Below, one piece after another: positions 1-64,000 of a stretch of 64,000 nt of DNA; within the stretch, counting starts at the first letter, position 1; each line of letters opens with the position of its first letter. The stretch comes from Bradyrhizobium guangdongense. GTDB lineage: Bacteria; Pseudomonadota; Alphaproteobacteria; Rhizobiales; Xanthobacteraceae. The notes under the pieces were generated by a model that searched no databases, was not told the DNA's origin, and saw only the letters and a program-made list of their open reading frames with translations. Where the stretch lies: contig NZ_CP030051.1 of the NCBI RefSeq assembly GCF_004114975.1, positions 3,410,001 to 3,474,000 of the forward strand. The letters run 5' to 3'. The position numbers were made by a program, and so were the translations under genes.

Positions 1-1
1 T

Positions 2-610
2 CGCGCGCTCAAGCTTCATGAGATCGAGCTTCCCGCCATTCGCGCCGCGCGCGAGGAGGCCGGCGCGGATATCGAACTGATGCTCGACGTCAATTGTCCG
101 TGGACGCTCCACGAGGCGCGCCAAAAAGCGGAAGAATTCAAAACGATTGACCTGAAATGGCTCGAGGAGCCGGTCTGGCCCCCGGAGAATTTTGATGGCC
201 TTGCCGCAGTGAGAGCTTCGGGCATCCCGACTGCGGCCGGCGAGAATGTCTATACCTTGATGGACTTCGAGCGCCTATTGGCAGCAAAAGCCGTGGATTT
301 CGTCCAGCCGAGCCCGGCCAAGATGGGAGGTCTCAGCGAGCTCCGCAAAATCTTTCCGCTCGCTGCAGTCCACAACATTCCGGTGATGCTGCACTCGTTC
401 TATGATGGGCCCGGTCTATTGGCGGCCATCCATGCGACGGCAGCGCTGGGAACACCCGACTCCATGATCGAATGGCGCTGGTTCGATTTGGAAGCGACGA
501 TATACGGTGACGCGCTGAGGACGAAAGAGGGCAGGATTGCGGTGCCGCAGGGGCCGGGCCTCGGTCTTGATCCTGATCCCGATGTCATCAAGGCCTACCG
601 CTGGAAATAG
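2..610 (+). CDS. Mandelate racemase/muconate lactonizing (enolase superfamily) enzyme, 5' partial
   Basis: The reading frame is open from the window edge, so the N-terminal capping domain is missing and only the C-terminal barrel (about 200 residues) is seen. Enolase-superfamily members abstract a proton alpha to a carboxylate using a Mg2+ held by three acidic residues. Candidate ligands are the Asp of LMLDVN, the Glu of LEEP and the Glu of AAGEN; the His of MLHSFYDGP sits where the catalytic base often lies. Substrate cannot be assigned; sugar-acid dehydratase or racemase activity is typical. The next gene starts 5 nt after the stop, so the two may be cotranscribed. Confidence 0.85.
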
Positions 611-614
611 CCAT

Positions 615-2411
615 ATGACCGAAGCCTACGAGATCATCGAGCACAGCTATGACGTGGTGATCGTCGGGGCCGGCGGCGCGGGGATGCGGGCGGCGCTGGG
701 CATGGCCGCATCGGGATTGCGCACGGCCTGCGTCACCAAGGTGTTTCCGACCCGAAGCCATACGGTCGCGGCGCAGGGAGGCATGGCCGCTTCGCTCGGC
801 AACATGGGCGATGGCGACAATTGGCGCTTCCACATGTACGATACGGTGAAGGGCTCGGACTGGCTCGGCGACCAGGACGCGATTGAATATATGTGCCGCG
901 AGGCGGTGCCGGCGGTGCTTGAGCTCGAGCATTACGGCGTGCCGTTCTCGCGCACCAGGGGCGGCATGATCTACCAGCGTCCCTTCGGAGGGCAGACCAT
1001 CGGCTTCGGCAAGCAGATGGCGCAGCGCACCTGCGCGGCGGCGGACCGCACCGGCCATGCCATCCTGCACACGCTCTACCAGCAATGCCTGAAGCACAAC
1101 ACAGAGTTCTTCATCGAATATTTTGCGCTCGACCTCTTGATGGATGACGACGGTGTCTGTCGCGGCCTGCTCGCCTGGAATATGGAGGATGGCACGCTGC
1201 ATCGGTTCCGCGCGCATCGGACGGTGCTGGCGACGGGCGGCTATGGCCGCGTCTACTTTTCCTGCACGGCCGCGCACACCTGCACCGGCGACGGCAACGC
1301 CATGGTGTTGCGCGCAGGATTGCCGCTGGAGGACATGGAGTTCACGCAGTTTCATCCAAGCGGCATCTATGGGTCGGGCTGCCTGATCACCGAAGGCGCG
1401 CGCGGCGAGGGCGGCTACTTCACCAATTCGGAAGGCGAGCGCTTCATGGAGCGTTATGCGCCAAGCGCGAAGGATCTGGCGGGACGCGACGTCGTCTGCC
1501 GCGCCATGACCATCGAGATCAACGAGGGACGCGGCTGCGGCCCTCGCAAGGACTACATCGAGCTGCATCTGGAACACCTCGGCGCAGACATCCTGCATGA
1601 GCGCCTGCCCGGCATCAGCGAAACCGCGCGGGTCTTTGCCGGCGTCGACGTGACGCGCCAGCCGATCCCGGTGCTGCCGACGGTCCACTACAACATGGGC
1701 GGGGTGCCGACGAACCTGCATGGCGAGGTCACGACCAAGCACAAGGGTAATGCCGAAACGGTGGTGCCGGGCCTGATGGCCATTGGCGAGGCTGCGTGCG
1801 TGTCCGTGCACGGCGCCAACCGGCTCGGCTCCAACTCGCTGCTCGATATCGTCGTGTTCGGCCGTGCGGCGGCCCTCCGTGCGACCGAAATGCTGCGTCC
1901 GGGCGAAGGTCATCCGCCGGCCCCGCAGGCGGCCACCGACCAGGCGATCGCCCGACTCGACCGCATTCGGTGGTCGAAGGGCAAGACGGGCACAGGCGAC
2001 ATTCGGCTTGCGATGCAACGGACCATGCAGAAGCATTGCGCGGTGTTCCGGACCGGGCCGTTGCTGGACGACGGCGCCCGCGAGCTCGCCAACGTCATGG
2101 CGACGATGCGTGACGACCTTGCGGTGGCCGATCGTTCCATGATGTTCAATTCCGATCTTACCGAGGCGCTCGAGCTTGACAACATGCTGGCGCAAGCCAA
2201 TGTCGGCCTGAGGTCGGCGATAGGCCGGACCGAAAGCCGTGGCGCTCATGCCCGCGAGGATTTTCCAAAACGGGATGACGAGAATTGGCTGAAGCACACG
2301 CTGTCCTGGGTGGACCGGGAAGGGCACGTGCGACTTGACTACCGGCCGGTGCATCTGCAGCCTTTGACCAACGAGGTTGCGACGATCCAGCCCAAGGAGC
2401 GGGTCTACTGA
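615..2411 (+). CDS. Succinate dehydrogenase/fumarate reductase-type flavoprotein (orphan SdhA paralog)
   Basis: A 598-residue FAD protein of the SdhA/FrdA family, which oxidises succinate or reduces fumarate. The N-terminal dinucleotide fold [16 protein letters not shown] is followed by [11 protein letters not shown], in which His49 is the expected covalent flavin attachment site. The dicarboxylate site signature [19 protein letters not shown] is present and the C-terminal domain ends in a normal YRPVH region. The ATG at 615 is preferred over an in-frame upstream GTG-type start at 537, which would overlap the preceding gene. No sdhB, sdhC or sdhD is nearby, so its partner iron-sulfur and membrane subunits must lie elsewhere, or it works as a soluble flavoenzyme. 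A true TCA-cycle SdhA would normally sit in an sdhCDAB cluster. Confidence 0.85.
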
Positions 2412-2428
2412 ATGGATGTAGGCATCAA

Positions 2429-2941
2429 ATGACGACAGAACGCGCCGTGCTCGCGGGAGGGTGCTTCTGGGGCATGCAGGACCTGATCCGCAGGCTGCCG
2501 GGCGTGATCTCGACACGCGTCGGCTACACGGGCGGCAGGGTGAAGAATGCCACCTACCGCAATCACGAGGGCCATGCCGAAGCGATCGAGATTACCTTCG
2601 ACCCGGCAAAGACGGATTTCAGGGCCCTGCTGGAATTCTTCTTCCAGATCCACGATCCCTCCACCCTCAATCGCCAGGGCAACGATGTGGGCACGAGCTA
2701 CCGCTCGGCGATCTTCTACACCAACGGCGAGCAGAAGAGGGTCGCTGAGGACACGATCGCGGACGTCGACGCCTCGCAACTCTGGCCCGGCAAGGTGGTC
2801 ACGGAAGTCACGCCTGCCGGTGATTTCTGGGAGGCCGAGCCCGAGCACCAGGATTATCTCGAGCGCTATCCGGACGGCTACACCTGTCATTTCCCGCGCC
2901 CCGGCTGGAAGTTGCCGAAGCGGATGGCCGGCGCGGTCTGA
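2429..2941 (+). CDS. msrA: Peptide-methionine (S)-S-oxide reductase
   Basis: A 170-residue MsrA. It reduces methionine-S-sulfoxide in proteins or as free amino acid, repairing oxidative damage in the cytoplasm. The catalytic GGCFWG motif is at residues 10-15 (Cys12), followed by the conserved VGYTGG and the NHEGHAEAI stretch. Length matches the family. It begins 17 nt after the flavoprotein stop, so cotranscription is likely. No strong ribosome-binding site is seen. Confidence 0.95.
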
Positions 2942-2944
2942 CCC

Positions 2945-3595
2945 CTATCGTCCCGGTCTGCGCCGGTCCGGCTTGAGCGCATCGGCCATCCGGACCAGTT
3001 CGGCATAGGTGCGCGCGCCCATCTTGTGCATGGCCGCGCCGCGATGGATCTTGACGGTGATCTCGCTGATGCCGAGATCACCGGCGACCTGCTTGTTCAT
3101 CTTGCCGGCCGTGACGTGCAGCATCACTTCCTGTTCGCGTGGCGACAGGGTCTCGAAGCGCTGTCTCAATTGCGTGGCGTCGTTCTCGACCGTTCGCCGT
3201 TGCCGATCGCGCTCGATGGCTGCCATCACGGCGTCGAGCATGTCCTGATCGCGAAACGGCTTTGGCAGGAAATCGACCGCGCCGTGCTTCATGGCGTGGA
3301 CCGACATTGGAATGTCGCCGAACCCGGTCATCATCACGACAGGAATGCCGACGCCGATCTGGACCAGCCGGCCCTGGAACTCCAGGCCGTTCATGTCGGG
3401 CAGCCTGACGTCGAGAACGATGCAGCCCGGCCTGTCCGAGAGATTTGTCGAAAGAAAGTCCTCTGCGGTGGCATAGGTCTGGCTCTGTAGCCCGACTGAG
3501 TCAAAGAGGCCTGCCAGCGCATCGCGCATGGATGCGTCATCGTCGACGACGTACACGAGGGGCTTTTCTGGTTTTTCGTTCGCCGCGGACCGCAT
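2945..3595 (-). CDS. FixJ-family response regulator (receiver + LuxR-type HTH)
   Basis: A 216-residue two-domain regulator. The receiver has the acidic triad VDDD, the phosphoacceptor Asp62 in VLDVRLPDMNG, a Thr in MMTGFGD and the Lys of LPKPF. The C-terminal LuxR/FixJ HTH begins LSPREQEVMLHV and contains GISEITVKIHR. The start at 3595 is chosen because the upstream in-frame extension to 3688 has no receiver character. It is convergent with msrA, only 3 nt away. A histidine kinase gene lies upstream on the same strand and could be its partner, though a 136-nt gap separates them. Confidence 0.9.
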   Translation of the reverse strand: MRSAANEKPEKPLVYVVDDDASMRDALAGLFDSVGLQSQTYATAEDFLSTNLSDRPGCIVLDVRLPDMNGLEFQGRLVQIGVGIPVVMMTGFGDIPMSVHAMKHGAVDFLPKPFRDQDMLDAVMAAIERDRQRRTVENDATQLRQRFETLSPREQEVMLHVTAGKMNKQVAGDLGISEITVKIHRGAAMHKMGARTYAELVRMADALKPDRRRPGR

Positions 3596-3731
3596 TGCCT
3601 TCGGACACACCGTATTTTTGCGGGCATGTCTAACATGAACGGCGGCGGGCCGGGGATCACACCTATGTATAGGTATGGCGGAGGCCACCAGCGGGCTGCC
3701 CCCGAAAGTTCAATGACAGCGGCACCTTAGG

Positions 3732-4463
3732 TCAGGCCGCGGGTGCATAGATCGAGAACAGCGATCCTTCTCCAACGACGGAACGAACCTCGATCCGGTG
3801 GCCGAGCGCTTCGAGCGCGCGGCGGACGATTGAGAGCCCGATGCCGAGACCGTGGCCGCGCTCGGGCGCGAGCCGTGTGAAGGACTCGAAGATTCGCGGC
3901 AGTTGGCTCTCGGGAATGCCGATGCCCGTGTCATAGACATCGATCCTGATCTCCGCTCCCTTGCGGCGGCAACCGATCAGGATACGGCCTCCTGGCTCCG
4001 TATATTTGATCGCGTTGGTCAGGAGATTGCCGAGGATGCAGCCCAGCAGGATCGGGTTGCTCGTGACACAGGCATTCGTCGAGATCGCCCGAACGGCGAT
4101 CCCCCTTTGAAGCGCGGCATCCTCGTTTTCGTGCCTTAGCCGCCAGAAGAGCGCTCCAAGGTTGAGCGCGGATACCTCGAGCCCATTGGTACGCTCGGCG
4201 AGATAAAAGGCGTCCACCAGGCTATTGAGCTGCTCGGTCAGTTTCGTGACGGCGCGCTCGCCGCGGTCGATCCATGCCTGGTGCGGGACGTCATCGAGTC
4301 GCGAACGCAGCAGCGCGTAGGTGCCCTGGATAATGTGCAGCGACGACCGGAGGTCGTGTCCCATCATGCCCACCAGCGTCGTCTGCAACTCGACGCCAGC
4401 AAGCGTTTGCAGGTTTTGACCTTGTCTGGCCGGTGCGGCCGCGAAGCTGTCGATCGTTCTCAT
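3732..4463 (-). CDS. Soluble sensor histidine kinase (HisKA + HATPase)
   Basis: A 243-residue kinase with essentially no sensor domain. The H-box GMMGHDLRSS places the phosphoacceptor at His36. The ATPase domain has the N-box NLLTNAIKYT, G1 DTGIGIP, the F-box FESF and G2 GHGLGIGLSIV, so it should be active. No membrane segment is visible, suggesting a cytoplasmic kinase taking input through protein partners or its short N-terminus. The ATG at 4463 is preferred over the in-frame start at 4505. It may act with the FixJ-like regulator downstream on the same strand. Confidence 0.88.
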   Translation of the reverse strand: MRTIDSFAAAPARQGQNLQTLAGVELQTTLVGMMGHDLRSSLHIIQGTYALLRSRLDDVPHQAWIDRGERAVTKLTEQLNSLVDAFYLAERTNGLEVSALNLGALFWRLRHENEDAALQRGIAVRAISTNACVTSNPILLGCILGNLLTNAIKYTEPGGRILIGCRRKGAEIRIDVYDTGIGIPESQLPRIFESFTRLAPERGHGLGIGLSIVRRALEALGHRIEVRSVVGEGSLFSIYAPAA

Positions 4464-4916
4464 GGGTACCCCCAATGTTGCTGGATCTTGCCACGACGCC
4501 ACCAAGCGCCTGCCGGAGAGGAATTGCCATCCTACGTTCCGGTGTCGTCATCAACCGATCGTATGATCGTGGCGTCCCACCGGTGCGCCCCGCAATGACG
4601 CTCCCGTGTGATGCATCCAACGCCAGTGTTTGATTCATCCGATCCGAGCGTCGGCGCAGTATCGCCTCATGCAGGCAGGCCGCGAGATGGTCTCCCCGAA
4701 TGGAAAGTCGGCCGCATGCCGTTCAACGTGGATTCTTCGGCGGACTTCCAATTATACCTGCCGCTCGGGGACGGATTGGACGTTCGCCAAATTCTCAGCC
4801 TGCCTGCCAGGCTAAACGCGACCTATAACACTCATGTATAATTCCTGGGCAGGAAGGGCAGGTGCAAGAGTGGGTGTTCCCCGGCTCATGTGTTCAGTTC
4901 GGGGCAAGGATATTGA
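4464..4916. other. Intergenic region between divergent signalling genes
   Basis: About 450 nt between the leftward kinase and the rightward receiver gene. Short open frames occur on the plus strand (for example from 4608) but have no recognisable domain or convincing ribosome-binding site. It probably holds two divergent promoters; no specific operator was recognised. Confidence 0.5.
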
Positions 4917-5285
4917 GTGCCTATGGATCTCGAAATCGCGGTCATCGACGATGACGACTCGTTCCGAGTGGCACTCGTGGAATCGCTGTCTTCGCTGGGA
5001 TATCAGGCCGACGGATATTCCTCTGCCGAAGACTATATTGGCAGGGTAGGCGGCAAGTTATTCAGTTGCGTCGTCACGGACATTCATATGCCCGGAATGA
5101 GCGGACTGGATTTGATGCAGCGCCTGTTCGCCGAAGGCTCGACAACCCCCGTCGTGTTGATCACGGCACGTTCCGATACCAATCTTGAGGCGAAGGCGGC
5201 GGCGGCGGGGGCGGTCTGCCTGCTCAGAAAGCCATTCGAGATAAACGACCTGATCGGCTGCATCGAAGGCGCTGTAAGCGACTGA
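4917..5285 (+). CDS. Single-domain response regulator (CheY-like receiver)
   Basis: A 122-residue stand-alone receiver with the acidic pocket IDDDD, phosphoacceptor Asp55 in VVTDIHMPGMSG, Thr in LITAR and the Lys in LLRKPFE. There is no output domain. The GTG start at 4917 is favoured because an AAGGA box (4906-4910) lies 6 nt upstream; the ATG at 4923 would be spaced 12 nt. It precedes the giant sensor kinase on the same strand by about 80 nt, so it may be that kinase's phosphoacceptor, for example in a phosphorelay. Confidence 0.9.
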   Translation: MPMDLEIAVIDDDDSFRVALVESLSSLGYQADGYSSAEDYIGRVGGKLFSCVVTDIHMPGMSGLDLMQRLFAEGSTTPVVLITARSDTNLEAKAAAAGAVCLLRKPFEINDLIGCIEGAVSD

Positions 5286-5365
5286 GCGTTGCCGATCGTT
5301 CAATTTCGAGGATACGCGAACTGGCTATATGACACGCTTTAGCTGCCTGCAGATGCGTAGCGCGC

Positions 5366-8300
5366 TTGCCAAAGCTTTCTGAACTTGCTGCAGACGCTGT
5401 CAAAAAAGCAAAATACTCACGAGCGAGCGATAAGGTGCGGTTCAACGCGGCGGAAGCCAGCGATCCAGGCCAGGAGTGGTCGGAAGGTGTTGTCGCGTTG
5501 CGCAGGATTCGGCGCAACGCGAGCAATGATGCTACAGGCGCTCCGGTCACCGTGCTCGCGGCTTGTGAGCCTCCGGCCTCAGATGGCCCGAACGGGCTTG
5601 CTCATGAATACGGGCTGGCCGAATATCTCGATCGGGAATGGGCGCTCATGCCGCTGGAACTCGTGCAGGAGCCCGACCGGACATGTCTGACGTTCGAGGA
5701 TCCCGGCGGTGAACTGCTCAGCCCGTTGCTGGGCGCGCCTATGGGCATCGAGGCGTTCCTTCACCTCGCGATCGACATCACCGCCGCTGTCGGCAAGATG
5801 CATCAGCGGGGTCTGGTCCACAGGGACATCAAGCCCGGCAATGTTCTGGTGAACAGCAGCGACGGCGCGGTGCGGCTCACAGGCTTTGGAATTGCATCGC
5901 GCATTCCGCGCGAACGACAGCCTCCAGACCCCCCGCAGTTCATCGCCGGCACGCTTGCCTATATGGCCCCGGAGCAAACGGGCAGGATGAACCGGTCGAT
6001 CGACTCACGCAGCGACCTCTATTCGCTGGGCGTGACGTTCTACCAGATGCTGACGGGAAGTCTGCCCTTCGACGCCGTCGACGCGATGGAATGGATCCAT
6101 TGCCACATTGCGCGCCGCGCTGATCCGCCCGATGTGCGCGTCAGCGGAATTCCGCAAGTTCTTTCGTCCGTCGTGATGAAGCTTCTCGCGAAGACCGCGG
6201 AGGAACGCTACCAAACCGCGCGAGGCGCCGAGGCCGACTTGCGGCGTTGTCTCGCCGAATGGCAGCTCAACGGATTGATCGAGCCTTTCGTGCTCGCCGC
6301 GCACGACGCGTCAGACCAGTTGCTGATTCCAGAGCAGCTCTACGGCCGGGAGCGGGAAATCGAAGCTTTGCTCGCTGCCTTTGATCGGGTGGTGGCGCAG
6401 GGCAAGCCTGAGCTCGTCTTGATATCCGGCTATTCCGGGGTCGGCAAATCGTCGGTGGTGAACGAGCTGCACAAGGTCCTCGTGCCGCCGCGCGGGCTGT
6501 TCGCCGGCGGCAAATTCGACCAATACAAGCGTGACATTCCCTATGCGACCCTGGCCCAGGCCTTCCAGCGTCTCGTCCGCCTGATTTTGGCAAGGAGCGA
6601 GGGCGAACTCGGTCGGTGGCGCGAAGCCTTGGTCCGGGCGATCGAGCCCCATGGCGGTCTGGTCGTCGATCTCGTTCCGGAGTTGAAGTACATCATCGGC
6701 GAACAGGAGCCGGCGCCCGAGTTGCCGGCGGCCGACGCCCCGCGTCGCTTCCAGTTATTGCTTCGGCGCTTTATCGATGTCTTCGCTCGTCCCGAGCATC
6801 CGCTCGCCTTGTTTCTCGACGACCTGCAATGGCTCGACGCGGCGACGCTGGATCTGCTTGAGGATCTCCTCACGCAGGGCGGCATATCGCACCTGCTTCT
6901 CATCGGAGCCTATCGTGACAACGAAGTCGATGCATCTCATCCGCTGATGCGGAAGCTCGCGTCGATCAAGGCGGCAGGCCGGTCGCCCGTCCAGGAGATC
7001 AAGCTGGGAGCGCTCAACGCAAAGGACGTGTCGCGGCTTATTGCGGATGCGCTGCATTCTGGGACGGATCGAGTCCGGGACTTGGCGCAGCTCACTTTGC
7101 AAAAGACCGACGGCAATCCCTTTTTCATCAATCAGTTTCTGTCGGCGTTGAGAATTGAAGGCCTGATCGCATTCGATTCCGCAAGCTCGCGCTGGTCGTG
7201 GGACCTCGAGCTTATCCATGCGAAGGGCTACACCGACAATGTCGCCGACCTGATGATCGGAAAACTCGCCCGGCTTCCTGATGCAACCCAGCGGGCGCTG
7301 CAACATCTGGCCTGTCTAGGCAATATCGCGACCGCCGAGATGCTGGCCAGGGTTCACGACACCACCGAGCAGGACCTGCACGCCGCGCTTGTCGAAGCGC
7401 GCCGCCAGGAGTTGGTCGATGTTCTCGAGGGCTCTTACCGCTTCGTGCATGATCGCGTCCAGGAAGCTGCCTATGCGTTGATCCCGACCGAACAGCGCGC
7501 GACTGTGCACTTGCGGATCGGCAGGGCCCTCGTCGCGCATACACCACCGGACAAGCTGGACGAAGAGATTTTCGGGATCGTCAACCAGCTTAATCGTGCA
7601 AAGTCCCTGCTCGCAGCGCCGGAAGAGCGCGAGCAACTGGCCGAGTTCAATCTCATTGCCGGCAAGCGTGCCCGTGCCTCGTCCGCCCACGTTTCCGCAT
7701 TGCATTATCTGACCACTGGAGCCGCCTTATTCACGGAGGATGACTGGAGTCGGCTTCGTGAACTCAGGTTTGCCCTCGAACTCAACAGGGCGCATTGCGA
7801 GTTCGCGTCCGGAGCCATCGCGGATGCCGAACAGCGCCTGCACGGCCTTGCCGTTCGCGCGGCCACAGCCGGAGAGCTGGCCGCGGTGGCCTGTCTCCAG
7901 GTCGATCTTTACCAGGGCGTTGGTCGCACCGACGAGGCTCTCGCCGTCGGATTGCGTTCGCTGCGTCAACTCGGCTTCGAATTTCCTGAGGATCCAACGG
8001 AAGAGGATGCTCAACGCGCCTATGACGACATCTGGGTTCGCTTGGGCGACCGTGCGATTGAGGATCTCGTCGACCTGCCGCGCATGAGCGACCCGGAGTC
8101 GTTGGCTGCTCTAGAGCTTCTGAACAGCATCGTGGTCCCCTCGAAGTTCTATGGCTCCCGTCATCTGTTCGCCGTGGTCCTTTGTGCGGCGGTCAGTCTG
8201 GGACTTGAGCAAGGTCACGGTGGTGCGTCCTGCTTCGCCTACGTGCAGCTGGGCTCCTTGGCAACCTATCTCGGGCATTTCGATGCCGGTTACCGCTTCG

Positions 8301-11300
8301 GACGGTTGGCATGCGAGTTGGTCGAGCAACCGGGATGGCAGAGCTTTCAAGCCAGGACATTCCAGACGTTTGGCATCGTCATGCCCTGGACGAAGCCGGT
8401 GCGAAGCGCGCGCGAATTCCTGGTACGTGGCTTCGATCTTGCTAGCCGATTCGGCGAAATAAGCTACGCGGCCTATTCCTGTAACCAGCTCAGCACCAAC
8501 TATTTCGTGGCGGGAGACCCGTTGATCGAGGGACAGGAGCAGGCCGAGCATGGTCTTGCCTTTGTCCGGAGGGTCGGCTCCCGGACGGTCGAAGCCTCGC
8601 TTCTGGGGCAACTCGGCGTCATCCGCTGCCTGCGCGGGTTGACGACACGCTTTGGCGCTTTCGACGACGCTGAGTTCCGCGAAGCTGATCTTGAGCGCGA
8701 GCTTGCCGGCAATCCGGCGTTGGCGCTCTCGGAATGCTGGTACTACATCCGCAAGCTGCAGGCTCGCTACTTCGCGGGCGAATATCTGGATGGCTTGCAG
8801 GCAGCCCTCAAGGCGCAACCGATGGTCAGCAGCGCCCTGCCTCTGTTCGAGTTCATCGAATATCACTTCTACGGTGCGCTCTGCTGCGCGGCGGTGTACG
8901 ACACTGCCTCGCCCGAGGACCGCATGTCTCATCGCGCGCGACTGAGCGAGCACCTGGGGAAACTCGAGATCTGGGCTCTTCATTGCCCTGAGAATTTTGC
9001 CGATCGGGCAGCGCTCGTTGAGGCCGAGGTGGCCCGGATCGAGGGGCGCGCCGGCGATGCCGAGCGCCTGTATCAAAAGGCCATCCGTTCGGCGCGCGCG
9101 AGCGGCTTCGTCCACAACGAGGCCATCGCTTACGAGGTGGCGGCGCGTCATTATGCGGCGCGCGGCGTCGACGATATATCGGATATGTATCTTCAGCGAG
9201 CCCGAGAGTGTTATCGGCGCTGGGGTGCCGACGGCAAGGTGCGGCGGCTCGATCGGCTTTTTCCTCATCTGGCTGCTTCGAACGCACAGCATTCCGCCGC
9301 AATGGTTGGCTCCTCGGTTCAACACCTCGATGTCACGAGCGTCGTAAAAGCCTCCCAGGCTTTGTCGAGCGAGATCGAGCTGCCGAAGCTGATCGAGCAA
9401 CTCATGACAATCGCGATCCAGAACGCAGGCGCGGACCGTGGGCTCTTGATATTGCCGTCAGACGACGAATACCTGATCCGGGCCGAGGCGCGAGCGAGCG
9501 GAGATCAGATCGAGGTTGCCCTGTGCCATGATCCGATGACGCCGACCGCATGTCCGGAATCGCTGGTTCGCTATGTCGTCCGGACTCAGGAAAGCGTGAT
9601 TCTCGACGATGCCTCCAAGCCAAGTCTGTTCTCGGGAGACGAGTATCTGCGCGACCGACGGCCGAAGTCGATCCTCTGTTTGCCGTTGATGAAGCAGCGA
9701 GAGTTAGCCGGAATCCTCCTGCTTGAGAACACGCTGACTTCGCATGTGTTCGCACCGAATCGAATGACGGTTTTGGAGCTGCTCGCGGCACAGGCCGCCA
9801 TTTCGCTGGAGAACACGCGCCTCTATGGCGATCTCGCGCGGGCGGTCGAGCGCAGGAAGCAGGCAGACGTCTACCTGGCAGGAGAGAAACACGTCCTGGA
9901 GATGATGGCCACGAGCTGCCCTCTTCGAGACGTGCTCGCCGCGTTATGCCGATTCTTTGAAGATGCCGCGCCGGATTGCCACTGTGGCATTTATCCGATC
10001 GACAACCGCAGCAAGGCCTTCGAGTTCGGTGTCGCACCCTCGCTCCCGGTCAGCTACACCAATCCGATCGAGGGGACGCCGATTGCCGAGGATGACTCTC
10101 CACGCGGCCGATCAATCGCCGAAAAGATCCAGGTGATCACGGAGGATATCGGATCAGACCCTCGCTGGGCACACGCTCCCTGTCGAGCCCATGTTCTTGG
10201 GCACGGCCTGAGATCGGTTTGGAGCACGCCGATCTGCTCAAGGGAGGGAACGGTTATCGGCACCGTCTGCGTCTACCGGGAAAAGGCGTCCAGCCCGTCC
10301 TTGTATCACCAGGAGGTCATCGCACATGTTGTGCACCTTGCCAGCATAGCGATCGAGCGATCTCAGGCCGAGGCGGTGCTAAGGCGCGATGAATTTTATC
10401 TCACGGAGGGCCAAAGGATTGGCCTTACGGGCACGTTTGCATGGGACGTGACAACGGATGAGGTGACGTTCTCCGATCAGCTCAAGCGTATATTCGAATT
10501 TGACTCGGATACTGTGGTGACCATTCCGCGACTTCGAGAGCGCATCCATCCCGATGATCTCCGATCGTCAGGCGTATACCTGCAGGAGGTTCAGGCCGGC
10601 AGCGACAGTCCGGACTATGAATTGCGGCTGCGAATGCCGGATGATCGGATCAAGTATTTATCGGTCTGCGCGCGCATGGTGAGGCACGAAGACGGTCAGG
10701 TGGAATGCCTTGGTGCCATCCAGGATATTACACGGCGTCGCCTCGCGGAAAATGCGCGGGACAACATTCGATCCGAGTTGGCGCATGTAAGCAGAGTCGT
10801 CAGCCTTGGTGCTCTGACGGCGTCAATCGCCCACGAAGTGAACCAGCCGCTCGCGTCAATCGTAACAAGCAGTGAGACAGCGCTACGTTGGCTGAATCGG
10901 CCGGAACCTGACTTCGGGAAGGTGGAATCGGTTCTCAGGCGCGTGGTGAGCGATGCGCGGCGCGCGGCCGACATCATCAATCGCATCCGCACAATGGCTG
11001 GCAAGGGTGTAACGAAGAGGTCGGAAACCACCCTTGCCGAAATCATTTTGGAATGCATGGCATTGTTGCACCACGAGTTCCAATCAAGGCAGGTGTCAAT
11101 TTCGCTCGATTTGGACCCTAGCGTGCCGAAGGTCATGGTCGATCGCACGCAGTTGCAGCAAGTCGTCGTAAATTTGGTCATCAACGCGGCGCATGCCGTG
11201 TCGAATGCAGGGACAGCGGAGCGAAACGTCGCGATCCGAACGCGGAATATCGACCCGGGTAAGGTATGCTGCATTGTGGAAGATAGCGGTCCTGGCATCG

Positions 11301-11515
11301 AGCCAGAGCATTTGCCTAAACTGTTCGACAGCTTCTTCACGACCAAGGAGACCGGAATGGGGCTCGGCCTGCCCATAGCCCAGTCGATCGTAGAAGCGCA
11401 TTACGGTCGGATACAGGCCGACAACGAATCGTCGCTTGGCGGGGCAAGGTTTGTCTTCGAATTGCCGGCGAGCCCATTGTCAGGGGCCGAGACTGGCCGC
11501 GTCGCGGAACATTAG
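5366..11515 (+). CDS. Giant Ser/Thr-kinase-like / AAA ATPase / GAF / PAS / sensor histidine kinase
   Basis: A 2049-residue multidomain signalling protein. Rough order: Ser/Thr-kinase-like domain (about 45-310), AAA/STAND-type ATPase (Walker A Lys361 in GYSGVGKSS; Walker B FLDDLQWLD near 485), a long helical-repeat region (about 600-1310), GAF (about 1335-1490), second GAF (about 1510-1670), PAS (about 1675-1795), HisKA with phosphoacceptor His1823 in SIAHEVNQPL, and HATPase with a GMGLGLPIAQSIV G2 box. The kinase lobe keeps the catalytic HRD (Asp154), but the DFG Asp is replaced by Gly173 (TGFG), and no VAxK lysine is obvious in the N-lobe, so it may be a pseudokinase. The start is a TTG and is uncertain. 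It overlaps the convergent gene at its 3' end by 4 nt. Confidence 0.88.
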   Translation: MPKLSELAADAVKKAKYSRASDKVRFNAAEASDPGQEWSEGVVALRRIRRNASNDATGAPVTVLAACEPPASDGPNGLAHEYGLAEYLDREWALMPLELVQEPDRTCLTFEDPGGELLSPLLGAPMGIEAFLHLAIDITAAVGKMHQRGLVHRDIKPGNVLVNSSDGAVRLTGFGIASRIPRERQPPDPPQFIAGTLAYMAPEQTGRMNRSIDSRSDLYSLGVTFYQMLTGSLPFDAVDAMEWIHCHIARRADPPDVRVSGIPQVLSSVVMKLLAKTAEERYQTARGAEADLRRCLAEWQLNGLIEPFVLAAHDASDQLLIPEQLYGREREIEALLAAFDRVVAQGKPELVLISGYSGVGKSSVVNELHKVLVPPRGLFAGGKFDQYKRDIPYATLAQAFQRLVRLILARSEGELGRWREALVRAIEPHGGLVVDLVPELKYIIGEQEPAPELPAADAPRRFQLLLRRFIDVFARPEHPLALFLDDLQWLDAATLDLLEDLLTQGGISHLLLIGAYRDNEVDASHPLMRKLASIKAAGRSPVQEIKLGALNAKDVSRLIADALHSGTDRVRDLAQLTLQKTDGNPFFINQFLSALRIEGLIAFDSASSRWSWDLELIHAKGYTDNVADLMIGKLARLPDATQRALQHLACLGNIATAEMLARVHDTTEQDLHAALVEARRQELVDVLEGSYRFVHDRVQEAAYALIPTEQRATVHLRIGRALVAHTPPDKLDEEIFGIVNQLNRAKSLLAAPEEREQLAEFNLIAGKRARASSAHVSALHYLTTGAALFTEDDWSRLRELRFALELNRAHCEFASGAIADAEQRLHGLAVRAATAGELAAVACLQVDLYQGVGRTDEALAVGLRSLRQLGFEFPEDPTEEDAQRAYDDIWVRLGDRAIEDLVDLPRMSDPESLAALELLNSIVVPSKFYGSRHLFAVVLCAAVSLGLEQGHGGASCFAYVQLGSLATYLGHFDAGYRFGRLACELVEQPGWQSFQARTFQTFGIVMPWTKPVRSAREFLVRGFDLASRFGEISYAAYSCNQLSTNYFVAGDPLIEGQEQAEHGLAFVRRVGSRTVEASLLGQLGVIRCLRGLTTRFGAFDDAEFREADLERELAGNPALALSECWYYIRKLQARYFAGEYLDGLQAALKAQPMVSSALPLFEFIEYHFYGALCCAAVYDTASPEDRMSHRARLSEHLGKLEIWALHCPENFADRAALVEAEVARIEGRAGDAERLYQKAIRSARASGFVHNEAIAYEVAARHYAARGVDDISDMYLQRARECYRRWGADGKVRRLDRLFPHLAASNAQHSAAMVGSSVQHLDVTSVVKASQALSSEIELPKLIEQLMTIAIQNAGADRGLLILPSDDEYLIRAEARASGDQIEVALCHDPMTPTACPESLVRYVVRTQESVILDDASKPSLFSGDEYLRDRRPKSILCLPLMKQRELAGILLLENTLTSHVFAPNRMTVLELLAAQAAISLENTRLYGDLARAVERRKQADVYLAGEKHVLEMMATSCPLRDVLAALCRFFEDAAPDCHCGIYPIDNRSKAFEFGVAPSLPVSYTNPIEGTPIAEDDSPRGRSIAEKIQVITEDIGSDPRWAHAPCRAHVLGHGLRSVWSTPICSREGTVIGTVCVYREKASSPSLYHQEVIAHVVHLASIAIERSQAEAVLRRDEFYLTEGQRIGLTGTFAWDVTTDEVTFSDQLKRIFEFDSDTVVTIPRLRERIHPDDLRSSGVYLQEVQAGSDSPDYELRLRMPDDRIKYLSVCARMVRHEDGQVECLGAIQDITRRRLAENARDNIRSELAHVSRVVSLGALTASIAHEVNQPLASIVTSSETALRWLNRPEPDFGKVESVLRRVVSDARRAADIINRIRTMAGKGVTKRSETTLAEIILECMALLHHEFQSRQVSISLDLDPSVPKVMVDRTQLQQVVVNLVINAAHAVSNAGTAERNVAIRTRNIDPGKVCCIVEDSGPGIEPEHLPKLFDSFFTTKETGMGLGLPIAQSIVEAHYGRIQADNESSLGGARFVFELPASPLSGAETGRVAEH

Positions 11516-11943
11516 GTCGCGGGCGACTCGATTTTCGTGGGCGCCTTTTCCTCGATCGGCAGCGTCATGGAGAACACTGCGCCCTGAGGTTCGTTCGGTG
11601 TTGCCCATAGCCGGCCGCCATGTGACTCGACGATCGAGCGGCAAATCGACAATCCTATGCCGAGGCCCGTCGACTTGGTCGTGTAGAAGGCCTCGAAGAG
11701 ACGCGCGGTATCTGTTGAGACAGACCCGGGCCCAAATCGAGCACCAGCGACAAGCAAATTGCCCGGTTCGCCTTCAGCGCTGTTGATCTGAAGCTCGCGC
11801 GATCCTTCACCGACTCCGCTCATGGCCTCAACCGCGTTCATGAGCAGGTTCAGGATCACCTGTTGTAACTGGACCTTGTCGCCGAGAATGGGCGGCAGCC
11901 CCTCCGACAATTGTAGCTTCACCAAAATGCCATTGGCGGACAT
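11512..11943 (-). pseudogene. Histidine kinase C-terminal remnant (HATPase only)
   Basis: 143 codons matching only the ATPase half of a histidine kinase: N-box LNLLMNAVEAM, F-box LFEAFYTTK and G2 GLGIGLSICRSIVESHGG. The G1 box DxGxG is degraded to ARFGPG. The frame stays open upstream with kinase-like codons to an in-frame TAG near 12020, but no H-box is found. It is therefore best read as the truncated, decaying tail of a larger kinase. It converges on the giant kinase gene. Confidence 0.7.
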
Positions 11944-12053
11944 CGCTCCGCGGGCAAGTTTCGCAATCTGAAGGATGGTTCGGTCGACGTCCAGCGTCCA
12001 AGGCCCCTCCCGAACGGGCTATCAGCAGGCTTGCCGCTGGCTAGTCCCTCGCG

Positions 12054-12269
12054 TCAGGCGAAGGACCGGATGAGATATCGTAGGTTTGGCTGGTGTGGGG
12101 AAAGGCGGTAGCGCTCCCCCGCTACCAATCCTGTGATTTTGCACGCCAAACTCCGATTTTGTACGTCCGATGGTAGCGTCTCGGATAGTGGAGCGGTGCG
12201 ACGGGATGGCACCTTTTGCCTTTGGGCGCTGCTTTTCATGGGCGAGCTCAGTTCGGATCGACAGGGCAT
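12054..12269 (-). pseudogene. Possible C-terminal remnant of a site-specific recombinase
   Basis: A short frame ending in LVAGERYRLSPHQPN, which resembles the tail VVAGERYERSPTQ of the recombinase fragment at 46374-46916. The shared codons include a 20-nt identical DNA stretch. The upstream part of the frame has no recognisable recombinase sequence, so this is a weak call resting on the tail similarity. Confidence 0.3.
12108..12127. repeat. 20-bp direct repeat with internal hairpin, copy A
   Basis: The sequence gtagcgctcccccgctacca is identical to positions 46431-46450 in the same orientation. Its first 18 nt form a perfect 6-bp inverted repeat (gtagcg/cgctac) around a 6-nt loop. Copy B lies inside the 3' end of a serine-recombinase fragment. 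It could be an attachment-site-like repeat bounding an island, or simply conserved coding sequence of recombinase tails. Confidence 0.6.
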
Positions 12270-12700
12270 CGGCAGCTCAAGGCGTGAAGCCTAGCGCTGC
12301 TTGGTTGCGGTGATGCTCGACCAGTCCTGCTTTCAATGCGAGGACGGGGAGTTTCACCGCCGAGTTGCGCCACGACGCAATCCCCAAAGGCTCGTACCGA
12401 CGATCCTTGTCGGCTTGCGCGCGGGTAGATCAAGCGGTGACCGACGGACCGGATATCGTTGGCTCGTCCGGCCAATGGAACCACCAATCGACCGCTGGCT
12501 AGCTCGCGTTCGGCCAGAAGAGTTGATTCCAATGCTACGGCCAAACCTTCGGCAGCCGTCGCGATCGCAAGAAAGCTCCGATCGAAGCTCATGCCATGAA
12601 GCGCTGGAGCTTCCAATCCATTCGCGGCGAACCAGTGATGCCACTGCACCTATTTCACGTCTGAGCAGATCAGGATCTGATCGTCAGCCTTCCGGCTATC
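12248..12700 (-). pseudogene. LysR-type regulator remnant (effector-domain C-terminus)
   Basis: The minus strand encodes a GcvA-like LysR effector-domain end: WHHWFAANGLEAP, then FDRSFLAIATAAEGLAVAL and GHRLIYP followed by a VRAFGD helix. Upstream of the GTG at 12649 the same frame continues with LysR-like residues (QILICSDVK) but is interrupted by an in-frame TAG at 12650-12652. The N-terminal HTH and most of the effector domain are absent. A decayed regulator gene. Confidence 0.7.
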
Positions 12701-12782
12701 GCCAGCTGACCAATCCGGCCCATGCCAGTGAGCGCGGTGATCCGTCGCTAGTTACACCACGCAACGGGATCCCGGATCATGC

Positions 12783-13166
12783 TTAGATCGCGTCGACCGC
12801 CGCCTTCAACTCGCCGCGGACCTTCTGCGCGATGGCGCCCAAGGGCTCGTTATGTATGGCCTGCATTGACGCAACCGGATCCACCGCTGCGACTTCCGTC
12901 CCGCCCTCGATCTCCTGAACAACCACGTTGCACGGAAGCATGGTGCCGATCTTGTCTTCGACCATTAGCGCCTGATGCGCCATTTTCGGATTGCAGGCAC
13001 CGAGAATGACGTAGGGTCGAAAGTCAGCGCCGATCTTCTCCTTCAGCGTCGACTGCACGTCGATGCGGGTCAACACGCCGAATCCGCGTGCCTTCAGCGC
13101 GGCTATCGCTTTATCGACGGCCTCAGAGAAGGGAAGATCGAGCCTTTTCGAGAAGTAGTAGGACAT
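12783..13166 (-). CDS. DUF302 family protein
   Basis: A 127-residue cytoplasmic protein matching the DUF302 family across its length (SYYFSKRLDLPFSEAVDKAI at the N-terminus, FRPYVILGACNPKMAHQAL mid-domain, LPCNVVVQE near the end). The molecular function of DUF302 is not established. The ATG at 13166 is chosen because AGGAG (13173-13177 on the complement) lies 6 nt upstream; an in-frame TTG at 13172 is less well placed. It is intact, unlike its neighbours. Confidence 0.88.
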   Translation of the reverse strand: MSYYFSKRLDLPFSEAVDKAIAALKARGFGVLTRIDVQSTLKEKIGADFRPYVILGACNPKMAHQALMVEDKIGTMLPCNVVVQEIEGGTEVAAVDPVASMQAIHNEPLGAIAQKVRGELKAAVDAI

Positions 13167-13470
13167 CTCCAACTCCTATACTGACTGAGCGGCGGCGCTA
13201 CGCTGATTGGTCCGCTCCTTGGTGCGACCAAATCAGCTCAGCCGACTTTAACCATCAGCTGGTCCAAAAAGTGCAGTTCTATAAATATCAATCGCTTCAC
13301 AACTCGAGACTCCTCGCCCGCTGGGTGATGGCAGCGCGAAGAACTTGATCTCTCGACCGCCAATCTTCATCCGGTCAAACGGCTGGGTCCGGTCGATAGT
13401 ACGATCATTGCGGCGACATTCGCGATAAGCACGGAGGCGAGCTGACTGCCCCATTTCCATAGGGCTCGCT
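13167..13470. other. Intergenic region
   Basis: About 300 nt between the DUF302 gene and the end of the broken HWE kinase. A minus-strand frame from 13550 crosses it but overlaps the kinase 3' end out of frame and has no recognisable domain. It presumably contains the promoter of the DUF302 gene. Confidence 0.4.
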
Positions 13471-14549
13471 TTAGCGGCCGAGAGAGGCCAGCGGCAAAGA
13501 GATGACGACCGAGAGGCCGCCCGGATTCCAGGTGCGGCGGATGCCGCCACCGATCCGCTCGATCGTCGTCTCTACCAATTTCGTGCCGAACCCTGTCGAC
13601 GTGGGAGCCGTCACGGCTTCCGCGCCTGTCTCCGCCCAGCCGATCTCCAGACGATCGGCGTCGACCGACCACGTAACGTCGATGGTGCCCTTGTCGCGGC
13701 TCAGGGGGCCGTATTTGGCGGCATTGGTGGCCAATTCGTGGAACACTAGCGCCAGATGATTGGCAGCTTGTTCGCCGATCGCGACCGGCGGCCCATTTAG
13801 ATGGGAGGTCGCCACTCCGTGCGGACGAAGGATGCAGCCGACAAGGTCGCCCAAGCTGGCGACGGCCGCGACGTCGTCGCCGAAAGAGCGTCGGATCAGC
13901 CCGTTGGCCTCCGACAGCGCGTGTAGCCGCCCCGAGAGGGTTTCAGCCAATTCTTCCTTGGTCGCGGCGTTGCGGGCCGTCATCCGGACCATGCTATCGG
14001 CGACGCTGCGGCGCTTTTCACGCCTAAGGGCACGAGCAGCACCTCGGGAACTGTGATGCGGGCCTCGCCAATGCAGTCGTAGGCCCGCTCCGGATGTTCC
14101 ATAAGTGTCGGCTCCGCGAGGTCCAGGCACACGCCGCAAGGACTGAAATTGCGCGGCGTCGTGGCGCCCTCGAAAGTCGAGAGCTCGCCCGCGAGCGCGT
14201 ACCAGCGGAATTGGTTGGCCTCGGGCTCGAAGATGCTAATGCCGGCGGAATGGGCACCGCAGATTTCCATGCCGGTCCTGACCAGCCGGGGCAATATCTC
14301 TTCCGGATGATCGGACATCACTTCAGCGAGATCCTGGATCGCGAGTTTCTCGCGCAGGAAATCGGGGGCGGCCGACTGCCGGTCGGCGAGCTGGTCGCTG
14401 ATGATAATGGCGGCGACCGGATCCGGAAGCCGGGCCTGCGATCGCATGGGGGCACCTGGAGATGTGACGACCGCGCTATCCTGCCACCGCCGCTGGATCG
14501 CATCAATGTTCGTCGCATCCCTGCTCGGCATCTGGGTACCCGTCGCCAA
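13471..14549 (-). pseudogene. GAF-HWE/HisKA_2 sensor histidine kinase, frameshifted and internally deleted
   Basis: Two overlapping minus-strand frames together resemble one kinase. From 14549 to about 14020 a GAF domain is encoded (ILPRLVRTGMEICGAHSAGI, then FSPCGVCLD and EVLLVPLGVK). In another frame, from about 14020 to 13471, comes the HWE/HisKA_2 end: SMVRMTARNAATKEELAETL, HLALVFHELATNAAKYGPLS, GFGTKLVE. Between LLVPL and the SMVRMTA segment the end of the GAF domain and the H-box with its phosphoacceptor histidine are missing. This implies a frame-changing deletion near 14020-14035 and a dead kinase. Confidence 0.8.
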
Positions 14550-14648
14550 TTCTTGCCCGGCTCGCTTCCCGCCCTAATCAGGAACGAACCCAAAGCACCT
14601 GGTCACATGAAGCCAGGCGGGAGAAGAACCTGATGATGTGAGGGGAGT

Positions 14649-14852
14649 TCACCTCGGCGGCTGCAATCCAGCTGAGCTCACCCATTCGTCCAAGTGAGCT
14701 GCCGTATCTGCCCTGCTGGCTCTTTTGAGCAGGTCTTCTCGGCGACGAGTTGGTGGCAGACTCAATGCTTCCCCGCGCAGGTCTCTTGCGAAAGTCGACA
14801 GGCGCTCCTTCAATGAGACAGTTTGTTTGACCCGGCGTCTTCGCTTGATCAT
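14649..14852 (-). CDS. Conserved hypothetical small protein
   Basis: A 67-residue charged protein: basic N-terminus MIKRRRRVKQ, an amphipathic helix LKERLSTFARDLR, then LLKRASRADTAAHLDEWVSS and a Gly-Leu-Gln-Pro-Pro end. I recognise this pattern (LPP...LLKxARxADTAxHLDEW) from short bradyrhizobial hypothetical proteins, but no function is known. No membrane segment or signal peptide. Confidence 0.65.
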   Translation of the reverse strand: MIKRRRRVKQTVSLKERLSTFARDLRGEALSLPPTRRREDLLKRASRADTAAHLDEWVSSAGLQPPR

Positions 14853-14950
14853 GCCCTTTGTCCCGCTAAAGAAAGATCGGTTGCTGGGATTCGGCAGTTC
14901 GCGCTTCTACATAAGCTAAGGGATTCACAAAAAGCCGGACTTCCAAGAAA

Positions 14951-15685
14951 TCAGAGGAGAACAAGTTTCTCCGGCGAATTCAGCACGTGAAGATAGGCGG
15001 GATTAAACTCCGCGAGCTCCTCAAGATCGGTACGGCGGAGGAGCTCTATGGTGTGCCCTCGCCAGTCAAGAAGGCCTTGCCGCCGCATCTCCTGCACCGT
15101 TCGATTCATATGCACTACCGAGATGCCGCAGGCTTGAGCGATGATCCCCTGAGTGAAGGGAGCAACAAAGCTCTTTTCCTTGCAAAGTCCAACACTCCCT
15201 AAACGAGCCGCGATTTCACACAGAAGATGGGCGACACGCCCCAGAGCTTCGCGCGAGCCAAGATTGTCTACCCACTCGCGATGTATTTCGGCCTGTATCA
15301 AGGTTTCCCGCCAAAACGCGTTGGTCAGCCCAGCGGAGCCGGCCAGAACATTCCTGAGACAGCTATGAGTGACGACGGCTATCGTGCTGTCACCGACGCT
15401 GCAAAGCTCGCGGTCCATCACAGGCATGTGCAGCGTATGCAGATCGGGCATATCGCCGGGCACATATATCGACGTGACCTGATTGCGGGATGCGACGATT
15501 CTTTGCCGGCAAAGAAAGCCGCTTAAGACTACACAACAACTGAGAGGGCGCTCTCCGGGCCTAGCCACGATGTCGCCCTTCGCAAAATTCTTGATGGTGT
15601 AGGGCATCCGTTCGAGCTTAGCTCGATCGTCGTGCGAGATACCCGATATCGCTTGGAGACGCGCAATGAGTTTTCGATGAGGCAA
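14951..15685 (-). CDS. Crp/Fnr-family transcriptional regulator
   Basis: A 244-residue regulator. It has an N-terminal cyclic-nucleotide-binding-like barrel (about 25-130, containing FAKGDIVARPGERPLSCCVV and VPGDMPDLHTL) and a C-terminal Crp-type winged helix (about 150-225, with FTQGIIAQACGISVVHMNRT as the HTH). It lacks the clustered cysteines of an FNR iron-sulfur sensor, so it belongs to the broad rhizobial Crp-like group whose effector is unknown. It stands alone. Confidence 0.88.
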   Translation of the reverse strand: MPHRKLIARLQAISGISHDDRAKLERMPYTIKNFAKGDIVARPGERPLSCCVVLSGFLCRQRIVASRNQVTSIYVPGDMPDLHTLHMPVMDRELCSVGDSTIAVVTHSCLRNVLAGSAGLTNAFWRETLIQAEIHREWVDNLGSREALGRVAHLLCEIAARLGSVGLCKEKSFVAPFTQGIIAQACGISVVHMNRTVQEMRRQGLLDWRGHTIELLRRTDLEELAEFNPAYLHVLNSPEKLVLL

Positions 15686-16064
15686 AAGCTTGCTCCCTAT
15701 ATTGAGGCGGGAGCGCTATCGGTCTCTCAGGCACCGACGCCTGGGCAGAGCCTCAGCCGGTGATGAAATAACAATAAACCTTTCGGTGAGTAGTTGCTAC
15801 TTTAATCGTCTCAGACGAGCACGCCACGCTGATCCCATAACGGCTTACCGGCCGGCGGCTACCGCATCGGTCAGACTCTGTCCTCAAGGTGCCGGATCGA
15901 GGTTTTCAGTTTTACCTGAAAAGCTGACGTTTTCTGAGGAGCATGGAAATTCGCCGACGGGCCGCGGAAACAGCGCCTGGTTGAGCGCGGTCGCATCGGC
16001 AATTCGGGTAATAGTGAGATGGCGGTGCCGCGTCGCCCTTTAATTCATGTGCCGCGGTTCCTAT
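15686..16064. other. Intergenic region
   Basis: About 380 nt between the Crp/Fnr gene and a small plus-strand gene. Open frames on both strands here look accidental: none has a domain or a good ribosome-binding site. A promoter for the Crp/Fnr gene presumably lies at the left edge. Confidence 0.4.
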
Positions 16065-16223
16065 ATGCTGTCCATGACCCAATGGACGCTTAAGCGGGAA
16101 CCCGCAAAGACCAAGGACCAACTCCGCGAGATGTTGGCGGAAGCTGTCCGCAATACTCAGCCCAAGCCGGAGCGTGCGCCCAAGACTAAGGAACATCGCG
16201 ACCCGCCCGCTGGCCGAGTTTGA
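16065..16223 (+). CDS. Small conserved hypothetical protein (about 50 residues)
   Basis: A 52-codon frame starting ATG CTG TCC ATG; the inner ATG at 16074 gives a 49-residue product MTQWTLKREPAKTKDQLREM..., rich in Lys, Glu and Pro. The segment TKDQLREMLAEAVRNTQPKPE resembles short bradyrhizobial proteins I have seen, with no known role. It lies 10 nt before the next small gene on the same strand. Confidence 0.5.
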   Translation: MLSMTQWTLKREPAKTKDQLREMLAEAVRNTQPKPERAPKTKEHRDPPAGRV

Positions 16224-16233
16224 ACTGCTTGCG

Positions 16234-16461
16234 ATGAAAAAGCCGGTCCTTTCGGTTGACGAACCAGAGCCGACAAAACGTTCGCGAGCGGACCGGCCTC
16301 CTGCTGAGGGATTCGTCACGGTCGTAGACGGCCATTTTAAGTCAGAGTTCGAGACGCGCGATGCCGCCGAAGAGTCGAGCCGGAAGCTGAAGTCAGCTTT
16401 TCCGATGCTTCAGATCGCAATTTACGATGCCGCTACAAAGGCGCGAACCTTAGTGAGCTAA
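16234..16461 (+). CDS. Small conserved hypothetical protein
   Basis: A 75-residue protein beginning MKKPVLSVDEPEPTKR, with a folded-looking second half: FVTVVDGHFKSEFETRDAAE, a helix, then FPMLQIAIYDAATKARTLV. This beta-helix-beta pattern recurs in small rhizobial proteins of unknown function. The ATG at 16234 is chosen over an in-frame upstream start at 16174, which would overlap the previous small gene. Confidence 0.6.
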   Translation: MKKPVLSVDEPEPTKRSRADRPPAEGFVTVVDGHFKSEFETRDAAEESSRKLKSAFPMLQIAIYDAATKARTLVS

Positions 16462-16781
16462 GCGGCGGGGTGCAGCGGGGCTGATCGCACGCCGTGCGCC
16501 GAGAGGCAATGTCAGCTGCCAGGCCACCTGCCGACGCAGGAACGAGCGCCAAGCTTTCTGCAGTGCGCTGACGATTTGTCGTTGCACGAGCCGAAAAGCG
16601 AAGGCTGGACGGCTGAACTCCCAGTTCGGCCCTAGGAGCGGCGAGGAGCTAAGTCTCAAGCTGAGCGATGTTTACAGGCTGCCCCGGTAAGATGGTTCAA
16701 CCTTCTGCCGACAACGTCGGCGTCCTCACTAGGCGTGGTGCATTTGAAACGTGATATGGTCACTGCAAAGCAGGAGATTCA
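16462..16781. other. Intergenic region
   Basis: About 320 nt with no supportable gene. It ends in the ribosome-binding site of the next gene. Confidence 0.4.
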
Positions 16782-17021
16782 ATGAGCATCGTAAAACGTC
16801 ATCTGGCCGAGCAAGAAGAACGCCTGGTGCTAATTGAGGAAATTTGCATTGATACAGGGGCGCTTGTCTTGGATGTCGCCACAGACGAAATCTACTTCTC
16901 TGCAGACGAACTGGCGTGCAAGAACGCCTACGTGACCGTGTTTCAAGCCTGGGCGAAGGGCACGATCAAGGGGACAGCGGAACAGATATTCGAGGCTACA
17001 AAATCCATTCTGGAGGATTAG
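16782..17021 (+). CDS. Hypothetical protein
   Basis: A 79-residue acidic protein (MSIVKRHLAEQEERLVLIEE...), mostly helical with a central VLDVATDEIYFSADEL. A strong AGGAG box lies just upstream of the ATG, supporting translation. No family recognised. Confidence 0.6.
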   Translation: MSIVKRHLAEQEERLVLIEEICIDTGALVLDVATDEIYFSADELACKNAYVTVFQAWAKGTIKGTAEQIFEATKSILED

Positions 17022-17079
17022 AGTTTCCGCCTTGGACACGAGCGGGCTAGGTAAAGCCGCAACGTTGAGGAAAACACAC

Positions 17080-17286
17080 ATGCCGCACGCCTATAAACTA
17101 AATGAAGACGTTCGCCACCAAGCTCAAGGCCCGCAAGGACGCGCCGCAACTGAGCCGCCGATGATTTACACCGTCGTACAGCACATGCCGATCGAGTCCG
17201 ATGGGCGAGTGAGGTACCGTATCAGGTGCAAGGCCAACAAGATCGAGCGCGTCGTTACGGAAGATCAGCTTTCGTATTTTCAGTGA
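17080..17286 (+). CDS. Small conserved hypothetical protein
   Basis: A 68-residue protein from the ATG at 17080, preceded by GAGGAAA. The C-terminal half, YTVVQHMPIESDGRVRYRIR then KIERVVTEDQLSYF, resembles a short beta-rich rhizobial family whose members read 'xYRIKS...ERVVxExQL'. Function unknown. A longer frame from 17032 lacks a ribosome-binding site. Confidence 0.6.
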   Translation: MPHAYKLNEDVRHQAQGPQGRAATEPPMIYTVVQHMPIESDGRVRYRIRCKANKIERVVTEDQLSYFQ

Positions 17287-17351
17287 TCTCTCGTATCAGT
17301 CCGGAAGCATCCAAGGGCCTCCACGGTTTCCGGAGGCAGCAAGGAAGAAAA

Positions 17352-17579
17352 ATGGCAGACCGGCGGGAGCTCTATCGCAGTCCAAATGGCGACGCATGGT
17401 TCATCGCACGCGAACCCACAAACGGTTACGCGTTCATCATCCACCAGCCCAATGCGCCCTCTGGTGGCCGGCTATCTCACGTCGAGCTGGGCGAGTTCTT
17501 GCGTGATGGGAAGGGACCCGAACAGCAAGCTATGTTGCGGTTGATCGGAACGCTGGTCGAGGTACCGCCGTTCGCGTAG
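17352..17579 (+). CDS. Small conserved hypothetical protein
   Basis: A 75-residue protein starting MADRRELYRSPNGDAWFIAR and continuing with NAPSGGRLSHVELGEFL and a helix QAMLRLIGTLVE. This pattern is familiar from many Bradyrhizobium and Rhodopseudomonas genomes, where it is annotated only as hypothetical. An AAGGAAG box precedes the ATG at 17352; longer upstream starts overlap the previous gene. Confidence 0.7.
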   Translation: MADRRELYRSPNGDAWFIAREPTNGYAFIIHQPNAPSGGRLSHVELGEFLRDGKGPEQQAMLRLIGTLVEVPPFA

Positions 17580-17932
17580 CACTCTTTGCCCGTTGATTCT
17601 GGCTGCAGCGCCTTACAAAGCTGATGGCCATTAACAGCGGTGCGACCTTTGAAAGTGCAGCGAGATCTCAGCGGACACAGCGTTTAGCACCCTCTTGCGC
17701 GAGAGAGTTTGGGCCGCCACCTAGCCCAGGGCTCCGCCGCCGCCAAAATTACTCGTCGCGTCTGGGCCTTTCATCAGAACGATCAACGCAAGGGTTAAGT
17801 GCCGCGCGGGTGCCCGCTGCGCTGTGACATCTTCGTCTGCGGTAGGTCACAATAGTGCTGGCTATTGCCGCGCGAGCGGCGCATGCTCGGGTCCAGCATC
17901 GGTTGGGGCTTCACTTGCGAAAGGCAGCGTGC
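17580..17932. other. Intergenic region
   Basis: About 350 nt with no supportable gene; short frames here are of low quality. Confidence 0.4.
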
Positions 17933-18199
17933 ATGACCATCCGCTCGCGACGAGAAACCGTCACCTTCAAACATCCGTTCCGCATCCGCGGCATCGAGCG
18001 CGTCTTGCCAGCCGGCGCTTATGAGGTCGTCACAGATGAGGAGACGATCGAGGGGCTGACCTTCTCGGCCTATCGCCGTATTGCGACCATGATCACCGTG
18101 CCCGGTGAGACCGGTCGCGGAACGACGGAGATGTTGTCGATCGGCTCGATCGATCTTGCGAACGCACAAGCTGCGGACGCGAGCATGGTCCATGACTGA
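17933..18199 (+). CDS. Conserved hypothetical protein
   Basis: An 88-residue protein starting MTIRSRRETVTFKHPFRIRG, followed by VLPAGAYEVVTDEETIEGLT and YRRIATMITVP. It belongs to a common rhizobiales group of small beta-rich proteins of unknown function. The ATG at 17933 matches the usual start of this group. It overlaps the next gene by 8 nt, so the two are probably translationally coupled. Confidence 0.7.
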   Translation: MTIRSRRETVTFKHPFRIRGIERVLPAGAYEVVTDEETIEGLTFSAYRRIATMITVPGETGRGTTEMLSIGSIDLANAQAADASMVHD

Positions 18200-18716
18200 C
18201 CTGCCGTTCGATCTCGACGAGCGCCGCGGCATGGCCGCGCAGAAGGCCACCGAACTGCGCCGCGAGGTCGAGGCCAATCTCCGCGAGGTGCGTGTTCGCG
18301 AGGCTGATCTCGAAAACCGCATGATGACCGTTCCTGCGGCGTCCTGGCCGGAGGCGGCTGTGAAGGCGCGCCATCTGCTCAACCTCTATGCTGTAAGCCT
18401 GCTTGCCCAGGATACGCGCCATCGCGCACTGGTGGCAGCCCTATTCGACGATTTCGCCCGGCTGTGGGGGAGAGCTGAGGCGAGCGTCGGCCGCTTGCAT
18501 TCTCGGCCTGACCGGGAAGCAGGGGCAACGGACGGTGATTGGTGGCACGCCCTCGCGGGTTCCGATCACGCAACTGGAGCAAGCCGCGACGTTGACCTGC
18601 GAAGGCGGGAGATGCCTTCAGAGCCTCTCGCGCTGGCGTCGATGCTCGCTAGAAGCGGTGCACATGATAAACAGATATTTCTTCGATATCAGAGACGATC
18701 GCGAGCTCTACCCTGA
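18192..18716 (+). CDS. Hypothetical protein, N-terminal part conserved
   Basis: A 174-residue frame beginning MTDLPFDLDERRGMAAQKAT. The first about 95 residues, ending near LFDDFARLW, look like a coherent helical protein often found after the preceding gene in bradyrhizobia. The last about 75 residues are low-complexity, Arg-rich and unconvincing, and overlap the start of the next gene out of frame. The original stop may therefore have been lost through a frameshift or insertion near 18460. Confidence 0.5.
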   Translation: MTDLPFDLDERRGMAAQKATELRREVEANLREVRVREADLENRMMTVPAASWPEAAVKARHLLNLYAVSLLAQDTRHRALVAALFDDFARLWGRAEASVGRLHSRPDREAGATDGDWWHALAGSDHATGASRDVDLRRREMPSEPLALASMLARSGAHDKQIFLRYQRRSRALP

Positions 18717-18903
18717 TGAAGATGGAATAGAGTTTTCCACGCAACGAGAGGCCGAGATAGAGGCGGCTCACACGTTGGCGGGATTGGCACGCGATTTGGC
18801 GGGGCAGGAAGACCGCCCGGATGTTGCAGTCGAGGTCCGAACAGAGGCGGGCCGCCTATTTCAGGCGGCACTGATCTTCGAAGCCAATAAATGCAAGCAA
18901 TAG
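18664..18903 (+). CDS. DUF6894-like small protein
   Basis: A 79-residue protein starting MINRYFFDIRDDRELYPDED, with the typical EFSTQREAEIEAAHTLAGLA helix and an IEV-like VAVEVRTEAGRLFQAAL end. This matches the DUF6894 pattern (RYFFDxxDG...DxxGxE). Function unknown. The ATG at 18664 is the family-typical start. Confidence 0.75.
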   Translation: MINRYFFDIRDDRELYPDEDGIEFSTQREAEIEAAHTLAGLARDLAGQEDRPDVAVEVRTEAGRLFQAALIFEANKCKQ

Positions 18904-18991
18904 ACCGCTGCTTATCGCGCGTTTGGAGTCTGTGGGGGCTCTGTTCCGCGCTTGGTTGGCAGTTGCATTGCCGAACTCGCAGCTGGGGCGA

Positions 18992-19801
18992 TCAACAGAC
19001 GAGTTCGTCGGTCCAAACCTTGAAGTCCAGTAGGGTATTGGGGCCGAATGTCTGGGTGATTGGAACGTCCGCGGCATCGCGGCCCTGCGCGATTAGCACG
19101 CGACCGATCCGCGGAATGTTGTTACGGGGATCGAATGTGTACCAGCGCCCGCCGATATAGGCTTCGAACCAGCCGGCAAAATCCCCGGCGGCATATGGAG
19201 GTGCCATGCCAATGTCACTGAGGTATCCCGTGCAATAGCGCGCGGGAATGTTCATGCAGCGACAGAACGCAATAGCCAGATGTGCATAATCCCGGCAGAC
19301 GCCTTTGCCTTCGTTAAACACTTCCCAGGCAGTCTTGGTGGGGCGGGCGTGTTCGTAGCCGAAAGCGATGTGGTTATGGACGAAGTCGCAGATGCCCTTG
19401 ACCCGTGCCCAACCAGGCGCGGTCTTCTCGAACAACTTCCACGCCATGTCGGTAAGTCGGTCGGTCTCGACATACCGGCTCCCGAGCAAATACACGATGG
19501 TGTCCGGAGGAAGATCTTCCACCGCATGTTGCTGCGCTGATGGTACGATTAGGTCGGCCTGACCGCTATCTCGTACGATGCCGTCCGCTGTGAGGCGCAT
19601 GCGGCCGGCGGGCGCAACGAGACGGCTACACCAATTTCCGAAACCGTCTCGATAGGGCGTAATCGGCACTGACGGCTCGCTGACAAGATGATCGGGCACG
19701 ACGATGTCGGATGCCCGCGTGAAGTGCGTGCCGACAACTGCAATCAGAGGTGTTGGTTGCGGAAAGTCGTAGATCATCTCGAAGCCAACGCGGATTTTCA
19801 T
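18992..19801 (-). CDS. Transglutaminase-like cysteine protease-fold protein
   Basis: A 269-residue protein with the transglutaminase core: the nucleophile region FNEGKGVCRDYAHLAI (Cys169) and, about 50 residues later, AGWFEAYIGGRWYTFDPRNN. The position that carries the catalytic His in classical members (HAW) is Ala here, as I recall for many rhizobial homologues. The activity is therefore uncertain and could be a protease or a non-catalytic role. The ATG at 19801 is chosen over an in-frame upstream start at 19816. Divergent from the small-gene/metallopeptidase pair. Confidence 0.82.
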   Translation of the reverse strand: MKIRVGFEMIYDFPQPTPLIAVVGTHFTRASDIVVPDHLVSEPSVPITPYRDGFGNWCSRLVAPAGRMRLTADGIVRDSGQADLIVPSAQQHAVEDLPPDTIVYLLGSRYVETDRLTDMAWKLFEKTAPGWARVKGICDFVHNHIAFGYEHARPTKTAWEVFNEGKGVCRDYAHLAIAFCRCMNIPARYCTGYLSDIGMAPPYAAGDFAGWFEAYIGGRWYTFDPRNNIPRIGRVLIAQGRDAADVPITQTFGPNTLLDFKVWTDELVC

Positions 19802-19991
19802 GGGATCTGGCTCCAATGAGACGATTGAGAACGTCGCAAGACTGTCTGCGCATCATCACCGACGAATGCTGCGAGCGCTCAGGCGCGAATAGTATGACAT
19901 CGCAGCTGCGGCCACCAGCAGCATGCTCGATTGCGACGGATCAACCGTCCAACACCTGACCGGAACCCATTCCAGACTGAGGGCTTTGCAA

Positions 19992-20192
19992 ATGATGAAA
20001 ATGCGATCCAGAGTCAAACCCATGTCCGTTCAGCCGGTGCAAGACTGGCTGGCCCAGCCCATATCCGACAAGGCGTCCTATCAGGGCGCGCGTCGCACTG
20101 TGAGTGCAGCCGACGCTGACATTCTGAGGAAGCGCGCATTAAAGAAGCAGCGCGCATTGATCGGCACCCTCAATGAACGTGTGCGACCATGA
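19992..20192 (+). CDS. Small hypothetical protein coupled to a metallopeptidase gene
   Basis: A 66-residue basic frame (MMKMRSRVKPMSVQPVQDWL...). It ends CGA CCA TGA, and the TGA overlaps the ATG of the next gene. That 4-nt overlap, plus the absence of a separate ribosome-binding site for the next gene, suggests translational coupling and supports this frame. No family recognised. Confidence 0.45.
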   Translation: MMKMRSRVKPMSVQPVQDWLAQPISDKASYQGARRTVSAADADILRKRALKKQRALIGTLNERVRP

Positions 20193-21184
20193 GAGAGTTC
20201 AAGTGTCCTCATTGTGGGCAGCTATCGGCCTTCGAGGCTTCCGAATGCAATGGCTGTACGCAGCCGCTGATGTTCGATCCTGAGAATATGGCAATGGTTG
20301 GCGTGAAAAGTGCCCTTGAATGCGTGAACCGGAATATCATCGGTTGCAACTGGTGCGCTGTTGCGACAACTCCCTATTGCCTGTCCTGCTCCCTGACCCA
20401 GGTCATTCCCAGCACGCAGAATACGCAAAATGTCTCGCTTTGGACGCGCGTGGAGGACGCCAAGCGCAGACTGATCTACGACCTGCGACGGCTCCGCCTG
20501 CCCATCGCGTCCGCTGGTGGATTTCAGCTGGCATTCGAGATTCTGTCCGACGAGCACGGGCCGGTCCTGACCGGGCACGAGTCCGGCCTGATAACGGTCA
20601 ACCTTGCGGAGGCGGACGATGTGCAACGCGAGATCAGGCGTGTTTCCTTTCGCGAACCCTATCGCACCCTTCTTGGTCATTTTCGACACGAAATTGGGCA
20701 CTTCTACTGGAATGCGCTGGTACACGAAGGAGGCTTCCTATCGCCCTTTCGGCTGGTGTTCGGCGACGAGACCGAGAATTACCAGGCTGCGCTTGCTGCC
20801 TATTACGCCCGTCAAGATTGGTCGGACGATCCGACAAGTCACATCAGCATGTATGCGACATCTCACCCCTGGGAAGACTGGGCCGAAACCTTCGCCCACT
20901 TCTTACATATCGTTTCGACCCTGGATTCGCTGGCAGGACTTCCGCTGTCTTTGGACGCGCGCGCTCAGCACACGCTAAACGACCCTTATCTCGAAAGCGA
21001 TTTTGGCGCACTTTTGGAGCTGTGGGCCCCGCTCGCACTTACGATCAACCGCCTCAACCGCTCGCTAGGGCTTGCCGACGCGTACCCATTCGACATTTCG
21101 CCCGCAGTTAAAGGCAAACTACACCTGGTCCATATGGCGATTTCGGCTTTTAGAAATCGGCATGAATCAAGGGCAGCGCGGTAG
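20189..21184 (+). CDS. Putative zinc-binding metallopeptidase (Peptidase_Mx-like)
   Basis: A 331-residue protein. Two N-terminal CxxC pairs (FKCPHCGQ, ECNGC) form a zinc-ribbon-like head, followed by CNWC and CLSC. The catalytic HExxH lies at residues 167-171 in FRHEIGHFYWNAL, with downstream acidic residues (DETENYQ, WEDWAETFAHFLH) as the likely third ligand region. This matches the 'putative zinc-binding metallopeptidase' family found near transglutaminase-like genes. No signal peptide, so likely cytoplasmic. Substrate unknown. Confidence 0.85.
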   Translation: MREFKCPHCGQLSAFEASECNGCTQPLMFDPENMAMVGVKSALECVNRNIIGCNWCAVATTPYCLSCSLTQVIPSTQNTQNVSLWTRVEDAKRRLIYDLRRLRLPIASAGGFQLAFEILSDEHGPVLTGHESGLITVNLAEADDVQREIRRVSFREPYRTLLGHFRHEIGHFYWNALVHEGGFLSPFRLVFGDETENYQAALAAYYARQDWSDDPTSHISMYATSHPWEDWAETFAHFLHIVSTLDSLAGLPLSLDARAQHTLNDPYLESDFGALLELWAPLALTINRLNRSLGLADAYPFDISPAVKGKLHLVHMAISAFRNRHESRAAR

Positions 21185-21610
21185 ATTGTCGATGGTCGGG
21201 AGCTCTATTCGTTCTGCCCACGCTTCCGGCGCTCGAGCAATCTCGCTGGCACGGAGGCATGGTCATTGTGGCTCAACATGCCGGCTACGAAACAATACTC
21301 AGCCTATTGATTTTAAAGTGGATGCTTCCTTGGTAATGGCCGAGATGGCGGTGCCAGACTTGCGAACGACGCTTGTCGCAAGCGGTGTGTCAGCTGGTCG
21401 AAAGCGGTCTTAATGTGAAGGAATCCTCCTAAGTAGAACAAATGCACCCGCAGTCGGTGAGAAGCTGGCACACCAGATTCCGAAGCCGAATTGGCGACGA
21501 TTTGCCGAGCGCGCAGGCAGGCGTATCATTAGTGCCATGCCCGAGCTGATCGGTCTTGCATCTGTACCGCGTCTCTGATCCCGTAATTACGGAGTGCCCT
21601 GATTGGTGGA
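21185..21610. other. Intergenic region
   Basis: About 425 nt; a weak plus-strand frame overlaps the 3' end of the metallopeptidase and has no recognisable content. Nothing else supportable. Confidence 0.4.
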
Positions 21611-22226
21611 ATGCCCGGAGAACTAGAAACGCCCGCGAGTGGGGACATGCAGCGCTACATCGAAGAACAGAACATCGCTCACTTCCAGCGGCTCCTCTTG
21701 GAGGAGACCGATCAACGATCCCGACGTTTCATTCAAGAGCAGTTGTTGGCCTCGAGGCGAAGACTCGCGACCCTCATGGCGGTTGCGACAGGACTGAAGA
21801 CGAATCCACAGATCATCCGGGAGCGGACATTTCCGCACCCCGAGACGAAGCTCATGAGCAAGTTCCGGCATGAGTTCGAGATGGCAACGACGCCGCAGTT
21901 GCTGATCGACCCCGGCGGGGGCTTGCACATCGTAGACGCCAATCAGACTTATGCAGCGGCGACGATGATCGAGCCCCGGCAGAGTGGCCGGCGAAAGGAT
22001 GTTTGACGTCTTCCCTGATAATCCAGGCGATCCTTTTGCCGATGGTGTCGCAAGCCTATGCGATTCCCTTCGCATTGTTGCCGAGACCCGTCAGCCGCAC
22101 GGGATGGCCATTCAACGATATGATGTGAGAGACCCAACCGGGAAATTCGCCGAGCGATACTGGCAGCCGCTCAATAGGCCAGTCCTGACGAAGTTGACGA
22201 TCTCGCTTTCATCCTTCACCAGCTGA
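21611..22226 (+). pseudogene. PAS-domain protein (kinase-like), frameshifted and truncated
   Basis: The first frame (21611-22006) encodes a helical linker (MQRYIEEQNIAHFQRLLLEE) and the start of a PAS domain: EFEMATTPQLLIDPGGGLHI and VDANQTYAAATMIEP. The same PAS domain then continues in a different frame (21984-22226): VAGERMFDVFPDNPGDPFAD, later RYDVRDPTGKFAERYWQPLN. The break is at about 21980-21990 (cggcagagtggcc) and looks like a short indel. After the PAS domain the homology stops, so any output domain is lost. Confidence 0.75.
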
Positions 22227-22317
22227 TCGACGTAACGGCGCAATTTGCCCGCCGGCCTCGGCAGTCTGCCTAGGCTCTTTTGTACTTGCGGCGGGACCGG
22301 CCAGCTTGATCTGAAAG

Positions 22318-22500
22318 TCACTCCGGCCGGTAGCCACCGTCTTTCACCTGCCGCGCGATTACAGCGTTCGCTTCTCGGATAGCGCGGCCTTCGTCTCCGG
22401 TTCGCTCCAGACAATCGTTGGCGATCTTTGCCCAAAGCTCCTCAATTTCCACGTTGTCGCCTTGTGCGTGTGCCTTTCGGGACCATTCGCTGACCTTCAT
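22318..22500 (-). CDS. Small hypothetical protein
   Basis: A 60-residue helical protein ([20 protein letters not shown] then [20 protein letters not shown]). A GGAAG box lies 8 nt upstream of the ATG. A 36-residue frame ends 4 nt upstream, suggesting a two-gene transcript. Resembles short rhizobial proteins of unknown function. Confidence 0.55.
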
Positions 22501-22504
22501 TTGA

Positions 22505-22615
22505 TCAAACTTCCTTACCCATCTCGCGAGCCGCTTCCGGTGTAACCGCCTCGAGATGGTCCCGAGCAGCTCGCGCTAAATCCCAAGCCCGGTCGAGCGC
22601 CACCTCGCGCTTCAT
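22505..22615 (-). CDS. Very small helical protein (36 residues)
   Basis: The frame encodes [20 protein letters not shown] followed by [16 protein letters not shown] and stops 4 nt before the next start. Codon use and the smooth amphipathic helix look coding, but there is no independent support. Confidence 0.4.
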
Positions 22616-22932
22616 CGACCAAGTTTACAATACGCCACGGCTCCACTCCGCACTCGGATATCGGAGCCCCGCAGAGTTTGAGGATGATCACGCCCGCCAA
22701 GGGGTCCTATCCGCGGCTTGATCCTGTCCGGCTAGAGGGGTGCACTCCAGTCGGGGGTTAAAAGCGGCGCCGATCCGATCCACACCTCGGTTCGCACAGC
22801 TACGCAGTCCTACTTTTTGGTGAGAAGGAATCTATCGGCAAGCGCACCATCGAGGTGCCGGAAGAACTCAAACAAGTCGTGCTGCACGACTCGCGCGCCC
22901 AATCGGCGGCTGCTTTTTGAAGGCTCGCAAGA
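22616..22932. other. Intergenic region
   Basis: About 315 nt without a supportable gene. A short open stretch near 22830-22920 (reading ...GKRTIEVPEELKQVVL...) may be a gene remnant but lacks a start and partners. Confidence 0.3.
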
Positions 22933-24581
22933 TTAAGGGTTGCGTTTGATGGGCCCGGCCTTTGAAACTGAGGAAGTAGTCTGTACCTTGGTAGCCTTAA
23001 GCGCTCTCAGGTGGGCCTCGATAGTGCGGTTGAACTGCACAGCTTGACCTGCATCGAAGCCTCCACGTTCGCCAGCCTCAGCGAGCGTCTGGTAAACGGC
23101 CAGCTGACCCGGTCCGCGTTCAGAGCTTCCCTCGCACGCGCCGATGGCAATTGAAAAACCACGTCGCCAAGGATCAGTGATGCCGTAAGTCATTGCGCGC
23201 TTCGTCCACACGCCGTTGAGGGAGTCATAAAAATCAATAACGATGGTGAACTTACTTTGCTTGAGAATGTCCGAAACAAGCTCATTTTCGTATTTGATAC
23301 CTGAGGCGATCAACTTGAGGCCGTCTGTTTCAAGGATATCGTTCTCAGCAGTATTTGTCTCGGGTACGGAGCCAAACGTTCCGACAAGCTGCTCCGCGCC
23401 TTTGAGCGCGCCGCCACCCGTCAATCCCAATTGAATCCAGGCCCGTGCATCGCCGGGGAGGCGGTCGAACGCCATCTGGTAGCCAAATTCCGCGGCATAT
23501 TGATTGTAGATTGAGTTCACCTCGGCATGGGCGGCGCTGAGCGCCTCGGCGCCTTGGTCCTTTGATCGTTCGAGAATATCCCGCGCCTTATCCTTCACGC
23601 CGTCGGCGACAACCTGCTCGGCTTGGCTGAGGATCATCTGACGGACGTCCTCCCCGGTGATGAAACGGCGCGCGTAATCCATTCCCTGCTGGGCTTCGGG
23701 CGGAAGCACCTGATGAATCGCTTGGTAGGCGACATTCGTCACATTCTCTCCGGTCGCCAGGCCATAAAGAACCTGGTCGGCGACCTTCAGCGTAGCTGTC
23801 ACCGAACTGTCGAGATTGAGGCTATCAATGAACACGTCGCCGACCCGTTCGCCCCGTGCAATGGCGACGCCCGCCTTGTAGACCATGCCTGATTCCGGCT
23901 GCCCGGGAAGCGCGCCGCCGATCCCGTCAATCAGCGACTGGTTGACCGACTCGCCTTCGGCAAGCGACACGCTCGTGTTGATCGCAAAACTGAGCGCGGT
24001 TCCGTAGATCGGGATGTAGGAGGCGATCATGGCCAGTCCGCGTGCGGCGACCGGCAGCGCGTCGAGGATATCGGACCAGGCGGCTTCCAGCCACGTCTCG
24101 CACCTCTGGCACCAGAGAAACTCGGGATTGCCCTGATCATTCCAGCGAATCTTCCGCTCGCCGGGAATGCGAACCCAGCGGGAGGGTTGGGCATGTTGGG
24201 CGCGGGGCGGGGCGAGGGAATCCAGTAGACTCCCTGCCAGCGCATCCACTCGTCGGCACTTACAAACTCGGGCCTGTAGCCACTTTTCGGACTCTCGACC
24301 CAAGCATAACCTTTGTTTTGGGCGGCATGGTCCGACTCCCCTGTTGCGTCTTCCACCAGGATACCGGCCATCACTCGAAAAGCGAGCGGGTTTCCGTCAC
24401 CGGGTTCGTCGCCATCGTGGAGCAGATGGGTTTGCCAAACCGGCGCGCGATTGCGGCAACACTGTTGCTCCCGATGCACGCCTGGCCTTCCCATGAACCG
24501 CGTGTCAAAGGCGCCCGGGTCATCATTCTCGATGATATACGTGTTGCGCGGATCCTCGAACAGCCGTCTGGGAGTGCTCAT
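22933..24581 (-). pseudogene. Repeat-containing hypothetical protein, frameshifted near 24183
   Basis: From 24581 one frame reads MSTPRRLFEDPRNTYIIEND and, further on, KNKGYAWVESPKSGY-like sequence to WQGVYWIPSPRPAPNMPNPP. The coherent continuation (RWVRIPGERKIRWND, then a CQRC pair, then a long C-terminal part) lies in a second frame running to 22933. A one-base change near 24183 would join them. The second frame has a hydrophobic stretch (LAMIASYIPIYGTALSFAIN) followed by about four tandem repeats of about 34 residues, each carrying GE-x-V (GESV, GERV, GENV, GEDV). The C-terminal about 200 residues are unrecognised. Function unknown; it could be a genuine frameshift or a sequencing error. 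Confidence 0.65.
23598..24006 (-). repeat. About 34-residue protein tandem repeats
   Basis: In the frame ending at 22933, glycine-glutamate pairs recur at residues 117, 151, 185 and 217 of the 456-codon frame, spacing 34, 34 and 32. Each unit reads roughly LP-x(4-8)-G-x2-(Y/A)-x5-(A/T)-x-GExV-x3-hI-x2-h. The units are degenerate at DNA level. They suggest a stack of helical hairpins. Confidence 0.6.
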
Positions 24582-25263
24582 CGCAGGACCCTTCCTTGTG
24601 AATTAAAAAGGTTCGATTGGCGGCCGCGACATCGCTCTACGGAGGCCTGCTTCTCTCGCTTGAATCTTAGCAGTAACAACAACGCGCCTTCGCGCGCATC
24701 GAGTCGGAAGGACAGCAACAATACTGGTCGCCAATCCAAAATTTGGATAACTTGCCGCGCCCTCTGCCGCATCCTAGCAGGAGAAGCGTGCGCTGATGCT
24801 TTCGTTCGCGCGGCAGTTCGGCTCTGCGTCAAAAGCTGCTGGCGTGAATGGGCCGGTCCATGTGCGGCTTCGAACCATCCTCATGCTGGACACTCCATAG
24901 CTATTTGATCTTACTCGCCCAGGTGGGACTCTCGCCTGTGGATCGGCTCCGAGCTTTGACCCCTATCGGCGCCAAACCGTGACCCCAGCCCACGGCTGAT
25001 TTCCATCACAGTGTCAGGGACATCGAGCGGCACGGGTGGGGTCAACCTTGGAAGCCGATTGGGGGTCAAATAGCGTGCCTATTCACACCTGTCATGCTTA
25101 TTGGGCCGTCGATCTCGGTCGATTCGCGGGCCCTTTGAGATATTGCGATCACGTGGGGATTGGCGATTGGAACCAAGGCCAATCCTCGTCGTTGGCTAAG
25201 GTTTTGATCTCCGCGGCTCGATCAAGGTATTGGGAGCGGAAGAGCGGCTGCCAGGGGTAAGGG
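24582..25263. other. Intergenic region containing a MITE-like element
   Basis: About 680 nt. Apart from the 151-bp element at 24937-25087 nothing is recognised; open frames crossing it are accidental. The right end presumably holds the promoter of the hybrid kinase gene. Confidence 0.5.
24937..25087. mobile_element. 151-bp MITE-like element, copy 1
   Basis: The element begins TGTGGATCGGCTCC and ends GTGCCTATTCACA. Its two ends are imperfect inverted repeats (TGTGgATcGGC.../TGTGaATaGGC... on the other strand), each followed by TTTGACCCC, with a second inner inverted pair (gtgaccccag / ggggtcaac). Multiple terminal boxes of this kind recall IS21-family ends. It differs from copy 2 (42226-42376) at only 3 of 151 positions. 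No clear target duplication flanks this copy (tcgcc / cctgt). It carries no gene. Confidence 0.8.
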
Positions 25264-28200
25264 ATGTCGAGTGGAGTTGAGCGACCGATCTCTGCCATAA
25301 AAGCAAAACCCTATCGCTCCGAGACGAACGAGCCCGGACCGGCGGTGCTATCGGCAATCCTGGCCGGCTCACCCGACCCGATCTGGTGTTGGCGCATCGA
25401 CGGCATCATCACCCAATGGAATCCCGCGGCAGAACGCCTGTTGGGGTTCGAGGCATCGGAAATCGTCGGGCATTCCCTGCTGGATCTGGTCACACAAGCG
25501 GACCGCTCAGTCGCCGAGAACATTATTGATCGCGTGAGCGCCGGCGAATCCGTTGGCCCTTTCGAAACCGTCAGAGTGGGCAAGAAGGGCAGAGCCCTCT
25601 CCCTGGAGATTACAGCCGTCCCGCTGCGCGACCAGAACGGATTGATCGTGGGCGGAGCATCGTTTTGCCGGGACACCAGCGAGCGCAAGAGTGCTGCTGA
25701 ATTTCTTTCGCGGACCGTTCGCGAGCTCGGAACTCTCTTTCACCTGACAGAGCGCCTGCAGGCTGCCAGAACCGCGCAAGAGGTCTATGAGGCGGCGCTC
25801 GAAGCGATCACGGAAGCGCTCGCGTGCGAGCGCGCATCGATCCTGCTGTTCGACCCGGCTTCCGTGATGCGCTTCGTCGCTTGGAGGGGCATCAGCGAGC
25901 AATACCGCAAAACAGTAGAGGGCCACTCGCCGTGGACACCCGAAACGACCGACGCGGTCCCGATCTTCGTTGCCGACATCAGGGATTCTAACGAACCTGA
26001 TGCCCTGAAGAAGGTAATCGAGGGCGAAGGGATTCGGGGCCTCGCCTTCATTCCGCTGCTCCGCGATGGACACGTCATCGGCAAGTTCATGACCTACTAT
26101 AGGTCTCCGCATCAATTCAGCGAGGGAGAAACCCGTCTAGCCAGCACCATTGCACGCCAGTTGAGCCTGTCGCTGGACAGAATAATGACGGAAGAGCAAT
26201 TGAGGGAATCCGAACTGCGATTCCGTCTTATGTCGGAGCATGCTCCTGTCATGATCTGGATAAGCGACTCCGCAGGCAAATGCCTTCACCTCAACCGGCT
26301 ACTCCGCGACTTCTGGGGGGTAGAGGAGGCAGGCATTGCCGACTTCGACTGGTCGTCAACCATACACCCCGACGACGCCGCAGCCGTCCGCGTACAGGTC
26401 GGGACCGCAATTGCGCAACGGGTTCCTATCGAGCTGAAAGGGCGATACCGCAGCGCATCAGGAACATACCGGGTGTTAGAAACCGTCGCGCATCCTCGCA
26501 TCGGCGCTTCCGGTGAATTTCTTGGGATGATTGGCGTCAACGTCGATGTCACCGAGAGAGAGGAAGCTGAGGCAGAACGTCGCCGCACCCAAGAGGAGTT
26601 GCAGGTAACGAATGTTGCGCTGCGAGAGAACGAAGAGCGGTTGCGGCTCGCGACGGCCAACGCGGACGTCGGCTTCTGGGATGTGGATGAAGTCAATCAA
26701 GTCCTGCACTGGCCGCCCTTGGTTAAGGCAATGTTCGGTATCGCGCCGGACACGCCCGTGTCGATGCTGGACTTCTACTCGGGCCTTCACCCCGAAGACC
26801 GGGACGCCGTTAGCGCGGCTTACGCGGCTGCAGCGGATCCCGATATGCGCGCTCTCTATGACGTCGAGTATCGAACCATTGGCAAGGAAGACGGTCGCAT
26901 CCGCTGGGTCGCGGCAAAGGGACGGGGCGTGTTCGATGCTGAGGGGCGCTGTTTGCGGGTGACCGGTACCGCCATCGACATTACTGCCCGCAAGGCCGAT
27001 GAGGCAAAGCTCAAAGAGCTTAACGAGACTTTGGAGCGCCGCATCTCGGAGGTTCTGGCTGAAAGAAAGGTTTTGGCCGACATCGTCGAAGGGACGGATG
27101 CATTTGTCCAAGTCGTGGACCTCGAATTCCGCTGGCTCGCCATCAACAAAGCCGCGGCTAACGAATTCGAGAAGATATTCGGGGTTCGTCCGCAGGCCGG
27201 GGCATGCATGCTCGATCTGTTGACACATCTGCCTGCCGAGCGCGAAGCCTTACGCGCGGTGTGGGCCCGCGCGCTATCCGGAGAGGAATTTACGGAGATC
27301 GCAGCCCTCGGTGAGCGCGAACGTCGTCACTACGAAATGAAGTACAATACCCTCCGAAATAGCAAAGGAGAGCAGATCGGCGCCTATCAATTCGTCTACG
27401 ATGTATCGGAACGTATCCGCGAGCATGAGCGGCTGGCAAGGGCGAAGGAGCAGCTACGTCAGGGCCAGAAAATGGAGGCGATGGGCCAGTTGACCGGCGG
27501 CGTCGCCCACGACTTCAACAACCTGCTGACGCCAATCGTCGGCGCCCTCGATGCCTTGCAACGCAGAGGCGTAGGCGGGGAACGCGAGCAGCGATTGATC
27601 GCCGGGGCGATGCAGTCCGCAGATAGGGCCAAGACGCTTGTGCAGCGGTTGCTCGCATTCGCACGGCGGCAACCGCTCCAGGCCAGAGCGACCCAAGTAG
27701 GCGACTTGATCCACGGAATGGGCGAGCTGATCGCCAGTACGTCCGGTCCGCAAGTCAAGGTCTCTGTCGAGATCGAACAGGACCTGCCGGCGGCAAAGGT
27801 CGATGAAAACCAACTGGAGATGGCTCTCCTCAATCTGGCGGTGAATGCGCGTGACGCGATGCCCGACGGCGGTACGCTGCGCATTACCGCCGACGCCCAA
27901 CACATTGACGCGAAGCATGGGACAGACCTGAAACCTGGACGTTATGTCAGGATATCCGTTGCGGACAGCGGCATCGGCATGGACGAGTCTGTGAAGGCCC
28001 GAGCAATCGAGCCATTCTTCTCAACCAAGGGCATCGGAAAGGGCACGGGCCTCGGTCTGTCGATGGCTCACGGCCTCGCGTCGCAACTAGGCGGGGCACT
28101 GACAATTCAAAGCCGCCCAGGGCTGGGTACAAATATAGAAATTTGGCTTCCATCGACCGATGAGCCTGTGGCGCCGGAGAACCAGCAAACGGCCTCAGTG

Positions 28201-28566
28201 CCCCCCGTTGGCGCCCTAGGGACAGCGCTTCTCGTTGATGACGAGCCCCTTGTGCGTGCCGCAGCCGCGGACATGCTCATGGACCTCGGTTACGCCGTTC
28301 TCGAGGCTGGTTCGGCCGAAGAGGCAATTCGGTTGATCGGTGGGGGCGTCAAACCCCAGCTGCTTATCACCGATCACCTGATGACAGGAATGAACGGTAC
28401 AGATCTGGCCCGTCTCGTTCGTTCCGAACTGCCCGGAACGCTCGTGCTAGTGGTGTCGGGCTACGCGGAAAGCGAGGGCGTCGCGCCCGATCTTCCGCGG
28501 CTGGTCAAGCCATTCGGCATTAACGATCTCGCTGCGAAACTTGCCAGCTTGTCGAGTGGTCGATAG
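25264..28566 (+). CDS. Hybrid sensor histidine kinase with PAS/GAF array and C-terminal receiver
   Basis: A 1100-residue cytoplasmic kinase. Approximate order: PAS (20-140, GSPDPIWCWRIDG), GAF (150-305), PAS (315-440), PAS (460-580), PAS-like (590-720, DAFVQVVDLEFRW), HisKA with phosphoacceptor His749 in GGVAHDFNNLL, HATPase with GTGLGLSMAHG, and a receiver whose phosphoacceptor is Asp1037 in LLITDHLMTGMNG. No transmembrane segment is visible. Such blue-light/redox-type PAS hybrids usually pass phosphate to a separate regulator. No cognate HTH regulator is adjacent; the next genes are EAL and BLUF proteins. Confidence 0.92.
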   Translation: MSSGVERPISAIKAKPYRSETNEPGPAVLSAILAGSPDPIWCWRIDGIITQWNPAAERLLGFEASEIVGHSLLDLVTQADRSVAENIIDRVSAGESVGPFETVRVGKKGRALSLEITAVPLRDQNGLIVGGASFCRDTSERKSAAEFLSRTVRELGTLFHLTERLQAARTAQEVYEAALEAITEALACERASILLFDPASVMRFVAWRGISEQYRKTVEGHSPWTPETTDAVPIFVADIRDSNEPDALKKVIEGEGIRGLAFIPLLRDGHVIGKFMTYYRSPHQFSEGETRLASTIARQLSLSLDRIMTEEQLRESELRFRLMSEHAPVMIWISDSAGKCLHLNRLLRDFWGVEEAGIADFDWSSTIHPDDAAAVRVQVGTAIAQRVPIELKGRYRSASGTYRVLETVAHPRIGASGEFLGMIGVNVDVTEREEAEAERRRTQEELQVTNVALRENEERLRLATANADVGFWDVDEVNQVLHWPPLVKAMFGIAPDTPVSMLDFYSGLHPEDRDAVSAAYAAAADPDMRALYDVEYRTIGKEDGRIRWVAAKGRGVFDAEGRCLRVTGTAIDITARKADEAKLKELNETLERRISEVLAERKVLADIVEGTDAFVQVVDLEFRWLAINKAAANEFEKIFGVRPQAGACMLDLLTHLPAEREALRAVWARALSGEEFTEIAALGERERRHYEMKYNTLRNSKGEQIGAYQFVYDVSERIREHERLARAKEQLRQGQKMEAMGQLTGGVAHDFNNLLTPIVGALDALQRRGVGGEREQRLIAGAMQSADRAKTLVQRLLAFARRQPLQARATQVGDLIHGMGELIASTSGPQVKVSVEIEQDLPAAKVDENQLEMALLNLAVNARDAMPDGGTLRITADAQHIDAKHGTDLKPGRYVRISVADSGIGMDESVKARAIEPFFSTKGIGKGTGLGLSMAHGLASQLGGALTIQSRPGLGTNIEIWLPSTDEPVAPENQQTASVPPVGALGTALLVDDEPLVRAAAADMLMDLGYAVLEAGSAEEAIRLIGGGVKPQLLITDHLMTGMNGTDLARLVRSELPGTLVLVVSGYAESEGVAPDLPRLVKPFGINDLAAKLASLSSGR

Positions 28567-28881
28567 GTGAAAGCAAAGGCCGCGCTCCGTTGCCAGCTGC
28601 AGTCCGCGAGCAAACTGCGTCCTCACGTTTCATTGCACATGCCGCCTGACCTCGCGTCTCGGCCAATGAGACGGTCAAGGCTGGTCAGGCGCCGGCACCG
28701 ACTCGACGACCGCGCTTCCGGGCGGCTTTTCGTTCGTCGCAAAAGGGGCCGTCCGCCAGACAGTCTTTGAGCTGGGCTCAGGTCTTCTTAACACAAGTTA
28801 GCCCGTCGCGTCCGATTAGTCCTTAACCGCCGAGCAATCATTGCGTCCTAGCTTTCGCGCAATGTGAAAGAAAGTGGGACT
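28567..28881. other. Intergenic region
   Basis: About 315 nt with no supportable gene; likely the promoter region of the EAL gene. Confidence 0.4.
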
Positions 28882-29658
28882 ATGAACACGTGCGCGGGTT
28901 GCCGTCTCAGCGAGAGCTTGCCCTTCAAATTCAAAATGGCTTTCCAACCGATCGTCGATCTCTCGGCGGGAGAGGTTTGGGGATACGAAGCGCTCGTGAG
29001 GGGGGAAAACGGGGAACCTGCCCATACCGTCCTTGCGCAGGTCACCGACGAGACTCGGTACAGCTTCGACCAAGCGGCCCGAGTCACGGCAATCGAGGCC
29101 GCAGGCCCACTCTTCGCGGGCAGAGACATGCGGCTGTCGATCAACTTCATGCCGAACGCAGTATACGAACCCAAAGCGTGCATCCAAAAGTCGCTTGCCG
29201 CCGCCAAGCGCGTGGAATTTCCACATCGTAATCTCATGTTCGAGTTCACCGAGAACGAGCGGATGGTGGACCCTGCTCACGTCGCGAGGATCGTGGAAGC
29301 ATACCGCAAGTTCGGCTTCTGGACGGCGCTCGATGATTTCGGAGCAGGATACGCTGGGCTCGGTCTCTTGGCTCGATTGCAGCCCGATCTTATCAAGATC
29401 GACATGGAACTGATCCGCGACATACATGTCAGCCACGCCAAGCAAACAGTTGTAGCTGGCATCGTTAATATCGCGCGGGAGCTTGACGTCCGCGTGCTCG
29501 CCGAAGGCATCGAGGACGAAGCCGAACTCGGCGTATTGAAAGCAGCTGGCATCAATCTGTTTCAGGGCTATTACTTCGCAAAGCCGGGATTCATGACGCT
29601 GCCCAAAGTTACTTTCATTGCGGACAGGCCCATTGAAGCCGCTTTGGCAGCAAGATGA
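28882..29658 (+). CDS. EAL-domain cyclic-di-GMP phosphodiesterase
   Basis: A 258-residue protein that is almost entirely one EAL domain, which hydrolyses c-di-GMP to pGpG. Signature residues are present: YEALVRG (Glu36), SINFMPN, FEFTEN, LDDFGAGYAGL, DLIKIDMELI, VLAEGIED and FQGYYFAKP. It therefore looks catalytically competent. The N-terminus has a CAGC pair typical of a rhizobial EAL subgroup. The ATG at 28882 is used; an in-frame GTG at 28864 is possible. A BLUF photoreceptor gene follows on the same strand after 206 nt, suggesting a light-linked pair. Confidence 0.9.
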   Translation: MNTCAGCRLSESLPFKFKMAFQPIVDLSAGEVWGYEALVRGENGEPAHTVLAQVTDETRYSFDQAARVTAIEAAGPLFAGRDMRLSINFMPNAVYEPKACIQKSLAAAKRVEFPHRNLMFEFTENERMVDPAHVARIVEAYRKFGFWTALDDFGAGYAGLGLLARLQPDLIKIDMELIRDIHVSHAKQTVVAGIVNIARELDVRVLAEGIEDEAELGVLKAAGINLFQGYYFAKPGFMTLPKVTFIADRPIEAALAAR

Positions 29659-29864
29659 TGAATCAGCCCAATAGCTCCTCCGCCATACGATCTCGTCGGC
29701 TGTTCGTTCGATATTGAACTAAGCTGATGCGTCCAAGGCGAGCGGCTCGACTCGATACTCTCCCGTCAGAGCAGCGTGCCGGCAGAGCGCATGCGACACT
29801 ATCGACCTCGCCCGTTCCTCTCGAGCGAGACCCGCAGTCAGCCTATGAGTTGAACGAGATACCC

Positions 29865-30284
29865 ATGTTGTTCCGATTGGTCTATCACAGTCGCAACTTG
29901 CTACGTCGGAAGGCCGTAGCCGGTGGCAACGGGCTGATGAGCATTGCGAAAGCTGCCGAACAAAACAATCTTCAATTGGGGATATCTGGCGCCCTTCTGT
30001 TCGACAAGGACACTTTTGCGCAAGTGCTCGAAGGAGACCGGCTAAAGGTCACGCAACTTTTCATCCGAATATGCAGCGATAGTCGACATACCGACATTAG
30101 TATTGTCGAGGCAAAGTCGGTCACCGACCGCCGGTTCGCCGATTGGGCTATGGCTCTTATTCCGAATCCTGCTGCGTCGCCCCTCGGACCGAACTTCATT
30201 TCCGGCGATGCGGTCGTCGAGATGATGGTCGAGCAGCTCCAGAATTCGGATGCCTCGCTGAGGATCGCTGTTCCCGTCTGGTGA
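29865..30284 (+). CDS. BLUF-domain blue-light photoreceptor
   Basis: A 139-residue stand-alone BLUF protein (flavin-based blue-light sensor). The start MLFRLVYHSRN is typical, with Tyr7, Asn35 and Gln53 (in FAQVLEG) matching the photoactive Tyr-Asn-Gln set. Trp94 and Met96 (DWAMAL) keep the spacing known from AppA (Gln+41, +43). The ATG at 29865 is chosen because the BLUF fold begins there; a longer frame from 29727 adds only low-quality sequence. With no output domain, it probably acts through protein contacts, and the upstream EAL protein is the obvious candidate. Confidence 0.92.
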   Translation: MLFRLVYHSRNLLRRKAVAGGNGLMSIAKAAEQNNLQLGISGALLFDKDTFAQVLEGDRLKVTQLFIRICSDSRHTDISIVEAKSVTDRRFADWAMALIPNPAASPLGPNFISGDAVVEMMVEQLQNSDASLRIAVPVW

Positions 30285-30916
30285 AAACGCTAGGCCGCCG
30301 CCAACCTTTTGACAGCTCGTTCAAGTCGCTTTCCTAGAACGAGGCGCTGTTGCCGTAATTATTTTTCGCGGACAATCGCTGCTTATCGATCTCTTCGTGC
30401 AGCTCGCCTCGAAAATACCTGTTCGTTGATTTCCTCTAGTGGAAAAGCGGGCCCGAATCGACGGTCGAACCGCTCGTGAGCAGAGTTCGTTATTTTTCAC
30501 AGAGCTGCAGCGGTCGCCGTGCGCGCTGGCGGCGCGCAGCGGGCACCACATCTTGCCCGTGTGGAATTTTGCATTCAAGAGATGGCTATCCGCCTCGGTT
30601 TCCTGCGCTCCTTGCGTGAAGGGGAAGTTGCGTTACGCGAGGGGGGCTCCACGAACCCGCTCGCCACGGCCTTATTCCGGTGGCCAGCCTCCCGTCGACG
30701 ACGAAATCTCGGCAAAAGCGAACCGTTTCTTCACCGTGCCGAGCTTCGGTCCGGCCGATTCCTCCTTCCTAAACCCGCGTTTAATAAGCCGGATGCCTGT
30801 TTGCCGCTGGACCTTGGTCGGGCGAGGCGGCGTTCACGTGCCGCTAACCCTATCTCAACCTGCCCTGATCCAATCGCAGCCCTGCCTCGTATCTGCTTCC
30901 GGGAGAACAAATTCGC
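30285..30916. other. Intergenic region
   Basis: About 630 nt without a supportable gene. Several long open frames exist because of the GC bias, but they run out of frame into the GGDEF-EAL gene and have no recognisable domain. Confidence 0.5.
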
Positions 30917-32998
30917 ATGTGGGAAGCTCTGACCTGTCTGCCCGGCCAGCACGACCTGCGCTACGTCGCTGTCGCGGTGCTGGTTTGCGTGCTCGGGTCG
31001 CTTTTGTCGATGCGGCTGTTGGCGCGGGTCCGGCGCAACACCAGGGCGCGGCGTTTCAACCTCCTGTTCCTGTCCGGCCTCGTTGCCGGCGGCACGGTGT
31101 GGACCACGCATTTTGCGGCGATGCTCGGCTACAACGCGACGGTGGCTCGCGCCTTCGAACCCGGGCTGACCTTCGCCTCGCTGATGATCACCGTGATATT
31201 CGCCTGGGTCGGTTTCTTCATCACCACGCGCACAAGGCTCGGACCCGCAATCGAGGGCGGCGGCTCGATCTTCGGTCTCGGCATCGCCGCGATGCATTAC
31301 ACCGGTATGGCCGCGTTCGAAGTCCCGGGCATTCTGGGCTGGAATTATCCGCTGGTTGCGCTCTCCGTCGTATTTGCGGCCGGCTTCGGTGCGGTCGCCG
31401 CCAACCGCATCGCACGGCCGATCACGCGCTTCTGCAAATATGGCGGCGCGCTCTCGATGTTCCTGGCGATCGTGTCGCTGCATTTCACCGGCATGGCGGC
31501 CATGTCCGTCTATCCTGCGTTCGACCTGGCGGTGCCGCCACAGGCACTGTCGGATACGTTCATGATCACCAGCGTCATCGTCAGCATCAGCCTGATAATG
31601 GCGATGGCTGCCTCCGCCTACGCGATCGACCTTCAGGCCGCCAACGAGGCGACCGAAAGCTACAAGCATCAGGCTATGCACGATCCCTTGACGGGCCTGC
31701 CGAACCGCAACGGATTGGCGCAGCAACTGCATGATCTGCTCGCCGGACGCGGCGACGACACTGCGCGCGTGGTCGTGGTGGCAATCGACCTGGATCGTTT
31801 CAAGGACATCAACGACGTCCACGGCCATGTCGGCGGCGATCATCTGCTGCGGCAAGTTGCCCAACGCATCTCGGCGCAATTGCAGCCCGGGGAATTTCTG
31901 GCGCGGATCGGCGGCGACGAATTCGTGGCCGTGAAGAGCGAGATCTTTGCCCGCGGCGAGGCGGTCAAGTTCGCCGAGCGCCTGCGCAACGTCGTGCTCG
32001 ACCCGATCGAGTGGCAGCACCAGACGCTCGCGGTCGGCTGCAGCATCGGCATTGCATTGTTTCCCGAGCACGGTCGGGCCGGCGATGAACTCACCCAGCG
32101 CGCTGATCTGGCAATGTACCGCGCCAAAAGCCTCGGCCGCGGCAAAATCTGCACTTATGAGCCGTCGATGGACGAGGCGAGCCGTGTCCGCGCCGAGCTC
32201 GCGATCGACCTCAAGCGCGCGCTCGCCGGCAATGAGCTCGAGCTGTACTATCAGGTGCAGAACGACACCAACACCGGCGGCATCGTCGGCTTCGAGGCCC
32301 TGATCCGCTGGAATCATCCGCAGAAGGGACGCATTCCACCCGACGCTTTCATCCCGATTGCCGAAGAGACCGGCCTGATCATCGATATCGGCGATTGGGT
32401 GATGCGGACGGCCTGCACCGCCGCCGCGCTATGGCGGCTGCCGTTCAAGGTCGCTGTCAATGTCGCGCCGATGCAGCTCAATCATGACCTGCCGCGGCGC
32501 GTAGCGGAAATCCTGAACGAGACGGGCCTGCAGCCGTCGCGGCTTGAAATCGAATTGACCGAGAGCGGCATTATCGCTGACCGCCAGCACGCGCTGCAGG
32601 TCGTGCTGGCGCTCAAAGCGATCGGCGTCACCGTCGCCATGGACGATTTTGGAACGGGTTATTCCTCGCTCTCGACGCTGCAGGCGTTTCCCTTTGATAA
32701 GATCAAGGTCGACAAGAGCTTCGTCCAGGCGGTCGGGACCAGCGTGCATGCGGCCGCTATCGTCAAGGCGACCTTGCTGCTCGGCCGCAGCCTCAACATC
32801 CCGGTGCTGGCCGAGGGCGTCGAGACGACGAGCCATCTCGACTTTCTCCGCGGGGAAGGTTGCGACAGCGTTCAAGGCTATCTTTTCGGCCGGCCTATGC
32901 CGGTCGACGTCGTGACCCGGATGATCGATGATGAGAAGGGGTCGCGTCCACAAGGGGCTGATGCGCACAATGAGCTCACGCAGGTTGCGGCCGCCTGA
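30917..32998 (+). CDS. MHYT-GGDEF-EAL membrane protein (c-di-GMP turnover)
   Basis: A 693-residue inner-membrane protein. The N-terminal about 235 residues form a seven-helix MHYT sensor with three signature motifs (WTTHFAAM, AAMHYTGM, VSLHFTGM), proposed elsewhere to bind copper or sense small gases. A GGDEF domain follows, with the intact active-site loop RIGGDEF near residue 331 (diguanylate cyclase). A C-terminal EAL domain follows, with GFEALIRW near 457, MDDFGTGYSSL and VLAEGVET intact (phosphodiesterase). It could therefore both make and degrade c-di-GMP. It lies on the same strand as the EAL and BLUF genes but is separated by over 600 nt. Confidence 0.93.
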   Translation: MWEALTCLPGQHDLRYVAVAVLVCVLGSLLSMRLLARVRRNTRARRFNLLFLSGLVAGGTVWTTHFAAMLGYNATVARAFEPGLTFASLMITVIFAWVGFFITTRTRLGPAIEGGGSIFGLGIAAMHYTGMAAFEVPGILGWNYPLVALSVVFAAGFGAVAANRIARPITRFCKYGGALSMFLAIVSLHFTGMAAMSVYPAFDLAVPPQALSDTFMITSVIVSISLIMAMAASAYAIDLQAANEATESYKHQAMHDPLTGLPNRNGLAQQLHDLLAGRGDDTARVVVVAIDLDRFKDINDVHGHVGGDHLLRQVAQRISAQLQPGEFLARIGGDEFVAVKSEIFARGEAVKFAERLRNVVLDPIEWQHQTLAVGCSIGIALFPEHGRAGDELTQRADLAMYRAKSLGRGKICTYEPSMDEASRVRAELAIDLKRALAGNELELYYQVQNDTNTGGIVGFEALIRWNHPQKGRIPPDAFIPIAEETGLIIDIGDWVMRTACTAAALWRLPFKVAVNVAPMQLNHDLPRRVAEILNETGLQPSRLEIELTESGIIADRQHALQVVLALKAIGVTVAMDDFGTGYSSLSTLQAFPFDKIKVDKSFVQAVGTSVHAAAIVKATLLLGRSLNIPVLAEGVETTSHLDFLRGEGCDSVQGYLFGRPMPVDVVTRMIDDEKGSRPQGADAHNELTQVAAA

Positions 32999-33007
32999 GA
33001 TGGCCGC

Positions 33008-33340
33008 TCAAACCTCGCGGCTATGCAGCTTCCAGAGCTCGTAGATAGTGTCCCAATCAGGAACCTTATCGGGAGGAAAGCCAAAGATCCTCCCGGTCCC
33101 GAGCTTTCGAAAATTCTTCATGGCCTTGAGGTGCGCGCCGCTTGTAACGAAGGCGCGCATGCTGACGAGATCCGACCAGGCTGTCAGCGTGTGATAGGTA
33201 CCGCCGATGATTTTCGCTTGAACCGCGACAATTCCAGTGGCACGACGTGCCTGCGCCAGTGATTGGACCGTTCGCCACCAGAACCTGGGCAAGTGCACGA
33301 TGCCACGCGGGCGGAAGCCAGTCATGGAGACATAGACCAT
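33008..33340 (-). CDS. Monooxygenase-like (ABM/DUF3291-type fold) hypothetical protein
   Basis: A 110-residue protein starting MVYVSMTGFRPRGIVHLPRF, with a conserved-looking middle VQAKIIGGTYHTLTAWSDLV and a C-terminal DWDTIYELWKLH. The pattern resembles dimeric alpha-beta barrel proteins (ABM or spheroidene-monooxygenase-like), but no catalytic residue can be assigned. It is convergent with the GGDEF-EAL gene (stops 9 nt apart). The ATG at 33340 is preferred over a longer frame from 33394. Confidence 0.6.
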   Translation of the reverse strand: MVYVSMTGFRPRGIVHLPRFWWRTVQSLAQARRATGIVAVQAKIIGGTYHTLTAWSDLVSMRAFVTSGAHLKAMKNFRKLGTGRIFGFPPDKVPDWDTIYELWKLHSREV

Positions 33341-34015
33341 GCTGCACCTCGATTGTGATGAGGCAGGAACGATGCTCAAAAGGGATTGGATCACCTGGAG
33401 GCGCGGGCGACAATGGCCATCTGAGAAGTCGCACCATCGGTCGTGAAGCGACTTGGTTGGAACGTCGTTGATAGCGCCCCAAGCGAGCAGGCCGCACTAT
33501 GCCAAGGCGCGAAGTAGAGAGGTGGGTCGTGCGCAATCGACGGTCGGCGCCCAGAGCGGGTACTAGGCCCTCGCATCATAGCGCAGCGGCGAAGCAAGAA
33601 TGCCCCTCTTCATCGGCCGCGAATCACGCTCAACGTTGTCGGCCCTTTCAAGGAGCGCCGAATACCAGACATTAGTAGTCGCAGGAACTGGGAGAACGAA
33701 CCTTACCTCCTCGACTCGCACAGCCCCGCCGGCTAGGGCGGGGCTTTCCTCTCGCACGACGAGCTCAATAACCAAGTTGTCCTAGGCGCTTCGCTGCTCC
33801 GAGAATCGCATGAACTGAGCCCGGCAGCCATGTTGCTTGATTTTGAATCCACCTTGCATCTGATGGAGCTTTCGTCTTCAGGAGCCGCAAAAAATTGTCG
33901 ATCCTGCGAGAAAACTGAAACCGAACTCCACCGTTGCTCGTAGCTTGAGGCGCCTAAGTTTGGCGTGAAGATCGTCAACCATAATTGAACTCATGCGTAA
34001 AAGGTGGAGGTTCTG
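33341..34015. other. Intergenic region with one terminator
   Basis: About 675 nt. The only recognisable item is the hairpin at 33722-33746. Short open frames near 33600-33785 are not convincing proteins; the segment before the hairpin could be the end of an untranslated transcript. Confidence 0.4.
33722..33746 (+). terminator. Rho-independent terminator-like hairpin
   Basis: A perfect 9-bp stem AGCCCCGCC/GGCGGGGCT with a short loop, followed by TTTCCT. The T-run is on the plus strand, yet no clear plus-strand gene ends just before it. Confidence 0.65.
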
Positions 34016-34567
34016 ATGAAGTACAGCACTCTGATTGCCTCGGTCACTCTTGCAATCGCCGGCATAGCAGGCAGCGCAACAGCTCCGGCGGCGGCGAAGG
34101 AAAAGACAGTGATGGTCGGCGGTGCAGCAATGTACCCCACTAAAACGATCGTTGCTAACGCCGTCCATTCACGAGACCACACAACACTGGTCGCAGCCGT
34201 CAAGGCCGCTGGCCTCGTCGATACTTTGTCTGGCCCAGGACCCTTCACTGTATTCGCTCCAACCAATTCGGCCTTCGCAAAGCTGCCGAAAGGCACGGTC
34301 GAGACACTCGTGAAGCCGGAGAACAAATCGACTTTGACCAAGATCCTGACTTACCATGTCGTACCAGGCAAGCTCGAAGCAGAAGATCTAACCGATGGGC
34401 AAAGGCTGACGACCGTCGAAGGTGAACAACTGACCGTGAGGAAGGCCGGCAGCCGCACAATGATTGTCGATGCCAAGGGCGGTACGTCAACCATAACGAT
34501 TCCCGACGTCAATCAGTCCAATGGCGTGATTCATGTCGTCAACACGGTGCTAATGCCGGCAAGCTGA
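34016..34567 (+). CDS. Secreted fasciclin (FAS1) domain protein
   Basis: A 183-residue exported protein. The N-terminal about 30 residues are a Sec signal peptide (MKYSTLIASVTLAIAGIAGS..., cleavage near ATAPAAA). One FAS1 domain follows, with HTTLVAAVKAAGLVDTL, the H1-like box PFTVFAPTNSAF, the central YHVV and the C-terminal SNGVIHVVNTVLMP. FAS1 proteins mediate surface contacts and are common in rhizobia; the precise role here is unknown. GGAGG lies 5 nt before the ATG at 34016. Confidence 0.92.
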   Translation: MKYSTLIASVTLAIAGIAGSATAPAAAKEKTVMVGGAAMYPTKTIVANAVHSRDHTTLVAAVKAAGLVDTLSGPGPFTVFAPTNSAFAKLPKGTVETLVKPENKSTLTKILTYHVVPGKLEAEDLTDGQRLTTVEGEQLTVRKAGSRTMIVDAKGGTSTITIPDVNQSNGVIHVVNTVLMPAS

Positions 34568-34631
34568 ATGATCGAACGAGGAGTGCGACCGGCACGGGCG
34601 CCAACTCCTCCGCCGCATCAATGGGAACTAC

Positions 34632-35072
34632 GTGTTAGCGCCACAAGCGAACACCGACGCCGCTCGGTCATACCCACGACTGCGCGGCGTCATGCGCGTG
34701 GTTCTGGCGGCCTTCTACACCACAGCGGGGATCGCGCACCTGCTGGCGCCGGCACAGCTACTTGCGATAACGCCATCTTGGGTGCCATTTCGGCCCCAGG
34801 TCATCCTTATTACGGGTGTCTTCGAACTGACGGCCTCAACAGTGCTGCTCGTCGGATCTCAGCAAAAGTATGCCGGAATTCTGATGGCACTATATGCCCT
34901 CTGTGTCTGGCCGGCTAACTTTAAACATGCGATCGAAGGAATCGATCTGCCCTACATCTCGTCCAGTTGGTGGTACCACGTGCCGCGGCTAGCGTTTCAG
35001 CCCATCATCATCTGGTGGGCGTTATTTTGTTCGAACGCGATCAATTGGCCGTTCGGATCGTCAAGGGACTGA
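34632..35072 (+). CDS. DoxX-like small membrane protein
   Basis: A 146-residue protein with about four hydrophobic segments (RVVLAAFYTTAGIAHLLAP, VILITGVFELTASTVLLVG, AGILMALYALCVWPANF, LAFQPIIIWWALFC). The arrangement matches DoxX-family proteins, a group of uncertain function sometimes linked to redox stress. The start is probably the GTG at 34632; an ATG at 34692 just before the first helix is an alternative. It follows the fasciclin gene by about 65 nt on the same strand. Confidence 0.75.
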   Translation: MLAPQANTDAARSYPRLRGVMRVVLAAFYTTAGIAHLLAPAQLLAITPSWVPFRPQVILITGVFELTASTVLLVGSQQKYAGILMALYALCVWPANFKHAIEGIDLPYISSSWWYHVPRLAFQPIIIWWALFCSNAINWPFGSSRD

Positions 35073-35194
35073 TTGTGAGTCAGCAAATCAACACTGTAGT
35101 ATGTGTCCCCGGACTTGGCCGATCGCCGCAGCGCCCGGGGCGCTTCAGGAAAGCCGCCGCTGGAGCCCTGAAGGTCAGTGGCATTGAAAAATTA

Positions 35195-36717
35195 GTCGTC
35201 CGTGAGGAGCGGCTAAGCGATTGAGGTAGAATCGCATTTATCGTTGTGGGCTGTTTTGGGATTGCAGGGATTTGATGCTTCGGGCCTCGGAACCTTGCGA
35301 TTTCATTTTCAGGATTCCGTCGAATCGCCAGTCATGATTCCGTCGTCGCATCGGAGGTGGCGATGCGACCGAAGAAGCAAAGGACGACGGGATCTGGCGA
35401 TCTGTTCCGGGCCAGACTGGACCAGATCATCAACATGAAGCACGAGCTGGTTCAGCTCGCCGGCAAGGTCGATTGGGACTGGGTCGACGGCGAGATCGCG
35501 CCGCTCTACAGCGAGAACGGCCGGCCGGGGATCGCGACCCGCTTCATGATCGGGCTGCTGCTGCTCAAGCACATTTACGGCCTGTCCGATGAGGGGGTGT
35601 GCGAGCGCTGGGTCCACGACCCGTATTTCCAGTACTTCACCGGCGAAGAGTTCTTTCAGCACGCCTTCCCGCACGAGCGCTCGGACCTGAGCCACTGGCG
35701 CAAGCGGCTCGGCGACAAGCTGGAGCTGCTCTTGGCCGAGAGCCTGCGGGTGGCGCACGAGGCCGGCGCGTTGCGCAGTCAGGACCTCAAGCGGGTCACG
35801 GTCGATACCACCGTGCAGCCGAAGGCCATCACCTTCCCGACCGATGCCAAGCTCTTGCACGCCGCGATCAAGGGGCTCAACCGTCTGGCGAGGAAGCACG
35901 GGGTCAGGCTGCGGCAGTCCTATCTTCGCATTGCCAAGACCGCGGCCATGATGGCGGGGCGCTACGCCCATGCCAAGCAATTCAAGCGGCATCAGCGGCA
36001 GTTGCGCATCCTGCGCAGCCGGCTGGGCCGGATCATCCGCGATATCCGCCGCAAGATCGAAGGTCAGACCGTGCTCGAGAACGCCTTCGTCCTCCCGCTC
36101 AGCCGGGCCTCCCAGATCCGCTCGCAGCAGCAGCGCCAGCGCGGCTGGAAGCTTTATTCCTTCCACGCTCCGGAGGTCGAGTGCATCGGCAAGGGCAAAG
36201 CAGCCGCCCCTTACGAGTTCGGGGTCAAAGCCTCCATCGTCACCAACAACCGCCGGGCTCCCGGCGGCCTGTTCGTGCTGCACGCCAGGGCGCTACCGGA
36301 TAACCCGTACGACGGTCACACCTTGCGGGATGTCATCGACCGCACCGAGACACTCACCGGCTGTGCGATCGAGCGGGCCTATGTCGACAAGGGATACCGC
36401 GGCCATGACGCGCAGAACCCGCGCCGTGTCTTCATCTCCGGCCAGAAGCGCGGCGTCTTCGGGGTCATCAAGCGCGAGCTGCGCCGCCGCTCCGCCATCG
36501 AACCCATCATCGGACACCTGAAGGCCGATGGTCACCTCGGCCGCTGCTACCTCAAAGGCCGCGCCGGCGATGCGGCCAACGTCATCCTCTCCGCCGTCGG
36601 CCATAACTTCCGGCGCATCCTCGCATGGCTGAGAGCTCTCTGGTGCCTCTTCCTGGCCACCCTCATCGCCGCCAGCAGCGACGGCTCACCGCTCAAATCG
36701 GCTTCTTAACGGACGAC
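35195..36717 (+). mobile_element. Intact insertion sequence (IS5-like)
   Basis: A 1523-bp element. The left end GTCGTCCGTGAGGAGC and the right end (reverse complement GTCGTCCGTTAAGAAGC) form imperfect inverted repeats, with 9 identical outermost bases. The element is flanked by a 6-bp direct repeat AAATTA (35189-35194 and 36718-36723), the expected target-site duplication. One transposase gene fills the interior. Family assignment rests on the transposase. Confidence 0.85.
35357..36709 (+). CDS. IS5-family-like transposase
   Basis: A 450-residue transposase, apparently full length. N-terminal DUF772-like segment: LFRARLDQIINMKHELVQLA and RPGIATRFMIGLLLLKHIYG. Catalytic DDE residues are likely the Asp in VTVDTTVQPKAITFPTD, the Asp of YVDKGYRGHD and the Glu of SAIEPIIGHLKADG. 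The last motif is the classical YREK-like region. Coding frame starts at GTG 35357 or, more likely, ATG 35363. Ends 8 nt before the right inverted repeat. Confidence 0.88.
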   Translation: MAMRPKKQRTTGSGDLFRARLDQIINMKHELVQLAGKVDWDWVDGEIAPLYSENGRPGIATRFMIGLLLLKHIYGLSDEGVCERWVHDPYFQYFTGEEFFQHAFPHERSDLSHWRKRLGDKLELLLAESLRVAHEAGALRSQDLKRVTVDTTVQPKAITFPTDAKLLHAAIKGLNRLARKHGVRLRQSYLRIAKTAAMMAGRYAHAKQFKRHQRQLRILRSRLGRIIRDIRRKIEGQTVLENAFVLPLSRASQIRSQQQRQRGWKLYSFHAPEVECIGKGKAAAPYEFGVKASIVTNNRRAPGGLFVLHARALPDNPYDGHTLRDVIDRTETLTGCAIERAYVDKGYRGHDAQNPRRVFISGQKRGVFGVIKRELRRRSAIEPIIGHLKADGHLGRCYLKGRAGDAANVILSAVGHNFRRILAWLRALWCLFLATLIAASSDGSPLKSAS

Positions 36718-36922
36718 AAATTATGCCGCGTCACTGCGCGGTGCCGGATCAACGACGCTTTCCAAGAACAGGGCATAGTCGCTTCGGAGGGAGTGATCTC
36801 TTCCGTCGCAGGCGGAGGTTGACCGAAAAGAAAACCGACGATTGGCGGAGAAAGTCAAAATGCAAGAGGCGGCCACGCTGATCCTGCCAGGTCTCTTCAT
36901 GAAAAGCGAGGGGCCTATTCGA

Positions 36923-37873
36923 TCACGGTGATGATCGACCTCTTGAAGACTTAACCGATCGAAGAGGCTCCGTACCCCTCATTCGGCGAATTCGGCTTGC
37001 GCTGGGCGAACGGATCAATTCCGCGACCAGCGGATTTGGGTAGCGGCGTTGCTGGGTGACGGCGAAGAACTGCTCCTTAAGTGTATTCAGCCTGATGCGC
37101 TCGACCAGAAGGCCGGAGCGGAGTTCGTCGATGACAACGATCGGCGGAACCAACGCCAAGCCGCCGCTTTCGCGCGCCATCAGACGCAGCATGGCCATGT
37201 CGTCAACCTCCGCCGCTATGACCGGCCTGATGCCGCTGCGACCGAGCAGCGCATCGAAGGCCGAACGTAGCGCGTTGCCTCGTCCAGGCAGTATGATGGG
37301 CAGACGCGCGAGGTCCTGGGGAAAGCCAAGGCGCGTAGGCTTCGCCGGCTTGTGGCTGACAATGCTGACACCCTGCTCGTCGATCAGCGTGTTCTCAAAG
37401 CTACTGCGTGCATCGGGCGACGCCGGATGATTGGCAAGTACGATATCGAGCTTGTGCGCATCGAGCGCCTCGAGCAGATCATCGAACAGTCCAGTGTGGA
37501 TGATGAGTTCGACATCAATGCGGCCTATCAGTGGCCGCAGAAAAGCGATTTGAAAGTTGCGTGATAAGGTCGCTGCAGCCCCGACCCGCAGCACTTGGCG
37601 TCCGGGCCGCAGGCCGGACAACGTCTCCATCAGTTCATGACCTGACTTGAAGACGCTGCCGGCATAGTCGACCGCGATGCGCCCGGCCTCCGTCAGCTGC
37701 AGCGTGCGACCGACCCGCTCGAACAGCTGCTGGCCAAGCTGCTCTTCCAAAGCCTTGATCTGCACCGACAGCGAGGAGGGCGAGACGTTGAGCCGCTGCG
37801 CGGCGCGGCTCATGCTGCCTTCGGTCGCGATTATCCAGAAATAGCGCAAATGATGGTAGTTGAGGTGCGGCAT
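36923..37873 (-). CDS. LysR-family transcriptional regulator (divergent from dabBA)
   Basis: A 316-residue LysR protein: N-terminal HTH (NYHHLRYFWIIATEGSMSRA, then RLNVSPSSLSVQIKALEEQL) and a full effector-binding domain of the NhaR-like type. It is transcribed away from dabB with about 107 nt between starts. LysR regulators commonly control the adjacent divergent operon and respond to a metabolite, so it probably regulates the inorganic-carbon pump. The ATG at 37873 is used; the in-frame ATG at 37882 is an alternative. Confidence 0.9.
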   Translation of the reverse strand: MPHLNYHHLRYFWIIATEGSMSRAAQRLNVSPSSLSVQIKALEEQLGQQLFERVGRTLQLTEAGRIAVDYAGSVFKSGHELMETLSGLRPGRQVLRVGAAATLSRNFQIAFLRPLIGRIDVELIIHTGLFDDLLEALDAHKLDIVLANHPASPDARSSFENTLIDEQGVSIVSHKPAKPTRLGFPQDLARLPIILPGRGNALRSAFDALLGRSGIRPVIAAEVDDMAMLRLMARESGGLALVPPIVVIDELRSGLLVERIRLNTLKEQFFAVTQQRRYPNPLVAELIRSPSASRIRRMRGTEPLRSVKSSRGRSSP

Positions 37874-37904
37874 GACGATCATTCTATTTGATATAACGAT
37901 CTAG

Positions 37905-37917
37905 TTCAATAATTGAA
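37905..37917. promoter_or_regulatory. Candidate LysR operator (perfect 13-bp palindrome)
   Basis: TTCAATAATTGAA, a perfect palindrome (TTCAAT-A-ATTGAA) in the shared intergenic region between the LysR gene and dabB. It fits the T-N11-A rule of LysR binding sites and lies in an AT-rich promoter-like stretch. Confidence 0.6.
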
Positions 37918-37980
37918 TTTTTAACAAACGACGTCGCGCGGTATGGACGGGGACCGCCGGATCAACCCTGCCGAGATGCC

Positions 37981-39567
37981 ATGTCAAAGTTTCTGCCTTG
38001 CCTCGCCGTACTCGCCCCGCTGACCCTCTGCCTCGTCGGGTTCCTTCCGTCTCGCGCCAGCGTCAGGGATTACGTCGGACTTGCAATCGTCGCCGCAGCG
38101 GCGTCGCTCGTCGTTGTCGTCGCGGCAGGTCTCGCCTGCTTCGTTGTCGGGCCGGGACGCTCGAGGCTGCTGGGAGCCTCCGGGCTAGGACTCTCGCTGC
38201 ACGTCGATGCGCTCTCAACGATCCTCTGCGTGCTTGTCGGGTTCGTCGGGCTCGTCGTCGTCAAATACAGCCGCAACTATCTGGATGGCGATCCCGGCCA
38301 GATCAGGTTCACGCGCTGGCTGCTGCTGACGCTTGCCTCCGTACTGACCGTGCTGATATCTGGCAATCTAGTGCTGCTGCTGGTTGCCTGGATCGCCACC
38401 AGCGTCTCGCTAGGCCGGTTGCTGCTGTTCTACCACACGCGGCCGGCCGCCATCCGGGCCTCGCGCAAGAAGTTCGTCGCGAGCCGGCTCGGCGATGGGT
38501 GCCTCGCGATCGCCGCCGTGCTGCTCTACCTGCACTTCGGAACGCTCGAGGTCGCCGATCTGGCCACCAAGGCGCGCAGCGGTGCCGAGATCGGTTCGCC
38601 GGCCATCTCCGCGGCAGCGCTGCTGATCGTCGTGACCGCTATGCTCAAATCAGCGCAAATGCCGCTGCATGGCTGGCTGAGCGAGGTGATGGAGACGCCG
38701 ACCCCGGTCTCGGCGCTGCTGCATGCCGGTATCATCAATGCCGGAGGCTTCCTCGCCCTGCGGCTCGGCGATGTGCTGCTGCTGGCGACGCCGGCCCTCA
38801 ACGTGCTGGCCGTCGTCGGCGGCATCACCGCGCTGTTCGGCTCGCTGGTGATGCTGACGCAGACGTCGGTGAAGGTCCAGTTGGCCTACTCAACCGTGGC
38901 CCAGATGGGGTTCATGCTGCTGCAATGCGGGCTCGGCGCCTTCTCCGCCGCGCTCCTGCATATCGTCGCCCATTCCCTCTACAAGGCGCACGCCTTCCTG
39001 TCATCGGGCAGCATCATCGACCTGGCACGCGCGTCATGGACGCCTAGCCCCGGTGGCCAACCGCACCCGGCGCGGCTGATCCTTGCGCTCGCGGGCGTGA
39101 TCGGACTGACGCTCCTGATCGGCTGGGGGCTTGGTATGACCTTGCGCAGCAATCCGGCGCAGATCGCGCTGGGATCGGTGCTGCTGATGGGGCTCGTGCA
39201 CCTCATGGCCAATGCAATCGACGAGCGGCCCAACGCCTTCGTCGTCGCCCGCGGCATCGTCACCGCGGCCGGTGTCGCCGCGCTCTACTTTGCACTGCAA
39301 GCGGCGACGGCGTGGCTGGCCGCCGGAAGCGTCCCGGTCGGACGTCCGGTGGATGGCACAGCGCCGATGCTAATCGCCGCGCTAGTTGTGATCTCCTTTG
39401 CGGCGATGACGGTGTTTCAGAACCAGATGATGCGCCGCGCCGACACACTGTTTTGGATCGCAGCTTACGTGCATCTGCGCAACGGGCTCTATCTGAATAC
39501 GCTGGCTAACCGCCTAGTGCTGGCGCTTTGGCCACGCACGTCGAACAAGCTCAAGACCACCCCCTGA
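37981..39567 (+). CDS. dabB: DabB: membrane subunit of the DAB inorganic-carbon pump (NuoL/MrpA-like)
   Basis: A 528-residue integral membrane protein of the proton-conducting complex I antiporter type. The core motifs are present: LKSAQMPLHGWLSEVMETPT, SALLHAGIINAGG (conserved Lys, His and Glu of antiporter subunits) and HIVAHSLYKAHAFL. In DAB systems, DabB couples cation flow to CO2 hydration by DabA, so bicarbonate accumulates in the cytoplasm. It is immediately followed (13 nt) by dabA, the diagnostic pairing, which separates it from NuoL or MrpA paralogs. Confidence 0.93.
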   Translation: MSKFLPCLAVLAPLTLCLVGFLPSRASVRDYVGLAIVAAAASLVVVVAAGLACFVVGPGRSRLLGASGLGLSLHVDALSTILCVLVGFVGLVVVKYSRNYLDGDPGQIRFTRWLLLTLASVLTVLISGNLVLLLVAWIATSVSLGRLLLFYHTRPAAIRASRKKFVASRLGDGCLAIAAVLLYLHFGTLEVADLATKARSGAEIGSPAISAAALLIVVTAMLKSAQMPLHGWLSEVMETPTPVSALLHAGIINAGGFLALRLGDVLLLATPALNVLAVVGGITALFGSLVMLTQTSVKVQLAYSTVAQMGFMLLQCGLGAFSAALLHIVAHSLYKAHAFLSSGSIIDLARASWTPSPGGQPHPARLILALAGVIGLTLLIGWGLGMTLRSNPAQIALGSVLLMGLVHLMANAIDERPNAFVVARGIVTAAGVAALYFALQAATAWLAAGSVPVGRPVDGTAPMLIAALVVISFAAMTVFQNQMMRRADTLFWIAAYVHLRNGLYLNTLANRLVLALWPRTSNKLKTTP

Positions 39568-39580
39568 CGCCGAGATAACC

Positions 39581-42112
39581 ATGAACCAGGCCGCCCTAGC
39601 CCTGAAGATCACAGCGACCGAAGCCGACACGGACGTCACGCTCGAGGCCCGCATCGCGGCCGCCTGCGCGCGCGTCGCACCGCTCTGGCCGCTCAAGCAT
39701 TTCGTTGCGGTCAATCCGTTCCTCGGCTTCACGGGCCAAAGGTTTGCCGCCACCGCCGCGACGTTCGAGCGCGTGGTGCGGGCGCGCATCCTGATGCCGC
39801 GGGCGTTCTACCGTCACGCGCTCGCGGAAGGCCGCATCGACGATGCGGCGATGGCGCAGGCGCTCGCGCTTCACCCCGACGCTGGCCTCGACATCGACAG
39901 CCTCAAACAGGCGTTGCGCTCTGATGCGCCGGCCGGCGCGCCTCCGGCCGTCGTCGCCACTGTGGCCGAGGTGCTGGACGGGCTTGCTGAAGGCGACCGA
40001 TACGTCTCGCTGGTTGCCTTCATGATCGACGAGATCTCGGCCTTCTGCGCCAGCTATTTCGACGAGGGCCAGGCCAATTGGCCGAACCCGACGCGCAGGC
40101 TCAGGCCCTACGCGGCCTGGCGGACGCTTGCGATCTACGACCGCAATCCCGAAGTCATGGGCATCAGGGGTTTTCGAACGTCTGTTGCGGCTCTGCCTAC
40201 AGATCCCATCGAGGCCATCGGCGTCATCCTCGACCGCCTCGGGATTCCCGATCGCGCGATCGAGGATTATCTGGTGCGCGCACTGTTCGACCTTGGTTGG
40301 TCGGCCTACGCGCGCTATGTCGGATGGAGCGCGGAGCTCGAGGGCCGTCGGGACGACACTCTGCTCGAACTGCTTGCGATCCGGCTCGCCTGGGGTTTTG
40401 CGCTGTTCGAGGCGCGGACCGATGACGCCTTCAGGACAGCCTGGGCGCGAGCGATGGAGCAGGCGGCGAAACTGCCCGTCGATCACTGCCTAGACGAGAC
40501 TCCCGAGCTCGCCGTCGACGTCGTCCTGCAGGAGGCCTACGAGATCGTCTTCCGCCGCAACTTGATCGCCCGACTCCTCGCCAACCGCGGCAGCGCGGCA
40601 CAGTCTGGTCGGATGGACCGGCCTGCGGTCCAGGCGGCCTTCTGCATCGACGTGCGCTCGGAAATATTCCGGCGCGCGCTTGAGACCCTTTCTCCGGAGG
40701 TGGAAACGATCGGTTTCGCCGGCTTTTTCGGCTTCCCCATCGAATATGTTCCGATAGGCCACCTTCGGGGCGGCGCGCAATGTCCCGTGCTGCTCAAACC
40801 GGCGTTCATCGTCTGCGAAGAAGTCAAGGACGCCGAGCCGTTCGAGGAAGCCGAAGTGCTGGGCCAGCGACTGCTCCGGCGGCGAGTGGCGAAGGCTTGG
40901 AAATCGTTCAAGGTCTCCGCAGTGTCGTCCTTCTCCTTTGTGGAGACGGCAGGCCTCGGCTTTGCGGCGAAGATCGCGACTGACAGCGCGGGCGTAACCC
41001 GACCGGTGCCATCGCCGGTCAGCGATGGTCTCGATTCCGACGTCGCTGCGAGGGTCGGCCCGCGTCTCGCGCCTGGCAAGCTCAAAGGGCGTTCCACCGG
41101 CTTTACCGACTCGCAGGCCGTCGATATGGCCGAGGCGGTGCTGAAGGCGATGTCACTGACCGGGCCGTTCGCGCGCCTCGTGCTGCTGACGGGCCACGGT
41201 AGCACCACGGTCAACAATCCACACGCCTCGGGCCTCGACTGCGGCGCCTGTGGCGGTCACACAGGCGAGGCCAATGCGCGTGTCGCCGCCGCGATCCTCA
41301 ACGATTCGCAGGTCCGCGATGGCTTGCGGGCGCGGGGCATCGACATCCCCGCCGACTGCTGGTTCGTCGGTGCGCTTCACGATACCACCACTGACGACGT
41401 AAAGCTGTTCGACGAGGAGGACCTGCCGGCGCAACTCGCCGACGATCTGGCACGGTTGAAATTGCGCCTGGCCGATGCCGCTCATCTGGCGAGGCTCGAG
41501 CGCCGCGCGCTGCTGGGCGTCGGAGATGCGGCGGATGCCGACGCCGCGATCAAGGCGCGTAGCAAGGACTGGTCCCAAGTCCGGCCAGAATGGGGCCTCG
41601 CGGGAAACGCCGCGTTCATCGCTGCCCCGCGCAGCGTCACGCGCGGTCTCGACCTGTCCGGCCGCGCCTTCCTGCATTCCTATATCCACGAGCAGGATCG
41701 GGATCATCGGGTGCTGGAGCTGATCATGACCGCGCCGCTGGTGGTCGCGAGCTGGATCAATCTGCAATACTACGGCTCGACCGTTAATAACGCGGCGTTC
41801 GGCAGCGGCAACAAGATGCTTCACAACATCGTCGGCCAGCTCGGCGTGCTCGAAGGCAATGCCGGGGACCTGCGAGTCGGATTGCCATGGCAGTCGGTGC
41901 ATGACGGCTCGCGCTTTGTCCATGAGCCGGTACGCTTGAACGTCTTCATCGCCGCTCCCGAAACTGCAATGGACGATGTCCTGCGCCGGCACGCAGGCAT
42001 CTGCGATCTCGTTACCAACGGCTGGATCATGCTGCACTCGCTCGGCGGCCGTGGCCCAGTCATCCGCCGCTGCGTGCGGCCGGGCATTTGGGCTGCTTCA
42101 TCTTCTGAATAA
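39581..42112 (+). CDS. dabA: DabA: zinc-binding carbonic-anhydrase-like subunit of the DAB pump (DUF2309)
   Basis: An 843-residue cytoplasmic protein. The beta-carbonic-anhydrase-like site is intact: Cys355 and Asp357 in AAFCIDVRSE, His539 in LLTGHGSTTVNNP and Cys554 in GLDCGACGGHTG. The His-to-Cys spacing of 15 equals that of characterised DabA. It works with DabB as an energised CO2-hydrating pump. N-terminal LWPLKHFVAVNPFLGF is the normal DUF2309 start. The last about 25 residues (GPVIRRCVRPGIWAASSSE) look unlike a usual end and could reflect a 3' rearrangement next to the mobile-element region. Confidence 0.95.
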   Translation: MNQAALALKITATEADTDVTLEARIAAACARVAPLWPLKHFVAVNPFLGFTGQRFAATAATFERVVRARILMPRAFYRHALAEGRIDDAAMAQALALHPDAGLDIDSLKQALRSDAPAGAPPAVVATVAEVLDGLAEGDRYVSLVAFMIDEISAFCASYFDEGQANWPNPTRRLRPYAAWRTLAIYDRNPEVMGIRGFRTSVAALPTDPIEAIGVILDRLGIPDRAIEDYLVRALFDLGWSAYARYVGWSAELEGRRDDTLLELLAIRLAWGFALFEARTDDAFRTAWARAMEQAAKLPVDHCLDETPELAVDVVLQEAYEIVFRRNLIARLLANRGSAAQSGRMDRPAVQAAFCIDVRSEIFRRALETLSPEVETIGFAGFFGFPIEYVPIGHLRGGAQCPVLLKPAFIVCEEVKDAEPFEEAEVLGQRLLRRRVAKAWKSFKVSAVSSFSFVETAGLGFAAKIATDSAGVTRPVPSPVSDGLDSDVAARVGPRLAPGKLKGRSTGFTDSQAVDMAEAVLKAMSLTGPFARLVLLTGHGSTTVNNPHASGLDCGACGGHTGEANARVAAAILNDSQVRDGLRARGIDIPADCWFVGALHDTTTDDVKLFDEEDLPAQLADDLARLKLRLADAAHLARLERRALLGVGDAADADAAIKARSKDWSQVRPEWGLAGNAAFIAAPRSVTRGLDLSGRAFLHSYIHEQDRDHRVLELIMTAPLVVASWINLQYYGSTVNNAAFGSGNKMLHNIVGQLGVLEGNAGDLRVGLPWQSVHDGSRFVHEPVRLNVFIAAPETAMDDVLRRHAGICDLVTNGWIMLHSLGGRGPVIRRCVRPGIWAASSSE

Positions 42113-42225
42113 GATCGCGGCTGCATGTCGCCCATCGATCGGCTTCCCAACCTTGAGGTCTTGAGCGTGAAGGATCGTAAGGAAGTTTGCGCGCCCCAAT
42201 CGCGTCCAAAGCAGGAGGCCCAGTG

Positions 42226-42376
42226 TGTGGATCGGCTCCGAACTTTGACCCCTATCGGCGCCAAACCGTGACCCCAGCCCATGGCTGAGTTCCATCACAG
42301 TGTCAGGGACATCGAGCGGCACGGGTGGGGTCAACCTTGGAAGCCGATTGGGGGTCAAATAGCGTGCCTATTCACA
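42226..42376. mobile_element. 151-bp MITE-like element, copy 2, with target duplication
   Basis: Same element as 24937-25087 (148/151 identical, same orientation), running TGTGGATCGG...CCTATTCACA. It is flanked by a perfect 5-bp direct repeat CAGTG (42221-42225 and 42377-42381), proving insertion boundaries. It is inserted in a ligase gene at the codons encoding KHW. The 5-bp duplication and multiple TTTGACCCC boxes suggest mobilisation by an IS21-type transposase supplied elsewhere. No transposase is present. Confidence 0.9.
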
Positions 42377-42600
42377 CAGTGCTTCTGCCGGCCGCCCCGG
42401 TACGGCCGGTCCCGGTGCTTGGAGACCAGCCCCTCCAGCCCCATGCGGCAGGCGGCCCGGAACAGGTCGGTGCCGATGGCGCCGGTCTCGAACGGCGCAA
42501 CGAAGATGCCGTCCGGGCGTCGGGCGAGCAGGCGTGCGAGGTTGGTCTTGCGCAGGCGGAGCGAAAGGTCTCGGAAAATATGCGACTTGGTAGCTCGTCA
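42377..42600 (-). pseudogene. ATP-dependent DNA ligase fragment (middle part)
   Basis: The minus strand reads LRKTNLARLLARRPDGIFVA, then FRAACRMGLEGLVSKHRDRP and YRGGRQKH, the classic C-terminal part of a LigD/LigC-type adenylation domain (motif GLEGLVSK, motif IV/V lysines). It stops at the MITE, and DNA beyond the MITE is not ligase. The N-terminal part lies at 43714-43950 on the same strand, separated by an insert. Confidence 0.85.
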
Positions 42601-43074
42601 ATCGGCGTGCTGACGCCGAACTTTGCGGAGTGCGCTCTTCAGGAACTGGTACAGGTACCAGAGCAGTTGCCCTGCGACCGCCCCCACGAGGGCGATAACC
42701 GGAGAAAATGGGATTAGAATGATAGGAAGGAATGCAATTCCTTCGACGGCATCTCGCCGTCCAAACAACATCATCAAGTATGCGCCCGCAAAGGGATAGC
42801 TTACGACCAGCCAAGAGACCCACACACGCCAACGATGCATGGAGTCGGTTGGATCAGATAATGCAGCGAGGAAAAAGATCGCCCAATAAGAAGGAATGGG
42901 CCAGCCGATTAGCAAGATAAGGTAGCCGAATTCGCTCGGCGCGGGCGGCTCGGCAATCGCATACAAGAGCCAAGCGCAAGTATGGAACGCAAGCGTGACC
43001 AAAACAACATGGACGGCAAAACGCCAAGACAGCGCCTGCGGGCTTATTAGCCGATCCAAGAGGTTGCCGCTCAT
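42598..43074 (-). CDS. Four-helix membrane protein of unknown function (insert in ligase gene)
   Basis: A 158-residue protein with about four membrane segments (VHVVLVTLAFHTCAWLLYAI, YLILLIGWPIPSYWAIFFLA, VSWLVVSYPFAGAYLMMLFG, LPIILIPFSPVIALVGAVAG) and a basic tail RKVRRQHAD. No family recognised. It sits in the insert that splits the ligase gene and is divergent from the other insert gene, 27 nt apart. Its base composition looks lower in GC than the neighbourhood. Confidence 0.6.
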   Translation of the reverse strand: MSGNLLDRLISPQALSWRFAVHVVLVTLAFHTCAWLLYAIAEPPAPSEFGYLILLIGWPIPSYWAIFFLAALSDPTDSMHRWRVWVSWLVVSYPFAGAYLMMLFGRRDAVEGIAFLPIILIPFSPVIALVGAVAGQLLWYLYQFLKSALRKVRRQHAD

Positions 43075-43101
43075 AAACTACAGCTTCCCGAAATCTCTGT
43101 C

Positions 43102-43581
43102 ATGCACGTTGACTTGGCGCAAACTCGGCCGTTCGGAAGGCCATACGTTCTAAACATGCAGGGCGAGACATGCGCATCTAGACGCTCAGACGAGGACGCG
43201 TCCGCGTACCGCGAATTATCAGCGGACATTTTCAAGTGGGCGGTGCGGGTAAATGCGCTGTTCGGGTTGCTGCTCGCGGTCACAGACATGATCTTCAGCG
43301 ATCACCCGGAGGAGTTCTTTTTGTGGCCTCTGCTGGCTGGTTTCCTGACCTTGCCGTTTCTGCTGATCGCGATGATGCCGATAGCAATTCGTCGCTACTC
43401 GGCTCGCCCTGCGTTAGGACGCGAACGATTAAAGGCAATGAACGCGTTTACGGCCATGATCGTCCTGTTGTGGGCACCGGGGGTCGCCAAAACCATTTAT
43501 CGCATAAACAACCCTGCTGCGGGCGATGGAGGAGCTTGGGGGGGGGTGCAGCACTGCTTGTTCTCGTTCTCGCGCCACTGA
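43102..43581 (+). CDS. Membrane protein of unknown function, frame interrupted at a G9 run
   Basis: A 159-residue frame with membrane segments VNALFGLLLAVTDMIF, FFLWPLLAGFLTLPFLLIAM and NAFTAMIVLLWAPGVA. At 43538-43546 a run of nine G changes the frame. In another frame the sequence continues as a plausible membrane helix (AALLVLVLAPLIILCTRLEE) and a soluble tail to about 43720. A tract of 7 or 10 G would join them. So this may be a frameshift, a sequencing error, or a phase-variable or slippage site. No family recognised. Start uncertain (43102 or 43156). Confidence 0.5.
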   Translation: MHVDLAQTRPFGRPYVLNMQGETCASRRSDEDASAYRELSADIFKWAVRVNALFGLLLAVTDMIFSDHPEEFFLWPLLAGFLTLPFLLIAMMPIAIRRYSARPALGRERLKAMNAFTAMIVLLWAPGVAKTIYRINNPAAGDGGAWGGVQHCLFSFSRH

Positions 43582-43713
43582 TTATCCTTTGTACGAGACT
43601 GGAGGAGGGACTGTTCACAAGGATCAGCGTCAGACTGTTTGGACTGAATGGCCGAAACGAAGCAAAAACAGGTCCGACACTCGCAGTTATGCTCGTTAGC
43701 AACCTACTCCAGG

Positions 43714-43950
43714 CAGCGACCGCTCGCCATCTATCGCGAACTGCTTGGTCCGGTTCTTCAGCGCGGCCTCGACGATCCAGGGAAACCGCTTCGACCAGTC
43801 GTTGCCACCGCGCGTGATCAGGCGGACGCGGTCATGGTCGCGGATGACCAATAACCTGTAGCCGTCGTACTTGACCTCGTGGAGATAGTCGGGGCCGGTC
43901 GGCACGGTCTTGGCCACGGTGGGCAGGCAAAGCTCGAACGTGCTGCGCAT
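43714..43950 (-). pseudogene. ATP-dependent DNA ligase fragment (N-terminal part)
   Basis: The minus strand encodes MRSTFELCLPTVAKTVPTGP, YLHEVKYDGYRLLVIRDHDR (motif I with the adenylated Lys), RLITRGGNDWSKRFPWIVEA and AIDGE, a typical start of a bradyrhizobial ATP-dependent ligase. Homology ends abruptly after the IDGE motif near 43722, where the insert begins. About 35-40 ligase residues between this and the 42377-42600 fragment are missing. Confidence 0.85.
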
Positions 43951-44175
43951 GGGCCGGAGATAGGAATCGTCCGCTGGCATTTGAAGCCCGGAACAAGCGG
44001 CAAACGTCAGAACCCACGCCCGGTCTCTGATCAGATCCGGACATCCAGCGCGGCGACACCGACAGCAGCTTGTGACCCAATTCGGACTTCGCGCTATCTC
44101 CGGTAAAGGCCCTCTGGGGCCCACAACAAGGTGTTAGTATGGCAACCCACAGAGCGGAGTCTTCAAGGGGGGCGT

Positions 44176-45159
44176 ATGCGAAGGCGGGAGTTTCTAGCGG
44201 CGATTATAGCGGCGTCGGCCTGGTCGCGACAGGGTTTCGCTCAATCGACAAACAGGCGAATCGCGCGCATCGCCTTCTTGGGTAATGCGAGCCCGTCAAC
44301 TATTGACGCCGCCCAAATTGCTGCGTTTAAAGAAGGGTTGCGTGAAAATGGGTTGATAGAAGGCAGCAACGTCGATGTCCAATATTTCTGGATTGAGGGC
44401 AGCTTTGAGCGCATGCAGAAGTTGGCGGCGGAGCTCAGCCAAAGCAATTTCGACGCCATCCTGACGGCCGGCTCAAAGGCAGTACAGACGCTTCTGGCCA
44501 CCGGAACAAAGACTCCGATCGTTTTTGCAGTGATCGCAGACCCAGTCGGCAGCGGTACGGTCCAGAGCCTCGCGCGGCCCGGTGGAAACGCCACCGGCCT
44601 GTCGATGTCGGACATCGATCTGGAAAGCAAGCGCATAGAGGTTCTGAAAGAGTCGGTGCAGTCCATCACGCGGGTCATGATCCTGCGCGATCCGGTCGTG
44701 GGGGTTCCGACAGGTGCTGCCGAGGCGGAGGCCACGGCGCGGGCTCTGGGCCTTCATGTCGTTGTCGCCGAGGCCGCGAGCTCCGACCAGGTCGAAGCTG
44801 CGTTCAGGCGCGGACGAGAGCAGGGCGTCGACGCGGTCGCTGCGATGGCATCGGCTTTCTTCAACTTCCATCGCAAGCAGTTGATCGAGCTGGCCGCGCT
44901 GTATCGCCTTCCCTCGATCTGGGAAACCGGCATCTACGTTAAGGACGGCGGCCTGATGTCGTACGGACCGAATTTTCCAGACATGTACCGTCGATCTGCC
45001 GAATACATCGCTAGGATCCTTAAGGGCGCAAAGCCCAGCGATCTGCCCGTTCAACAGCCAACCAAATTCGAACTAGTCGTCAATCTGAAGGTGGCGAAGA
45101 TCCTTGGAATTACGATACCGCCCACGGTGCTCGCCCGCGCCGACGAGGTGATCGAATGA
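44176..45159 (+). CDS. ABC transporter substrate-binding protein (ABC_sub_bind family)
   Basis: A 327-residue exported protein. It begins MRRREFLAAIIAASAWSRQG, a twin-arginine-like signal ending near FAQS, then ARIAFLGNASPSTIDAAQIA. The two-lobed fold ends with LKVAKILGITIPPTVLARAD, the C-terminal signature of this large Bradyrhizobium family. The ATG at 44176 begins the signal. These proteins usually bind aromatic or amino-acid-like ligands for a separate transporter; no permease or ATPase is adjacent. Confidence 0.9.
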   Translation: MRRREFLAAIIAASAWSRQGFAQSTNRRIARIAFLGNASPSTIDAAQIAAFKEGLRENGLIEGSNVDVQYFWIEGSFERMQKLAAELSQSNFDAILTAGSKAVQTLLATGTKTPIVFAVIADPVGSGTVQSLARPGGNATGLSMSDIDLESKRIEVLKESVQSITRVMILRDPVVGVPTGAAEAEATARALGLHVVVAEAASSDQVEAAFRRGREQGVDAVAAMASAFFNFHRKQLIELAALYRLPSIWETGIYVKDGGLMSYGPNFPDMYRRSAEYIARILKGAKPSDLPVQQPTKFELVVNLKVAKILGITIPPTVLARADEVIE

Positions 45160-45248
45160 CTGCTTATGGCCCCATCGCGCCATTCTGAGCACGTCTGTTT
45201 TTGGTCCGCTTCTCGGGACAAAGCGGGTGAGAGCTGCAGCTCTCACGA

Positions 45249-45503
45249 TCAAGCGAGAGGGTTTGCCTGCGTCAGCCGCAGAAACGTCCCCGACTCGTGC
45301 AGCTCGATCCAGCCGCGCTCGTGGGCGAGCGCGATGCCTGCGCGAAATTCCTCGCCCGTGCCGCCCATCTTGAGGAACGGCACGTTGACCAGCTCGATGT
45401 AGATGCGGCCGTCCTGCACCGGCTCGATGCCGCTGGCGATCTCGACCAGCTTGCGGGCGGCGGTGGCAGGATCGGCGAGAGGGCGGGCAGCGGCGTATTT
45501 CAT
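45249..45503 (-). CDS. Conserved hypothetical protein
   Basis: An 84-residue soluble protein (MKYAAARPLADPATAARKLV..., GIEPVQDGRIYIELVNVPFL and a C-terminal WIELHESGTFLRLT). This is a familiar small bradyrhizobial family without known function. The pattern suggests a winged-helix-like fold, but that is a guess. Confidence 0.75.
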   Translation of the reverse strand: MKYAAARPLADPATAARKLVEIASGIEPVQDGRIYIELVNVPFLKMGGTGEEFRAGIALAHERGWIELHESGTFLRLTQANPLA

Positions 45504-45536
45504 GCGGCATCGATACGTCGAGTCGGGCTGGGTAGG

Positions 45537-45632
45537 CTATCCGGGAAAAGCCATGAGGTAGAGCAGCGCGCAAGCGACCAGGGTCGTCCAGATGATCGCA
45601 GCGGCAAGTAGCCAATCGTGGGAATGTCTCAT
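45537..45632 (-). CDS. Very small single-helix membrane protein (31 residues)
   Basis: The frame encodes MRHSHDWLLAAAIIWTTLVA followed by CALLYLMAFPG, one membrane helix. It lies 33 nt upstream of the 84-residue gene on the same strand. No clear ribosome-binding site is seen, so it may not be translated. Confidence 0.4.
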   Translation of the reverse strand: MRHSHDWLLAAAIIWTTLVACALLYLMAFPG

Positions 45633-45703
45633 GGGGACCACCGAGGTAAAGTGGCTGTGGTGGTCGGTCTCCCATATTGATCTGGATCAACCCGAAGCAA
45701 GCC

Positions 45704-45853
45704 TTAGTCGTCCCAGAAGTGCCCCCCGCATTTTGAGCACTTATACAGGCGGACCAACTTGCCGCTCTTAATGTCGAGCATCGCATGGTTGAGACGTGAG
45801 ACCGCTCTGCACTTCGGGCAGCGCGGCTGTTCATCCTTCTCCTCGGGAGGCAT
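45704..45853 (-). CDS. Small zinc-ribbon protein
   Basis: A 49-residue protein from MPPEEKDEQPRCPKCRAVSR, with two CxxC pairs (CPKC, CSKC), the second in KCSKCGGHFWDD. It resembles short rhizobial zinc-ribbon proteins of unknown role. A longer frame from 45898 adds a non-typical N-terminus, so the ATG at 45853 is used. Confidence 0.65.
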   Translation of the reverse strand: MPPEEKDEQPRCPKCRAVSRLNHAMLDIKSGKLVRLYKCSKCGGHFWDD

Positions 45854-45935
45854 CTGATCCACGACTTGGCCCTCCAGCCAAGCCAACACGATGATCAAAA
45901 GGGAACATTGCCGCCATCACATAGGATATGTGGGA

Positions 45936-46190
45936 CTATCGCTCTTCGCGGGTGTCGATACCGGCGATGTTGAGGCAATCCCGCTCGGCTCGCGCAACAG
46001 TCCTTGCCCGATCAAGTGCCTCTGCTCCTGTAAGCAAGTCCGGCCGAAGGCGTCGGCTCGGTAGGTTGTCCCAGTAGAAGTATCGGCTGGGCCTGCCATC
46101 AGCGAAGCGCACCTCGAAGCTGCCGCAGTCGGGCACGGCTTCGTGCTTGATCAGACGGACTGATTGCCAAGTGGTGTTCTGGGATCGCAT
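45936..46190 (-). CDS. Conserved hypothetical protein
   Basis: An 84-residue soluble protein: MRSQNTTWQSVRLIKHEAVP, then CGSFEVRFADGRPSRYFYWD and LPSRRLRPDLLTGAEALDRA. The FEVRFxDGRPSxYFYWD core is recognisable from small rhizobial proteins of unknown function. Intact start and stop. Confidence 0.7.
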   Translation of the reverse strand: MRSQNTTWQSVRLIKHEAVPDCGSFEVRFADGRPSRYFYWDNLPSRRLRPDLLTGAEALDRARTVARAERDCLNIAGIDTREER

Positions 46191-46373
46191 GGCCGCATCA
46201 AAGCGGCGGCGAAACCGGCTGGCGAATTATCGATTTGTGGTGGGCAGGGCAGGGCGCGAGCCACTGCCTGTCGTGGGTGTCGAGCGCAAGGTGGGATTAG
46301 CTTAACCGGGTGTCCATCAAACCGGCAGCAGCTCAATAGTGGACCGCCTGCAACCGGTTTGGTCCGCGTTGCG

Positions 46374-46916
46374 CTACCCTGCGCGGTAAAGCTTCAAGAA
46401 CAAGGGGACTGTTTGGGTGGGGGACCGTTCGTAGCGCTCCCCCGCTACCACCTTTCCCCACACTCCTTTGACTTGATTTGGATAGGCCTTTTCCCCGAGC
46501 AGGGCGTTTAGCCGGCCTGCTATCTCGACCGCTACACCGCCTGGGCGTCCTGGGTCGCGGAACACAGTGACCGTCTCGACCAGATCTCTGATGGCTTCTG
46601 CGGCCTCTCCGTCACCCGCACTAACACCTTTACCCAGTGCTTCTTCAAGCCGACCGAGTTGCTCCTCATATCGTTTGAGGATGGCCGGATGCAGCGCGAC
46701 TTCCTTCGGGGCGGGTGGTTCACTCTGCAGCTCCTCAGATATCCGCTTGCGCTCGGCATCTAAGGCAGTCGATCGCGGTCCAAGAACGGACGGATCGCCA
46801 TGTCCTTTCGCGATCGCATCTACCAGTCTTTCGATTTCCCGGTTTAATTGCCCAAGCTGCTGTTCAAGGCGCTGCCGTTTCGTCGCCTTACTCATCTTCA
46901 TGGGATGCATCGGCAC
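46374..46916 (-). pseudogene. Large serine recombinase C-terminal fragment
   Basis: 180 codons matching only the C-terminal region of a large serine recombinase. There is a coiled coil (LEQQLGQLNREIERLVDAIA, later RYEEQLGRLEEALGKG) and a C-terminal domain with AIRDLVETVTVF and LNALLGEKAYPNQ. The catalytic Ser domain and the zinc-ribbon are missing upstream, where the frame breaks off. Remnant of an integrative element; the 20-bp repeat copy B lies in its tail. Confidence 0.75.
46431..46450. repeat. 20-bp direct repeat with internal hairpin, copy B
   Basis: Identical to 12108-12127 and in the same orientation. Here it is part of the VAGERY codons of the recombinase fragment. Confidence 0.6.
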
Positions 46917-47169
46917 CGCTTACTGCCTCGGGAGCTTTCCGCCGGCGGCCAGGATCACGATGATCATCGCCATCACGACTGCCATCACGACTCTGCTCCT
47001 TTCCGAAGAAGCGGTGATGATGAATCTCAGCGTCAATCTGCTGCCCCTCAGCCCTTCATGCTCATTTGGTTCGTAGAACTAAACCGCGGCGAGCGCCAAA
47101 TCCGCCCCGCTTGGCCACTCACCATCATCTGATAGCCCTTATTTCCTTGTAACGATTGCAAGCCCGTAG

Positions 47170-48000
47170 GTGCTATCCTGCAGGGGCATCAGTACATGCC
47201 ATTTATTCCCGAATTGGAACCAGGACCTTGGCGGGCCGTTTTTGCTCAGCATTCCGTATGGCAGGGAGGGACTGGTCTTGCACACCGTCAAATATCGGTT
47301 GAACGATCCGCGCCTGGCCCCGCGCCGGACGAAGCTCGAGATTCCAGGCTGGGCTGGCAGCCGAGATCCTCGGAAGGACGGGTCGCATGAGCAGGTCTGG
47401 CACTGCGTGCCGTTCTCCGAGGGAGCGCAGTACGGAATCGAACTGTTCTACCCGTACGACAATGAACTGCGGGTCTCCACGAGAGACGGCACCCTGCGCC
47501 TCGAAGGCGATTGGGGAGAACCGCCCGCACCAGGTCTGCAGTGGCCGCCATTCCGCAACTTCGGTGATAGTTACTACACCTACCAGCTGCTGTTGGACCT
47601 GAAGCTTGAGAAAGGGCTCGCCATCCGGACGGAGCCGCATCCGCGCTTCTACACTGATCGCAGCGACACGGTGCCGATCGCGGTCCCGGCCCTCGTTCGC
47701 AACTGGTGGCCCATGCTGTTCTTCTGCGTCTTCAAGTCGCCCGCGGAGGGATGCACGCACATCTTCCGACCGGCCGAACCGTTTGCGCAGATCATCGTGA
47801 TCCCGGAGGAGGCGAATTTCGAGCTCAGTCCGATGAACGAAGAGGAAGCTGCCGAGCGCGAATTGCAGGCCCGGCGCATCTACGCCAACAGGCCCAACCT
47901 GGCAGCTGGAACGGAATGGACCTCCACTACCGATACGGTCTTTGATGGAACATACCGGCATCTCCATCGTGCCGCCAAAGATAAGGCGAGGCAGGATTGA
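47170..48000 (+). CDS. DUF6065-like hypothetical protein
   Basis: A 276-residue frame whose core resembles DUF6065 proteins: WHCVPFSEGAQYGIELFYPY, later GLAIRTEPHPRFYTDRSDTV, NWWPMLFFCVFKSPAEG and HIFRPAEPFAQIIVIPEE. Function unknown; predicted soluble. The N-terminus is uncertain: the GTG at 47170 is poor, and a second frame from ATG 47196 also looks coding for about 25 residues, so a 5' frameshift is possible. Confidence 0.6.
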   Translation: MLSCRGISTCHLFPNWNQDLGGPFLLSIPYGREGLVLHTVKYRLNDPRLAPRRTKLEIPGWAGSRDPRKDGSHEQVWHCVPFSEGAQYGIELFYPYDNELRVSTRDGTLRLEGDWGEPPAPGLQWPPFRNFGDSYYTYQLLLDLKLEKGLAIRTEPHPRFYTDRSDTVPIAVPALVRNWWPMLFFCVFKSPAEGCTHIFRPAEPFAQIIVIPEEANFELSPMNEEEAAERELQARRIYANRPNLAAGTEWTSTTDTVFDGTYRHLHRAAKDKARQD

Positions 48001-48061
48001 GCGCCAAGCGCTCATGAAGAAGAGCCAGCTCAGGCCAGCTCTTCTGTATGCGCGTCCGGGA

Positions 48062-48439
48062 TCAATAGCGGAAGTAGACGCCGCTGTGGTGGTGATGGTG
48101 GTGATGATGGTGGTGATAGAATCGCCGGCGCGGAACGACGACCACACCGCCGCGATAGTAGCCGTGGTGATGATGGTGGTGCCAGTAGCCATGGTGGTGA
48201 TGGTGATGATGGTGGTGGTAGTACAACTGGGCCACCTGAATGTTCGCTTCGGCAGGCTCGGCGGCAGCCTGCTCTTCTAGGGCCTGTAGGGTTCGTGCCG
48301 CGTTCGGAATTGGCTGCAAGAGGTCCGCATAAGTGCTTGCCTTCAGTGCGTCGGAAGGGGCTGGGCTGGCCTGCGCCCCTGCCAGAGTGCTCAGCGCGGC
48401 TACCGCTCCTAATAATCCGGCGATCTTCTTTTCCATCAT
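48062..48439 (-). CDS. Secreted histidine-rich protein
   Basis: A 125-residue protein with an N-terminal Sec signal (MMEKKIAGLLGAVAALSTLA, cleavage near AGAQA). A helical stretch follows, then three polyhistidine runs of 9, 6 and 10 residues separated by Gly/Tyr/Arg-rich linkers, ending SGVYFRY. Such periplasmic His-rich proteins are common in Bradyrhizobium and are presumed to bind Ni, Zn or Cu, although this is not proven. Codons are mostly CAC/CAT, giving a visible tandem-triplet DNA repeat. Confidence 0.85.
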   Translation of the reverse strand: MMEKKIAGLLGAVAALSTLAGAQASPAPSDALKASTYADLLQPIPNAARTLQALEEQAAAEPAEANIQVAQLYYHHHHHHHHHGYWHHHHHHGYYRGGVVVVPRRRFYHHHHHHHHHHSGVYFRY

Positions 48440-49244
48440 GTTTGCTCCAATTTGCCGCCGGACGATCCGGTACGACGAATCTAAACGGGAACAACTGGCA
48501 ATCTGTTCCTAAAGCCAGCTCATCTCCGCTGGCCCTTGGCCTTGAGCTCGAAATCTTGCATGTAGTTCTCTAACGCGAACTGGTCGTCGAGAGTGGTCGC
48601 ATCGACGTCGATGGACCAGGATTCGGGTCCGTGGTCGCTGCCGTCACTCCAAGAATAGTCGCGCCGCTTTCGCGATTAGTTGAGGTCGAATGCGGTCTGC
48701 TCCGTTCAGACTCGCATTGTTGCCTAGCGGGCGGTCTCCGCCCCGGGGGAAGAAGCTAGCGCCGTTCAGCAGATAGCCGACCTGTGTGCCCGCGAAGCCG
48801 TGAGGGCGCAGTCATCTCCGTCGCGCTGCAGCACCAAGCCTTATGCTCGAAAAGGGCGGTAGCGTCCCGCAATCCGGGTCAAACTCCTTTGCGGAGACAG
48901 CTTCACGCCACCAGGCTCGAGCACGAACTTCGCCAAGTCCGGCCCGAATTGTCGGGCAGGAACTGCGTCGTGATCCCGAGCAACAACGAAGCCCAGGACG
49001 TCTGCCGCGTGCCGCTCGATCTGAATTGAGCCACCAACGAGATTCCCGACTGAAGAGCTGCTGGCGCGAGGATTCGTGTTGTCTCAGACGCACTGAAACG
49101 AAGCGCCAGCATGATTCCCGCGCTAACATATGTTAATCCGAAATGCGTCTTGCAGTGTGTCGTCGCCGCTACAGCCGATACGCAACATGCCAGCTACGGT
49201 GCTCTCAAGGCGGGGACTCTCAAGGACTGATGGGGACTATTGAA
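48440..49244. other. Intergenic region
   Basis: About 800 nt with no supportable gene. Short frames (for example near 48784-49029) lack domains. The sequence before 49245 should hold the promoter of the outer-membrane protein. Confidence 0.5.
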
Positions 49245-49988
49245 ATGAGCAAGTTGTTGGCTTCGGCCGCATTCGGAGCTTTGATTTTGGGCGCGGCGTC
49301 TGCTTCGGCCGCGGACCTGGCTGCGCGTCCGTACACCAAGGCGCCGCCGGCGGCTGTCGCGACCGTGTTTGACTGGAGCGGCTTCTACATCGGCATCAAC
49401 GGCGGTTGGGCACAAAGTCATGATCGCCGGGTATTTGATCCGACTGCGACGCTGATCGGCAGCTACGATGCGAATGGCGGCACCATTGGCGGCCAAGTCG
49501 GCTACCGCTGGCAAAGCGCGGGTTGGGTGTTCGGGCTTGAAGCTCAAGGCAATTGGGCGGACATCTCCGGCAGCAGGGCTGCGCTGGTACTGCCACCCCC
49601 GGGCGACACCGTCCGCTCCAAGATGGACGCGTTCGGTCTGTTCACCGGTCAGGTGGGCTACGCCTGGAACAACGTGTTGCTGTACGTGAAGGGCGGTGCT
49701 GCGATCACCGATCGCAACTATCAGTTTCTTACGGCTGGCGCGGTGACATCCCAAACCGGCTATAACACGCGTCTCGGCGGAACGGTCGGAGCCGGCCTCG
49801 AGTTCTCATTCGCACAGAACTGGTCCCTCGGTGTCGAGTACGACCACATCTTCGAGAACCGCCACAGCGCGACCTTCACCACGCCAGGCGGCGTCGCTTT
49901 GGCCGGCTTTAGCACCGGCGGCGACACCGACATGATCCTTGGTCGCTTGAACTATCGCTTCGGTGGTCCGGTGGTCGCGCGTTACTGA
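49245..49988 (+). CDS. Omp25/RopB-type outer-membrane beta-barrel protein
   Basis: A 247-residue porin-like barrel. Signal peptide MSKLLASAAFGALILGAASA is cleaved near ASAADLAARP, followed by DWSGFYIGINGGWA, the classical first strands, and repeated VGYRW/LGVEYD strand patterns. It ends NYRFGGPVVARY, with the aromatic C-terminal residue expected for barrel insertion. The ATG at 49245 begins the signal; upstream in-frame starts add a poor extension. A strong terminator follows. Confidence 0.92.
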   Translation: MSKLLASAAFGALILGAASASAADLAARPYTKAPPAAVATVFDWSGFYIGINGGWAQSHDRRVFDPTATLIGSYDANGGTIGGQVGYRWQSAGWVFGLEAQGNWADISGSRAALVLPPPGDTVRSKMDAFGLFTGQVGYAWNNVLLYVKGGAAITDRNYQFLTAGAVTSQTGYNTRLGGTVGAGLEFSFAQNWSLGVEYDHIFENRHSATFTTPGGVALAGFSTGGDTDMILGRLNYRFGGPVVARY

Positions 49989-50016
49989 TCAACGAGCTCA
50001 CGTTCCGGTCAACTGC

Positions 50017-50043
50017 AAAGCCCCGCGAAAGCGGGGCTTTTCT
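50017..50043 (+). terminator. Rho-independent terminator after the barrel gene
   Basis: A perfect stem AAGCCCCGC/GCGGGGCTT with a GAAA tetraloop followed by TTCTG, 29 nt after the stop codon of the outer-membrane protein gene. Confidence 0.85.
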
Positions 50044-50294
50044 GTGTGAGGTTCTCGCCGGCCGTGGTCCTCAGCCGCGCCGAGGGGGACGCGTATTTAC
50101 TCGATGCCAACGGGGTTAGTTCGGCGTGAAGGCAAATTCGTAAACCACACCCGACTCTCGCGAGGGCGAAGGAAATTGCCGGAGGTTTCGCCAGACCTGC
50201 AGAGTGCGTTTGTAAAGGGCGCAGATCGTCAGTGTTACAGAGTGAACCCGCCGTCGCTCGGCACTGCTCCCGTGGGGTTGGATGCTCGGGCGGC

Positions 50295-50594
50295 CTAAGG
50301 CCGTGCGAGCACGTCTGCTAAGGCCAGTGCGAACATTGCGACCAGGAAAACAAGTCCTGAAATTGCCGCGACCCGGATCAGCGGCTTCGCTGAGGCGAGC
50401 TCCATGAAGAGCAAGACCACGAGGGTCGATTTTGCTGCAGCAATGATGATGCCGCTGGCTGTCGTTACTCGCCCCATAGGAATGTAGGCCGCAAAGAGGC
50501 TGAGCAGGAGAAGCGCTAGAAGCGCGGCCCAAATCAGAAGATTCTTCGCCATCAGACGGCGGACAGCACCGCTCGATTCAGTTCGTTCGCTCAT
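50295..50594 (-). CDS. ctaF: Cytochrome c oxidase subunit IV (caa3-type)
   Basis: A 99-residue protein with three hydrophobic segments (LLIWAALLALLLLSLFAAYI, SGIIIAAAKSTLVVLLFMEL, VAAISGLVFLVAMFALALAD). This is the size and pattern of bacterial oxidase subunit IV; the segment with K-STLVVLLFMEL is characteristic. It overlaps the subunit III stop by 4 nt (ATGA) and is the last gene of the large operon. It helps stabilise the oxidase in the inner membrane. Confidence 0.88.
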   Translation of the reverse strand: MSERTESSGAVRRLMAKNLLIWAALLALLLLSLFAAYIPMGRVTTASGIIIAAAKSTLVVLLFMELASAKPLIRVAAISGLVFLVAMFALALADVLARP

Positions 50595-51235
50595 GATGCG
50601 CGGCCCGGCAGGTAAATCAGCGGGTATAGGAAGATCCAGACAATATCGACCAGATGCCAGTACAAAGCGGTGACCTCGATCTCCGGATTGTCATGCAAGG
50701 GCAGCTCGTGCCGGAGCAGCACCCACACAAGGCGGCCGACCAACGCGATGCCGATCGACAGGTGGATCGCGTGAACGGACGTGACCAGCCAGTAGAATCC
50801 GTAGAAAAGCTGGGCCCCCGCTTGCGGCAAGGCGAATCCGGCGCCCGGCACCAGGTGCTTGTCGATGTCCTCCCTATATTCGAAGCCCTTGATGACGATG
50901 AAGGCGATGCCGAGCAGCGCCGTGGCGATGAGGCCGGCAAGGACGAGCCGCCGCAGCCGTACCGGCGCTTCGGCGGCCTGCGCGGCGACTGCCATGGTCA
51001 GGCTGCTGGTCAGCAGCACCGCGGTATTGATGGTGCCGTACCAGATATTGGTTTCGCGCCCGGCGGCGGCGAACGCGCCCGGATGCTCGATCCGGCACAC
51101 CGTATAGGTCAGCATCAAGGCTCCGAAGAACAGCGTCTCGCTGGCTAGGAAGACCCAGATGCCGAACTTGCCGGCCTCGCGCTGCCGGCTGAAATCGAAC
51201 CAGGGTTCTCTCAGCAGTGCACTTTCGTCACTCAT
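50591..51235 (-). CDS. ctaE: Cytochrome c oxidase subunit III
   Basis: A 214-residue membrane protein with the COX3 pattern: GKFGIWVFLASETLFFGALM, later FYGFYWLVTSVHAIHLSIGI and VTALYWHLVDIVWIFLYPLI. The conserved acidic FLASE and the ALYWHLVDIVW motif identify the family. The start is ATG 51235, sharing 1 nt with the subunit I stop. A longer open frame through to 52702 is antisense-like read-through of the subunit I gene and is not real. Confidence 0.93.
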   Translation of the reverse strand: MSDESALLREPWFDFSRQREAGKFGIWVFLASETLFFGALMLTYTVCRIEHPGAFAAAGRETNIWYGTINTAVLLTSSLTMAVAAQAAEAPVRLRRLVLAGLIATALLGIAFIVIKGFEYREDIDKHLVPGAGFALPQAGAQLFYGFYWLVTSVHAIHLSIGIALVGRLVWVLLRHELPLHDNPEIEVTALYWHLVDIVWIFLYPLIYLPGRAS

Positions 51236-52905
51236 CAGATCTCTCTCGCATTTTGCATCTGGGGAGGGGCAGTCCCGGCCGACATGCCTTCCGCGTGGTA
51301 GTCGTAGGGTCCCCGATCGACGCGCGGCTGCCGGTCGAAGTTCTTCGGCGGCGGCGGCGAAGTCGTGGTCCACTCGAGGCCCGTCGCGCCCCAGGGGTTC
51401 CTGGCCGCCTTGCCGCCGTAGAAGAGCGACCATGTCAGGTAGCCGAGCGGCAGCAGATAGGCGATCGCGAGCACTGCCGCGCCGGCCGAGGACATCACGT
51501 TGTAGATCTGGAATTCCGCCGGATAGGTGTGATAGCGCCGGGGCATGCCGAGATAGCCCGCGACGAATTGCGGCAGAAAAGTCATGTTGAAACCGGCATA
51601 CATCAGGATAGCGGCGAATTTCGCCCAGCTCTCCGGATAGAGCCTGCCTGTCACCTTCGGCCACCAGAAGTGCAGGCCGGCGAAGAAGGCGGAGACGGAG
51701 CCGCCGACCATGATGTAGTGGAAATGCGCCACGACGAAATAGGTGTCGGTGACGTGGATGTCCACCGGGATCGAGGCGAGGAACAGGCCGGAGAGCCCGC
51801 CGGTCGTGAACAGCCCGACGAATCCGAGCGCATAGAGCATCGGGGATTCGAAGCTGATCTGCCCGCGGTACAGCGATGCCGTCCAGTTGAATACCTTGAT
51901 CGCCGAAGGCACCGCGATGATGAAGGACAGAAACGAGAACACCAGGCTGGCCAGCGCCGATTGTCCGGAGACGAACATGTGGTGGCCCCAGACGAAGAAC
52001 CCGATGCCGGCGATAGCCAGCATGGCGTAGACCATGAAGTCGTAGCCGAAGATCCGCCGCCGCGCGAAGCAGGGGATGATCTCGGACACCACGCCCATTG
52101 CGGGCAGCACCATGATGTAGACGGCCGGGTGCGAGTAGAACCAGAACAGGTGCTGGAACAAGATCGGATCGCCGCCACGTGCTGGATCGAAGATCGGCAG
52201 GCCGAACACGCGCTCGGTGATCACGAGCAGCAGCGAGATCGCGAGCACCGGCGTAGCGAGCACCATGATCAGCGACGTCGCGTAGATCGCCCAGACGAAC
52301 AACGGTAGCCGGAACCAGGTCATGCCGGGAGCGCGGAGCATGTGGGTGGTCGCGATGAAGTTCACGCCCGTTGCGATGCTGGCGAAGCCGACGATGAACA
52401 CGCCGGCCGCCGCCGCAAAGACGTGGGTGTTGGAGAACATCGACGAATAAGGCGTGTAGAACGTCCAGCCGGTGTCGACGCCGCCGGCGACGAGGGCGTA
52501 GACGGTGAATGCGCCGGCTGCGATGGTCAAATACCAGCTGAACAAATTGAGGCGCGGAAAGGCGACATCCGGCGCCCCGATCATCAGCGGCAGCAAGAAA
52601 TTGCCGAACGTGTTGGGGATCGACGGCACCAGGAAGAACCAGACCATGATGATCCCATGAAACGAGAACAGCTTGTTGTAGGTGTCCGAGTTCATCAGCC
52701 ATCCATTGGGCTGGAACAGTTCGAGCCGCACGGCCGTGATCGCGGCGCCGCCCAGGAAGAAGAACACCGTGATGGTCACCGCGTAGAGGATGGCGATGCG
52801 CTTGTGGTCGGTGGTGGCGAGCCAGGACCTCACCGTGGCGCCGTGGCGCAGATAATCCGGACGCGGCGGCAGAGGCAGCTCTCCGGCGAGCAGGGCATCA
52901 GTCAT
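51235..52905 (-). CDS. ctaD: Cytochrome c oxidase subunit I, A2-type (YSHP motif)
   Basis: A 556-residue heme-copper oxidase subunit with about 12 membrane helices. Heme and CuB ligands are present: GIIMVWFFLVPSIPNTFG for the low-spin heme region, FWFYSHPAVYIMVLP (CuB His), WGHHMFVSG (two CuB His) and DTYFVVAHFHYIMVGG (heme a3 and heme a His). In A1 oxidases the D-channel Glu lies in GHPEVY. Here it is YSHPAVY, the A2-type tyrosine-serine substitution, as in Thermus caa3. The gene overlaps subunit II by 8 nt. Confidence 0.95.
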   Translation of the reverse strand: MTDALLAGELPLPPRPDYLRHGATVRSWLATTDHKRIAILYAVTITVFFFLGGAAITAVRLELFQPNGWLMNSDTYNKLFSFHGIIMVWFFLVPSIPNTFGNFLLPLMIGAPDVAFPRLNLFSWYLTIAAGAFTVYALVAGGVDTGWTFYTPYSSMFSNTHVFAAAAGVFIVGFASIATGVNFIATTHMLRAPGMTWFRLPLFVWAIYATSLIMVLATPVLAISLLLVITERVFGLPIFDPARGGDPILFQHLFWFYSHPAVYIMVLPAMGVVSEIIPCFARRRIFGYDFMVYAMLAIAGIGFFVWGHHMFVSGQSALASLVFSFLSFIIAVPSAIKVFNWTASLYRGQISFESPMLYALGFVGLFTTGGLSGLFLASIPVDIHVTDTYFVVAHFHYIMVGGSVSAFFAGLHFWWPKVTGRLYPESWAKFAAILMYAGFNMTFLPQFVAGYLGMPRRYHTYPAEFQIYNVMSSAGAAVLAIAYLLPLGYLTWSLFYGGKAARNPWGATGLEWTTTSPPPPKNFDRQPRVDRGPYDYHAEGMSAGTAPPQMQNAREI

Positions 52906-53839
52906 GTGGCGTCTCCTCCCCGAGCGAGCGGATGTAGGCGGTCAGGCTCTGGATCTCGCCATCGTCGAGCAGCCCTTTGAAGCTCGGCATGATCGGTTCG
53001 AAGCCCGCGACGATGTCGCGCTTCGGCTGCAGGATGGAATCGCGGATGTAGGCATCGTCTGCCGTGACTGTGCGCCCATCCGCCAGTTGCACCGCGCGGC
53101 CATAAAGGCCGGCGAGGCGCGGTGCGTGGACGCTCGACGAGACCGCATGGCAGCCCGAGCAGCCCTGCGCCACGAACAGCTTGGCGCCCTCATGCGCGAG
53201 GTCGTCGCCTTCGGGTTGCCGGGTTAACCACTGGGCATAGTCGTCCTGGCGCATGACCACGACCGTGCCTCGCATCATCGAGTGATTGGTGCCGCAATAT
53301 TCGGCGCACAGCAGCGGAAAGGTGCCGCTCTTGCTGGCCTGAAACCAGATGTCCGTGTCGCGGCCGGGCACCACGTCCTTCTTGACCCGGAACGCCGGCA
53401 CGAAAAAGGAATGGATCACGTCCTGCGAACTCATCAGCAGATGGACCGGCCGATCCAGCGGAACGTGCAGCGCGTTGATCTCACGAGCACCGTTCGGATG
53501 CTGCGTCTTCCACATCCACTGCTTCGCGACGACGTGGATCTCCAGCGCTCCCGCTGGTACCGTCAAGCTGCTGAGATCGGCGGAAGACGCCCACCAGAAC
53601 AGGAAGGCGAAGGTGAGGAGCGTCGCGACGGTCCAGCCAATCTCGAATTCGCGGCTGAGGAATTCCGGCATCGGGCCGCGCTTGGCAGGCGATCCGCGCC
53701 GGTAGCGAACGGCGAATAGCAGGATCAGCCCGAACACCAGCACCACAGTGGCACCGGACAGCACCATCAGTAGCTCAAAGATGTGATCCACCGTGACGGC
53801 GTGGGTGCTGGCCTCCGGCAGAGTGAACAGCGAGTTCAT
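52898..53839 (-). CDS. ctaC: Cytochrome c oxidase subunit II with fused cytochrome c domain (caa3)
   Basis: A 313-residue membrane-anchored subunit. Two N-terminal helices precede a cupredoxin domain with all CuA ligands (VIHSFF, then CAEYCGTNHSMM: Cys, Glu, Cys, His, Met). A C-terminal class I cytochrome c domain follows, with CSGCH (near residue 232) and the axial Met region IMPSFKGLL. The fused heme makes it caa3-type, so it can accept electrons directly from an upstream complex. The ATG at 53839 is used; the upstream extension overlaps the SCO gene. Confidence 0.95.
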   Translation of the reverse strand: MNSLFTLPEASTHAVTVDHIFELLMVLSGATVVLVFGLILLFAVRYRRGSPAKRGPMPEFLSREFEIGWTVATLLTFAFLFWWASSADLSSLTVPAGALEIHVVAKQWMWKTQHPNGAREINALHVPLDRPVHLLMSSQDVIHSFFVPAFRVKKDVVPGRDTDIWFQASKSGTFPLLCAEYCGTNHSMMRGTVVVMRQDDYAQWLTRQPEGDDLAHEGAKLFVAQGCSGCHAVSSSVHAPRLAGLYGRAVQLADGRTVTADDAYIRDSILQPKRDIVAGFEPIMPSFKGLLDDGEIQSLTAYIRSLGEETPHD

Positions 53840-54609
53840 GCCGAAGCTCCGCGACGCCTGCTTCGCATCAACATGAGCCCAATCAGTCCCGCCATGACGA
53901 CGACCGTCCCGGCTCCGAAGATCTGAAGGACGGTCGTGATCCTGCTTGTATAGATGCCGTGCACCGCGTCGAAGCCGTAGCAAAGCAGCGCGATGCGTCC
54001 GGCAAGTCCGCCGTTGCGACCATTGCCGGCCTCCAGCAATGCAAGGCGCAGATCGCCGGGCTGGAGCGCCAGACTAGACAGCGCCCGGACGAGCCGCCCG
54101 TCCGGCGCGAGCGTGACGAACGCTGCCGGATGCGCGATGGCGTCGTCGTCGCCGTCGACCTCGGTATGATAGCCGATGGCGTCGAGCAGCGCGGCGATGG
54201 TCTCGCGCGATCCGGTCAGGACCGCTGTTCCCGCGTCCCCAATCTGCCCCTGTGTGAAGCGGCGTGCGTCATCGATGCCGTCGCGCGGGTCGATGCCGAC
54301 AATGACGAGGCTGTAATCCCGTCCCGGTGTGAGGCCGGTCTGACGCAAGGCTGAGCTTGCGATGGTCAGTGCCGGCCCGCAGATCTGCTGACAGGTGAAG
54401 TCCGCCGGGATCAGCAAGGTCGGACGTCCATTGATCGCCTCGCGCACGGATACCTGCCGGCCGTCGAGATCGGTGAACGTCAGGGAGAGCGGCACGTGCG
54501 CACCGGCGAGAGGGTCAAAGCCGACACGCCTGATCTGCTGCTCGGTCAAGCCGGCCCGTGCAAGGGAGGGCCACAGCGCAAGCATCAGGAGGAGGATGGC
54601 CCGCTTCAT
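53836..54609 (-). CDS. SCO1/SenC/PrrC-type copper chaperone
   Basis: A 257-residue protein with an N-terminal signal peptide (MKRAILLLMLALWPSLARAG), a thioredoxin-like SCO domain with the copper-binding CQQIC pair (Cys73, Cys77), and a C-terminal membrane helix (VLQIFGAGTVVVMAGLIGLM). SCO proteins deliver copper to the CuA site of subunit II. Location between the ACIII and oxidase genes fits this. Overlaps the subunit II start by 4 nt. Confidence 0.9.
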   Translation of the reverse strand: MKRAILLLMLALWPSLARAGLTEQQIRRVGFDPLAGAHVPLSLTFTDLDGRQVSVREAINGRPTLLIPADFTCQQICGPALTIASSALRQTGLTPGRDYSLVIVGIDPRDGIDDARRFTQGQIGDAGTAVLTGSRETIAALLDAIGYHTEVDGDDDAIAHPAAFVTLAPDGRLVRALSSLALQPGDLRLALLEAGNGRNGGLAGRIALLCYGFDAVHGIYTSRITTVLQIFGAGTVVVMAGLIGLMLMRSRRRGASA

Positions 54610-55010
54610 GGAGAGCCTCCGCTTGGAGCGGGAGTGGCCGCGGGCGGAGCCAGAATGGGATCATAGGCGTGTGCGCCGCGTTGCGCGACGAGCCGCATCG
54701 CCTCCACGATCGGGATGCGCGCGATGTCATGGTCGCGATCGATCCAGGCATAGCCGGAGAGCCGGGCTTGCTGCGCGGTGGTGAGCCGCGCGAGGTCGAC
54801 TTCAGGCGATGTCTGCAGCTCCGGCGAGGGGAACTGGCGTTTCACGCGCGGGCTGAAGGAGTCTGGCGCCTGTGAATGCATGAAGAGCAACAGTCCGGCG
54901 ATGGCTGCGGCGACGAACAGCAGGAAGCCGCCGACGACTGCGAGCACGGCGCGGTTATCGATGTCCGCGGGTTGCGGACGCGCCCGGTTGCCCATTTCCT
55001 CAGCCGGCAT
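54606..55010 (-). CDS. Small membrane-anchored protein of the ACIII/caa3 operon
   Basis: A 134-residue protein: one N-terminal membrane helix (VLAVVGGFLLFVAAAIAGLL) and a periplasmic tail with FPSPELQTSPEVDLARL, then YAWIDRDHDIARIPIVEAM. Similar proteins ('Y-W-DR-xGI-RIPI-x-AM') lie in ACIII/caa3 operons of other bacteria. It is in a similar position to ActG, but I cannot show homology. It overlaps ActF by 11 nt and SCO by 4 nt. Confidence 0.8.
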   Translation of the reverse strand: MPAEEMGNRARPQPADIDNRAVLAVVGGFLLFVAAAIAGLLLFMHSQAPDSFSPRVKRQFPSPELQTSPEVDLARLTTAQQARLSGYAWIDRDHDIARIPIVEAMRLVAQRGAHAYDPILAPPAATPAPSGGSP

Positions 55011-56070
55011 GGTGCGCCTCCGCGGAGGCAATGCCCCTGCCGAAGAGTACGGACGCAACGCTCAGGCAGACGAGCGAGCAAAGTCCGGTGAGCGCAACAG
55101 CAGAGGGCCGGACGAAGGCGGGGACGATCAACCACGCAAAATGCAGGCTGGTCCCGAGCAGCAGCAGAACACCGACCGCGCGCAACCCCGCGCGGCTGCG
55201 GCGCACGCGAGTGAGCAGGAGCATTGCGAAGGGCAAAACGGCTCCGAGCGCAAAGGTCGCAATCAGCAAGCCGGTCCAGGCTTCCGAGGCGCGCCTGAGG
55301 AACCACGCGGCCTTGTGAGGCAGATCCCCATACCAGGCGACGACGAACGTCATGTATTCGAGATAGACGACGCCCAGCAACGTTGCCATCAAGAGCATGC
55401 CGATATCGCCCCACGCGTCGCCCGCGACGTCCGAGGTGCCGAACACTGCTGCGACGCCCAGCGCCGCCAAGAATTGTTGTATGGTAATCATGGACGCGAA
55501 CGCGGTGGATACGTAATGGGGTTCGACCGAAAGGAACCAGTCGACCGCGACCATGCTGATCGTGAGACCGAAGAAGGCAAGGCCGAGCGCGGCCAGCAGC
55601 CGCCCGCCGAGACCCGACGCAAAGATCACAGCAAGCGCAGACCATCCGGCGAGGGCGACGGCCGCGCGCAGGATGAATGACGTCTGGCCCAGATACCAGA
55701 CTGCGACATCCGGCTTGATCTGGCCGGGATCCGCAGCCCAGGGATAGATGGATGGCAGGCCGGCGAGGACCGGGAGGCAGGCGATGGCGACGAGCGGCAT
55801 CATGGCGGCCAGCGCACGCAGTGTCGGTCCGGCGACGACGCCCCAACGTCCGCCGGTCAGGCGGTGGATGAGCAGCAATGTCATGCTTCCGATGGGGGCG
55901 CAGCTCCATATCGCGAACGCGACAAGCCAGCCTCGCAGCAGGGCTGGATAGGGACCCAGGCGTCCGGCAGCCAGTACCAGCGCGGCCGCGAGTGTCAGCA
56001 GGGAAACACCGACCGCAACGCCTGGCCTGCCGAATGCACCAAGGGTTTGGTGGCGCAGCGTGGCAATCAT
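55000..56070 (-). CDS. actF: Alternative complex III membrane subunit ActF (NrfD-like)
   Basis: A 356-residue integral membrane protein with about 10 helices, the second, smaller NrfD-like ACIII subunit. Recognisable segments: LLRGWLVAFAIWSCAPIGSM, SVEPHYVSTAFASMITIQQF and VVYLEYMTFVVAWYGDLPHK. It forms part of the quinol-binding membrane module. The ATG at 56070 overlaps the ActE stop by 4 nt and is preferred over upstream in-frame starts. Confidence 0.9.
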   Translation of the reverse strand: MIATLRHQTLGAFGRPGVAVGVSLLTLAAALVLAAGRLGPYPALLRGWLVAFAIWSCAPIGSMTLLLIHRLTGGRWGVVAGPTLRALAAMMPLVAIACLPVLAGLPSIYPWAADPGQIKPDVAVWYLGQTSFILRAAVALAGWSALAVIFASGLGGRLLAALGLAFFGLTISMVAVDWFLSVEPHYVSTAFASMITIQQFLAALGVAAVFGTSDVAGDAWGDIGMLLMATLLGVVYLEYMTFVVAWYGDLPHKAAWFLRRASEAWTGLLIATFALGAVLPFAMLLLTRVRRSRAGLRAVGVLLLLGTSLHFAWLIVPAFVRPSAVALTGLCSLVCLSVASVLFGRGIASAEAHHAG

Positions 56071-56597
56071 GGCAGCTTGCTCCTCAGCTGCGGCACGTCC
56101 GCCATGTCGGTGTGCTGCGATTGCTGGAGCGCGCGGATATAAGCGACGATGGCCCAACGGTCGCGCGGCTCGACCCGGGCCGCATAGGAATACATCGCGC
56201 CGTAGCCGTTGGTGATCACGTCGAAGAAGTGCCGTGCGTCGGCCGCACGAAGCCGGGCGGAATGGTAGGAGGGCGGGGCGGGAAAGCCGCGCTGCACGAT
56301 CATGCCGTCGCCATGCCCGGAGAGCCCATGACAGGGGGAGCAGTAGATGTCGTAACGCTCCTGGCCGCGCGACAGCAGCGCCATGTCGACGCCCGGCGGC
56401 GTCGACACCTGCTGCGTGCGCTCCAGATCACCCTGCGCGACGGTGCCTGTCGGCGGGGATTGGGCCTCGGTGCCGTCCCTGAACAGTGCGGCCTTCGAGA
56501 ACGTGCCGTAGCGATTCTGCTGGGACATGGAATGATCGCCGCAGCCTCCGAGCGCGGCTGATAGCATCATCAAACATGCCAGCCGCCGCATGGTCAT
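56067..56597 (-). CDS. actE: Alternative complex III monoheme cytochrome ActE (lipoprotein)
   Basis: A 176-residue protein. N-terminal lipoprotein signal with a lipobox ending LGGC (Cys19), then one cytochrome c domain with CSPCH (residues 86-90) and the axial region PPSYHSARL. It is the periplasmic, lipid-anchored electron exit of ACIII. Start ATG 56597 overlaps the ActD stop; an ATG six nt downstream is possible. Confidence 0.9.
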   Translation of the reverse strand: MTMRRLACLMMLSAALGGCGDHSMSQQNRYGTFSKAALFRDGTEAQSPPTGTVAQGDLERTQQVSTPPGVDMALLSRGQERYDIYCSPCHGLSGHGDGMIVQRGFPAPPSYHSARLRAADARHFFDVITNGYGAMYSYAARVEPRDRWAIVAYIRALQQSQHTDMADVPQLRSKLP

Positions 56598-57112
56598 GGC
56601 TCGCGAAGCTCCGTGACGGCAACGGCTCCTGCCTCGGTGAGCACCGTCCGCAAATCGGCTGTGTTGTCTCCCGACGCCGTCAGCAGAAAATAGCGATCCT
56701 GCGTGGCGCGCTCGAAGCCCGGAATGTCGAACAAGGCGTCGTGCAGCCGCGGCAGGCGGCACGACCGAAAAAAAGCGATCACGCCGCTGAGCGCAGCGGC
56801 AAAAATGCCGATTTCGAAGGGGACCAGCAGGAACACCTGCCAGGAATTGAGCGGCCGTCCGCCGCTGTCGATCGGATAGTCGATCACCGCGCTGTACCAT
56901 TGCAATGCGAACGCGAAGGCCGCCGTCGTGAGCCCGCCGACCAGCATCGCGACACGAATCCGCGAACGGTCCAGCCCGAGATGGTCAGCCAGGTCCTCGA
57001 TCGGATAGGGCGTGAAGGCCTCGAGGGCCGCATGCCCGGCGCCTCTCACGCGCTGCAGCGCCGCCTTCAGCGTTTCGCCATCCATGAACTCCGCCAGCAG
57101 CTTCTCTGTCAT
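56594..57112 (-). CDS. actD: Alternative complex III subunit ActD (DUF3341)
   Basis: A 172-residue protein of the DUF3341 type. A short cytoplasmic head (LLAEFMDGETLKAALQRVRG, FTPYPIEDLADHLGLDRSRI) is followed by two membrane helices and a cytoplasmic tail. The FTPYPIEDL motif is characteristic. It is a structural membrane subunit of ACIII. Overlaps ActC by 4 nt. Confidence 0.92.
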   Translation of the reverse strand: MTEKLLAEFMDGETLKAALQRVRGAGHAALEAFTPYPIEDLADHLGLDRSRIRVAMLVGGLTTAAFAFALQWYSAVIDYPIDSGGRPLNSWQVFLLVPFEIGIFAAALSGVIAFFRSCRLPRLHDALFDIPGFERATQDRYFLLTASGDNTADLRTVLTEAGAVAVTELREP

Positions 57113-58476
57113 GCGGCTTGCTCCTCATGGGCGAGTTGGCGCATGTCGAACATGGAGACGCTCGGCACCAGCCTCATGAACAGCAGGAACAAAAACGCGA
57201 AGAAACCGAGCGGCGCGACCAGGAAGCTCCAGTCCCAGAAGGTGAAGTGGAAGCTGCGCCAGAGCGAGGGCATGTAGCCGTGTGAGAGCGTGTTCCAGAC
57301 GATCAGAATGCGCTCGAGCCACATGCCGATGTTGATCGCGATGGCGACCGGTATCAGCACCAGCAGCGAACGTCGCGCAAACGGCCACCACAGGATCTGC
57401 GGGATGAGGCAGTTGCAGGCCAGCAAGGCCCAGTACAGTGGCGCGTATGTGCCGGTGAATTCGAAGCGCACTGCCTCCCGCTCGGCGTGCTCGCCGCCAT
57501 ACCAGCCCATGAACCATTCGGTGGCATAGGAGTAGAACATGACGATGGACGCCATCAGCAGGATGCGGGCCATTGCGTCGAAATGGCGCGGCGTGATGAT
57601 GGCCTGGAGGCTAAGACCCCACCGGATCGCGGCCGCGAGCACCACGACCATGGCGAAACCCGAATACATCGCGCCGACGACGAAGTAGGGCGGGAAGATG
57701 CTCTCCTGCCAGCCGGGCATGAGGCTGGCCGCGAAGTCGAGACCAACGATGGAATGCACGGAGCAGACGAGTGGGACGCCCAAGGCAGCCATCGTCGTAT
57801 GCAGCGTTTCCAGGCGAGACCATTCCCGCGCCGAGCCGCGCCATCCGACTGCAAAAGCGCCGTAGAGCAGCTGGCCGGCCCGATGGGGCGTGCGGTCACG
57901 CATGGTGGCGAGGTCAGGGATGAGACTGACGTACCAGAACAACAGCGAGAACAGCAGGTAGCTGATGATGGCCCAGAAGTCCCATACAAGGGCGCTGCGC
58001 CATTGCGGCCAGAGTGCCATGGTGTTCGGATAGGGCGCGAGCCAGTACGCGTAGATCGGCCGTCCGAGGTGGATGATCGGCATCAGCCCCGCGATCGCGA
58101 CGGCGAACAGCGTCATGGCTTCCGCGAAGCGGTTGATCGAGGCGCGCCATCTCTGCCGCGTCAGCAGCAACATCGCCGAAATCAGAGTGCCTGCATTACC
58201 GATGCCGATCCACCAGACGTAGTTCGCAATCGCGACACCCCATACGATGGTCGAGTTGATGCCCCAGATGCCGATGCCCTGATAGAAAAGCCAGATGATT
58301 GCTCCGAGCAGCCAGAGCACGAAGGGGAAGGTGATGAGGAGCGCGAACCACCAGCTTCTGCCGAAACCGGTGAAGAGCGGATCCGCGATCGCTTGCGTGA
58401 TGGCGACGTCACCTGCGCGCCCGGACGAGATCCAACGGTGTGCCGGAGGGTCCCGGGCCACGAGAACCTTACTCAT
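57109..58476 (-). CDS. actC: Alternative complex III membrane subunit ActC (NrfD-like)
   Basis: A 455-residue integral membrane protein with about 10 helices. Typical features are the N-terminal VWWIGIGNAGTLISAMLLLT and SIVGLDFAASLMPGWQESIF, characteristic of NrfD/PsrC-like ACIII subunits. It carries the proposed quinol-oxidising site next to ActB. Overlaps both neighbours by 4 nt. Confidence 0.93.
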   Translation of the reverse strand: MSKVLVARDPPAHRWISSGRAGDVAITQAIADPLFTGFGRSWWFALLITFPFVLWLLGAIIWLFYQGIGIWGINSTIVWGVAIANYVWWIGIGNAGTLISAMLLLTRQRWRASINRFAEAMTLFAVAIAGLMPIIHLGRPIYAYWLAPYPNTMALWPQWRSALVWDFWAIISYLLFSLLFWYVSLIPDLATMRDRTPHRAGQLLYGAFAVGWRGSAREWSRLETLHTTMAALGVPLVCSVHSIVGLDFAASLMPGWQESIFPPYFVVGAMYSGFAMVVVLAAAIRWGLSLQAIITPRHFDAMARILLMASIVMFYSYATEWFMGWYGGEHAEREAVRFEFTGTYAPLYWALLACNCLIPQILWWPFARRSLLVLIPVAIAINIGMWLERILIVWNTLSHGYMPSLWRSFHFTFWDWSFLVAPLGFFAFLFLLFMRLVPSVSMFDMRQLAHEEQAA

Positions 58477-61334
58477 GTCCGTTCCTCCGCGTCCGGCCCG
58501 GCCGGGTTGCGAACATCGGCCAGGTAGGTCGTCCGAGGGCGCGTGCCGAGATGGCCTAACAGGGCATAGTGGCGCGGATCGGCCTTGCGCGTGTTGACCT
58601 CCGCTTCAGGCTGGTTCATGTCCCCGAAACTGATGGCGCGAGTGGGGCAGGCATTCTGACATGCGGTCCGGACTTCATCGGGATCTATCGCACGGTTCTC
58701 GCGTTCCGCGGCCCGCCTGGCTGCGCTGATTCTTTGAACACAATAGGTGCATTTCTCCATCACCCCGCGCGCGCGAACGGTCACTTCCGGGTTCTTCTGT
58801 CCGCGATAGGAATCCGCGCCGAGGTTGCCGTATTCCTCGCCATCCGCGTAGCCGAAGAAATTGAACCGCCGCACCTTGTACGGGCAGTTCGCCTCGCAGA
58901 AGCGGGTCCCGATGCAGCGATTGTAGACCTGAGCATTCAGGCCTTCATGATCGTGGACGGACGCTGCAACCGGGCAGACCGGCTCGCACGGCGCATGCTC
59001 GCAATGCATGCAGGGGACCGGTTGAAAGCCGAGCTGCGGGTCGTCGGTGGCGCCGTGATCGTAAACGTCGACACGCATCCAGTGCATGTCCCGTCCCATT
59101 GCGACCTGCTCCGGTCCCACGACGGGAACGTTGTTCTCGGCCTGACAAGATACCACGCAGGCGTTGCAACCAATGCAAACCGACGTATCGATCACCATGG
59201 CCCAGGCATGCCCGTCGTCGGTCTTCGGGGGGCGAGGCATCAAGCTAGGTTGGTCGGGGGGCGTCGTCGAGGGCAGCGCGCGGCCAAGTTGATACGACGG
59301 ATATAATTGGCGGACGTCTTCTGGCGTTCGGACGATGTTCTGGGTCGTCAGTATCGGTTCTCGACGTCCCGTCCGCGTGATCGAAACCTGCGCAAGGCGC
59401 CAGGGGTTGTCCGAGGTTCGGAGAGCATAAGCATTGGCGCCGACGCCATTGCCGATTGCGCCGGCTTTTTGCCGGCCTCCGCCAAACGTAAGCGCACAGA
59501 CTCCGATCGCTGAACCGGGTTCGATCAGGACGGGGACTTCGATCGACCGGCCAACCGCGGCGATCGCCACGAGCTCGCCGGATTGGATGCCAAGCCGGCT
59601 TGCATCCTTCGGATGCAAAGCTAGCGCATTGCCCCAGACTTGTTTGCTCAGCGGTTTCGGACATTCCTGCAGCCAAGCGTTGTTGGCAAACGAGCCGTCC
59701 CACATGCAAGGGTCGGGACGAAGAACCAGGCTGAGACCGTTCTTCTTCTCCTGAGCTTCGGCGCCCGTACTCGAGGGGGAGACCGATACAGCAGGTTTCA
59801 CGGCAGGAGCGCCGGTTCCCGGAATGACGCCCTCTTGCAGCACCCGTTGCCACCACGCCTCGAAATCTTCCGGAGCCGCATCGCGCCAAGTCTGTCGAAC
59901 CAGCTCATAGGAGCTCGCGTCCTGTTCACCGGCCATCCAGGCCAGAACCTCGTGAATGCCGAAGCTGCTGTACAGAGGCTTGATCAAAGGTTGGACGATG
60001 CTCGCTGTCCCGTCGCTGGCCCGCAAATCTGACCACGCCTCGAGCTGATGATTCTGCGGCACATGCCAAGTCGCGAGAGCGGCGGTCTCGTCGACATACT
60101 CTCCCATATGCAGCCGAAACTGCGCCTTCTGCGCTCTCGCCTCGAATTGCAAATCGACCGGCGCGTCATAACCCGGGTTGGCGCCGATGATAAAAAGCTG
60201 ACGCACGCGCCCGCCCTCGAGATCATCGGCGAGCTGTTGAAGCGTTCCGGCCTGCCTGCCCGAGGGAGTGTGATCGATCGGATCGATGAGCCGAACGGGT
60301 GCATTCAGCTGGGCGTTTATCCAGTGCGCAATTGCGTGGACTTCCTTCGACATCCCAGGCCCTGCGACGACGAGCGCTTCGCTCTTGTGAGCATTCAGGT
60401 CCAGCAAGATGTTTCGGAGCAGCAGGCGCTCACGCTCAGGAAGCTCGGGCGCGCCAATCGGCGCGCCGAGTTCCCGTGCCAGGCTTGCGGCGAACTGCTC
60501 GATTGCTTCGGGGCGGAGAGCAAGGCGTTCGTCTGCCTTGGCTCCGGTCAACGAGAGCGCACTTTCGAGGCAATAGAGGCGGGAGAAGGCGTTGGCGTCG
60601 TTGCGGCGCATTGCGAAGCCGCGGCCAATTCGTATCTGGTCGGGCCCGTGCCCCAGGGGATCGGCATCGAGGGCGACGATCATCCGTGCTTGCGCGAAAT
60701 CGGCCAAGCTGCAAACGGCCTGACCAAAAGCGAGTTGCGCACCCTGACGCGCGTTCTCGTCGTCGGTCGGATCGTAGGCGTGCCAAGCCGCGGTCGGGAA
60801 CGCCTGAAGCAGACCATCGATTTGGCGTAGAAGAGTGGGGGAGGTGGTGCGGCAGGTCAACAGGCGCAGGCCATCCCCTTGACGACTGCGGGCCTCGGTC
60901 AGCTCTGAGGTAAGCACTCCAAGGAGCGCTTCGCGCGACGCTATGGCGCCCTTGTGCAGAATGGTACGCGAGCGGTCTGGATCATAGAGCGAGAGAACGG
61001 CGGCTTCGGCGAAAACATCGGTGGCTCCAAGGCTGCCCGGATGACGCGGGTTGCCTTCCACCTTGATCGGCCGGCCGTCTACCGAGGTCACGATCACGCC
61101 GCGGCCGATGCCGGCCAATCCCAGTGTCGTCGCGAACTTCAGCGCTTCGCCGGGAACGATCCGTTCCGGCATCCTGACATAGGGCAGGATTTGCTCGTCC
61201 GGTTTGCTGCAGGCCGCGAGGCCACTTGCCATGCCGGTCGCGAGCAGGCCGAGTGCCTGACGGCGGTTGAGCTTGCTGGGCCGAACCGGGTCGGGGCGCG
61301 TCGGCAATTCTTTCAGCGGTGGCATATGGTGCAA
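58473..61334 (-). CDS. actB: Alternative complex III large subunit ActB (molybdopterin-like + iron-sulfur fusion)
   Basis: A 953-residue exported protein. N-terminal twin-arginine-like signal (LNRRQALGLLATGMASGLAA). Residues about 60-680 form a molybdopterin-oxidoreductase-like fold that in ACIII carries no Mo cofactor. The C-terminal about 250 residues carry four Cys clusters: CIGCNACVVSC, CMHCEHAPCEPVCP, CIGTRFCEANCP (one Cys replaced by Thr, as in a 3Fe-4S site) and CTYCVQRI with CQNACP. It passes electrons from quinol to the hemes. The start may be the ATG at 61325; the frame overlaps actA by 22 nt. Confidence 0.95.
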   Translation of the reverse strand: MHHMPPLKELPTRPDPVRPSKLNRRQALGLLATGMASGLAACSKPDEQILPYVRMPERIVPGEALKFATTLGLAGIGRGVIVTSVDGRPIKVEGNPRHPGSLGATDVFAEAAVLSLYDPDRSRTILHKGAIASREALLGVLTSELTEARSRQGDGLRLLTCRTTSPTLLRQIDGLLQAFPTAAWHAYDPTDDENARQGAQLAFGQAVCSLADFAQARMIVALDADPLGHGPDQIRIGRGFAMRRNDANAFSRLYCLESALSLTGAKADERLALRPEAIEQFAASLARELGAPIGAPELPERERLLLRNILLDLNAHKSEALVVAGPGMSKEVHAIAHWINAQLNAPVRLIDPIDHTPSGRQAGTLQQLADDLEGGRVRQLFIIGANPGYDAPVDLQFEARAQKAQFRLHMGEYVDETAALATWHVPQNHQLEAWSDLRASDGTASIVQPLIKPLYSSFGIHEVLAWMAGEQDASSYELVRQTWRDAAPEDFEAWWQRVLQEGVIPGTGAPAVKPAVSVSPSSTGAEAQEKKNGLSLVLRPDPCMWDGSFANNAWLQECPKPLSKQVWGNALALHPKDASRLGIQSGELVAIAAVGRSIEVPVLIEPGSAIGVCALTFGGGRQKAGAIGNGVGANAYALRTSDNPWRLAQVSITRTGRREPILTTQNIVRTPEDVRQLYPSYQLGRALPSTTPPDQPSLMPRPPKTDDGHAWAMVIDTSVCIGCNACVVSCQAENNVPVVGPEQVAMGRDMHWMRVDVYDHGATDDPQLGFQPVPCMHCEHAPCEPVCPVAASVHDHEGLNAQVYNRCIGTRFCEANCPYKVRRFNFFGYADGEEYGNLGADSYRGQKNPEVTVRARGVMEKCTYCVQRISAARRAAERENRAIDPDEVRTACQNACPTRAISFGDMNQPEAEVNTRKADPRHYALLGHLGTRPRTTYLADVRNPAGPDAEERT

Positions 61335-61966
61335 TCCGTCAGATGACCGGTCTTGATGTGGTAAGTTGCGGCGAGCTTGGACCCCGCCTCGCTCTGGTTC
61401 TTCGGCGCTTGCCAGTTCGGATCGAAAACCGCCTCGGGAGGACGCAAGTGAGGCTCAGGGTTACGATGGCAGTCGAGGCACCATTGCATCGTAAGAGGAG
61501 CTGCTTGCCGCATCAGCCGCATCTGTCCGACGTCGCCATGACAGGTGGTGCATCCCACTCCTTTTGCGACGTGGACCGAATGATCAAAATAGACATAGTC
61601 GGGAAGCCGGTTGACGCGCGTCCAAGCCATCGGCTTGTTACCGGCAAGGCTCTCCCGTACCGGCGCCAGCATCTGCGCATTCGTCCAGATCTGCGAATGA
61701 CAGGTCATGCAGGTCTCGGTCGGAGGAATGCCGGCAAAGCGCGCCTTCTCCACGGAGGTGTGGCAATAGCGGCAATCGAGGCCGAGCCCGGAAACATGAT
61801 GCTCGTGGCTGAACGGCACCGGCTGATTCCGGGTGACGTTCTGGTTGGTGACGTAAGGAGACCGCATCACCTCATAGGAGAGCCCAACTGCAAGCACCGG
61901 TGCTGCTCCAATAGACGCCATGACCAAGGTCGCAATCGTGTTTGCGCCTGGACGAAAGAGCTGCAT
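61313..61966 (-). CDS. actA: Alternative complex III pentaheme cytochrome ActA
   Basis: A 217-residue protein with an N-terminal membrane anchor (ANTIATLVMASIGAAPVLAV) and five CxxCH motifs (CRYCH, CMTCH, CTTCH, CLDCH, CTICH). This is the expected heme number for ActA. It also has FSHEHH near the N-terminus, a typical axial ligand region. It starts 27 nt downstream of the molybdoenzyme gene, after a GGGGGCG box, so it likely shares a transcript. Confidence 0.95.
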   Translation of the reverse strand: MQLFRPGANTIATLVMASIGAAPVLAVGLSYEVMRSPYVTNQNVTRNQPVPFSHEHHVSGLGLDCRYCHTSVEKARFAGIPPTETCMTCHSQIWTNAQMLAPVRESLAGNKPMAWTRVNRLPDYVYFDHSVHVAKGVGCTTCHGDVGQMRLMRQAAPLTMQWCLDCHRNPEPHLRPPEAVFDPNWQAPKNQSEAGSKLAATYHIKTGHLTDCTICHR

Positions 61967-61993
61967 TGTTCGCCCCCAACCGCGCTAAGACGC

Positions 61994-64000
61994 TCACGCG
62001 CGAATTCGGACAGGAACTGATTTTGCGGCCGGCGTCTTCGAATGTATGTCGTGGTGCGACAGCGGGATCAGCGGGTTCATTTCCGGATAGTAGGCACCGA
62101 CGCAGCCGTCCGGCAGTCTGAACGGGGTCACCTTGAGCGGCCCGACCTCCCGCGCCACGCCATCCTCGGCGTCGCTGACCAGGAAGACCATTTGGCCCTC
62201 CTGGAGGCCGGCGCGCGCGATATCGTCTGGATTCATCAGCAGCACGTCCCTTGTGCCCGCAATGCCCCTCATCCGATCGCTGTAGCCGTAGATCGTCGTA
62301 TTGAACTGATCGTTGCTGCGCATGGTCAGCAATCGGTAGCGCCCGGGCGCATCCGGGAAGCCGGTCGAACTGAGCGTCTCGGGGACGGTAAACTCGGCCT
62401 TGCCGCTTTCCGTCTTCCAGATCCGTTCGCGGGCCGAATTGCCGCGATAGAAACCGCCGGGCGTGAACATCCGTGCGTTGAAGTCGTGGAATTCGTCTGG
62501 ATAAGTCTCTGCGATCTCGTTGCGGATCAGATCGTAGTTGCCGACCCATTCATCCCATTTGAGTTTCGGGTTGGGGGCCAGGATCGACTGGGCGAGGCCA
62601 GCGACGATCGCGACCTCGGATTTCAGGTGTTCGCTTGCTGGCTTGCGCAGCCCAATCGAGCCCTGGATGCAACTGAAAGTGTCTTCCATGGTCACGGCTT
62701 GCTGCCCGCTAGCTTGGATATCCTCCTCCGTCCGGCCGAGGCACGGCAAGAGATAGGCGGCCTTGCCGTGCACGAGATGGCTCCTGTTGAGCTTGGTGGC
62801 GATCTGAACCGTCAGCTCCAGCCCGTGCCAAGCCTCTTCCATCTTCGATCGTTCGGGGATGGCGCGCACGAAATTTCCACCCAATCCGACGAAGGCCCTG
62901 ACCTTGCCGGCGAGAACGCCTTCGCAAGTTTCGACGGTGTTCATGCCCTTCTCGCGCGGCGGCTCGAACCCGAACTGCTTGGCGTACTTGTCGAGAGGGA
63001 CGAGCTTGGGCTTTTCCGAGATGCCGACCGTGCGCTGACCCTGCACATTCGAATGCCCACGCACCGGCGAGATTCCCGTGCCGTCTCGGCCGATGTTTCC
63101 CTTCAGAAGCAGCATGTTGACGAGCATGGCCACGTTTTGGAATCCGTGCACGTGCTGGGTCAGTCCCATGCCATAGATCCCGATCACGCGGTCTGCCTCG
63201 ACATAGACCTGCGCGGCTCCCTCGATGACCGCTCGGCTGAGGCCAGAGGCGGCTTCGATGTCGCCCCAGGAAATCGCTCGGACCTTGGCTTCGAACTCTT
63301 CGAAGCCATGCGTGTGCTGTTCGACGAAGGGAGCATCGATGACACGTTTGCCCTGCTGCTTGGCCGCATCGTCAGCCGCAAACACATGCTTGCAGATTCC
63401 GACAATGACGGCGATGTCGCCGCCAACCTTCACCTGGTGGTACTGGCTGCTGATCTGCGTGCTTTTGCCTGTCAGCATCTCCGCCGGGTTCTGCGGATTG
63501 ATGAAGACCTCAAGGCCCTTTTCGCGCACGGGATTGAAAGTAATAATCTGAACGCCGCGCTTGGCCGCATCCTGGAGTGGATGCAGAAAGCGAGGGCTGT
63601 TCGATCCGGTATTCTGCCCAAAGAAGAACATCGCGTCGCAGTTGCTGAGATCGTCGAAGACGACGGTTCCGACGCCGGCGCCAATCAGCTTCTTCAGCGC
63701 CACCGACGTGGTTTCGTGGCACATGTTCGAACTGTCGGGCAGGTTGTTGTTGCCATAGACCCGCGCGAACAGGGCATAGAGGTAGGAGGTCTCGAGGCTG
63801 GCACGGCCCGACGAATAGAACACGACCGACTTGGGATCGAGCGCCTTGAGCTGCAAACCGATCGCCTGAAAAGCTTCATCCCAGGAGCAGGGCACATATT
63901 TATCTGTGGCACTGTCGTAGCGCAGCGGATGGGTCAGTCGACCCTGCTGCTCGAGGTCGTAATCCTTCCAGCAGAGCAACTCTGTCACTGTGTGTTCGGC
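61994..64000 (-). CDS. FdhF/YdeP-family molybdopterin oxidoreductase, 5' partial
   Basis: The frame runs off the right edge; about 669 residues are visible and roughly 100 N-terminal residues are missing. It matches the formate-dehydrogenase-alpha-like FdhF/YdeP family: LEQQGRLTHPLRYDSATDKY, PDSSNMCHETTSVALKKLIG (the Cys in NMCHE as the expected Mo ligand), FFFGQNTGSNSPRFLHPLQD, and a C-terminal cofactor domain with LLTMRSNDQFNTTIYGYSDR. Members may oxidise formate or act in acid/redox stress. Its position directly upstream of actA is unusual. Confidence 0.88.
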   Translation of the reverse strand, partial: AEHTVTELLCWKDYDLEQQGRLTHPLRYDSATDKYVPCSWDEAFQAIGLQLKALDPKSVVFYSSGRASLETSYLYALFARVYGNNNLPDSSNMCHETTSVALKKLIGAGVGTVVFDDLSNCDAMFFFGQNTGSNSPRFLHPLQDAAKRGVQIITFNPVREKGLEVFINPQNPAEMLTGKSTQISSQYHQVKVGGDIAVIVGICKHVFAADDAAKQQGKRVIDAPFVEQHTHGFEEFEAKVRAISWGDIEAASGLSRAVIEGAAQVYVEADRVIGIYGMGLTQHVHGFQNVAMLVNMLLLKGNIGRDGTGISPVRGHSNVQGQRTVGISEKPKLVPLDKYAKQFGFEPPREKGMNTVETCEGVLAGKVRAFVGLGGNFVRAIPERSKMEEAWHGLELTVQIATKLNRSHLVHGKAAYLLPCLGRTEEDIQASGQQAVTMEDTFSCIQGSIGLRKPASEHLKSEVAIVAGLAQSILAPNPKLKWDEWVGNYDLIRNEIAETYPDEFHDFNARMFTPGGFYRGNSARERIWKTESGKAEFTVPETLSSTGFPDAPGRYRLLTMRSNDQFNTTIYGYSDRMRGIAGTRDVLLMNPDDIARAGLQEGQMVFLVSDAEDGVAREVGPLKVTPFRLPDGCVGAYYPEMNPLIPLSHHDIHSKTPAAKSVPVRIRA

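Follow-up and report, generated by a model that had tools for sequence, protein, structure and literature searches.

The window analysed here, a 64,000-nucleotide stretch of Bradyrhizobium guangdongense DNA, contains genes for alternative complex III (ACIII) and a caa3 oxidase directly behind the gene for an FdhF/YdeP-family molybdoenzyme (FdhF). The question is whether FdhF feeds formate electrons into this branch, as in the original prediction, or whether the cluster is stress-induced, an alternative which that prediction gave in brackets.

Gene content of the operon

The ACIII and caa3 genes are twelve in number, all on the minus strand, in the order actA–F, small membrane protein, SCO and coxBACD. 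Adjacent genes overlap by 1–22 nt; from actA to coxD, 5' to 3', the overlaps are 22 (or 13), 4, 4, 4, 4, 11, 4, 4, 8, 1 and 4 nt, with actB starting at the TTG at 61334 (alternative ATG at 61325). The ORFs and family assignments agree with the compact, strand-uniform cluster described previously, and the gene boundaries return the same gap of 27 nt between the FdhF stop codon and actA. The FdhF gene is cut by the window edge, and its start (64288) was read from the continuation of the chromosome. The features are:

64556..65410, plus strand: fdhD, divergent from FdhF, just outside the window
64331..64355, minus strand: EcfG-type promoter motif of FdhF, just outside the window
61994..64000 in the window, continuing to 64288, minus strand: FdhF/YdeP-family molybdoenzyme (TIGR01701), 764 aa in total
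61313..61966, minus strand: actA, pentaheme cytochrome c of ACIII (five CXXCH; Cytochrome_C7 and QrcA-like matches)
58473..61334, minus strand: actB, fused molybdopterin-like and Fe-S subunit (twin-arginine, Tat-like start by eye; structure relatives)
57109..58476, minus strand: actC, NrfD-type quinol-binding membrane subunit (419 bits to 8k9e_C)
56594..57112, minus strand: actD (PF11821 ActD, 163.5 bits)
56067..56597, minus strand: actE, monoheme cytochrome c (PF13442 match and one CXXCH)
55000..56070, minus strand: actF, probable second membrane subunit (from its position and its relatives at the equivalent place in other ACIII loci)
54606..55010, minus strand: small protein, by eye with a single probable TM stretch (relatives lie between actF and SCO)
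53836..54609, minus strand: SCO1/SenC copper chaperone (PF02630, 33.1 bits)
52898..53839, minus strand: coxB/ctaC, CuA-like motif and fused cytochrome c, caa3 (PF00116, PF00034; TIGR02866, 165.4 bits)
51235..52905, minus strand: coxA/ctaD, A2-type by its motif FWFYSHPAV (PF00115, 483 bits)
50591..51235, minus strand: coxC/ctaE (PF00510; start 51235)
50295..50594, minus strand: coxD/ctaF, caa3 subunit IV (TIGR02229, 45.3 bits)

ACIII is known to oxidise quinol, and electron flow from quinol through ACIII and caa3 to O2 is established chemistry of these families. The CXXCH motifs of ActA and ActE give the heme counts of ACIII, and ActB, ActC and ActD are further characteristic subunits. The closest solved relatives of ActB and ActC are ACIII chains: for ActB the B chains of 8k9e, 6lod, 6f0k and 6btm, and for ActC 8k9e_C, followed by 6lod, 6btm and 6f0k. 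The 6btm entries are named Alternative Complex III subunit B and subunit C, and the other three are ACIII structures as well. ActF gave no Pfam or NCBIfam match and has relatives at the equivalent position in most ACIII loci. The small membrane protein gave no Pfam, NCBIfam or PDB match, and its relatives sit between actF and SCO in ACIII–caa3 clusters of several phyla. CoxB combines its CuA-like motif with CXXCH and CoxA contains YSHPxV, the A2-type signature, as in an A2-type caa3 oxidase.

The content and order actABCDEF-SCO-coxBACD are like those of the ACIII and caa3 genes of Rhodothermus marinus and Flavobacterium johnsoniae (COX operon type a-I), a type in which the linkage of ACIII with COX genes has already been described (PMC4013037). 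In contrast to type a-I, the operon studied here is led by FdhF and has an EcfG-type promoter motif at its head; neither feature appears in the available text of that description (PMC4013037).

Few genomes sampled from the class have ACIII: ActD occurs in 5 of 385 (this one included), and in 43 of 391 genomes of the same family. A single cytochrome c1 gene points to a probable bc1 complex in this genome, which also has eight COX1-family genes counting the operon's own coxA. A host otherwise using bc1/aa3, as previously proposed, fits this inventory.

FdhF and its pairing with ACIII

FdhF scores 932.9 bits against TIGR01701 (cut-off 582.15), the test that places the operon protein in the family of Fdh4A of Methylobacterium extorquens, PP_0256 and PP_4596 of Pseudomonas putida, and YdeP of E. 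coli. Its C190, H191 and R410 align with U140, H141 and R333 of E. coli FDH-H, and their equivalents are invariant in 63/63 aligned family rows. Formate chemistry is plausible on these residues, but since E. coli YdeP shares them they are no proof of formate as substrate. YdeP has been linked to acid stress, and a part in formate oxidation has been reported for Fdh4A (PMC10308882, excerpt). As with PP_0256 (PMC10308882, excerpt), fdhD lies beside the gene; it adjoins FdhF in six of the seven operons of identical layout (type 1, below), the seventh, L046, having none within the fetched stretch.

The clade containing FdhF, outside which E. coli YdeP falls in the tree, differs from its FdhF/YdeP relatives in its EcfG-type promoter motifs, in extra cysteines (Cys455 in 41/41 rows vs 1/22 others; Cys540 in 38/41 vs 0/22) and, in several lineages, in its adjacency to ACIII or to an oxidase; Fdh4A, PP_0256 and PP_4596 were compared by description. 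No signal sequence was seen on FdhF by eye, and no beta/gamma or other electron-transfer partner genes were found beside it among the ORFs scanned (operon and flank; upstream ORFs of at least 120 aa), so that the locus lacks the partner subunits of a respiratory formate dehydrogenase complex. FdhF therefore looks cytosolic and partnerless, and because ActB has a twin-arginine start and would be periplasmic, contact between the two is not expected.

The pairing of FdhF with ACIII is real. Both ActD and FdhF were found in 20 of the 391 same-family genomes and lie within 15 kb of each other in 15 of these, seven with the identical operon (type 1) and eight with other FdhF layouts. The type-1 FdhF–actA junction measures 27–34 nt in seven genomes, which represent a single lineage in one genus and count as one event. 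One Microvirga has a different layout, with FdhF-FdhD-actABCDEF consecutive. The predicted conservation of the neighbourhood in relatives is borne out by these three sets. By presence or absence alone the association is weak (FdhF in 20/43 genomes with ActD vs 117/348 without).

Each partner also occurs without the other. Sister ACIII–caa3 operons L047, L048, L049, L052, L061, L195 and L196 have no FdhF, and FdhF relatives lie beside glycogen genes (L182, L183) or an A1-type oxidase (L154, L157, L184, L190) in genomes where ActD was not detected. CtaG was called in three of the A1-oxidase neighbours. Elsewhere in the class FdhF was near ACIII in 0/4 ACIII genomes, although three of the four carry a distant FdhF (at 1.2 Mb in one genome, on another contig in two). 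Outside Hyphomicrobiales no FdhF adjoined ACIII in the fetched loci; the one locus with FdhF in the fetched flank among 80 named ACIII loci, the best 80 of 587 confirmed stretches and many on contigs that end early, is the Microvirga.

A dedicated chain in which FdhF hands formate electrons specifically to ACIII and caa3 would account for the conserved short junction, the proximity in most genomes with both genes, the Microvirga row and the FDH-type active-site residues. We nevertheless consider it unlikely: FdhF shows neither a signal peptide by eye nor a partner gene beside it, and ActB would be across the membrane from it; ACIII operons often lack FdhF and FdhF copies often lack ACIII; the presence/absence association is weak; and none of the four ACIII genomes elsewhere in the class has FdhF nearby. 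Of the earlier proposal that FdhF feeds electrons into the ACIII branch, the pairing thus stands, while direct electron flow from a cytosolic-looking, partnerless enzyme is weakly supported.

EcfG-type promoter motif

The sequence GGAAC-N16-CGTT lies 42 nt before FdhF. This is the published EcfG consensus (PMC7083833, excerpt), for which a second form, GAAC-N16,17-C/GGTT, is also given (PMC4814048, excerpt). GGAAC-N16/17-CGTT precedes FdhF at a near-fixed position in 7/7 type-1 operons, so a motif of the EcfG-regulon form GGAAC-N16/17-C/GGTT is conserved at the operon head throughout. In none of the seven does an EcfG-type motif occur between FdhF and actA or within the 300 nt before actA. A scan of 50000–64000 gave no sigma-70-like promoters (2.3 expected) and eight terminator-like sites (8.4 expected), none of them between FdhF and actA. 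The uninterrupted junction on which the original prediction depended was thus recovered.

A wider motif, GGAAC-N16/17-N[GA]TT, precedes 33/37 FdhF rows of the clade (32/35 after two re-fetched duplicates are dropped; L182 and L183, absent from the tree, were assigned to the clade by 77–80% identity) vs 2/22 other FdhF/YdeP rows. The two outsiders are L156, on the sister branch of the clade, and L171, which has the strict motif outside the clade. A reversed-motif control gave 0/51 anchored rows.

The motif is also found where FdhF does not head the operon. It precedes actA in the FdhF-less type-1-like operons L047, L048, L052, L195 and L196, and in L049 it precedes a GMC dehydrogenase gene at the operon head. 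In type-2 ACIII loci the wider motif was present at 13/13 actA and 13/13 divergent coxB genes, where the −10 element is mostly GATT or CATT, off the best consensus, the motif having been widened after these sequences were viewed. FNR/FixK-like anaerobic control of these genes was rejected, with no TTG-N8-CAA within 330 nt before actA at 11/11 loci. Among fetched alphaproteobacterial actA genes without FdhF directly upstream the motif was present in 23/32 (scrambled controls, 0 and 1) and absent in nine, including L061, vs 2/58 in non-alphaproteobacterial actA; EcfG is confined to Alphaproteobacteria (PMC3892343, excerpt). L061 is the closest FdhF-less relative among the matches listed. The strict 6+4-base motif shows no genome-wide excess (45 vs 38 reversed), so the argument is carried by conservation only.

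The operon thus shares its promoter consensus with the PhyR-NepR-EcfG general stress regulon, and the genome carries a gene for PhyR with a sigma-like gene nearby. In the available portions of the literature consulted, neither ACIII nor caa3 was reported as part of this regulon. Judged from sequence, the cluster appears to respond to the general stress response rather than to formate, and the bracketed stress-induced alternative draws strong support from the conserved motif.

Control and function of the cluster

The explanation that we regard as fairly probable is a general-stress-controlled alternative chain, from quinol through ACIII and caa3 to O2, with an interchangeable dehydrogenase gene at its head and EcfG as the regulator. 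Under general stress PhyR would release the EcfG sigma factor, RNA polymerase would start at the 64331–64355 promoter, and FdhF, ACIII and caa3 would be read as one unit, as the conserved motif together with the conserved tight operon suggests. The cell would thereby install a second, bc1-independent chain, and the head dehydrogenase would supply or consume reductant during the same stress. The head gene varies, being FdhF here and a GMC/gluconate-dehydrogenase-like complex in one relative, with both near ACIII in others. In the weakest step, FdhF would most likely oxidise formate in the cytoplasm and join the chain only indirectly, through some acceptor and the quinone pool.

FdhF and ACIII–caa3 might instead be neighbours merely as members of the EcfG regulon, with no biochemical link. 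Such an island would explain why the motif is enriched at other genes of the same loci (49/435 vs 10/435 and 1/435 for two scrambled controls) and why contents vary (TPP enzyme, Crp, DUF4396, isochorismatase, DJ-1/PfpI). A single origin of the ACIII-linked FdhFs was rejected, with six label changes on a tree of 55 rows whose context is known, and their failure to form one clade points the same way. Type 1, however, is one compact operon in which the only such motif lies at the head, and the other dehydrogenase heading L049 looks like selection for a set of dehydrogenase, ACIII and oxidase; we therefore hold the island to be a somewhat improbable account. It is quite improbable that another ECF sigma factor reads the GGAAC promoters and the module answers a narrower signal. 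The type-2 GATT/CATT elements differ from the EcfG consensus and Bradyrhizobium japonicum encodes 17 putative ECF sigma factors (PMC3420878, excerpt), but the EcfG consensus is present unaltered in the type-1 promoters and the B. japonicum EcfF motif, GTAAC(g,a)-N14-15-(t,c)CG(t,a), does not fit (PMC3420878, excerpt).

Returning to the general-stress chain, its broader form, which we give about an even chance, is that ACIII–caa3 in Bradyrhizobium and other Hyphomicrobiales may be a stress-only, bc1-independent arm of the EcfG response that has repeatedly gained an exchangeable dehydrogenase (FdhF or GMC/gluconate-type) at or beside the operon head. This would explain why the rare ACIII is kept despite bc1 and seven other COX1-family genes, and the motif before FdhF, ACIII and caa3 in several layouts makes ACIII as a stress chain a testable answer. 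It would also provide a common theme for the FdhF/YdeP family, which is linked to acid stress in E. coli and to formate in Methylobacterium and Pseudomonas, and within which the promoter motif largely divides one stress clade from the remainder.

Two possible formate sources near these loci were considered and rejected, the second of them for L053. The TPP enzyme near fdhD, considered as making formate from oxalyl-CoA, is PRK08273, with pyruvate oxidase next closest. The 409- and 592-aa genes of type-2 loci L053 and L057, considered as formate-producing oxalate enzymes, encode in L053 a cytochrome c and a GMC oxidoreductase. In both loci these genes are adjoined by one for a gluconate-2-dh3 subunit.

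The FdhF-led ACIII-caa3 operon and related loci

The original prediction described twelve compactly arranged genes preceded by a molybdoenzyme gene, and rereading of the ORFs confirmed this arrangement. Neighbouring genes from actA to coxD overlap by 1-22 nt, and 27 nt separate the end of the FdhF/YdeP gene from actA. The continuing chromosome sequence shows that the FdhF gene extends past the window edge and encodes 764 aa; scoring 932.9 bits against TIGR01701 (cut-off 582.15), it is the sole match over the cut-off in the genome. Its closest relative, at 97% identity, is a B. guangdongense protein, which points to Bradyrhizobium as the genus.

Features of the locus (window coordinates, continued beyond the window edge)
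50295-61966, minus strand: twelve genes, actA (61966) to coxD (50295)
54606-55010, minus strand: small protein, between actF and SCO
61994-64288, minus strand: FdhF
64331-64355: GGAAC-N16-CGTT, upstream of FdhF
64556-65410, divergent from FdhF, beyond the window: fdhD
67638-71919, minus strand (L002:4638-8919 in the fetched locus): response regulator and 1122-aa hybrid histidine kinase, ~2 kb past fdhD

From their sequences, the act genes can be assigned firmly to ACIII. ActA and ActE contain five and one CXXCH motifs, respectively, and ActD matches PF11821. Among solved structures, ActB and ActC come closest to 6btm, which carries the ACIII name, and to 8k9e, 6lod and 6f0k, which we take to be ACIII structures. 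ActF gave no family match of its own in Pfam/NCBIfam-type searches, and is named by its gene place and by relatives at the same place elsewhere. The oxidase is A2-type caa3, as judged by the A2 sequence signature in subunit I. The same genome contains one cytochrome c1 gene and seven further COX1-family genes. The small protein has no match in Pfam, NCBIfam or PDB, and has same-place relatives in ACIII clusters of several phyla.

Type 1 loci (FdhF-actABCDEF-hyp-SCO-coxBACD) are present in seven genomes including that of the window, with FdhFs 89-95% identical and a divergent fdhD in 6/7 (L046 has none in the fetched stretch). No relatives of the response regulator and hybrid kinase were found in the other type 1 flanks, which extend only ~2.4-4.6 kb past fdhD. 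In type 2 loci (L053-L058, L141, L142), actABCDEF is divergent from coxBAC and FdhF, ~60% identical, lies nearby, adjoined by fdhD in all except L142 (a fragment only in L056). FdhF is missing from seven loci of type 1 layout (L047, L048, L049, L052, L061, L195, L196) and one of type 2 layout (L060). In L049 (genome G291), a three-gene GMC oxidoreductase/gluconate-2-dehydrogenase-subunit-3/cytochrome c dehydrogenase (L049:11514-15992), its family names taken from relatives in L053 and L057, lies ~40 nt before actA and heads the ACIII-caa3 operon at the place held by FdhF in the window. This trio also lies close to FdhF in L053, L057 and L141.

Recurrence of the FdhF-ACIII pairing

A single set of 391 family genomes was searched for both ActD and TIGR01701 (E 1e-150), with 20 loci annotated at first and 26 added later. 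ActD was found in 43 genomes (44 places) and FdhF in 137. By mere presence the two are weakly associated, with FdhF in 20/43 ACIII genomes compared with 117/348 lacking ACIII. When all FdhF places in the 20 genomes with both were compared, the distance to ActD was ≤15 kb in 15, 22 and 31 kb in two, and the genes were on separate contigs in three (G004, G247, G369); we estimate that in an 8-Mb genome a gene would by chance fall ≤15 kb from any chosen point ~0.4% of the time. The pairing is recurrent. In a 55-row FdhF tree, the ACIII-linked copies require six state changes, a number as low as which occurred in 0/500 shuffles, indicating that linkage was gained and/or lost repeatedly.

Outside the family, three of four ACIII genomes in a class sample contained FdhF, near ACIII in none. 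Of 587 confirmed ACIII stretches, the best 80, all named loci and spread over many phyla, were read with flanks of ≤10 kb that were often stopped by contig ends. FdhF occurred in one of these 80, in Microvirga sp. KLBC 81 (L134), in the order FdhF-FdhD-actABCDEF; it was absent from the fetched flanks of two further Microvirga loci (L137, L140).

ACIII joined to a COX operon is already known (PMC4013037). Open-licence PMC papers yielded none pairing 'alternative complex III' with 'YdeP', which is not proof of absence, and no nearer precedent appeared among the titles and abstract starts listed.

An EcfG-type promoter motif

The motif before the window FdhF matches a published EcfG consensus, GGAAC-N16-CGTT (PMC7083833); variants are GAAC-N16,17-C/GGTT (PMC4814048) and GGAAC-N17-20-GTT (PMC6599016). 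Genome-wide, a 6+4-base form occurred 45 times versus 38 for its reversal, so that a single match means little and conservation is the evidence. The strict motif (GGAAC-N16/17-CGTT) is present in 7/7 type 1 loci, where its position relative to the GGWG codon ranges from -127 to -133; no motif of this kind lies within 300 nt before actA in any of these seven operons. Of 55 FdhF rows, 51 were anchored; among these the strict motif was present in 14 and the NGTT form in 27, while the reversed control gave none. The wider motif (GGAAC-N16/17-N[GA]TT) precedes FdhF in 33/37 rows of the window FdhF's clade (32/35 without two re-fetched duplicates) versus 2/22 outside. These two are L156, which is sister to the clade, and L171, which falls in the tree's other half.

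Upstream of type 2 actA and of the divergent coxB the wider motif was found in 13/13 each, counts that are descriptive because the motif was widened after the type 2 sequences had been seen. Among all alphaproteobacterial actA fetched, it precedes 23/32 of those that have no FdhF immediately before them, versus 2/58 other actA, and 49/435 other genes of the same loci (scrambled controls, 10/435 and 1/435). Before widening, the NGTT form preceded 9/39 alphaproteobacterial actA versus 1/59 others; the 39 include seven from type 1 loci, in which the promoter lies before FdhF. The FdhF-less sister operons L047, L048, L052, L195 and L196 carry the motif directly before actA, and L049 carries the strict motif ahead of the dehydrogenase trio; none was found before actA in L061, the nearest FdhF-less relative. 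PhyR is encoded at C1:6820943-6821767, adjoined by a sigma-like gene. We infer that FdhF, act and cox would be co-transcribed under EcfG control.

Role of FdhF

The best-supported reading is an alternative respiratory chain, induced by general stress, whose operon is headed by a dehydrogenase gene. FdhF had also been proposed to feed ACIII; direct electron transfer from formate to ACIII is possible, and is the less supported part of that proposal. Cys190, His191 and Arg410 of FdhF correspond in alignment to U140, H141 and R333 in E. coli FDH-H, and are invariant in 63/63 aligned rows; as these include E. coli YdeP, formate chemistry is allowed, not specific. PMC10308882 reports a role of M. 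extorquens Fdh4A in formate oxidation and formate induction of two P. putida FdhF relatives; it names no partner subunit for PP_4596. No beta/gamma subunit gene was seen adjoining FdhF. By eye, the FdhF start has no visible signal sequence and the ActB start has a twin-arginine stretch, which predicts a cytosolic FdhF and a periplasmic ActB.

FdhF context was also read in 12 genomes without detected ActD (L152, L154, L157, L158, L160, L182-L185, L189-L191). An A1-type (FFGHPEV) oxidase lies 3-5 kb from FdhF in four (L154, L157, L184, L190), and CtaG was called as well in L154, L157 and L190; glycogen-synthesis-like genes lie by FdhF in two (L182, L183). These neighbours point to FdhF as a stress-clade enzyme with a terminal oxidase often, not always, near. 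The FdhFs of L154, L157, L184 and L190 belong to the window FdhF's stress clade.

A TPP enzyme (PRK08273), Crp-type regulators and DUF4396 recur by fdhF/fdhD or ACIII (L041, L045, L055, L190 and others), which suggests a larger stress island. Three clade cysteines of FdhF are mostly missing in other FdhF/YdeP proteins: Cys455 (41/41 in the clade versus 1/22 in others), Cys540 (38/41 versus 0/22) and Cys299 (35/41 versus 2/22).
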